DNA of 25,370 nt, taken from IMG/VR virus record IMGVR_UViG_3300032291_002740, positions 1-25,370 of that record; one strand, 5' to 3'. A program made the translations under genes and the position numbers. Position 1 is the stretch's first letter. Each line of letters begins with the position of its first letter. The notes under the pieces are model-generated. The model was not told where the DNA came from, ran no database searches, and was given only the letters and a program-made list of their open reading frames with translations. The DNA is from a virus. This document shows, in pieces, positions 1 through 25,370 of this stretch.

Positions 1-1
1 A

Positions 2-40
2 CAAAGATTAGACTTTATCATACAAGAAATGAGTGCTTAG
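2..40 (+). CDS. 3' end of an unidentified gene (partial)
   Basis: Twelve codons ending in a TAG at 38-40 are open from the window edge, reading QRLDFIIQEMSA. The next gene starts on the following base, which suggests an operon. The fragment is too short to identify. Confidence 0.5.
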   Translation, partial: QRLDFIIQEMSA

Positions 41-154
41 GTGGCTACTAAGAAATGTGAACATACTTGGTATATGAGAGAAAAAGGCATTACCTGTACA
101 AAGTGTCTATTGATTTGGGAGAGTGATGAGGATATTAATCTGTCCGATTTGTAA
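41..154 (+). CDS. Small zinc-knuckle-like protein (37 aa)
   Basis: A GTG start lies directly after the upstream TAG and reads 37 residues. Cys6, His8, Cys19 and Cys22 (CEH...CTKC) form a possible single zinc site; the C-terminal third is acidic. Tight coupling to both neighbours favours a real gene. The function is unknown. It is one of several cysteine-rich microproteins in this window. Confidence 0.5.
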   Translation: MATKKCEHTWYMREKGITCTKCLLIWESDEDINLSDL

Positions 155-230
155 GAAAGAATGGGATTTAAGATGGGGTGTCTTTGCTCATGATTCCCTT
201 GCTAGGCATATGAAGGCTACTCACCGATAG
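126..230 (+). CDS. C2H2 zinc-finger-like microprotein (34 aa)
   Basis: An ATG inside the previous gene, in another frame, opens 34 codons ending in TAG. The protein has CPIC at residues 6-9 and a terminal LARHMKATH segment with His28 and His33, the helix half of a C2H2 finger. The Cys-to-His spacing is longer than the classical 12 residues, so the fold is inferred. It would most plausibly bind nucleic acid or protein. Overlapping the upstream gene by 29 bases is unusual but common for tiny phage genes. Confidence 0.5.
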   Translation: MRILICPICKKEWDLRWGVFAHDSLARHMKATHR

Positions 231-245
231 TGCCCGTATAGGGCA
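231..245 (+). terminator. Short perfect hairpin after the C2H2 gene
   Basis: TGCCC, a five-base loop and GGGCA follow the TAG directly. The stem is only 5 bp and no clear T-run follows, so this is a weak terminator candidate. The rest of 246-340 shows no gene that I can support. Confidence 0.3.
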
Positions 246-340
246 TAGGGAGGTTTACTACTTCTATTTTGCGCCGAACTTAAAAGAGTGTATGATAAAA
301 TATATCCGTGAACAAACTAGAGTCGTCGTATAGTAAATTT

Positions 341-433
341 ATGGGATACAAGATAGCATGCACCCAATGCGACGAACTTCACCTTAAACCAAGTGATGAA
401 CCATTTGTCTGCTTTAACTGCCTGTCCGATTGA
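341..433 (+). CDS. Zinc-ribbon-like microprotein (30 aa)
   Basis: An ATG-to-TGA frame of 30 residues carries two CxxC knuckles, CTQC at 7-10 and CFNC at 24-27, a minimal four-cysteine zinc ribbon. No family name can be assigned. Its stop codon sits just upstream of the -10 box for the oxygenase gene at 449. Confidence 0.55.
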   Translation: MGYKIACTQCDELHLKPSDEPFVCFNCLSD

Positions 434-448
434 TGGTATAATAGTTCT
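434..448 (+). promoter_or_regulatory. Extended -10 promoter for a leaderless gene at 449
   Basis: TGG followed by TATAAT (437-442) is an extended -10 element. Only 6 bases separate it from the ATG at 449, so transcription should begin at or next to the start codon. No ribosome-binding site is possible. A weak TTTAAC at 413-418 could serve as -35. Confidence 0.7.
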
Positions 449-1063
449 ATGGCATACATGATAAATAATAAACCCGTTGGAAATGATCCTGGATCAATTG
501 AAAGAACTGATTCATACCACAAATTTTTAAATAAATTGGGTAACTCTACAGAAAACATTGTAACTATTTCTAATTTTTTAACAGAAGAAGAAATATCTTA
601 TTTGATGGAAGACCTAGACAATAGATCCTCTCATCGTTTTGTTTCTCAAAAAGGTCCTAACGGAGAGCCATTAACTTACATGCATAAGTATGATGGTCTG
701 CCTGATATCTACAATATCATAAGTAGAGTTAAAAATGAAATAATAAAAGCATACAATCTAGAGGATATTACTATACTAGAAAAAGAAAACTTCTTGGGCG
801 TTGTTCACTGGGAGACTGGATCTTACTTAAACACTCATGTAGATGACCTTGGATATGTAACAGAGAATCATTTACCAATTATCATTTATTTAAACGATAA
901 CTATGAGGGTGGAGAGATTAAATTTGAAACACATGATCTTTCTATTAAGCCAAAGACTGGTGATTTAGTTGTATTCCCTGGGAATATGCACTATGCTCAC
1001 GAAGTTACAAAGGTTTTGTCTGGCGATAGATACACCTTGCCTATTTGGTTTACGATAGTTTAA
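449..1063 (+). CDS. Prolyl-4-hydroxylase-like Fe(II)/2OG dioxygenase
   Basis: A 204-residue oxygenase of the P4H-like 2-oxoglutarate/Fe(II) superfamily. The double-stranded beta-helix is in the C-terminal half. Iron ligands are visible as His130-x-Asp132 and a distal His (181 or 184), and Arg194 in GDRYTLPIWF is the likely 2OG-binding residue. The block IIYLNDNYEGGEIKF and the KPKTGDLVVFPGN strand are shared with four other oxygenase domains in the window. Such enzymes couple 2OG decarboxylation to hydroxylation of a protein, small-molecule or nucleic-acid substrate; the substrate here is unknown. The start is set by the -10 box 6 bases upstream; Met4 is an alternative. Confidence 0.9.
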   Translation: MAYMINNKPVGNDPGSIERTDSYHKFLNKLGNSTENIVTISNFLTEEEISYLMEDLDNRSSHRFVSQKGPNGEPLTYMHKYDGLPDIYNIISRVKNEIIKAYNLEDITILEKENFLGVVHWETGSYLNTHVDDLGYVTENHLPIIIYLNDNYEGGEIKFETHDLSIKPKTGDLVVFPGNMHYAHEVTKVLSGDRYTLPIWFTIV

Positions 1064-1065
1064 AG

Positions 1066-1317
1066 ATGAATGATAGCACAAAGAAAAGAAAACTGCTAGA
1101 TGGGTCTGAAGTAGATGATTACGATTATCCAATAGACTTAATACTACATACAAAGGCTCCTGCAAAATGGAAGTTGATCGATCTTGAAACAGGACAAGAA
1201 TATCTTGGTTCAGAAATATCTCATGAAACATTTGGAGAACTTTTGAGAAGTAAAGTAGCAAAGGCTAAGATAGGATCTTGGTTTAAAACAAAAGGAAGAG
1301 TAATAAAAAATGGATAA
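1066..1317 (+). CDS. Hypothetical 83-aa protein
   Basis: The ATG at 1066 lies two bases after the oxygenase stop. An earlier in-frame start at 1045 would overlap that gene by 19 bases and is less likely. The protein begins with a Lys/Asp-rich stretch, then has a central segment AKWKLIDLETGQEYLGS that resembles a small beta-sheet module, and ends basic (KTKGRVIKNG). No family is recognised. It overlaps the following fusion gene by 8 bases, so the three genes are probably co-transcribed. Confidence 0.75.
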   Translation: MNDSTKKRKLLDGSEVDDYDYPIDLILHTKAPAKWKLIDLETGQEYLGSEISHETFGELLRSKVAKAKIGSWFKTKGRVIKNG

Positions 1318-2737
1318 TAAAAATAAACCAATCACTTTTCACTGGATGTGGAGAAGACACTGGCAAATAAATGACAGTATTGAACACTTAGACCTTAATG
1401 GAATTCTTAAGATGGCAAAAGAACTAGATGGTGCCAACGTTAAATCTGTTTTACTTCCCTATGGGCCAGGTGGTATTGATTTTTCATTAGTCATACAAGA
1501 AGCATTACAAAAAACAAACCAACTAATTATGACAATTGCTTTACCAGCATATGGAACAAGCCCTGACTATGCTGCTAAAATTGTTGACACTTTAAATAGA
1601 TTTGGACCTGGCAGAATTGGTGTAAACCTTGTTGCTGGAAGATGGGGAGACGAAGGAAACGGTCCTTCAGAAAAGTTAGTGCTAGACCACTACATGCACG
1701 ACTCATCCCTGATTGATACCCTTGAAAAAAGAGTAAACATATCTGCAGTTTGGATGGATAAGGTCATGGATTTAATGCACAGTCATGAGCATAAAACCCA
1801 TATGGCAGTTGTTGGCTCTTCAGATACAACAATTAATATAGCAAATAAGCATTGCGAATATATATATGTTGATGATAATCTGTTGTTTAGAGATCAGTTT
1901 AAAAAGATTGATTTAGATAAGGTAAAGCCAATAGTCATTATTGATCCACTTATTACTACCCATCCAGACGATGAAAAGTATGTTAAGTATGATAAAAATG
2001 CTCCAGTTAGAAAGCAACATCATTTGATAAAAGGAAAGTTAGTCGATGTTGTTGCACAAATAAGAGATCTATCTGAGAAATTTGGCATTTATGACTTTAT
2101 GATTCATACTGATCAAGAAGATATTAGCAAGTTATTAGATATGGTAAAAAACTTTAATGATATTGTGGTGCCTGAAGGAAATGTCATTGGTTACTCTGAC
2201 CTAACAGTACAAAACTTTAACAATATTGGAAGTGATCCTAGCAATATAAAAGTATTAAACAATTATTTAAGCAAAGAAGAATGTGACCATATTATAGAAC
2301 TTATAAATAGTACAGAGACAAGCAATAATCGTCCCTTGCAGCCAGACAGTTCTGGGGACCCTGCACTATCTTTGTTGTATTATGACTCACTAACCTATTC
2401 AGAAAAATATATACCTGGTATTCAGTCTATATTAGAAAAAGAGTTTAACGTAAAACTAAAACCAAGAAATTCTCGTTTTGCTCAATGGGTTCACAACAAC
2501 AGTCCAACAGTTCCAATAGATGACCTAGGTCACAAAGACTCAAACCATTTAGCAGGCTGGGTTTATTTAAATGATGACTATGATGGTGGTGGTTTATCAT
2601 TTTTTAATCAAGGACTATCTTTTAAGCCAAAGGCTGGCGATCTAATTCTATTCCCTGGTAATCCTCACTATTGGTATCATGTAGCACCAGCAAATGGCTC
2701 AAGATACATTATGCCAATATGGTTTGATTTTGTTTAA
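1310..2737 (+). CDS. Luciferase-like flavin monooxygenase fused to an Fe(II)/2OG oxygenase
   Basis: A 475-residue two-domain protein. Residues about 5-285 resemble bacterial luciferase-like/SsuD-type TIM-barrel monooxygenases: an N-terminal FHWMWRRHW strand, GPGRIGVNLVAGRWGD at about 99-114 (the GR..xNxVxG signature), and a late FMIHTDQEDISKLLDMV helix. Residues about 300-475 are a P4H-like 2OG domain with His408-x-Asp410, distal His453/457 and Arg465. Family knowledge: the first half uses FMNH2 and O2, often on sulfonates, alkanes or amines; the second uses Fe(II), 2OG and O2. The reading frame is continuous and both halves look intact, so this is a true fusion rather than a frameshift artefact. 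Substrate unknown; SsuD-like activity is inferred. Confidence 0.85.
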   Translation: MDNKNKPITFHWMWRRHWQINDSIEHLDLNGILKMAKELDGANVKSVLLPYGPGGIDFSLVIQEALQKTNQLIMTIALPAYGTSPDYAAKIVDTLNRFGPGRIGVNLVAGRWGDEGNGPSEKLVLDHYMHDSSLIDTLEKRVNISAVWMDKVMDLMHSHEHKTHMAVVGSSDTTINIANKHCEYIYVDDNLLFRDQFKKIDLDKVKPIVIIDPLITTHPDDEKYVKYDKNAPVRKQHHLIKGKLVDVVAQIRDLSEKFGIYDFMIHTDQEDISKLLDMVKNFNDIVVPEGNVIGYSDLTVQNFNNIGSDPSNIKVLNNYLSKEECDHIIELINSTETSNNRPLQPDSSGDPALSLLYYDSLTYSEKYIPGIQSILEKEFNVKLKPRNSRFAQWVHNNSPTVPIDDLGHKDSNHLAGWVYLNDDYDGGGLSFFNQGLSFKPKAGDLILFPGNPHYWYHVAPANGSRYIMPIWFDFV

Positions 2738-2752
2738 TGGTATAATCATTAT
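2738..2752 (+). promoter_or_regulatory. Extended -10 promoter for a leaderless gene at 2753
   Basis: TGG plus TATAAT (2741-2746) lies 6 bases before the ATG at 2753 and overlaps the end of the fusion gene's stop region. This predicts a leaderless mRNA for the small zinc protein and the downstream sulfotransferase. Confidence 0.7.
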
Positions 2753-2878
2753 ATGGAAAAATCTAAATGTTTCTTTTGTGAAAAAGATGCTACGCACTAC
2801 GATATAGTTGTAAACCACGCTGAATATATAGTTGCAGATGTGTGTTTAATTCATTTGTCTATGGGTCTTGTATCATAA
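2753..2878 (+). CDS. Small DUF7455-like zinc protein (41 aa)
   Basis: The 41-residue frame opens 6 bases after a TATAAT box. CFFC at 6-9, then Cys31 and His34 in VCLIHL, match the CxxC...C..H layout of the DUF7455-like proteins at 18442-19974. It looks like a minimal member of that group, probably binding one zinc ion. The role is unknown. The sulfotransferase gene starts on the second base after its stop. Confidence 0.65.
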   Translation: MEKSKCFFCEKDATHYDIVVNHAEYIVADVCLIHLSMGLVS

Positions 2879-2879
2879 T

Positions 2880-3404
2880 ATGTCCAGTATTGCAATTGTC
2901 ACATATCCTAGATCTGGAGCAAACTACTTATCAAATTTAATACTAAATAACTGTAGGCAAGAGATAAAATATTCCCATATTCCTCAAAATTATGATAGAT
3001 TTATTATAACTATTGCACGAGATCCCTTTGAATCAATACATTCTCATGTAACAATGAGAAGGCATTATCGACCAGATGAAGGGTACAACAAAAGATATAA
3101 TGATGAGTATAAGGATATGTACAACTTCTTGTATGAAAATGCAAACATTGTTGTAAAATACAAAGACCTAATAGAGTTTCCAGAAAAGGTATTGTTAAAA
3201 ATATGTAACGATCTTGAATTTGAAATAAATCCATTAGACATTCCTGTTCCTGTAGCAGTAGATAATAAAGAAGACACATACCTGAGATCAAGTAAAGTCT
3301 CTCCAGAATACAAAAACAAACATTTTAAAATAGAAGATATTTTAGATTGCTATGAACCATATAATAAATTACTGTCAAAAGCACTTGACTTGACCAAACC
3401 CTGA
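2880..3404 (+). CDS. PAPS-dependent sulfotransferase family protein
   Basis: With the ATG at 2880 the protein is 174 residues. TYPRSGANYLSNLI at 8-21 is the 5'-phosphosulfate-binding loop, and IARDPFESIHSHVTM at 45-59 is the 3'-phosphate-binding segment. YKDLIEFPEKVLLKICNDL at about 94-112 matches the downstream conserved YxDL...P element. The family moves a sulfuryl group from PAPS to hydroxyl or amine acceptors. It is shorter than typical sulfotransferases (about 250-300 aa), so substrate loops may be reduced. A possible PAPS link to the APS-kinase-like fusion at 17681-18442 is inference. A start at 2868 (TTG) would overlap the upstream gene. Confidence 0.85.
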   Translation: MSSIAIVTYPRSGANYLSNLILNNCRQEIKYSHIPQNYDRFIITIARDPFESIHSHVTMRRHYRPDEGYNKRYNDEYKDMYNFLYENANIVVKYKDLIEFPEKVLLKICNDLEFEINPLDIPVPVAVDNKEDTYLRSSKVSPEYKNKHFKIEDILDCYEPYNKLLSKALDLTKP

Positions 3405-3424
3405 CTTTAAGGTATACTAGATAT
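3390..3424 (+). promoter_or_regulatory. Sigma70-type promoter, leaderless gene at 3425
   Basis: TTGACC (3390-3395), a 17-base spacer and TATACT (3413-3418) form a near-consensus promoter. The ATG at 3425 follows after 6 bases. The -35 box lies inside the 3' end of the sulfotransferase gene. Confidence 0.8.
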
Positions 3425-3655
3425 ATGATTCAATGGATTGCCGACTATGCACACTGGGTGCTTGCCTGTATTGGCGTATCTGGAATTTACTTTGTTGGAA
3501 GAAAAACCTTGTGGGGGTGGTTCGTCCTATTATTTAATGAGTGCCTATGGATAGCCTATGCTTTAGTCACAGACCAGTATGGCTTTATCTTTGCAGCAGT
3601 TGCATACGGTGCTGTTTATATTAAGTCTTACCTTCATTGGAGGCGAGAAGAATGA
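3425..3655 (+). CDS. Small membrane protein with three predicted helices
   Basis: 76 residues with three hydrophobic segments (about 9-25, 30-48 and 53-70) and a basic C-terminus (HWRREE). The pattern resembles one half of small transporter folds such as PnuC or SemiSWEET, but no diagnostic motif is visible, so a transport role is only a suggestion. The start is fixed by a strong promoter 6 bases upstream. It overlaps the next gene by ATGA. Confidence 0.75.
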   Translation: MIQWIADYAHWVLACIGVSGIYFVGRKTLWGWFVLLFNECLWIAYALVTDQYGFIFAAVAYGAVYIKSYLHWRREE

Positions 3656-3768
3656 ATCCTGATGAATGCATAAAGTGCGAGATGTCTAAGAAAGATCCAT
3701 TGTTTTGGGACACTCATCAAACTATGACAGATGAAAAAATTTGGTGTGCCTATGCCAAAAGAACCTAA
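3652..3768 (+). CDS. Small CxxC protein (38 aa)
   Basis: It starts within the ATGA at the end of the membrane-protein gene and encodes 38 residues. CIKC at 6-9 and a later Cys near residue 32 with nearby His22 suggest an incomplete zinc site. It overlaps the next gene by 17 bases. No family is recognised. Confidence 0.55.
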   Translation: MNPDECIKCEMSKKDPLFWDTHQTMTDEKIWCAYAKRT

Positions 3769-3868
3769 GATAACTAAGATGGACTGGCGTAGCCTTGGAT
3801 ATTGGCCAGTATACAAAGATGGAAAAATTGTTTGGGAAAAAGATAATAATATAAAGAACTTTCGATAA
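3752..3868 (+). CDS. Hypothetical 38-aa protein
   Basis: A short frame in another register overlapping the previous gene. It reads MPKEP... with a core GYWPVYKDGKIVWEK. The W.V.YKDGKI pattern is also seen in the 42-aa protein at 8883-9011 (VRLYKDGRI), which supports both as real, possibly related small beta-proteins. Function unknown. Confidence 0.5.
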   Translation: MPKEPKITKMDWRSLGYWPVYKDGKIVWEKDNNIKNFR

Positions 3869-3882
3869 CGTTTTCATCTTTA

Positions 3883-3896
3883 TGATATAATTAATT
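3883..3896 (+). promoter_or_regulatory. Extended -10 promoter for a leaderless gene at 3897
   Basis: TGA plus TATAAT (3886-3891) ends 5 bases before the ATG at 3897. No ribosome-binding site is present. Confidence 0.7.
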
Positions 3897-4919
3897 ATGA
3901 AATTTTTAACAAGAGATATTCTGTCCTTTTATAAAGGAAAACAAGTAGATTCTTGGTATTTAAAAAAGTATTTTTCAAATACAAAAGAAGTTGGACTTTA
4001 TAAACCATTCCGTGAAGATGCTGTTAGTTCAAGTTATAATAAAAAAGATAATTCTATAGAAACAATTGATGAACACAACACATACGAAATAAATTCTATT
4101 GGCTGTAGAGGAGAGGTCTATGAAAATTCAGAAACACTTGCACTTGGTTGCTCTCTAACCTTTGGTCTTGGGGTTCCAGAATTAGGTAGGTGGTCAAACT
4201 TATTAAGCAAAAAGATTAACAAAAGTATGACCAACCTTGGCAGTCCTGGAGACTCAGTACAAAATATTTGTATCAATGCCATACAATACTGTTTAAACAC
4301 TAAAATGCCAAAAGAAATTTTTTGTTTGTTTCCAGATTTTTTTAGAAGTAAGGTAGTAGTAGATAAAGAATTTTATAAATCAAAAGTTAATAGAGGAGAT
4401 ATTGGGAAAAAGGATTGGCTAGACCATATTTTTTGCAACCCAACAATAATTAAAGATAATAACTCATTTTTTATGCAAGTAGACGACAAGAGTTACATTG
4501 AGGACTCAACCTCTCCACATCAACTAATTCTAAACTCTGTAAACTATATTTATATGTTAGAGTCATTTTGTTTATCAAATAACATAAAACTATATTGGAC
4601 AACTTGGAACGGACCAACTTCGTTTATTTTACAAGAATTGAGCAAATTGGAAAATTTTAAATTAAAAAATTTTACATGTTTTTATCCTGATGATTTTAAT
4701 TTACAATATGATGGCATTGGCGGTTTTGTAAACAATCGTTGCAATATGAATACTCATGAGCACGAGTTTAAAGATCATGTATCTTGGGCTCATGGTTCTG
4801 ACTATGCTTTTATAGATGGTGAAAAAACATTTAAAAATTCTCATCCAGGAATACATGTTCAAGAACATATTTCAGAATTTTTTTACAATTTATATAAGGA
4901 ACACAATGAAAACAACTAA
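3897..4919 (+). CDS. SGNH/GDSL-family hydrolase-like protein (copy 1)
   Basis: A 340-residue protein with SGNH block I at 84-90 (GCSLTFG, nucleophile candidate Ser86), a block II-like NLGSPGDS at about 113-120, and a C-terminal HPGIH at 316-320 that may supply the catalytic His. The family hydrolyses esters, for example acyl or acetyl groups on glycans, or acts as an acyl-transfer relative. No signal peptide is visible, so it acts in the cytoplasm or in a virion. It is paralogous to the protein at 7859-8893: LGxGVPExGxW and HPGIHxQxH are shared. Some phage SGNH-like proteins are structural and this cannot be excluded. Confidence 0.8.
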   Translation: MKFLTRDILSFYKGKQVDSWYLKKYFSNTKEVGLYKPFREDAVSSSYNKKDNSIETIDEHNTYEINSIGCRGEVYENSETLALGCSLTFGLGVPELGRWSNLLSKKINKSMTNLGSPGDSVQNICINAIQYCLNTKMPKEIFCLFPDFFRSKVVVDKEFYKSKVNRGDIGKKDWLDHIFCNPTIIKDNNSFFMQVDDKSYIEDSTSPHQLILNSVNYIYMLESFCLSNNIKLYWTTWNGPTSFILQELSKLENFKLKNFTCFYPDDFNLQYDGIGGFVNNRCNMNTHEHEFKDHVSWAHGSDYAFIDGEKTFKNSHPGIHVQEHISEFFYNLYKEHNENN

Positions 4920-5130
4920 GATTCAAAAGACTAAGATTGTTCCATTAAGGTGGATAGGAAATTTCTGTGGGGAATATGCTGGTAATCACCTTATTAAGGC
5001 TATTGACTTAGATGAGGAACTAGATAATGACTTATCCTTTCGTTATAAATACCACGCAAAAATGTGGGTAATTCTCAATAAACCTTATGAGCGTTGGGGC
5101 ACCTATTACCTTGTAGATCTTGACAAATAG
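4906..5130 (+). CDS. Hypothetical 74-aa protein
   Basis: The ATG at 4906 has an AAGGA at about 8 bases and overlaps the SGNH gene by 14 bases; an earlier in-frame start at 4816 would lie deep inside that gene. The protein starts basic (KTTKIQKTKIV) and contains WIGNFCGEYAGNHLIKAID and an aromatic C-terminal part (HAKMWVILNKPYERWGTYY). No family is recognised. Confidence 0.7.
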   Translation: MKTTKIQKTKIVPLRWIGNFCGEYAGNHLIKAIDLDEELDNDLSFRYKYHAKMWVILNKPYERWGTYYLVDLDK

Positions 5131-5154
5131 AGTGGCAGCGTGTATAATTAAGTT
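5120..5154 (+). promoter_or_regulatory. Consensus promoter, leaderless gene at 5155
   Basis: TTGACA (5120-5125), a 17-base spacer and TATAAT (5143-5148) match the sigma70 consensus at every position. The ATG follows after 6 bases. The -35 box overlaps the end of the preceding gene. Confidence 0.85.
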
Positions 5155-5328
5155 ATGAGTATAGATGATATGACATTACGAGAAGAAATTGCAAGGGCTA
5201 TAGAAGCCATACCTATTGAGGCATCAGTAACAAATGCCTTGGGTATGCGTATAGAGGCAGCAAAGGTTGCAAGAGGATTGGATAATTATATGACTCAATG
5301 GTTTGAAAGGCAGGTTGATTTTGAATGA
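5155..5328 (+). CDS. Hypothetical 57-aa helical protein
   Basis: 57 residues starting 6 bases after a consensus -10 box. The sequence is helix-rich with regularly spaced Ile, Ala and Leu (EEIARAIEAI, RIEAAKVARGLDNY), suggesting a small helical or coiled protein. No motif is recognised. It overlaps the next tiny gene by ATGA. Confidence 0.7.
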   Translation: MSIDDMTLREEIARAIEAIPIEASVTNALGMRIEAAKVARGLDNYMTQWFERQVDFE

Positions 5329-5414
5329 TTAGTTTATTTTTCTTAATTCCAGCATTTATTGCTGGATATGTAGCATGTTATTTTATTATGACATACAAGG
5401 TTAATCAAGATTAA
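5325..5414 (+). CDS. Single-pass membrane microprotein (29 aa)
   Basis: It starts at the ATGA junction with the previous gene. Residues 2-24 are almost entirely hydrophobic (FFLIPAFIAGYVACYFIM), followed by a short polar tail. It is likely a one-helix membrane peptide of unknown role. It overlaps the HAD gene if that gene starts at 5410. Confidence 0.6.
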   Translation: MISLFFLIPAFIAGYVACYFIMTYKVNQD

Positions 5415-5859
5415 ACCTTCTGCATACATCTTTGACGTAGATGGAACACTTGCTAATGTAGATCCCTACCTTCACTATGTTCGTGGCTCTAATAGGGACT
5501 ACGATGCTTTTCATGAGGCTTCTATAGATGCCCTGCCAAATGTAAAAGTAGTGGAAATGTTAAATAATGCTGTTTCTGATCGTCATGCCATCTTGATTGT
5601 CACATCTCGTAAAGAAAAATATCGTGGGCTAACATCTATGTGGCTTGCAAAAAATAATATTAGGTCTCATGCTTTATTTATGAGGGCAGATGATGATGGT
5701 AGACCAGACTACGAAGCAAAGAAAGATATGCTTGATAAGATTAACATACTATGGGATGTTCTGCATGCCGTAGATGACAATCCAAATGTAATTAAGTTGT
5801 GGGAAGATCATGGAATCCTTACAACAAAAATTGGAACATGGGATGGAAACAAATCTTGA
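5410..5859 (+). CDS. HAD phosphatase, PNKP 3'-phosphatase-like, with a non-canonical start
   Basis: The open frame encodes a polynucleotide kinase-phosphatase-type HAD domain. The DxDGT motif is at residues 9-13 (FDVDGTLANV), the motif II/III region is VTSRKEKYRGLTSMWL, then ALFMRADDDGRPDYEAKK, and motif IV is VDDNPNVIKLW. This matches the phosphatase half of T4-type Pnkp, which removes 3' phosphates from nucleic acid ends; no kinase half is present. The frame is open only from 5392 and holds no ATG, GTG or TTG before the catalytic motif. ATT at 5410, with AAGG about 9 bases upstream, is the likeliest start. The ATG at 5551 would delete the active site. Confidence 0.85.
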   Translation: MKPSAYIFDVDGTLANVDPYLHYVRGSNRDYDAFHEASIDALPNVKVVEMLNNAVSDRHAILIVTSRKEKYRGLTSMWLAKNNIRSHALFMRADDDGRPDYEAKKDMLDKINILWDVLHAVDDNPNVIKLWEDHGILTTKIGTWDGNKS

Positions 5860-5890
5860 CACACGCATCTCAATATGGTATGATTAGTTT
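5856..5890 (+). promoter_or_regulatory. Near-consensus promoter, leaderless gene at 5891
   Basis: TTGACA (5856-5861), a 17-base spacer and TGG plus TATGAT (5879-5884) precede the ATG at 5891 by 6 bases. The -35 box spans the HAD stop codon. Confidence 0.85.
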
Positions 5891-6028
5891 ATGAGCAAAC
5901 GAGTTAAGAAGATTTATAAGTGCGTTGAGTGTGAGACTATGATTACGATTGTAACCAAGGTTCACGAACTTCCAGAATCAATCATATGTCCTTGTGACAA
6001 TGTAGCAGAAAACCAGGGATCAAAATGA
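5891..6028 (+). CDS. Zinc-ribbon-like protein (45 aa)
   Basis: Leaderless start, 45 residues. A basic N-terminus (MSKRVKKIYK) is followed by CVEC at 11-14 and a later CPC, giving four cysteines in two clusters typical of a small zinc ribbon. Function unknown. It overlaps the following gene by ATGA. Confidence 0.65.
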   Translation: MSKRVKKIYKCVECETMITIVTKVHELPESIICPCDNVAENQGSK

Positions 6029-6186
6029 AAAAGTCTAACGACAAAGTATCTCAGCACAAGATTAAAAGAGCACTTAAAAATAAGAAAAGAATACAGGCCA
6101 AACCATACCTATCAAAGTTTGAGCAGCAACAAAAAAGAATAAGAGAAGAAATTGTTCTTGGATCTTTACGCTCAGTCCCTAACTAG
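6025..6186 (+). CDS. Small strongly basic protein (53 aa)
   Basis: It starts in the ATGA overlap with the previous gene. The first 40 residues are rich in Lys, Arg and Gln (IKRALKNKKRIQAK, FEQQQKRIREE), as in small nucleic-acid-binding or helical proteins. No family is recognised. Confidence 0.6.
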   Translation: MKKSNDKVSQHKIKRALKNKKRIQAKPYLSKFEQQQKRIREEIVLGSLRSVPN

Positions 6187-6343
6187 AATTGGAGATATTG
6201 TGGTAGATCAAGACGAAGTAAATAAAATATCAAAAGAAATAAAGCGTTATATTATTAGACAACACATGAAAACATACTATCATTCTACTATTGGGATTTT
6301 ATGTTTTCTTCTTGGAACATTCTTCGGTTTACTAATTAAATAA
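6152..6343 (+). CDS. Small C-terminally anchored membrane protein
   Basis: The frame overlaps the end of the previous gene. Starts available are TTG at 6152 or 6158, so the exact 5' end is uncertain. The N-terminal 40 residues are polar and helical (DEVNKISKEIKRYIIRQ), and residues about 44-62 form one hydrophobic helix (STIGILCFLLGTFFGLLI). It would be tail-anchored in the membrane with most of the protein in the cytoplasm. The tRNA gene follows 6 bases after the stop. Confidence 0.6.
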   Translation: MFLDLYAQSLTRIGDIVVDQDEVNKISKEIKRYIIRQHMKTYYHSTIGILCFLLGTFFGLLIK

Positions 6344-6349
6344 GGACTA

Positions 6350-6424
6350 GCACCAGTAGCCAAGTTGGTTAAGGCACCGAACTCATAATTCGGCTATTCG
6401 TAGGTTCAAGTCCTACCTGGTGTA
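6350..6424 (+). tRNA. tRNA with CAU anticodon (elongator Met or Ile2)
   Basis: A complete cloverleaf: acceptor GCACCAG pairs with CTGGTGT (one G-U), the anticodon stem is CCGAA/TTCGG, and the loop CTCATAA carries CAU at 6384-6386. The T-arm is TAGGTTCAAGTCCTA. The anticodon stem lacks the G-C triplet of an initiator tRNA and the 1-72 pair is G-U, so it is an elongator Met tRNA or a lysidine-modified Ile2 tRNA. CCA is not encoded. Confidence 0.9.
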
Positions 6425-6425
6425 C

Positions 6426-6454
6426 TTGACATACCGTGCAGAATTCGGTATACT
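6426..6454 (+). promoter_or_regulatory. Promoter of the secreted protein gene
   Basis: TTGACA (6426-6431), a 17-base spacer and TATACT (6449-6454). Unlike most promoters here it leaves a leader of about 24 bases containing AAAGGA near 6474-6479, ahead of the ATG at 6485, so this gene is ribosome-binding-site dependent. Confidence 0.8.
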
Positions 6455-6484
6455 TATAACATACCTACTAACAAAAGGATTAAA

Positions 6485-7570
6485 ATGAAGAAAATTGCTT
6501 TTATTTTATCATTGCTTGTATTTTCTGGGGGCTTCACTTCAGCACAAGCAAACACCTTAGACATTGACAAGAATTATCTTACTAAGATATCTTTGGCTGA
6601 GTCAGAGCACAAAGCAGCATTAGTAAAATGGGACGAAGTTGATCAGGTTAAACTAAATAATTTTAAGCCATTTAGTTGGCCATTCTGTGGTAAGTCAAAT
6701 TGCGAATATGCTTATAGTTTTTTTAATCCAAGAGCAAATGGTGGAATCCATGCTGGAATTCTTAAGTATCAAGATAATCCTCATGCATTTATGCAACTAA
6801 TAGAGTTAGTAGATTTTGATGCATGCTACTCCAGGGGTACATGGTCTTGTTCTCAGAGCAATGTCTATCAACTTAAAGACAAAGGTGATCGTGGACCAAA
6901 ATGGGACTTTGAGGGTATGTATGGTTCATCTATCCATTGGGGAACAGTTACTGCTCAGATCGTTGCATTCAGACATTCTTTATTAGTGCCAGTAAAAAAT
7001 GATGGATCTCCTGTATCACTTGCTGAGTTTGAAGCAACAAGATCTTTAGTCAAGTCAACATATGCAAATATTCAAACATTAAAAAGTGAATACACAAATG
7101 CAATAAATGAGTATTATGCTGCCGAAGCAAAGAAAATGCAAAAAGCCATGGAAGATGCAGCAGCAAAAGCAAAAGAAGAGGCAGATGCTAAACTAGCATT
7201 AGAGCAACGAGAACAATGGGCTAAAGAAACAAACAAGTATCTGTATTCATACTTTCCTGCAAAGGCTAAAATTAATCTAATGAAACAGGGATACTTCAAG
7301 CCTTTAAAGACAACCTCTTATACATACGAAACTGGAAGATATATAGCAAATGCAAGAGTGAGTGGAAATACTGCAACTGTAACTGGCTATTGGGAGACCA
7401 AGACAGTATACGATGTTCCTACCAAAAAGGAGCAGTCTGACTGGATTAAAGAATCTAATGATAAACTAAACCAGGTAACTAAGCAATACAGCACACTTGT
7501 TGCAGAGGCAAAAATTAGAGGTTACTCTGTGGTCTGTGCATCAAATGTTCCTTGTAAGATATTGTTTTAA
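6485..7570 (+). CDS. Secreted protein with an Ala/Glu/Lys coiled coil
   Basis: 361 residues with a typical signal peptide (MKKIAFILSLLVFSGGFTSA, cleavage probably after AQA near residue 23). The mature N-terminal domain has paired cysteines (FCGKSNCEY, and CYSRGTWSC). A charged Ala-rich helix at about 208-245 (AAEAKKMQKAMEDAAAKAKEEA) looks like a coiled coil. A Tyr/Thr-rich C-terminal domain ends in CASNVPCKILF. The gene has its own promoter and Shine-Dalgarno site. Function is unknown; it is probably exported and could act at the host surface or be host-derived cargo. Confidence 0.85.
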   Translation: MKKIAFILSLLVFSGGFTSAQANTLDIDKNYLTKISLAESEHKAALVKWDEVDQVKLNNFKPFSWPFCGKSNCEYAYSFFNPRANGGIHAGILKYQDNPHAFMQLIELVDFDACYSRGTWSCSQSNVYQLKDKGDRGPKWDFEGMYGSSIHWGTVTAQIVAFRHSLLVPVKNDGSPVSLAEFEATRSLVKSTYANIQTLKSEYTNAINEYYAAEAKKMQKAMEDAAAKAKEEADAKLALEQREQWAKETNKYLYSYFPAKAKINLMKQGYFKPLKTTSYTYETGRYIANARVSGNTATVTGYWETKTVYDVPTKKEQSDWIKESNDKLNQVTKQYSTLVAEAKIRGYSVVCASNVPCKILF

Positions 7571-7607
7571 ACATAACCTGTAAATCCTGCGGGATATAAA
7601 AAGGTTT

Positions 7608-7681
7608 ACATCTGTAACTCAGTTGGTTAGAGTACCTGCCTTATATGCAGAGAGCCGAAGGTTCAAGTCCTTCCAGATGTA
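7608..7681 (+). tRNA. tRNA-Ile (UAU anticodon)
   Basis: Acceptor ACATCTG/CAGATGT pairs perfectly, the D-stem is ACTC/GAGT and the T-stem GAAGG/CCTTC. The loop CTTATAT gives anticodon UAU at 7642-7644, which reads AUA. The anticodon stem CTGC/GCAG is intact, with a C-A mismatch at its outer pair. CCA is not encoded. A genuine UAU isoleucine tRNA is uncommon in bacteria, which usually read AUA with lysidine-modified CAU. Confidence 0.85.
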
Positions 7682-7685
7682 CAAG

Positions 7686-7759
7686 GCGAGTGTTGCATAA
7701 TGGTAGTGCATCATCCTTCCAAGTTGATTGTGCCAGTTCGATTCTGGTCACTCGCTCCA
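7686..7759 (+). tRNA. tRNA-Gly (UCC anticodon)
   Basis: Acceptor GCGAGTG/CACTCGC pairs perfectly and the T-arm is GCCAGTTCGATTCTGGT. The loop CTTCCAA carries UCC at 7718-7720. One T-T mismatch lies in the anticodon stem. Discriminator T is followed by an encoded CCA (7757-7759). It lies 4 bases after tRNA-Ile. Confidence 0.9.
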
Positions 7760-7760
7760 C

Positions 7761-7836
7761 ACCTCTGTAGTTCAGTGGACAGAACGATGGACTTCTAAGC
7801 CATGCGTCGCAAGTTCGATTCTTGCCAGGGGTACCA
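7761..7836 (+). tRNA. tRNA-Arg (UCU anticodon)
   Basis: Acceptor ACCTCTG/CAGGGGT, D-stem GTTC/GAAC, T-stem GCAAG/CTTGC. The loop CTTCTAA gives UCU at 7794-7796, which reads AGA and AGG. There is an A-G mismatch at the base of the anticodon loop. CCA is encoded (7834-7836). It starts one base after the CCA of tRNA-Gly. Confidence 0.9.
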
Positions 7837-7843
7837 AATAAAA

Positions 7844-7858
7844 TGGTATAATTCTTAA
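7844..7858 (+). promoter_or_regulatory. Extended -10 promoter for a leaderless gene at 7859
   Basis: TGG plus TATAAT (7847-7852), 6 bases before the ATG. It sits just after the tRNA-Arg CCA end, and no -35 box is evident. Confidence 0.7.
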
Positions 7859-8893
7859 ATGGATTTATCAAATAAAAATATCTTGAATGTTTATGAAAAT
7901 TATGAAAAAAGTAATTACATCCTTAATAATTTTACAGATACGAAACAACTTGGTTCTTATTTACCAAACCAAGATAACCCATTTGCTTTTCTGGGATTTT
8001 TTAGTCCAATGCACCAAGTTGACAAAGTTAATGACTATACAATCAATGAGTTGGGCTTTCGTGGTAAGTTAAAAAAAGATGCTAAAGTTCTTGCTGTAGG
8101 TTGTTCTTACACTTTTGGTGTTGGGGTGCCAGAAATCGGAACTTGGCCAAGTCTTTTAAGTTCAGAAATTAACAAAGATGTTTTAAATTTAGGAGTTCCT
8201 GGTATAACAATAAAACAAATATCTCAACTAATTGTTAGATATGTTTCAAAATATGATAAACCAAAAACTATTTTTGCGCTATTTCCTCCATTTTTTAGAA
8301 GTAGTTTAATATCAGATGCAGAATTTTATTATAATAGCAAAAGTGTAGATCCAAGAAAACAAGAAGGAAGTGATCGGCAGGTTTCTTTTAAGTCTCCTAT
8401 CTTCCATGATCGGATTAAAAAAGAAATGTTTTTTGAAAAACAAGAATATTCTTATTTTTTTAATTCAAAACATAAAGGGCTTCCGTACATGGAAAATGTT
8501 TTTTCACCACATCAGTTTATATCTGACTCTATTGACTCAATATCATTAATACAAGATTTTTGTTATTCACATGGGATAGACTTTTATTGGTCAACATGGG
8601 ATAATGCAAGTTCTATGCTAATGGATGTTTTAGTTAAAATTCCCAACTTTAAACTAAAAAATTATATAAAATTTGCTGACGATAAGTTTGATAATTACAA
8701 CACAAAAGATGGTAAATTTCCAACTATGTTTTGTAATTTATCACATAATTCTAAACTTATTGATCATCCTTCTTGGGAAAAAGGTTCCGATATTATTTAT
8801 AGTTATGATAAATTGCTTGAATTACAACCACATCCAGGAATTCATTTTCAACACCATGTAGCAGATTTATTTAAAAAGTGCTCTACTTCTTAG
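7859..8893 (+). CDS. SGNH/GDSL-family hydrolase-like protein (copy 2)
   Basis: A 344-residue paralogue of the protein at 3897-4919. Block I is GCSYTFG at 81-87 (nucleophile candidate Ser83), block II-like NLGVPG follows at about 116-121, and HPGIH is at 325-329. Shared elements include LGFRG before block I, GVPExGTW after it, the ALFPPFFRS segment, SPHQF and the FYWSTWDN motif. It probably acts on an ester, with the same caveat that it may be structural. It is expressed from its own leaderless promoter. Its 3' end overlaps the convergent minus-strand gene by 11 bases. Confidence 0.8.
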   Translation: MDLSNKNILNVYENYEKSNYILNNFTDTKQLGSYLPNQDNPFAFLGFFSPMHQVDKVNDYTINELGFRGKLKKDAKVLAVGCSYTFGVGVPEIGTWPSLLSSEINKDVLNLGVPGITIKQISQLIVRYVSKYDKPKTIFALFPPFFRSSLISDAEFYYNSKSVDPRKQEGSDRQVSFKSPIFHDRIKKEMFFEKQEYSYFFNSKHKGLPYMENVFSPHQFISDSIDSISLIQDFCYSHGIDFYWSTWDNASSMLMDVLVKIPNFKLKNYIKFADDKFDNYNTKDGKFPTMFCNLSHNSKLIDHPSWEKGSDIIYSYDKLLELQPHPGIHFQHHVADLFKKCSTS

Positions 8894-9011
8894 GATGCTT
8901 TACTTCGTATGGTGCAATCTTAGACTTAATACGACCATCTTTATATAATCTAACAATCCAACCATCTTTGATCTGAACTGGATTAAATGCTGCTGCTTTT
9001 TTCTTTGGCAT
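8883..9011 (-). CDS. Small basic protein (42 aa)
   Basis: The minus-strand ATG at 9011-9009 overlaps the TAA of the upstream gene (TAATG), giving 42 residues: MPKKKAAAFNP..., then GWIVRLYKDGRIKSKIAPYEV and a KHPKK tail. The W.V.LYKDGRI stretch echoes the 38-aa protein at 3752-3868. Translational coupling to the zinc protein upstream supports it. Function unknown. Confidence 0.6.
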   Translation of the reverse strand: MPKKKAAAFNPVQIKDGWIVRLYKDGRIKSKIAPYEVKHPKK

Positions 9012-9313
9012 TACTTTACCAACTTAAATGGAGAATCAGTCCAACTATCTGACTTAGCAACTGGGATACAGTTTGGAACTGGCTTACCGTCTGCTCCTGG
9101 CTTCATTCCACGCTGTACATAACCATCCCAACAAGGTGCTTGCTTAGCAACTGTTTCAGACTGACAATCTGGACACTCTTCACAAGTTACGTTTAATTCT
9201 TTACAAGTTGGACAACCACAATCTTCGTATGCTTTACCAATTGATGAGTCATACATTGCCATAGCAACTTCTGAATCGATTGCTGAAGAAGAGCATTTTG
9301 GGCAGTTTGTCAT
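9011..9313 (-). CDS. Cysteine-rich zinc-ribbon protein (100 aa)
   Basis: Ten cysteines in about 80 residues: CPKC at 4-7, then CGCPTC at 32-37, CEECPDC at 44-50, and single cysteines at 61 and 82. The middle clusters look like zinc ribbons. The C-terminal part (CWDGYVQRGMKPGADGK, then VPNCIP) is a Cys-bounded glycine-rich loop that I recall from other phage proteins without a known role. It is leaderless, driven by an extended -10 box 6 bases upstream. Confidence 0.8.
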   Translation of the reverse strand: MTNCPKCSSSAIDSEVAMAMYDSSIGKAYEDCGCPTCKELNVTCEECPDCQSETVAKQAPCWDGYVQRGMKPGADGKPVPNCIPVAKSDSWTDSPFKLVK

Positions 9314-9328
9314 ACAATAATTATACCA
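9314..9328 (-). promoter_or_regulatory. Extended -10 promoter for the zinc protein at 9313
   Basis: On the minus strand TGG plus TATAAT (9325-9320) precedes the ATG by 6 bases. No -35 box is apparent. Confidence 0.7.
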
Positions 9329-9338
9329 TGCCTTAAAA

Positions 9339-9980
9339 CTAAGCCTGAAGGATATCTGGGTCTTCAGAAAATGCTATGCTTACTGAGTGCCTTGGGCACA
9401 TTGATTCAACGCTATGGATTACGCCCTTTGGGATATAGGCTGCATCTCCCTCACTCAATAATATTTCGTAGTTTAGTTCTTTGTTGTTGTGAAAAACTTT
9501 CCATAGGCTTTGTCCACTACCCTGAATAAAGAATCTGTCTTGTCCATCTGAATGAACTTCAGGATCCCAAGACTCAACTGACCATCCATCTACCCCATTA
9601 TCATGCACTATGAGTTCTTCTGGAATCTTTTTAGAGTTGTCTGTGGTAAACTTTGAAAAAAGGTTATCCAGGGACTTATCCGTCATTGCATTATTATTTC
9701 TATTTATAAAATGAATAATCATCATTGAAAAAAGGACCTGACCACCATGATACAAAGAAATATCTGATACTGCTTTTTTATAATATTCTAAAACCCTTAT
9801 ATCATTTTGAATAACCATAGTGCCAAATGAGTTATAGTCTATGGTTTCGGTTTCTTTTGCACGATCATAAAAATTATTTATTTCTTCCCAGGAAGGAAAT
9901 TCTTTATAGAATTTTTTTACAACATGCAGTCTTCTTTGCTTTGTGGCTAACATTAGGTCTTCTTTTGTCATTAAGGTCAT
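9339..9980 (-). CDS. JmjC/cupin-type Fe(II)/2OG oxygenase (copy 1)
   Basis: 213 residues. The C-terminal cupin has His143-x-Asp145 (EVHSDGQDRFFIQGSG), a GxxSLWKVF strand, EGDAAYIPKGVIHS with distal His189, and PRHSVSIAFS. This is the layout of JmjC/RoxA-like oxygenases, which hydroxylate proteins, often ribosomal. The N-terminal 130 residues are helical and shared with the paralogue at 10868-11482. The start is set by TATAAT 5 bases upstream of the first ATG. No dimerisation or winged-helix domain of the ribosomal oxygenases is present, so the substrate cannot be inferred. Confidence 0.8.
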   Translation of the reverse strand: MTLMTKEDLMLATKQRRLHVVKKFYKEFPSWEEINNFYDRAKETETIDYNSFGTMVIQNDIRVLEYYKKAVSDISLYHGGQVLFSMMIIHFINRNNNAMTDKSLDNLFSKFTTDNSKKIPEELIVHDNGVDGWSVESWDPEVHSDGQDRFFIQGSGQSLWKVFHNNKELNYEILLSEGDAAYIPKGVIHSVESMCPRHSVSIAFSEDPDILQA

Positions 9981-9991
9981 ATAAAATTATA
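9981..9991 (-). promoter_or_regulatory. -10 box for the leaderless JmjC gene at 9980
   Basis: TATAAT on the minus strand (9991-9986) ends 5 bases before the ATG. No clear -35 is seen. Confidence 0.6.
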
Positions 9992-9999
9992 GCACATAC

Positions 10000-10266
10000 T
10001 TAACTGTTTAAGCGATTGTGGGTTCTTATTCTATGGCAGTTGGCGCAAACAACCTCACACTTCTCTATCTCTTTCTTAATAGCCCTCCATGAAAAACCAT
10101 CGTGAATCATCCTTGATATATTATATTTCTTATCCCTTATGTGATCAAAGTCTAGGATTATGTGGTTACTAATACCACAGTCTACACAGCCAGAATCCTC
10201 TTTTATCTTAGCAAGCATCTTCTTATACTGCTGCTTATTATAATGGTCCAACTCTTTGTCAGTCAT
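10000..10266 (-). CDS. HNH endonuclease
   Basis: A small HNH nuclease with zinc knuckle CVDCG, catalytic LDFDHI, a helix SWRAIKKEIEKC and the closing CANCHRIRTHNR. The family cleaves double-stranded DNA and is often free-standing in phages as a homing or packaging-associated nuclease. The ATG at 10266 is preferred (88 residues): an upstream in-frame ATG at 10275 overlaps the TATAAT box and would be upstream of the transcript start. It lies between the two JmjC genes together with Hsp20. Confidence 0.88.
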   Translation of the reverse strand: MTDKELDHYNKQQYKKMLAKIKEDSGCVDCGISNHIILDFDHIRDKKYNISRMIHDGFSWRAIKKEIEKCEVVCANCHRIRTHNRLNS

Positions 10267-10279
10267 TGTTATCATTATA
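10267..10279 (-). promoter_or_regulatory. -10 box for the leaderless HNH gene
   Basis: TATAAT on the minus strand (10279-10274) is followed after 7 bases by the ATG at 10266. It decides the start between two in-frame ATGs. Confidence 0.6.
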
Positions 10280-10296
10280 CCGTGAAAATATTAAGG

Positions 10297-10378
10297 CCCC
10301 ACACAGGCAATTCACCTGACTTGCGCCACGGTCTCTATCCAATGGGTAACTAATCCATCACTAAGGTCCTGTGTGGGG
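10297..10378 (-). ncRNA. 82-nt element closed by an 11-bp perfect stem
   Basis: CCCCACACAGG (10297-10307) pairs exactly with CCTGTGTGGGG (10368-10378) around a 60-base loop that contains smaller inverted segments. It lies 14 bases past the Hsp20 stop. Read on the minus strand, the stem ends in GGGG and is followed by a T-rich tract (TTAATATTTT). It could be a large-loop terminator for Hsp20 or a processed structured RNA. No tRNA features fit. Confidence 0.5.
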
Positions 10379-10392
10379 ACATTTATATTGTA

Positions 10393-10809
10393 CTACTTGA
10401 TTTTGATTGTCTTAGGCTTCTTTTCTTCAGGAACAATACGAACCACATTAACATGCAGCATACCGTCCTTAAGTTCTGCAGATGTTACTTCCATATACTC
10501 TCCCAGTGCAAAAGATCTTACGAACTTTCTTCCTGCGATTCCCTTATGAACTACCTCTGCATCTGTAACTTCAACAATCTCACCCTTGATAATCAATGTT
10601 CCGTTATCTACTGAAACATCAATATCGTCTTTTGAAAAACCAGCGACAGCCAGTGAAATCTTGTATGTATCTTCATCTAGTTTGATTAGATCATACGGAG
10701 GGTATGACTGTGAGTTTGTTTTGTGTGCTGTATTTAGGCGACTCAACTCTCTGTTGAAGCCAATAAAAAAAGGATCATTGAATAGATCCATAGCGTACTT
10801 TGTTACCAT
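10393..10809 (-). CDS. Hsp20/IbpA-type small heat shock protein
   Basis: 138 residues with a full alpha-crystallin domain: YPPYDLIKLDEDTYKISLAV start, AGFSKDDIDVSVDNGTLIIKG, the HKGIAGRKFVRSFAL strand, LKDGMLHVNVV and a C-terminal KPKTIKIK that contains the IxI/V oligomer motif. It binds unfolding proteins without ATP. The order matches IbpA-like family members. An AAAGGGG site about 7 bases before the ATG shows leadered translation, unlike its neighbours. Small heat shock proteins occur in several phages, where a role in virion assembly is suspected. Confidence 0.92.
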   Translation of the reverse strand: MVTKYAMDLFNDPFFIGFNRELSRLNTAHKTNSQSYPPYDLIKLDEDTYKISLAVAGFSKDDIDVSVDNGTLIIKGEIVEVTDAEVVHKGIAGRKFVRSFALGEYMEVTSAELKDGMLHVNVVRIVPEEKKPKTIKIK

Positions 10810-10867
10810 GTTATTCCCCTTTCAAGCGAATAAGTTAATTTACCCCCCATTTGGGCAGGTATGAATA

Positions 10868-11482
10868 TTATATCACAGGCTCATCAGAAAAGGCTATACT
10901 TATTGCATGTCTTGGACCTAAAGACTCAACGCTATGTAGCAACCCTTTTGGTATAAAGGCTAAATCTCCTGGGTTTAATACAATTGCATCAGTCAAATTG
11001 TTTGAATCGTCAAAAAGTCTCCATAAGGTTTGACCACCACCTTGAACAAAAAATCTATTTTCTCTGTCAAAATGCACTTTAGGTTCCCAATTGCCTCCTT
11101 CTATTCCATACTCTTTTACAGTAACGTCTTCTGGAATTTTTTTAGGATTATTTTTACTAAACCTATTAAACAGGCTCAAACATCCTGGATCACTAATGAT
11201 ATTGTTATTCCTATTTATGAAATGAACTATGATCATGCCAAAAAGAGGGTATCCTTTATAAATTTTATTGATACCATCTATAACCTCTTTATAACAACTA
11301 AAGATAATTTCTTTTTCTTGCGCCTGGAATGTTCCAAAAGACATATATACTATCTTTTTGTCTAAATCATAGATTTCACCTATGTCTGACCAAGAAGGTG
11401 GGTTTGTAAGAAAATTTCTTGATATATGAATCTTTTTTTGTTCTGTTGCCAAGATCAAGTCATTTTTTGTGATTGTGGACAT
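10868..11482 (-). CDS. JmjC/cupin-type Fe(II)/2OG oxygenase (copy 2)
   Basis: A 204-residue paralogue of 9339-9980 across its full length (KNDLILATEQKKIHI, HFINRNNN, KKIPEDV). The iron site is His137-x-Asp139 (KVHFDRENRFFVQGGG) with distal His183 in PKGLLHSVESLGPRH. The two copies are separated by the HNH and Hsp20 genes, each with its own promoter. Substrate unknown. Leaderless start. Confidence 0.8.
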   Translation of the reverse strand: MSTITKNDLILATEQKKIHISRNFLTNPPSWSDIGEIYDLDKKIVYMSFGTFQAQEKEIIFSCYKEVIDGINKIYKGYPLFGMIIVHFINRNNNIISDPGCLSLFNRFSKNNPKKIPEDVTVKEYGIEGGNWEPKVHFDRENRFFVQGGGQTLWRLFDDSNNLTDAIVLNPGDLAFIPKGLLHSVESLGPRHAISIAFSDEPVI

Positions 11483-11497
11483 ATTTAAATTATATCA
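11483..11497 (-). promoter_or_regulatory. Extended -10 promoter for the JmjC gene at 11482
   Basis: TGA plus TATAAT on the minus strand (11494-11489), 6 bases before the ATG. Confidence 0.65.
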
Positions 11498-11505
11498 TAC
11501 AGAAT

Positions 11506-11574
11506 GAGCAGTTTATAGACGACTGCTCAGGTCTATTAGCCACGGGATCAACCTGCTAACTCTCCTCTAAGGAG
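11506..11574. other. Three consecutive stem-loops in a divergent intergenic region
   Basis: GAGCAGT/ACTGCTC (11506-11512 with 11522-11528), TTAGC/GCTAA (11536-11540 with 11555-11559) and CTCCT/AGGAG (11562-11566 with 11570-11574) stand in a row between two divergent leaderless genes. A TATAAT read leftward at 11624-11619 could transcribe them. The 171-base gap (11483-11653) has no supported ORF, so this may be a small RNA or an operator region. Confidence 0.35.
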
Positions 11575-11637
11575 CATCCGTTGTAAAACCTTTTAAAGTC
11601 TCAAGCGGAATAGTGTCTATTATACTATACTTTTAGG

Positions 11638-11653
11638 TGATATACTTGTAAGT
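11638..11653 (+). promoter_or_regulatory. Extended -10 promoter for the methyltransferase
   Basis: TGA plus TATACT (11641-11646) lies 7 bases before the ATG at 11654. Confidence 0.6.
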
Positions 11654-12343
11654 ATGGAAAATAAAAAATGGTCTAGGGGTAAAGAAATAAGAGAAACTAT
11701 TGCCTATAATGAAGAAAAGGTATACGGTGAACACGAAATTGAGATAGCAATACCTATCTCTCAAAACCAACTAAACGGTGCAAAACTATTTAATTCAAAA
11801 TATGAATATGCAAAAACGTTAAATAAAAATATATCATACCTAGAGGTTGGTGTTGGTTATGGGCAATCTGCTAAGATGTTTATCGACACAACAGAGGCTA
11901 AAGATGCAGATCTTGTAGACCTATACGACCATGCTGCTGGAGTTAGACATCCAGGGGGCTCTTTCCCAAAAGATAGTTCAATGACACATGAAGAATATAT
12001 AAAAGATAAATTTGCTTACCATCCCAACGTAAAGACCATACGGGGGGATGCAAGAGATATTATTTTTACCTTAGATAAAAAATATGATTTTATTCTTTTT
12101 GATTCAATAGCAAAAAGACTTTTAATAAGAAACGCACTAAAGCATTGCTCTCAACTGATTAATATTGGTGGGGTTATAGGATTTACTTCTTACATGAATT
12201 ATGACTCTATTCACTACGACATGCACATAGGAATATACCAAAGCGTAAATGAGTTTTTACATTTTAACAAAAATTGGTCTGTCGATGCTATGGTTTTAAA
12301 TGAACTTGGATTTCACGAAATATACATAAAAAGAAATTCATAA
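11654..12343 (+). CDS. Class I SAM-dependent methyltransferase
   Basis: 229 residues with a Rossmann-type methyltransferase core. Motif I is YLEVGVGYGQSAKMFI (about 62-77), the acidic end of strand 2 is DLVDLYDH, motif III-like is VKTIRGDARDII, and motif IV-like is YDFILFDSIAKR, followed by GGVIGFTSY. It resembles Methyltransf_24-type small-molecule or sugar O-methyltransferases more than DNA methylases: no DPPY or PC motif is present. It is the only plus-strand gene in this part of the window and has its own leaderless promoter. The acceptor is unknown. Confidence 0.85.
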   Translation: MENKKWSRGKEIRETIAYNEEKVYGEHEIEIAIPISQNQLNGAKLFNSKYEYAKTLNKNISYLEVGVGYGQSAKMFIDTTEAKDADLVDLYDHAAGVRHPGGSFPKDSSMTHEEYIKDKFAYHPNVKTIRGDARDIIFTLDKKYDFILFDSIAKRLLIRNALKHCSQLINIGGVIGFTSYMNYDSIHYDMHIGIYQSVNEFLHFNKNWSVDAMVLNELGFHEIYIKRNS

Positions 12344-12363
12344 TAATTTTATGGCATAGAAAA

Positions 12364-12389
12364 ACAGGCCTGTCAAAAAACAAGCCTGT
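12364..12389 (-). terminator. Terminator between convergent genes
   Basis: ACAGGC (12364-12369) pairs with GCCTGT (12384-12389). On the minus strand the stem is followed by a TTTTT run, as expected for intrinsic termination of the holin-end operon. The A-rich flank also allows some function for the methyltransferase transcript on the plus strand. Confidence 0.65.
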
Positions 12390-12403
12390 CAGTCTATAGG
12401 AAA

Positions 12404-12700
12404 TTACTTTACTTGCTGAGTCTTTCCTCCGCCAGATGACCTCTTTGCAGGAGCCTTCTTTGCAGTCTTCTTTACTACCTTAGCAGTCTTAACTGCCTTA
12501 TCTACTTCTTCTGCAGATGGCATCTTGCCGAATGCAGGATCGTTAGGATTTGCTGCTCTCAATGCTACGGGGATTAGTGCTCCAAGTAGTGAGTATGCTA
12601 GTGTCTGTGGATCTGTGACTCCAGAAGCATACATTGCTGTTGCTGCTCCAAGTACCGATCTTCCGTATGACGCCAATGCGTTTTTAATTTGTTTATTCAT
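12404..12700 (-). CDS. Holin candidate with a basic SSGGGK tail
   Basis: 98 residues. Two moderately hydrophobic stretches (about 7-28 and 33-50, LAYSLLGALIPVALRAA) separated by TDPQT resemble actinophage holin-type membrane proteins. Residues 51-98 are soluble and very basic (VKTAKVVKKTAKKAPAKR), ending SSGGGKTQQVK. The endolysin at 20464-21111 ends in an almost identical AKKSSGGGKGSQVAL, which ties the two together. A strong AGGAGG site 6 bases before the ATG overlaps the stop of the XapX gene. The holin call is inferred from topology and that link. Confidence 0.65.
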   Translation of the reverse strand: MNKQIKNALASYGRSVLGAATAMYASGVTDPQTLAYSLLGALIPVALRAANPNDPAFGKMPSAEEVDKAVKTAKVVKKTAKKAPAKRSSGGGKTQQVK

Positions 12701-12710
12701 AATTTTCCTC

Positions 12711-12869
12711 CTAGGATATTACTTTTGTTAGTACTGTGAAGCCAATCCATAACCCAATAATTCCTGCGACTCCCGCAAAAACTGGTGGTGCTGGTACTGG
12801 CAATTTGAATGCAGCAAATACTACACCACATCCAAAACCTGTTAGTATTGATAGTATTACATCTTTCAT
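12711..12869 (-). CDS. XapX-domain membrane protein (52 aa)
   Basis: The minus-strand frame from ATG 12869 to TAG 12711 gives 52 residues, almost wholly hydrophobic. FGCGVVFAAFKLPVPAPPVF, then AGVAGIIGLWIGF, matches the XapX (DUF1427) signature of two helices joined by a KLPxPAPP turn. Function of the family is unknown. It starts in the ATGA of the oxygenase gene stop and ends in the Shine-Dalgarno region of the holin candidate. A longer ORF in another frame over this span is a shadow. Confidence 0.8.
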   Translation of the reverse strand: MKDVILSILTGFGCGVVFAAFKLPVPAPPVFAGVAGIIGLWIGFTVLTKVIS

Positions 12870-13420
12870 CTAAGTAATCCATACTCTGGCCTTATAATGC
12901 TCGACCCAAAAAGTTTAAACCACCTAGTAGCAGAATATCTTTCTTTTCCAGTATTTTCAAGCACTTCATGCCAATAATCTTCATTGCTAGGGAATGTAAC
13001 AAAACTATTAGACTTTGGCTTAATTTTTAGATTATGGTCCATAAAGTTTATTTCTCCACCTTCATAGTCATCATTAAGGTAGTATATTGCTGCAAAGTCT
13101 CCTGTTGTATCTGCATGTTCGTTCATCTTGTAATTTTTTTCAAATTTAACCAAAGGAACTGCTCTTTTGTCAAAGTCGTAAAGTTTTACATCATAAAAGT
13201 TTATACAACTTTCATGAGCAAGCATAAAAACTTTGTCTAGAATAAGAACAATTTCTTCTGGTTGTTTTGATGGTGAAAGGGTCTTAACCCCCCAAGGCTG
13301 AGTGTGCCAATAGTCAACACTTTCTGCATAGTCAAGAAGTTTTTTGTGTTCTTCTTTAGATAAAACGTTTTCTGTAATTTTTATATTATTTACAGAATTT
13401 CCTAAATTTGATTTTGTCAT
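12866..13420 (-). CDS. P4H-like Fe(II)/2OG dioxygenase
   Basis: 184 residues of the same family as the enzymes at 449 and 13424. Iron ligands are His102-x-Asp104 (NEHADTTGD) and distal His151 (DYWHEV), with Arg161 for 2OG. It shares the N-terminal GNSVNNIKITENVLSKEE and the YYLNDDYEGGEINFMDHNLKI block. It is adjacent to its closest paralogue at 13424, indicating tandem duplication. A TATAAT box inside the last codons of that upstream gene gives it a separate leaderless transcript. Confidence 0.9.
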   Translation of the reverse strand: MTKSNLGNSVNNIKITENVLSKEEHKKLLDYAESVDYWHTQPWGVKTLSPSKQPEEIVLILDKVFMLAHESCINFYDVKLYDFDKRAVPLVKFEKNYKMNEHADTTGDFAAIYYLNDDYEGGEINFMDHNLKIKPKSNSFVTFPSNEDYWHEVLENTGKERYSATRWFKLFGSSIIRPEYGLLR

Positions 13421-13435
13421 TTTTTAATTATACCA
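13421..13435 (-). promoter_or_regulatory. Extended -10 promoter for the oxygenase at 13420
   Basis: TGG plus TATAAT (13432-13427 on the minus strand) lies 6 bases before the ATG and is embedded in the last codons of the upstream oxygenase gene. Confidence 0.7.
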
Positions 13436-14026
13436 TTCTGCTTTTTTATTAAAACTAGAACCAGTGAACTGAAGCCACATGGCAGAACTATATCTATCGT
13501 TGTCAACAATCTCACAGACTTCATGCAAATAGTTTTCATTGCCAGGGAAAATTACTAAACTGTTAGGCTTTGGTTTAATCTGTAAATGGTGATCTGGGAA
13601 GTTAATTTCTCCACCAGTGTAGTCATCGTTAATATAGTATACTGAAGCAATGTGGTTGCTTTCAGATGATAGGGTATCTACATGTGGATTTAAAGAAAAG
13701 CCTTTTACAAACTTAACTAAATGTAGTGCAGACTTATGAAAAGGATTAATAGGTACATCGTAAAGTTCTACAGATTTTTTATAAACAAGTTCAAATATTT
13801 TATTTAGCATTTTAATAATTTCTTCAGGCAAATTTTCTGATTCGATAGTTATAGCCTCCCAGGGTTGCTCTTTCCAAGACTGAGCATTTTTTACGTAATC
13901 TAGAAGGATTCTGTGATCTTCTTCAGGCAACACGTCTTCTATATACTGTATGTTGTCTGTAGAGTTTCCTATTTTTGCAACATTTGCTAAATAAACTTCG
14001 TCTTTTTCTGAAGGACTTTTAATCAT
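13424..14026 (-). CDS. P4H-like Fe(II)/2OG dioxygenase
   Basis: A 200-residue paralogue of 12866-13420. Iron ligands are His115-x-Asp117 (NPHVDTLSS) and distal His168 (NYLHEV), with Arg178 in DRYSSAMW. The N-terminal GNSTDNIQYIEDVLPEED and YYINDDYTGGEINFPDHHL blocks are shared across the family. Substrate unknown. It overlaps the upstream membrane-protein gene by ATGA and also has a TAAAAT box 6 bases before its ATG. Confidence 0.9.
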   Translation of the reverse strand: MIKSPSEKDEVYLANVAKIGNSTDNIQYIEDVLPEEDHRILLDYVKNAQSWKEQPWEAITIESENLPEEIIKMLNKIFELVYKKSVELYDVPINPFHKSALHLVKFVKGFSLNPHVDTLSSESNHIASVYYINDDYTGGEINFPDHHLQIKPKPNSLVIFPGNENYLHEVCEIVDNDRYSSAMWLQFTGSSFNKKAEWYN

Positions 14027-14430
14027 GTATCTATTTTACCATAGTCTTCTGGAAGTAGTTTCTTTAATTCTTTGTATGCACCTGATATTTTTTTCATAGA
14101 GTGGTAGTGTGGATAGGCTGAACTTGCTATGCCATACTCATCAAAGTAGGCTATCTCAGGCTCAATATCAGTAATAAACTTATTTATACCTTCTTGAGCC
14201 TCATCTATGTACTGATATGCCCAATCACGAGAATCTGAAACAAATTTTAAAAATGCCTCATCTGCATACTCTTTCTCTGTTTTGCTTGTGCTCCTGCTTA
14301 ATTGTTGCATTAACAAAGTTTCTAGGGTTTTGGTAATAAGCGTCTTGTTAGCCTTTTTTTGCAGTACATAAAGGGATAAAAAAAGCAACGTTAAAGACGA
14401 AAGAATGCATATAAAAATTAACTCGATCAT
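14023..14430 (-). CDS. N-terminally anchored membrane protein (135 aa)
   Basis: Residues 2-24 form one hydrophobic helix (MIELIFICILSSLTLLFLSL), followed by about 110 charged, mostly helical residues that would lie on one side of the membrane (TSKTEKEYADEAFLKFV, then KISGAYKELKKLLPEDYGK). The layout resembles that of the protein at 15568-15978. It overlaps the genes on both sides by ATGA. No known domain. Confidence 0.75.
   Translation of the reverse strand: MIELIFICILSSLTLLFLSLYVLQKKANKTLITKTLETLLMQQLSRSTSKTEKEYADEAFLKFVSDSRDWAYQYIDEAQEGINKFITDIEPEIAYFDEYGIASSAYPHYHSMKKISGAYKELKKLLPEDYGKIDT
14027..14041 (-). promoter_or_regulatory. Extended -10 promoter for the oxygenase at 14026
   Basis: TGG plus TAAAAT (14038-14033 on the minus strand), 6 bases before the ATG, inside the 3' end of the preceding gene. 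Confidence 0.55.
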
Positions 14431-14666
14431 AGTTCTTTGCCACCCTCTCTTACCAGTAGGACAATCGCTCCATTATCTTCTAATGCCTTTTTAACACGGA
14501 CCATATACTCTACAGCCTGCTTCTTAAGTTCAACTGTTTCTAAAGACATAAAATCTTTTTCTTTTGCTTTGACTGTTATAAAATGATCATTGTCTACTAT
14601 TTGTAGAGAAAACCCCTTGGGGCATTGCAATGATCTAAACGCCATTCTCATCTTATCTGTATACAT
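14427..14666 (-). CDS. Hypothetical 79-aa protein
   Basis: A GGAG site 4 bases before the ATG and an ATGA overlap with the next gene mark it as part of the WhiB operon. It has an alpha/beta character (SLQIVDNDHFITVKAKEKDF, then a long helix VELKKQAVEYMVRVKKALEDN). No family is recognised. Confidence 0.75.
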   Translation of the reverse strand: MYTDKMRMAFRSLQCPKGFSLQIVDNDHFITVKAKEKDFMSLETVELKKQAVEYMVRVKKALEDNGAIVLLVREGGKEL

Positions 14667-14667
14667 A

Positions 14668-14949
14668 TTACTCCATAGTTAGGGACTGCCATGTTGTTCC
14701 CCAGTCATTTTTTGTTTTATGGCTAGAGAACTCTTTTGATATTTCTCCATTTTCTAAATAAACTCCACCCCAGACACCCCACTCTTTTCCTGAAATTCCA
14801 ACAGAAAAACATTCTTTTCTTACTGGACAGGAAGAACATAGTGCATCAATTGCTGGTCTTAGTGGCTCATCGTCTTCATACTTTTCAAAGAATAAATTTG
14901 TGTCATAGTCTAAACAGACTGCGTCATCTTTCCATTTAAATTTATTCAC
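14668..14949 (-). CDS. WhiB-family iron-sulfur transcriptional regulator
   Basis: 93 residues with the four conserved cysteines (Cys12, Cys38, Cys41, Cys47 in the CSSCPVRKEC arrangement) that ligate a 4Fe-4S cluster, followed by the GVWGG turn (58-62). WhiB proteins bind the sigma factor and tune promoter use in actinobacteria and their phages. This is the strongest evidence for an actinobacterial host. The region after GVWGG is less basic than in many WhiB proteins, so DNA contact may be weaker. The GTG start directly follows the upstream TAA. Confidence 0.9.
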   Translation of the reverse strand: MNKFKWKDDAVCLDYDTNLFFEKYEDDEPLRPAIDALCSSCPVRKECFSVGISGKEWGVWGGVYLENGEISKEFSSHKTKNDWGTTWQSLTME

Positions 14950-15162
14950 TTAGATCACATACTTATCAGGGATTTCCCATCCTTTGTTAGAAGGAATAAA
15001 TTCTTTTTTCATTTGCCACTTGTTGTTTTTATATATGCCAAACTTTGAGTAGTAGGCTTTCTCTGAAGGAAACGTCTCAACTACTGTCCAACCATCCCAT
15101 GATAGTTGCCTATTCTTACTAACTATTGATTCCATAGCGTCTAAAGAATTAACTAATTTCAT
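14950..15162 (-). CDS. Hypothetical 70-aa protein upstream of WhiB
   Basis: The ATG at 15162 has a GGAAAG site 4-5 bases upstream, so it is preferred over the in-frame TTG at 15189. The protein has LSWDGWTVVETFPSEKAYYS and FGIYKNNKWQMKKEFIPS, a small Trp/Tyr-rich beta fold. It ends immediately before the WhiB GTG. An 18-codon leader ORF overlaps its start. Confidence 0.75.
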   Translation of the reverse strand: MKLVNSLDAMESIVSKNRQLSWDGWTVVETFPSEKAYYSKFGIYKNNKWQMKKEFIPSNKGWEIPDKYVI

Positions 15163-15205
15163 AATCTTTCCATTCTGTTTGTGTGCCAAGGCACTTTTGA
15201 AGCAT
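15149..15205 (-). CDS. Possible 18-aa leaderless leader peptide
   Basis: An ATG lies 5 bases after the -10 box of a strong promoter and opens 18 codons (MLQKCLGTQTEWKDYEIS). The TAA falls 11 bases inside the next gene, past its Shine-Dalgarno site and start. The geometry suggests translational coupling or leader-peptide control of the WhiB operon. It may be fortuitous. Confidence 0.4.
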   Translation of the reverse strand: MLQKCLGTQTEWKDYEIS

Positions 15206-15210
15206 ACTAA

Positions 15211-15239
15211 ATTCTAACATATATGACAATGTTTGTCAA
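15211..15239 (-). promoter_or_regulatory. Promoter of the WhiB operon
   Basis: On the minus strand TTGACA (15239-15234), a 17-base spacer and TAGAAT (15216-15211). It would drive the leader peptide, the 70-aa protein, WhiB and the genes beyond. Confidence 0.8.
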
Positions 15240-15242
15240 CAA

Positions 15243-15593
15243 CTAGAAATTGTATACGTTTGTATTGATATTGTTTAGTTTTGATACATGAACTGTTTTT
15301 GATACTGGCTCTTTTGGATTAGACAAAAATACAAAATGATCAAGTTCTGATATGTTTTCTTCTATCCATTGAGGTGTTACCTTAATGAACTTAATAGACT
15401 TGCCCCTTAACTTCATTCCCTTTTCAGATAGATTTGAAAATTCCATGGCCATCATGTTAATGTTGTTTGGTCCTGCAGAGTATATGTGAAAGTTTTTGTC
15501 TTCCTCCAATAACTCAGAAAGGGCAACGGCCATAGATCTAAGGAAAATCTGGTAGTTATCAAAACTACTAGTTCCCTGAACCCCTACTATCAT
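15243..15593 (-). CDS. Conserved-looking 116-aa protein, possibly SLOG-like
   Basis: It starts MIVGVQGTSSFDNYQIFLRS and contains NFHIYSAGPNNINMMAMEFS, NLSEKGMKLRGKSIKFIKVTP and FVFLSNPKEPVSKTV. The alternation of strands with GVQGTSS and YSAGP loops looks like a small Rossmann-type nucleotide- or ligand-binding fold, and I recall similar proteins in actinophages. A SLOG/YspA-like assignment is a guess. It overlaps the upstream gene by 26 bases; AGGG lies upstream of the ATG. Confidence 0.7.
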   Translation of the reverse strand: MIVGVQGTSSFDNYQIFLRSMAVALSELLEEDKNFHIYSAGPNNINMMAMEFSNLSEKGMKLRGKSIKFIKVTPQWIEENISELDHFVFLSNPKEPVSKTVHVSKLNNINTNVYNF

Positions 15594-15978
15594 CGTTAAT
15601 CCCTTCTCTTAATCTATCCATTATGAATAGCATTTTATCTAATTGTACCTTATCCATGTGTATTGTGTCAACTTGTATAGCAGAATCTTTGCTAATTAAA
15701 TTATTTATCATTGGTGCCGTATAAAAAGCATTGTCTTTGATCCAATAGGCAGTATCTTCAACAATAATTACTTTAACATTTTCTTTTTCTTTACGAATCT
15801 TTGATTGACTTTTTTTGTTTATTTTTTCAATATATTTTCTTTGCATAGAGTATTGATGATGAATCATGGACTGAGTCATCATAGGCTCATAAACTGATCT
15901 ATTCCTAAAGAATACTACATATCCTATTATTAATAATAAAGGAACAGTCAAAGCCAACGCTCCATACAGGTTATTCAT
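15568..15978 (-). CDS. N-terminally anchored membrane protein (136 aa)
   Basis: The ATG at 15978 follows a GGGGG site by 5 bases. An in-frame TTG at 15990 lies exactly 6 bases from a TACAAT box and would add four residues as a leaderless start. One transmembrane helix at about 5-23 (ALALTVPLLLIIGYVVFF) is followed by a Lys-rich linker (YIEKINKKSQSKIRKEKENVK) and a soluble C-terminal part with VQLDKMLFIMDRLREG. No family; similar layout to 14023-14430. Confidence 0.7.
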   Translation of the reverse strand: MNNLYGALALTVPLLLIIGYVVFFRNRSVYEPMMTQSMIHHQYSMQRKYIEKINKKSQSKIRKEKENVKVIIVEDTAYWIKDNAFYTAPMINNLISKDSAIQVDTIHMDKVQLDKMLFIMDRLREGINDDSRGSGN

Positions 15979-15996
15979 AAGTACCCCCAAGTAACC

Positions 15997-16005
15997 ATTG
16001 TATCA
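15997..16005 (-). promoter_or_regulatory. Extended -10 box upstream of the gene at 15978/15990
   Basis: TGA plus TACAAT on the minus strand (16002-15997). The distance to TTG 15990 is 6 bases, matching the leaderless pattern; the ATG at 15978 is 18 bases away. Confidence 0.5.
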
Positions 16006-16012
16006 CTTTTCT

Positions 16013-16243
16013 CTAAACCCTAATTCTCCAGTTCATAGATTTAGGACCTTGCTTTATCATTTGGAACATATGGTGTTTATATTGTTCTGTTAGTTCTGCG
16101 TAAATTTCTGGATTGACTAACTCAAGTTTATCTGTTATTGAATAAAGCATTTCACCTTTTTCGTCTATGCCAGCCATTTCTATGGCTCCCTGCATAATTA
16201 AATGCTCTACCATTGCTTGACTCTTTATGTTATTAAAGTTCAT
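16013..16243 (-). CDS. Hypothetical 76-aa protein
   Basis: AAGGAAG upstream of the ATG gives a good ribosome-binding site. The protein is helical: VEHLIMQGAIEMAGIDEKGE, MLYSITDKLELVNPEIYAEL, then YKHHMFQMIKQG. I recall similar short proteins in actinophage genomes but no function. It overlaps the oxygenase gene upstream by 11 bases. Confidence 0.75.
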   Translation of the reverse strand: MNFNNIKSQAMVEHLIMQGAIEMAGIDEKGEMLYSITDKLELVNPEIYAELTEQYKHHMFQMIKQGPKSMNWRIRV

Positions 16244-16805
16244 AGGAGACTTCCTTTTCTTTTATATTTGTTGCCCAAATAGGCATTGCTATTCTTAAAC
16301 CAGACAAAACCTCTGTTATTCTGTGTACTTCTTTAGAATCAAAAAGAACAAGACTTAACTTTTTTGGTTTAATTGTAAGATCTCTATCTAAAAAATTTAA
16401 ATATCCTCCATCAAAATCTTCATTTAAATAAATCACACCGCTTCTAAATAAATGCTCTGCTCCTTTATGGTTGTCTGCATGCGCCGTAAGGATACTTCCT
16501 GGTCCTAACATGGTCATCCACTGTGCTGTTAAGTATATTTGTTCATTATCTTTAAAAAAAAGATTGCACTCTAATAAAAATTTATCAGAGTATTTTTTTA
16601 ATAAAGGTATAATTTCTGAATGATTTAAAAAACTATGACGTTCTGGTACGTGCGATTCATACCTTATTTTATTCTCAACTTTATATCTTATAGGAGTATA
16701 AAATTTTGTTTTGTCTGAACAGTTATTTTTTATATAACTTACAAATATGTCAGCATCTTCTAAAGTTATAAAATCTTCTATTACCTTAATTTTAAAATCT
16801 AACAT
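16233..16805 (-). CDS. P4H-like Fe(II)/2OG dioxygenase, divergent member
   Basis: 190 residues. Iron ligands are His109-x-Asp111 (ILTAHADNHKG) and distal His161 (KEVHRITEV), with Arg171 in LRIAMPIW. VIYLNEDFDGGYLNFLDRDL and TIKPKKLSLVLF align with the other four family copies. The N-terminus differs: it lacks the GNSxxNI block, so this is the most divergent copy. Its start overlaps the SNase stop (TAATG), so expression is coupled to the nuclease. Confidence 0.88.
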   Translation of the reverse strand: MLDFKIKVIEDFITLEDADIFVSYIKNNCSDKTKFYTPIRYKVENKIRYESHVPERHSFLNHSEIIPLLKKYSDKFLLECNLFFKDNEQIYLTAQWMTMLGPGSILTAHADNHKGAEHLFRSGVIYLNEDFDGGYLNFLDRDLTIKPKKLSLVLFDSKEVHRITEVLSGLRIAMPIWATNIKEKEVSYEL

Positions 16806-17212
16806 TACTTTCCAGACTTTGCTCTAGCCTTTGCAAGTGCTACAAAATCTTTGACCTTTGTCTCTCCCATGTAACCCCAAGCATGACCATCATTAATCAT
16901 CTTGTCGTTAATAGAAACGGTATCTCCATCAAGATAAACCCAACCAAGAATACGACCATACTTTTCTGAAGAGTCCATCTTCTCTGTCTTAATCACTACA
17001 GACTTAGCACTGTCAATAGCAGCCTTCAAATAAGCCTTTGCTTCCAGTCCTAAAGCCTTTTCAGCCTTGTCTGCTGTACGAGACTCAGGCGTGTCGATAC
17101 CAGCCAGTCTCACTCTAGAACTAAAAGAAATGTCAAACCCTAAATCAATATCGACATCAATGGTATCTCCATCAACGACCTTTGTTACTTTCTTTACATA
17201 ATATTCAAACAT
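16805..17212 (-). CDS. SNase-like (thermonuclease) protein
   Basis: 135 residues from the ATG that overlaps the upstream TAA; the longer 145-residue form begins inside the previous gene. The staphylococcal nuclease core is complete: VVDGDTIDVDI, catalytic Arg35 in RVRLAGIDTPE, Asp40 and Glu43, and Arg87 in KYGRILGWVYLDG. The family cleaves DNA and RNA with Ca2+. There is no signal peptide, so it acts inside the cell or in a particle. It could degrade host nucleic acid or serve repair. Confidence 0.92.
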   Translation of the reverse strand: MFEYYVKKVTKVVDGDTIDVDIDLGFDISFSSRVRLAGIDTPESRTADKAEKALGLEAKAYLKAAIDSAKSVVIKTEKMDSSEKYGRILGWVYLDGDTVSINDKMINDGHAWGYMGETKVKDFVALAKARAKSGK

Positions 17213-17415
17213 TATTTTCTCCCCCATTGTATATAGTTCCATCCACGCTCATGTGCGTAGTAAATGAATATTTTAACTACCGTTTCCCAAAACGCAATCG
17301 TTACGGAAAGAGCAGCATTTTTTGTTATGACATAGGCAACAGCAACAGAGGAAAGAGTTCCCCATATGCGATAACTTAATGCCTTAACAAATGACCTTGC
17401 CTTGGTTACTGTCAT
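17212..17415 (-). CDS. DUF2061 membrane protein (copy A)
   Basis: 67 residues starting in the ATGA at the end of the preceding DUF2061 gene. RSFVKALSYRIWGTLSSVAVAY, then ALSVTIAFWETVVKIFIYYAHERGWNYIQWG, is the DUF2061 pattern: two helices plus a (Y/F)xHERxW signature. Family function unknown. The start at 17427 (GTG) is less likely than the coupled ATG. Confidence 0.85.
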   Translation of the reverse strand: MTVTKARSFVKALSYRIWGTLSSVAVAYVITKNAALSVTIAFWETVVKIFIYYAHERGWNYIQWGRK

Positions 17416-17615
17416 TCCTTGCCCCACCTAACAGCATTCCAAATTCTTTCATGATAATAGTATGCCACAAAGTTAACCCCATTGGTTATTAGTGTAGCAA
17501 TAGTAGCCAGACTAATATCTTCGCTCAAAGCATAAAGAGTTACAAATGTTGTTATTAGTGCAACAACTCTCCAGGTTAAAGACTTAACAAGTGATCTACT
17601 TTTCTTTACGCTCAT
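17412..17615 (-). CDS. DUF2061 membrane protein (copy B)
   Basis: 67 residues, ATG with GGAG 6 bases upstream. SLVKSLTWRVVALITTFVTLYAL and NGVNFVAYYYHERIWNAVRWGKE match DUF2061. It is tandem to copy A, and a third copy lies at 20264-20464. A GGAG-linked 19-codon frame at 17596-17655 overlaps its start but has no other support. The gap 17616-17680 otherwise holds nothing recognisable. Confidence 0.85.
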   Translation of the reverse strand: MSVKKSRSLVKSLTWRVVALITTFVTLYALSEDISLATIATLITNGVNFVAYYYHERIWNAVRWGKE

Positions 17616-17680
17616 CTTTGTCTCCAAACATTATTCGCTCTTCTGCTTCGTTCATTAAGCGACCAGACTCTTCTAAATAA

Positions 17681-18442
17681 TTAAAGACCCAACTGCTTGC
17701 GTTTTTCAGTAGCCGATATAGCATGAATGTCTGCCCCCAAATCTACTTGCTCAATCTTATATCCTACATCTCTACCGTATACAATGTTGGTAATGTTAGG
17801 TAGTCTTAGTACTAATGCGCCATCCATAAACTCATCCTTGGCAATATATTCTTTTACCTGATCAAACTTAAGTGGATCTTTTTCGCTTGTGTTGTATGTA
17901 TTACGGACTCCAAGAAGGACTTGGTCAGTTCTCTTGCCAGCCTCCTTGTAAAGGGCGTGGTGGCCCTCGTGCCAAGGCTGATACCTACCCAGCATAAGAG
18001 TTGTAGGTGAAGACCAGTCATGAAGACTAAACTTATCAATGATATGAGATGCCTTTGCTTCTGCATCTAAGTTGTGACTAATAAATGATACATCAAACTC
18101 TGTTGGTCTTTCAAACATTTTGTTTGTGTCTTCAAATCGACCCTCTGCAATTGTGTCCATGAATACTAAGATATCTGGCTTGCCAAATGCTACACGAGTT
18201 AGATCTGTTGGACATACAAAGTCAACAATTACTGGAGCAACTCCTTGCTTAGCAATAAGTCTTGCCATCTCTCCCATGCGACGGGATTGTTCAAGTCTAT
18301 CTTCTGGTGCAAAGCCTAAGTCTGAATTGACTGTAGCACGAACTTCATCTGCATTAAGATGAATAGCGTTAATTCTTTCTTTTAGTGCCTTTGCTAATTC
18401 TGTCTTGCCTGCACCTGGCAGACCAATAATCTGAATAATCAT
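17681..18442 (-). CDS. APS-kinase-like kinase fused to an HxGH nucleotidyltransferase
   Basis: 253 residues. N-terminal P-loop kinase: GLPGAGKT at 7-14, LNADEVRATVNSDLGFAPEDR and RRMGEMARLI at 54-63, which follow the adenylylsulfate kinase (CysC) pattern of LDGDNVR...LGFS..DR...RR..E.A. C-terminal nucleotidyltransferase: GRYQPWHEGHH at 152-162 (HxGH) and ISATEKR at 242-248 (ISxTxxR), as in NMN, pantetheine-phosphate or glycerol-phosphate nucleotidyltransferases. True ATP sulfurylase lacks the second motif, so this is not simply a PAPS synthase. Actual substrates are open; PAPS supply to the phage sulfotransferase or NAD-type metabolism are both inference. The start overlaps the DUF7455 stop. 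Confidence 0.85.
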   Translation of the reverse strand: MIIQIIGLPGAGKTELAKALKERINAIHLNADEVRATVNSDLGFAPEDRLEQSRRMGEMARLIAKQGVAPVIVDFVCPTDLTRVAFGKPDILVFMDTIAEGRFEDTNKMFERPTEFDVSFISHNLDAEAKASHIIDKFSLHDWSSPTTLMLGRYQPWHEGHHALYKEAGKRTDQVLLGVRNTYNTSEKDPLKFDQVKEYIAKDEFMDGALVLRLPNITNIVYGRDVGYKIEQVDLGADIHAISATEKRKQLGL

Positions 18443-18693
18443 TAGTAGTCCTTACCTTTTGACTTGTTTTCAACAAGTTTTTCTCTTTCGTCAACAATGC
18501 TAATCATAAATGACATCATACTGTTATAGCCATCTGGGATAGCCATAATCTTGTTATAGTGGTGGCCACAGAATAAAAGGTCTCCACTAATTCCAGTAAC
18601 CTGAACCAAGGCCTCAGCGTTACATCTATCACAGCGATCCTTTGGGGATAGTTGCCATTCTTGCTTGACCTCATCTTTTATCATTGTAAACAT
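18442..18693 (-). CDS. DUF7455-like zinc protein
   Basis: 83 residues with CDRCNAEALVQVTGISGDLL followed by FCGHHYNKI: CxxC...C.HH, the DUF7455 actinobacterial/phage zinc-finger pattern. The tail SIVDEREKLVENKSKG resembles the VDERERVKETFAKN of the longer proteins at 18778-19974. The ATG at 18693 has TAGGAGT 6 bases upstream. First gene of the operon continuing to the kinase fusion, DUF2061, SNase and oxygenase genes. Confidence 0.85.
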   Translation of the reverse strand: MFTMIKDEVKQEWQLSPKDRCDRCNAEALVQVTGISGDLLFCGHHYNKIMAIPDGYNSMMSFMISIVDEREKLVENKSKGKDY

Positions 18694-18744
18694 ATTGTAC
18701 TCCTATTTTGATTGACAGTTGAATAAAATTTTACTACATTCTTA

Positions 18745-18773
18745 ATTATACACTAAAGAAGCAGGCTTGTCAA
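18745..18773 (-). promoter_or_regulatory. Consensus promoter for the DUF7455-kinase-SNase operon
   Basis: On the minus strand TTGACA (18773-18768), a 17-base spacer and TATAAT (18750-18745) match the consensus fully. A leader of about 45 bases with a Shine-Dalgarno site precedes the ATG at 18693. Confidence 0.85.
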
Positions 18774-18777
18774 AAGA

Positions 18778-19350
18778 CTATATACATTTTATGCTCAAAG
18801 ATTCTTCAATCATTGTTTTAGTCATTCTATATCTTTCGTCTAAAATGTCATAAAAATCTTCATAGTTTGATCCATTGCTAGAATATCTGTAATAAATTTT
18901 TCTGTAATGAAAGTTACAAAAAAACATAGAGTTACCATTTTTGTCTGTTGCTTTGACAAGTGCTTCTGCATCACAATTATTCGCTGTACTGGTTGTTCGT
19001 CCTTTATTGCTTCCTGCAAAACAAGTTTTACCAAGTGTTTCTGTTGTTGTTACATTTTTTGCAAAAGTTTCTTTAACTCTTTCTCTTTCATCAATAAGAA
19101 CATTTTCTCTTTTATCGACTAAACCACTATCATCGTAGTCAAGATAGTTTCCATTAAATTTTTCATAATGATAATGATAGTCACATAAAAACTTATTTCC
19201 GTGTGTGCCTTCAATATAGACATAGGCTGGAGCAACACAAGAAGTACTAGGTTTTTTTAAAGATAGGGTGATGTGTGATGTTTTTTCTGGCATTATCATC
19301 ATTGCATCAAATGCTTGACATATTTGATTTTCTGGTATTTTAGTTATCAT
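18778..19350 (-). CDS. Two-repeat DUF7455-like zinc protein (copy 1)
   Basis: 190 residues built from two zinc-knuckle repeats. The first has CVAPAYVYIEGTHGNKFLCD with YHYHYEKF; the second has NNCDAEALVKATDKNGNSMF with FCNFHYRKIYYRY. Each repeat ends in a DER helix (LIDERERVKETFAKN; ILDERYRMTKTMIEE). The second repeat is the closest to the 83-aa protein upstream of the kinase. Probably zinc-binding; function unknown. It is a tandem paralogue of 19360-19974, sharing a 64-bp identical DNA stretch. Confidence 0.8.
   Translation of the reverse strand: MITKIPENQICQAFDAMMIMPEKTSHITLSLKKPSTSCVAPAYVYIEGTHGNKFLCDYHYHYEKFNGNYLDYDDSGLVDKRENVLIDERERVKETFAKNVTTTETLGKTCFAGSNKGRTTSTANNCDAEALVKATDKNGNSMFFCNFHYRKIYYRYSSNGSNYEDFYDILDERYRMTKTMIEESLSIKCI
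19031..19094. repeat. 64-bp perfect direct repeat, copy 1
   Basis: This stretch is identical by eye to 19655-19718. It encodes the DERERVKETFAKNVTTTETLG linker between the two zinc repeats of the paralogous proteins. Identity at DNA level, against clear divergence on both sides, points to recent gene conversion or strong constraint. Confidence 0.85.
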
Positions 19351-19359
19351 TTTATATTT

Positions 19360-19974
19360 TTAAATGTAGGTAAGTCTGTCTGCTTCTTCAGCAATAGTCA
19401 TTGTCATCCTAGATCTCTCATCTATTACTTTGTTAAAATCTTCAAATACAATGCCGTTGCTAACAAATCTATAATAAGTTCTTCTGTAATGAAAGTTACA
19501 ATAAAAAATACCCACTTCAGAACTATTAAGATTAAGATTTGAATGAAAGTTTATTTTACCAATAACCTTTGCAGTAGGTATAACTTTTACTAAAGCATCT
19601 GCAGTACATCCTAGATTTCCTACGTTATACATATTAATCAAAGAACACTTATGTCCAAGTGTTTCTGTTGTTGTTACATTTTTTGCAAAAGTTTCTTTAA
19701 CTCTTTCTCTTTCATCAACCATGTACCTACCAATCTCTTTCCAAGAATGATTCGGTGCTGCATAGGTCATTCTGTTCAAGTATATTTCATAATAGTAGTG
19801 AGTGTCACATAAAAATTTGTTACCGTGTTTTCCTTCTACATAGACATAGGCTGGGGCAACGCAGGAAGTATTTGGTTGCTCTTTAGTGTTATGGTTTTTT
19901 AGTACTTCTTCTGGCTTATTCATTCTAGGGTCAAATGATTGACAGATTGCATTTTCTGGAATACTTGTTATCAT
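19360..19974 (-). CDS. Two-repeat DUF7455-like zinc protein (copy 2)
   Basis: 204 residues, same architecture as 18778-19350: repeat 1 CVAPAYVYVEGKHGNKFLCD with THYYYEIYL; repeat 2 GCTADALVKV with an insertion before FYCNFHYRRTYYRF. In repeat 2 the first CxxC is reduced to one Cys, which may weaken its zinc site. AGGA upstream of the ATG; it overlaps FmdB by ATGA. Function unknown. Confidence 0.8.
   Translation of the reverse strand: MITSIPENAICQSFDPRMNKPEEVLKNHNTKEQPNTSCVAPAYVYVEGKHGNKFLCDTHYYYEIYLNRMTYAAPNHSWKEIGRYMVDERERVKETFAKNVTTTETLGHKCSLINMYNVGNLGCTADALVKVIPTAKVIGKINFHSNLNLNSSEVGIFYCNFHYRRTYYRFVSNGIVFEDFNKVIDERSRMTMTIAEEADRLTYI
19655..19718. repeat. 64-bp perfect direct repeat, copy 2
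   Basis: Second copy of the repeat at 19031-19094, in the same frame of the paralogous gene, 624 bases away. Confidence 0.85.
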
Positions 19975-20156
19975 TTTTTCCTGTTATCTGTAGAATAAAA
20001 TCCATTACCGTTAAAAACTGCTCCTACATTAGAGTATACACGAACCAGGGAAGTATTACAAGTGTCACACTTGTATCCAGGGTCATTGTCCCTAATAGAT
20101 CTTTCCTTGGTATATCTTTGTGCACACGGCATACAATCATATTCGTACAAAGCCAT
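19971..20156 (-). CDS. FmdB-type zinc-ribbon protein
   Basis: 61 residues starting MALYEYDCMPCAQRYTKERS, with CDTC later: the CxxC...CxxC ribbon with the MPxYxYxCxxC opening of the FmdB/CxxC_CxxC_SSSS family. The FNGNGFYSTDNRKK tail also matches family members (FKGxGFYxTD). Often annotated as a putative regulator; the true role is unknown. It overlaps the next gene by ATGA. Confidence 0.88.
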   Translation of the reverse strand: MALYEYDCMPCAQRYTKERSIRDNDPGYKCDTCNTSLVRVYSNVGAVFNGNGFYSTDNRKK

Positions 20157-20159
20157 TTT

Positions 20160-20264
20160 CTACTTCTTCTTTGCCTTTACTGTCCAGACTGGTGCATTTA
20201 GTTTGTCTCCACCCCACTCATAGCCAAGTGCTTTAACAACAAACCTAATTATTCTAATACGCAT
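20160..20264 (-). CDS. Small basic protein (34 aa)
   Basis: It starts at the TAATG junction with the DUF2061 gene stop and ends three bases before FmdB. 34 residues: MRIRIIRFVVKALGYEWGGD, then KLNAPVWTVKAKKK. Basic, with one short hydrophobic stretch. No family; operon position supports it. Confidence 0.65.
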   Translation of the reverse strand: MRIRIIRFVVKALGYEWGGDKLNAPVWTVKAKKK

Positions 20265-20464
20265 TATTTAATCCCCTTTCCAAATTTAGCCCAGACTCTT
20301 TCATGCAAGAAATATCCAAGTGCTTCCCAACCAATGTAAAGAAGAGCACCAAGACTTGCGTACTCCCATTCACCAGTAAATAAATAAATAACTCCAGCCA
20401 CACCAACAAGGTGAAATGTTTCCCAACTTGCTGTCTTTAATAGTGTTCTTTTAGTTGATTCCAT
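20264..20464 (-). CDS. DUF2061 membrane protein (copy C)
   Basis: 66 residues, RTLLKTASWETFHLVGVAGV and ALLYIGWEALGYFLHERVWA match DUF2061 (HERVW signature). It is coupled to the endolysin stop by TAATG. Being next to the endolysin, it could take part in lysis, but nothing in the sequence proves this. Confidence 0.85.
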   Translation of the reverse strand: MESTKRTLLKTASWETFHLVGVAGVIYLFTGEWEYASLGALLYIGWEALGYFLHERVWAKFGKGIK

Positions 20465-21111
20465 TATAGAGCCACCTGAGATCCCTTGCCACCACCAGAA
20501 GACTTCTTTGCAGTAGGCTTAATTTCCTTTGGTGCTGCTTTCTTAACTGGTGCTGCAGTTGTTGCAGATGTAACAATCTTGTTTAATAGTGGAGCATTCT
20601 CTTCACCAGTGTAAACTGGACGGCCCCAACCAACAACAGCGTTAACCAACTTCTTCTTATTGTTCTTTACATATCCACGAGTCTTCTCAACACACATTCC
20701 TCCGTTGCGCTGATCTCCCTTTGCAGTTCCTGAAGTGTTTCCCTCAATAACTTGGATTGTTCCATCACCGTTGTTCTTAATACAAATACCAACATGTGAA
20801 ATACGATTTACGCCATCTTCTGGGAAATCAAAATAGATCCAATCTCCCGCTTGTGGATCATCGTTGCGAGCATCTGACCAACGCTCTGCCTTCTTAAACC
20901 AATCTGCTGCTGCTACTGTTGATGCAGACTTAGGAAATGATTTTACTCCCGCAGTAAATGCTGCCCAAGAAACAAATGATTGGCACCATGGTTGGAAGTT
21001 AACCTTAATCCATGCACCGTACTTTGTTTCGTTATCTTTAGGGCCTTCAATTGTGCCCACTTCTTTCTTTGCAACCTCAATGATTGCTTCTACTGATCCT
21101 TTTGTTGCCAT
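20464..21111 (-). CDS. Endolysin with CHAP amidase/peptidase domain
   Basis: 215 residues. CHAP domain at about 5-165: catalytic Cys43 in QPWCQSFVSW, catalytic His106 in RISHVGIC, and VIEGNTSG supplying the third residue. It degrades peptidoglycan peptide bonds during lysis. It is followed by an Ala/Lys/Pro linker and a tail AKKSSGGGKGSQVAL shared with the holin candidate. No signal peptide, so release needs a holin. A strong AAGGAGG site lies ahead of the ATG and there is a dedicated promoter. Confidence 0.92.
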   Translation of the reverse strand: MATKGSVEAIIEVAKKEVGTIEGPKDNETKYGAWIKVNFQPWCQSFVSWAAFTAGVKSFPKSASTVAAADWFKKAERWSDARNDDPQAGDWIYFDFPEDGVNRISHVGICIKNNGDGTIQVIEGNTSGTAKGDQRNGGMCVEKTRGYVKNNKKKLVNAVVGWGRPVYTGEENAPLLNKIVTSATTAAPVKKAAPKEIKPTAKKSSGGGKGSQVAL

Positions 21112-21137
21112 GGCTGGCCTCCTTTTTCTCTTATACT

Positions 21138-21166
21138 ATTATAGCACTTTACCTACAGATTGTGAA
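21138..21166 (-). promoter_or_regulatory. Endolysin promoter
   Basis: TTCACA (21166-21161 on the minus strand), a 17-base spacer and TATAAT (21143-21138). The -35 overlaps the 3' end of the carbamoyltransferase gene. Confidence 0.75.
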
Positions 21167-22567
21167 GTTATACTCTTTTTCCCATTTAATAATGTCAGTT
21201 TCATCATTGAGTAGTGGCTGTCCCTTAATGTTAAGGCTTGTATTCAGAAGTACTGGCACACCAGTTTCAAGATAAAATTTGTTAATTGCTCTCCATAGCC
21301 CACGGTGTTGATCTTTGTTTACTGTCTGAACTCTTGATGTTCCGTCTGCATGAACTACAGAGGGTATCTTTTCAGGCTGTAAGCACTTGACTGTATACTG
21401 CATATAAGGACTTGTAAAATCCATATCAAACCATTTAGAGGCACACTCTTCCATAACTACTGGGGCAAATGGTCTAAACAACTCTCTTTGTTTAATTAGA
21501 TTAACCTTATCCTTAATTAGTGGATCTCTAGGATCTGCAAGGATGCTTCTGTTTCCTAGTGCTCTTGGGCCGTATTCGGCTCTACCTGTTGCTACTGCTA
21601 CTATTCCATCTTTTAATATACCGTCCACAATTTGCTGAACAGGATACTCTCCTCCAAGATCATAACCAAGATAAGGAGTATTCCAATCAAGATGCTTTCC
21701 GTATAGGGCTGCTGCTGCACCCAAAGAACTACCAGCATCTCCAGGGTTAGGCATGATCCAAATCATATCAAAAATATTCCAGAGCAGTGTATTTGCTGAA
21801 GAGTTGAGGGCGCAGCCACCCATAAATACTAAGTTGTTTTTCCCAGTCATTACTTTTGCCATACGCATAAATTGATTAAGTCTTTGTTCATATACCATTT
21901 GTACTGATGCTGCTATATCAAACTTATCTTCTTCTGAAACCCAGCCCCAGTCAGTGATTCCTTTATGAAAATTATACTTTTGCTCATCGTAATTAGGGAA
22001 ATACTCATTAACTTTCTTATAATATTTTGTCCAGTCTCCATAAGCAGCCATACCCATCATAATATATTCTTCTTGATTTGGCATAAGACCAATCAACTGA
22101 GTAAAGGCTGAATAGAATAATCCAAAACTAACTGGATAGTTTTGCTTATACTTAAGTTTAATCTTGTCGCCCTCACCAACCCAAATTGTTGAGGTATTAA
22201 ATTCTCCAATAGCATCAAGGACTACAATACATGCATCATTAAATGCGCTTGTATAATATCCTGCTGCTGCATGAGAGTAGTGGTGCTTAAAATAGTGCAC
22301 TGGAATATCTAAAGGAATGTTTGGCTTCCAGTCTGATGCTCCACCCCTTAAAATTATTCTAGATCTTTTAAGCCAAGGCTTTTCATAATATGCTATAGCA
22401 TCTGGTGTTCCATAGTTTAATGCATCTAGGATAATCTCTTTATTGTTATACCAGTCATTCTTTTGTTTACTATATCTTTCTGCATGTCCCGCAAAAAGTA
22501 TTTCTCCATCTTTAATTAAAGATACAGATGCGTCGTGGGAAGTTTCATTAATACCTAATATTAACAT
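21149..22567 (-). CDS. NodU/CmcH-family O-carbamoyltransferase
   Basis: 472 residues. N-terminal ASKHA-like domain: GINETSHDASVSLIKDGEIL, HHYSHAAAGYYTS with conserved histidines, VVLDAIGEF, then MMGMAAYGDW. Middle NLVFMGGCALN and PNPGDAGSSLGAA. C-terminal YrdC-like half: GRAEYGPRALGNRSILADPR, FRPFAPVV and LLNTSLNIKGQPLL. The family moves a carbamoyl group from carbamoyl phosphate to a hydroxyl of a sugar, antibiotic or nucleoside; phage members acting on 5-hydroxymethylcytosine are known. It is shorter than the common 560-600 residues. GGAG precedes the ATG by 4 bases. Confidence 0.92.
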   Translation of the reverse strand: MLILGINETSHDASVSLIKDGEILFAGHAERYSKQKNDWYNNKEIILDALNYGTPDAIAYYEKPWLKRSRIILRGGASDWKPNIPLDIPVHYFKHHYSHAAAGYYTSAFNDACIVVLDAIGEFNTSTIWVGEGDKIKLKYKQNYPVSFGLFYSAFTQLIGLMPNQEEYIMMGMAAYGDWTKYYKKVNEYFPNYDEQKYNFHKGITDWGWVSEEDKFDIAASVQMVYEQRLNQFMRMAKVMTGKNNLVFMGGCALNSSANTLLWNIFDMIWIMPNPGDAGSSLGAAAALYGKHLDWNTPYLGYDLGGEYPVQQIVDGILKDGIVAVATGRAEYGPRALGNRSILADPRDPLIKDKVNLIKQRELFRPFAPVVMEECASKWFDMDFTSPYMQYTVKCLQPEKIPSVVHADGTSRVQTVNKDQHRGLWRAINKFYLETGVPVLLNTSLNIKGQPLLNDETDIIKWEKEYNFTICR

Positions 22568-22578
22568 TGCTCTCCAAA

Positions 22579-22665
22579 TTAATAAATATAGTCATTATCT
22601 CTAGGAAGTTTTTTAATTTTTCTTTTGATAATGTAGTACCTTATCATTTTAATTATTTTTTTCAT
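22579..22665 (-). CDS. Very basic microprotein (28 aa)
   Basis: It starts two bases after the oxygenase stop (TAAAATG) and encodes 28 residues dominated by Lys, Arg, Ile and Tyr (MKKIIKMIRYYIIKRKIKKL). It ends 11 bases before the carbamoyltransferase ATG. It could be an amphipathic or nucleic-acid-binding peptide, or chance. Confidence 0.45.
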   Translation of the reverse strand: MKKIIKMIRYYIIKRKIKKLPRDNDYIY

Positions 22666-22666
22666 T

Positions 22667-23332
22667 TTAAAGCAATGGTATCCAATGCTGTTCTATTGTA
22701 TGTTTACCAGCATTTAGCAAAGACTTGAGAGGCTGAATATCATAAGCAACCGTAATTCTTGATCCAGGCCAGTCCCAGTCGCCCTGTGCGTGTGGATGAC
22801 CCATTTCTGAAACAATCATTCTGTTATCAATATTATGATTTGCAACTTCTCTGTTTGGATCACCAAAAAGTCTGTAGTAGGTAGTTGATGGTTCAGCCTT
22901 TACACAATAATATCCGTGAAAATTAGGAGCACCTGGAGCACCATGATCGTGCCAGTTTAGTTTTCCATTTCCTGCTTCATTAATATTAAACCAACCTTGG
23001 ACATAGTATTGCTGTTTTTCAAAATCTACTCCGTAGTAAAGGCAGGCCTCTTTAACCGTGTTTGATAGTTCTGAGTATAACTTATGCAAAGATGGATGAT
23101 AAAGTTGAAACACATTATATTCTCTCCATTTTACAGTTGATAGACTTCCAGACTCTAGCCATACACCTTCGTCATTTTCCATTGTGCTAACACCACGAAG
23201 TTGTGCATCTTTGATTAGTTGGTACTTAACTTCTAAAAACTTAGCAAGTTCATCTAAATCATTATCTAAATATTTTTCAAAAAACTTATGCTCTCTGTTA
23301 CTTTGTGTAGCAGGCCCATTGGTGTTTAACAT
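22667..23332 (-). CDS. Fe(II)/2OG oxygenase of the 2OG-FeII_Oxy_5 type
   Basis: 221 residues. NWHDHGAPGAPNFHGYYCVK (His128, His130) and SEMGHPHAQ with distal His179/181, plus Arg192 in SRITVAYDI, resemble the PF13759 group, where the HxH/HxD plus H form the iron site. It is not similar to the P4H-like copies in other respects. AAAGGAG precedes the ATG by about 7 bases. Placed just upstream of the carbamoyltransferase, it may hydroxylate the group that is then carbamoylated; this is inference. Confidence 0.75.
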   Translation of the reverse strand: MLNTNGPATQSNREHKFFEKYLDNDLDELAKFLEVKYQLIKDAQLRGVSTMENDEGVWLESGSLSTVKWREYNVFQLYHPSLHKLYSELSNTVKEACLYYGVDFEKQQYYVQGWFNINEAGNGKLNWHDHGAPGAPNFHGYYCVKAEPSTTYYRLFGDPNREVANHNIDNRMIVSEMGHPHAQGDWDWPGSRITVAYDIQPLKSLLNAGKHTIEQHWIPLL

Positions 23333-23375
23333 TATCTATCTCCTTTATTATATGTTATTGCATATTACTATAACA

Positions 23376-23381
23376 ATTATA
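23376..23381 (-). promoter_or_regulatory. -10 box upstream of the oxygenase at 23332
   Basis: TATAAT on the minus strand, leaving a leader of about 40 bases with an AAAGGAG site before the ATG. No clear -35; the upstream region is the tRNA-Asn gene. Confidence 0.55.
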
Positions 23382-23392
23382 CACTACTCTTG

Positions 23393-23465
23393 CTGCCCCA
23401 CCTGGCCTCGATCCAGGGACATCCGAATTAACAGTTCGGCACTCTACCATCTGAGTTATAGGGCA
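23393..23465 (-). tRNA. tRNA-Asn (GUU anticodon)
   Basis: Minus-strand cloverleaf: acceptor TGCCCTA/TGGGGCA (one G-U), D-stem ACTC/GAGT, anticodon stem CCGAA/TTCGG with loop CTGTTAA (GUU, 23432-23430), T-arm CCTGGATCGAGGCCAGG. The discriminator is G, as expected for Asn. CCA is not encoded. It stands alone, far from the plus-strand tRNA cluster. Confidence 0.92.
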
Positions 23466-23500
23466 AGGCAGGCAGTTTTAGTCATGCCTAGGACTAAGAA

Positions 23501-24373
23501 CTAGTTACGGATGTATGATGTAGTACCAATTAAAATCTTTGGAAGAGATGCTAGATACTCTCCAAATGTTTTAAAGGTATTGCGATTTACATAAGATGCT
23601 GCTGATACTGCAGTCGCTACAGAACTTCCAGCAGTATCTGTTGGTGAGCCATTGTACTTTGTGACTCTTACTTTACCAGGTGCAACCATGTCAAGCCCTG
23701 GGCCTGTGTTAGTTAGTCCCTCAAGTTGTGTTGCGTTTCCAAGTGCTCCGACACCGATGACACCATTAACGCATGAAGGGAAACCTACTACATCCTTGCG
23801 TCGATCATTACCAGTTGCAGCAAATACTGGAATATTGTTTTCGGTTAAAGATGCTACTGAATTTACAGTAATAGTGTCTTTTGTACATAGTGCAAGATTT
23901 CCTGCACTTACTGTGGACTGGCTGACTGAAAGAGCATCAATACTATACTTTGATGCATTCTTTGATACCCAGTCAAATGCTAATGCTAAGGCTTTTACAT
24001 CTCCTCGTGAGTTTCCTAGACTTGTTACATCATTAAATCTAATAAACACAATTTTTAGATTTGGATTAACAGTTAGTGCAGCCTTTACCATGGTGTCTCC
24101 GTGATATGTTGCATTGTTTATAGATACTGGCCATGGTGCAGATGCTGCTCCTGGACCTTCCATAAATAGTTCTCCGTTAGGACAAGACATATTCTGAGTA
24201 GGAACTGATGACTTTACAGTTGTAAAGCAGACCTCATGGATAATTGATGGAAAGTTTTTTGAATTAATTGCTGAATCAATAATTGCCAAGACTTTCTGAT
24301 CTTCTGCTTGTGCTGGTGCAAGTGCTGTAAATGCAAGTGCAATTGATAGTAATGCTAGTAGTACTTTCTTCAT
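23501..24373 (-). CDS. Secreted subtilisin-like serine protease (S8)
   Basis: 290 residues from the ATG with AAGGAG 8 bases upstream; a longer frame to 24448 lacks a site and hides the signal peptide. MKKVLLALLSIALAFTALAP then AQA is a clear signal peptide. Catalytic triad: Asp in LAIIDSAIN, His in YHGDTMV, Ser in AGSSVATAVSAA, with oxyanion Asn in AATGNDRR. The Ser motif is GSSVAT instead of the usual GTSMAT. No propeptide domain is evident. A secreted protease is unusual for a phage and may modify the host surface. Confidence 0.88.
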   Translation of the reverse strand: MKKVLLALLSIALAFTALAPAQAEDQKVLAIIDSAINSKNFPSIIHEVCFTTVKSSVPTQNMSCPNGELFMEGPGAASAPWPVSINNATYHGDTMVKAALTVNPNLKIVFIRFNDVTSLGNSRGDVKALALAFDWVSKNASKYSIDALSVSQSTVSAGNLALCTKDTITVNSVASLTENNIPVFAATGNDRRKDVVGFPSCVNGVIGVGALGNATQLEGLTNTGPGLDMVAPGKVRVTKYNGSPTDTAGSSVATAVSAASYVNRNTFKTFGEYLASLPKILIGTTSYIRN

Positions 24374-24396
24374 TTTATTGCTCCTTATTGTTGTTG

Positions 24397-24615
24397 TTAT
24401 TGTTTGATTTTTAAAACTACTTGGCAAGGGTCTCCGCCTTCTTCCCATTCTTGCTGCTCTTCTTCGCTCATGTATGGATCTCCATCATGAGTATTACAGA
24501 ATGGCTCTGTTACCCATCCTCTTTCAATACCGTTTTCAAGCCAGATTTCAAACTCGTCAAAATCTGATTCTATGTTTTGAATGTCTCTTAAGATCTCTTC
24601 AAATTCTTCGCTCAT
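24397..24615 (-). CDS. Acidic 72-aa protein
   Basis: 72 residues, about a third Asp/Glu (FEEILRDIQNIESDFDEFEI; SEEEQQEWEEGG). Such acidity can mimic DNA, but no motif proves it. The ATG lies 6 bases after a TATACT box, so the mRNA is leaderless. Function unknown. Confidence 0.75.
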   Translation of the reverse strand: MSEEFEEILRDIQNIESDFDEFEIWLENGIERGWVTEPFCNTHDGDPYMSEEEQQEWEEGGDPCQVVLKIKQ

Positions 24616-24621
24616 ATTAAA

Positions 24622-24650
24622 AGTATACTCCTAAAGACTGACAATGTCAA
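24622..24650 (-). promoter_or_regulatory. Promoter, leaderless gene at 24615
   Basis: TTGACA (24650-24645 on the minus strand), a 17-base spacer and TATACT (24627-24622), 6 bases from the ATG. The -35 overlaps the last codons of the Ntn hydrolase gene. Confidence 0.85.
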
Positions 24651-25155
24651 CTGGACCCATGCAAGATGGGTTAAATTTAATAGCAGCATTTACTGCTTGG
24701 ACTACTCTATTCCTTGCATTTTTTTGTTTATCTGTTGCATACAAAACCCCGTATGCATACTCTGCTCCTGATCCCATAGCAAGGTATGGAAGTGTGTACT
24801 TAGATAAAGACATGTCAGCAGAACTGTGCTCATAGATTTGACCACGAACTGCAATAATCAAACCAAGGTCTCCATCTTTAGATGTGTCAACCCAGAACTC
24901 ATTATAGAATTCTTTGAGTTCTTTAATAAATCTTGTTTGCATAAACTTATCTGTGTCTTTAATGTTTGGTGGTGTTGGCTTAAAATTATAACGGATTCTT
25001 TCTCCGTCCATTGACCCTGCATATCCAATAAGATATGGACCTATTTTCCAAACCTTTGGTGCATCAAGTGCTAGAATGGTACCATCATCTGATGCTCCAC
25101 GATCTCCAGCCATATAGATCTTGTCTTCATGTTTTACAACGGCAATGCAAGTCAC
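24631..25155 (-). CDS. HslV/proteasome-beta-like Ntn hydrolase
   Basis: 174 residues starting MTCIAVVKHEDKIYMAGDRG. Thr2 would be the N-terminal nucleophile after Met removal; the GDRGAS Asp and a Lys in APKVWKIGPYLIG correspond to Asp17 and Lys33 of proteasome beta subunits. Later, GLIIAVRGQIYEHS, YLAMGSGAEYAYGVL and an Ala-rich helix complete the family pattern. No propeptide. No partner ATPase gene is in the window. The GTG start leaves a leader of about 30 bases with GGAGAGG. Such proteins occur in other phages, function unclear. Confidence 0.85.
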   Translation of the reverse strand: MTCIAVVKHEDKIYMAGDRGASDDGTILALDAPKVWKIGPYLIGYAGSMDGERIRYNFKPTPPNIKDTDKFMQTRFIKELKEFYNEFWVDTSKDGDLGLIIAVRGQIYEHSSADMSLSKYTLPYLAMGSGAEYAYGVLYATDKQKNARNRVVQAVNAAIKFNPSCMGPVDIVSL

Positions 25156-25162
25156 AGGTAGA

Positions 25163-25213
25163 AGCCCTCTCCAGATAGGTTATACTCAAGTATACCATTG
25201 CCCAGAGAGGGCT
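25163..25213. repeat. 9-bp inverted repeat around the Ntn hydrolase promoter
   Basis: AGCCCTCTC (25163-25171) and GAGAGGGCT (25205-25213) are exact complements 33 bases apart. One arm touches the -35 box, the other covers the ribosome-binding site, and the -10 lies between. Because transcription starts inside, the repeat cannot fold in the mRNA, so a DNA operator is a possibility. Confidence 0.5.
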
Positions 25214-25218
25214 GTCAA
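25189..25218 (-). promoter_or_regulatory. Promoter of the Ntn hydrolase gene
   Basis: TTGACA (25218-25213 on the minus strand), an 18-base spacer and TGG plus TATACT (25194-25189). Confidence 0.75.
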
Positions 25219-25234
25219 CTACCGTCAATAATGA

Positions 25235-25370
25235 CTAATTAGCCTTTTTATCTACCGTTTTAAACGCATCATTGATCTCTGCCAATGTGAGTTTTCCATC
25301 GTCCAAAAAAGCCCTTGCCAGTCTTTCAATGACTGTTGCTACGCCTAATAGTCCTGCTAAGAATACTGCC
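25235..25370 (-). CDS. 3' end of a small membrane protein (partial)
   Basis: 44 codons run in from the window edge to TAG at 25235. AVFLAGLLGVATVIERLARA is a hydrophobic helix, followed by FLDDGKLTLAEINDAFKTVD, a DDGKLT...E stretch like half an EF-hand. Similar helix-plus-acidic-loop ends occur in phage membrane proteins, including some holins; the call is uncertain. Confidence 0.55.
   Translation of the reverse strand, partial: AVFLAGLLGVATVIERLARAFLDDGKLTLAEINDAFKTVDKKAN

Follow-up and report, generated by a model that had tools for sequence, protein, structure and literature searches.

Does a phage gene that runs a luciferase-like barrel straight into an oxygenase fold encode two enzymes or one? 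The question is raised by the 25,370-base stretch analysed here (the window), which is a whole virus record. A first-pass annotation, made from the letters alone, had read in it two unrelated O2-activating enzymes, a flavin monooxygenase and an Fe(II)/2-oxoglutarate (2OG) oxygenase, and had proposed that they carry out two successive oxidations of one substrate. Here, we show that the fusion is natural and that the first of these enzymes is supported as a predicted flavin-type barrel fold, but that the second is very probably not an active enzyme, its iron triad being incomplete in 83 of 83 family members. The features on which the argument rests are collected in Table 1.

Table 1. Features of the locus, with window coordinates
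Feature	Position	Strand	Basis or remark
Stand-alone 2OG-Fe(II) oxygenase with complete HxD...H...R	449..1063	+	Pfam 2OG-FeII_Oxy_3, E 2.6e-13
Small conserved ORF, 83 aa; stop overlaps fusion start by 8 nt	1066..1317	+	Beside the LLM gene in 79/79 distinct genes
Fusion protein, 475 aa: LLM-type flavin barrel and iron-site-degenerate 2OG-oxygenase-like domain	1310..2737	+	ATG-to-stop frame, 475 codons
Luciferase-like (beta/alpha)8 barrel, residues 1-283	1310..2158	+	AF2 model, structural alignment, SsuD profile
G169-S170-S171	1814..1822	+	Invariant, 63/63
Linker, residues 284-302	2159..2215	+	Length and sequence both vary in the alignment
Double-stranded beta-helix, prolyl-hydroxylase type, iron site degenerate, residues 303-475	2216..2734	+	AF2, structural alignment, triad counts
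P402-I403-D404, H-x-D column, histidine lost	2513..2521	+	Alignment with intact gene and prolyl 4-hydroxylase structures
H408-K409-D410, 'HxD' of the first-pass annotation	2531..2539	+	H408 variable; D410 invariant in the fusion family
Y419, retained	2564..2566	+	83/83 in the family, 98/98 intact relatives
Y456, distal iron-histidine column	2675..2677	+	Y 72, H 11 of 83; H in 98/98 intact relatives
R465, 2OG-carboxylate arginine of the superfamily, retained	2702..2704	+	83/83
Sulfotransferase-like gene	2868..3404	+	Sulfotransfer_3, E 1.1e-4, 23 bits against a cut-off of 27; operon membership uncertain

One frame or two adjacent genes

The uninterrupted frame of 475 codons was found as described, running from an ATG to a stop, and the main worry about it was that two separate genes had been joined here by a sequencing error. 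A single open frame of 464-480 residues spans both halves in every one of the 80 relatives kept, which were the 80 best of 133 in viral contigs, a ranking biased toward full-length matches. These loci come from many different metagenomes, and some are near-copies. Since the same fusion recurs in all the relatives kept, it is natural. An assembly artefact, a sequencing error or a chimera is ruled out, and the chance that one of them produced this frame is negligible: split versions do occur and the frame is broken in one contig, but the linkers of the open frames differ in length and the split versions possess their own start codon and spacing.

The split versions of barrel and C-terminal gene surfaced with a barrel-only search of viral contigs. 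Among 85 distinct proteins, a set that omits matches cut by a contig end and those weaker than E 1e-60, 74 are fused, 10 are split and 1 has a broken frame. In the split relatives the LLM gene ends near the linker start and the next gene starts 1 nt past its stop (9 of the 10 pairs); the genes of the remaining pair (L261) overlap. Fusion is hence not obligatory, a minority (10/85) having separate neighbouring genes. Two changes of state suffice to place the fused and split forms on the barrel tree (75 proteins), which does not settle whether fusion or fission came first. Two proteins that are fused in most members and encoded side by side in the others show a classical sign of working together, as the barrel and the C-terminal protein probably do. 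The broken frame (L154 2174-3546, also numbered L270) reflects either a sequencing error or a pseudogene.

A predicted luciferase-like barrel

The first-pass annotation had placed a TIM barrel at residues 5-285, and structure prediction gives a luciferase-like barrel for residues 5-287, followed by a beta-helix at about 305-474. Eight strands alternate with helices over residues 9-266 of the AF2 model (mean pLDDT 80, pTM 0.59), and the GRIGVNLVAG signature reported for this domain is read at residues 101-110. Aligned with VIA-align, the predicted barrel matches CmoJ/YtnJ (6ask) with a Z of 22.6 and an rmsd of 3.0 over 255 residues, and SfnG, LadA, RutA, SsuD, MsuD and F420 enzymes with Z of 20-22, rows within 1 of each other being tied. 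The predicted model thus has the luciferase-type (beta/alpha)8 barrel by which the LLM class is recognised.

The sequence matches are much fainter. Pfam PF00296 (Bac_luciferase) scores the fusion protein at 10.5 bits, short of the curated cut-off of 27.9. The nearest curated families by sequence are the NCBIfam SsuD models (E 5.4e-7), with 28.7 and 26.9 bits against cut-offs of 510 and 518.2; SsuD membership was rejected on these scores. SsuD itself matches the barrel profile with an E of 1.8e-5 over residues 32-117, and the match to SsuD spans only about residues 28-128. As far as the model goes, the barrel resembles the LLM class by fold and belongs to none of the named families tested. It shares the (beta/alpha)8 barrel with the FMNH2-dependent LLM monooxygenases SsuD/MsuD and CmoJ (YtnJ) (Z 20.7-22.6), but with 15-20% identity in the structural matches, a minimal length (~283 residues) and a 2OG-oxygenase-like domain attached. 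The best Foldseek match, a KvPepI-type F420-dependent oxidoreductase (9gm0, 9g64), has a similar small barrel and 13-14% identity.

Is the barrel an enzyme at all? Over 75 proteins 138 of its 283 columns are invariant, many of them polar, as an active site would lead one to expect; in the C-terminal domain the invariant columns number 34 of 173. We presume, by analogy with SsuD-type barrels, that G169-S170-S171 is the flavin phosphate loop. No placement of the SsuD catalytic residues on the barrel was achieved. The loops 16-23, 52-55 and 110-117 have a pLDDT below 50 in the AF2 model, and this, together with the pTM of the full model, means that the active site and the placement of the domains are not reliably modelled. 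Overall, the barrel would be expected to use a flavin. The barrel might instead be catalytically silent as well, and the whole protein structural or regulatory, e.g. a virion or takeover protein. The sub-threshold Bac_luciferase score and the restricted match to SsuD would fit such a protein, which the many invariant polar columns make rather unlikely.

An oxygenase fold without its iron site

Modelled alone, residues 290-475 reach a pLDDT of 91 (AF2) and align with the viral prolyl hydroxylase 5c5t (Z 15.3, rmsd 2.9, 157 residues), PHD2 (Z 15.0) and PiuC (Z 13.8). The predicted domain is thus a double-stranded beta-helix of the prolyl-hydroxylase type, the fold of the 2OG-Fe(II) superfamily. 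PF13640 recognises it with 28.2 bits against a cut-off of 27, covering only residues 409-472.

The first-pass annotation had assigned to this domain an intact His408-x-Asp410, a distal histidine and Arg465. The letters H408, K409, D410, H453, H457 and R465 are all present in the fusion protein, but only the arginine stands in its proper column. The intact gene at 449-1063 (T-H-V-D-D-L-G-Y-V-T-E-N-H) and the fusion (V-P-I-D-D-L-G-H-K-D-S-N-H) align without gaps, and a combined profile of both kinds puts the same column on the HxD of bacterial prolyl 4-hydroxylase. This register places the HxD histidine at residue 402, a proline, and the distal histidine at residue 456, a tyrosine. The predicted strands 401-403 and 456-458 contain these columns. 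Hence, the fusion protein has P402, D404 and Y456 where the HxD...H iron triad should be, whereas the arginine for the 2OG carboxylate, R465, is found in 83/83. Y419, presumably, corresponds to a 2OG-carboxylate ligand of PHD2.

The family counts agree. None of 83 distinct alignable C-terminal domains has a complete HxD...H triad. Of 110 distinct stand-alone relatives, 98 have complete H, D, H and R, and the remaining 12 are partners of LLM genes that are split or frame-broken; all 110 are ORFs of 150-260 aa with E <= 1e-20 to the upstream gene, thus picked by similarity to an intact protein. At positions 402, 404 and 456 the 83 domains read mostly P-D-Y (48), followed by S-D-Y (10), H-N-H (7), R-D-Y (6), A-D-Y and P-N-Y (4 each), P-N-H (2), Q-D-H (1) and L-D-H (1). 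L261 and L270, set aside from this count, read PID...Y and QID...Y. Column 408 holds H 44, S 24, I 9 and R 6, and column 457 H 38, N 20, D 8, S 8, I 8 and V 1 (n=83); in column 453 the rows that have a residue there read H 71, N 8 and Y 5. There is no invariant histidine in the C-terminal domain across the fusion family. Since columns 408 and 457 vary, the triad read earlier is a coincidence of letters, and an active iron site at H408-x-D410 is ruled out by conservation and alignment register. A pattern search found an intact motif in 2 of 9 split C-terminal proteins; we took these matches as spurious, the column counts showing that the split partners are not intact. The split partners L111 and L112 have Ser at 402 and Tyr at 456.

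A bifunctional chain, whose flavin barrel and active Fe(II)/2OG oxygenase would treat the same substrate in turn, is therefore largely refuted by the counts and highly improbable. Both folds are predicted, Arg465 and Tyr419 are retained and the letters H408, D410 and H457 do occur in the 475-aa protein, but the HxD and distal histidines are gone from it and columns 408 and 457 are not conserved. The proposal of two successive oxidations within one chain falls with the missing triad. It could survive at the operon level only, given the intact 2OG oxygenase just upstream (75/76 upstream genes).

The loss of the triad took more than one form, as a divergent clade (7/83) with H402-x-N404...H456 shows: L271 (6109-7575), L275, L277, L278, L284, L286 and L288. 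To judge by its residues, this clade may bind a metal. Halogenases have an HxG metal site and a different chemistry. An altered metal centre, formed by HxN...H in the divergent clade and by Asp404, Asp405 and Asp410 in the main one, might likewise perform a chemistry of its own. Such a centre would make sense of the invariant D405 and D410 (83/83) and of the histidines kept in the divergent clade. Yet, the commonest state leaves a single classical ligand and no histidine is invariant family-wide, so that this idea is improbable.

Selection on the degenerate domain

Among the 98 intact proteins 32 columns are conserved at 90% or more; in 26 of these most of the fusion family has the same residue, and Y419, G426, G427, F431 and R465 are retained in 83/83. 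The six that changed (319, 396, 402, 428, 456 and 462) comprise both iron histidines and four others. Conversely, D410 is found in 83/83 of the fusion family and 0/98 of the intact relatives. The median dN/dS is 0.16 in the C-terminal domain (2,009 pairs) and 0.10 in the barrel (2,625 pairs; 75 proteins, pairs limited to dS 0.1-1.5). These comparisons indicate selective change, not mere decay. In an unrooted tree of 48 rows, from which four of 25 picked loci were omitted as duplicates, a branch with an SH-aLRT of 100 separates the 21 degenerate domains from the intact upstream genes.

What might be selected for? One might speculate that the domain is an iron-free sensor of 2OG or another dicarboxylate, bound through Arg465 and Tyr419, which would gate the barrel according to the carbon/nitrogen state of the host. 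The retention of both residues despite the loss of the iron histidines, and the new invariant Asp410 just past the old HxD strand, are what such a sensor might show. However, Tyr419 and Arg465 may be kept for the sake of the fold, ligand binding being proposed from sequence, and in 2OG oxygenases 2OG normally chelates the metal too. We regard the sensor as doubtful.

Neighbouring genes

The fusion gene, the small ORF and the intact 2OG oxygenase form a putative operon. All 79 distinct barrel genes have the small ORF immediately upstream, in nearly every case with an overlap, and 76 of them have a 2OG gene at most 900 nt upstream. The motif of this upstream gene is intact in 75 of the 76, the sole miss being a 60-residue remnant. 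Starting from the upstream gene (best 80 of 87), we reached 69 further loci: 65 have the barrel and the remaining 4 stop short of its expected position. The sulfotransferase-like cluster occurs in at least 70/79 loci and an unassigned family of about 335 aa in at least 53/79, figures that are lower bounds because many loci are short. Members of the divergent clade have their upstream oxygenase more than 1 kb away, sometimes with a sulfotransferase-like gene in between.

In some relatives the fusion gene is flanked by oxygenase genes, an extra 2OG gene starting on its last base (L045 2487-3083, L056 2484-3080); that of L045 has HxD and the distal histidine. A 554-562-aa protein of T4-like phages, called GlmU or NTP-transferase in some records, has a C-terminal tail similar to the 83-aa ORF, with 41-54% identity over about 35-54 residues among the matches listed. 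In Serratia phage 4S the T4-like protein is encoded near D-arabinose 5-phosphate isomerase and dCMP hydroxymethylase, i.e. DNA-base modification genes.

Probably one enzyme and a repurposed partner

With the C-terminal iron site lost, the protein probably comprises a single enzyme and a partner domain put to a new use, not two enzymes. Our preferred reading, to which we give a probability of about 0.5, is an LLM flavin enzyme permanently coupled, by fusion or as an adjacent gene, to a pseudo-oxygenase that serves as a binding module, in a putative operon with an intact oxygenase. The barrel would bind reduced flavin (FMNH2 or F420H2) and oxidise a substrate. The pseudo-oxygenase would have kept the fold, Tyr419 and Arg465, given up the complete iron site and fixed the new Asp410; it would most likely hold the substrate or dock the intact upstream 2OG oxygenase. 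The flavin and iron oxidations would then be split between two proteins of one operon. That these proteins form a complex, and that the dead domain holds the substrate, the active oxygenase or 2OG, are what we infer. Several observations sit badly with this reading: the small share of invariant columns in the C-terminal domain relative to the barrel, the greater distance, in the divergent clade, to the oxygenase upstream, the 7/83 domains that retain both histidines with Asn for Asp, in which some metal binding is possible, and the loss of four conserved non-iron columns, as plain drift would give.

A bolder version is a metabolite-gated flavin monooxygenase: a dead Fe/2OG oxygenase, still able to bind 2-oxoglutarate or a product of its active neighbour, would control or supply it. 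We hold it to be unlikely. If true, it would be a new phage enzyme class, a metabolite-gated flavin enzyme made from a recycled oxygenase gene.

The coupling matters beyond this protein. 2OG-oxygenase genes are carried by cyanophages and by these freshwater viruses, and their targets are, to our knowledge, mostly unknown. Here, a natural experiment has been made: in one branch the iron site disappeared while the fold and most of the pocket stayed, and the domain became tied to a flavin enzyme. Since partner and substrate are likely shared, the target of the active neighbour becomes easier to test. The locus also shows that a Pfam match barely above its cut-off can label a dead oxygenase as active.

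Comparison with known systems

The C-terminal domain has the same beta-helix as the viral collagen prolyl 4-hydroxylase vCPH (5c5t), PHD2 and PiuC and keeps the Arg and Tyr of the 2OG pocket, but differs from them in the incomplete HxD...H triad. A precedent for a dead 2OG-type domain is JARID2, described in PMC11241480 as a JmjC protein with substituted catalytic residues and a non-catalytic partner role. Like the phage domain, it retains a 2OG-oxygenase-type fold with replaced catalytic residues, and it works through partners; unlike it, JARID2 is a eukaryotic chromatin protein of the JmjC branch, without a flavin partner.

Stand-alone viral LLM proteins are already known. Two 'luciferase-like domain' proteins of uncultured Caudovirales (A0A6J7WN64, A0A6J7WQ01) are of the LLM type and have 17-18% identity to the barrel; at 249 and 251 residues they are too short to hold a second domain. 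F420-dependent LLM genes also occur in viruses of ammonia-oxidising archaea, according to PMC11849493, and are likened to the phage barrel here by description alone, not by sequence. The reference phage collection holds no close relative of the barrel, which alone weakly matches a gene annotated ssuD in two records named Acinetobacter phage (E 0.03); the whole protein matches 7 records, in its C-terminal part only. Cellular homologues were sought by scanning genome contigs with two short peptide patterns, a scan insensitive to distant homologues; none of its 40 pattern matches was confirmed as a relative. The first-pass annotation knew of no described phage enzyme with this pairing, and we likewise found no description of a barrel joined to a 2OG-oxygenase fold in the open-licence literature. 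In PMC9469726 'alkanesulfonate monooxygenase' occurs only in the reference list.

Host and other genes of the virus

The virus probably infects Actinobacteria and belongs, with its relatives, to the uncultivated freshwater viruses. It carries a WhiB gene at 14668-14949 (PF02467, E 9e-12), and of 13 larger contigs carrying the same genes (42-119 kb, hand-picked) 12 have WhiB above cut-off. Two freshwater phage papers use WhiB as a marker of actinobacterial hosts (PMC6802176, PMC10202952); the words oxygenase and luciferase are absent from their main text. The terminase family PF03237 was found in 0 of the 13 large contigs.

The window is rich in other enzymes. Besides the fusion, four 2OG-oxygenase genes score above the Pfam cut-off (449-1063, 12866-13420, 13424-14026 and 16233-16805). 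Two cupin proteins of the JmjC_2 type, a family that includes ribosomal-protein hydroxylases, are encoded at 9339-9980 and 10868-11482 (31.4 and 32.9 bits against a Pfam cut-off of 22). A NodU/TobZ-type carbamoyltransferase lies at 21149-22567 (PHROG E 4e-103; both halves match Pfam). Two proteins of about 340 aa, at 3897-4919 and 7859-8893, are alike by eye and have no Pfam match; the cluster of the second is the one found in at least 53/79 loci, and we take their GCSxTFGxGVP motif to have an SGNH-hydrolase-like look. Finally, 23501-24448 encodes a predicted protease (PHROG protease family, E 1.6e-13) with an N-terminal stretch resembling a signal peptide.
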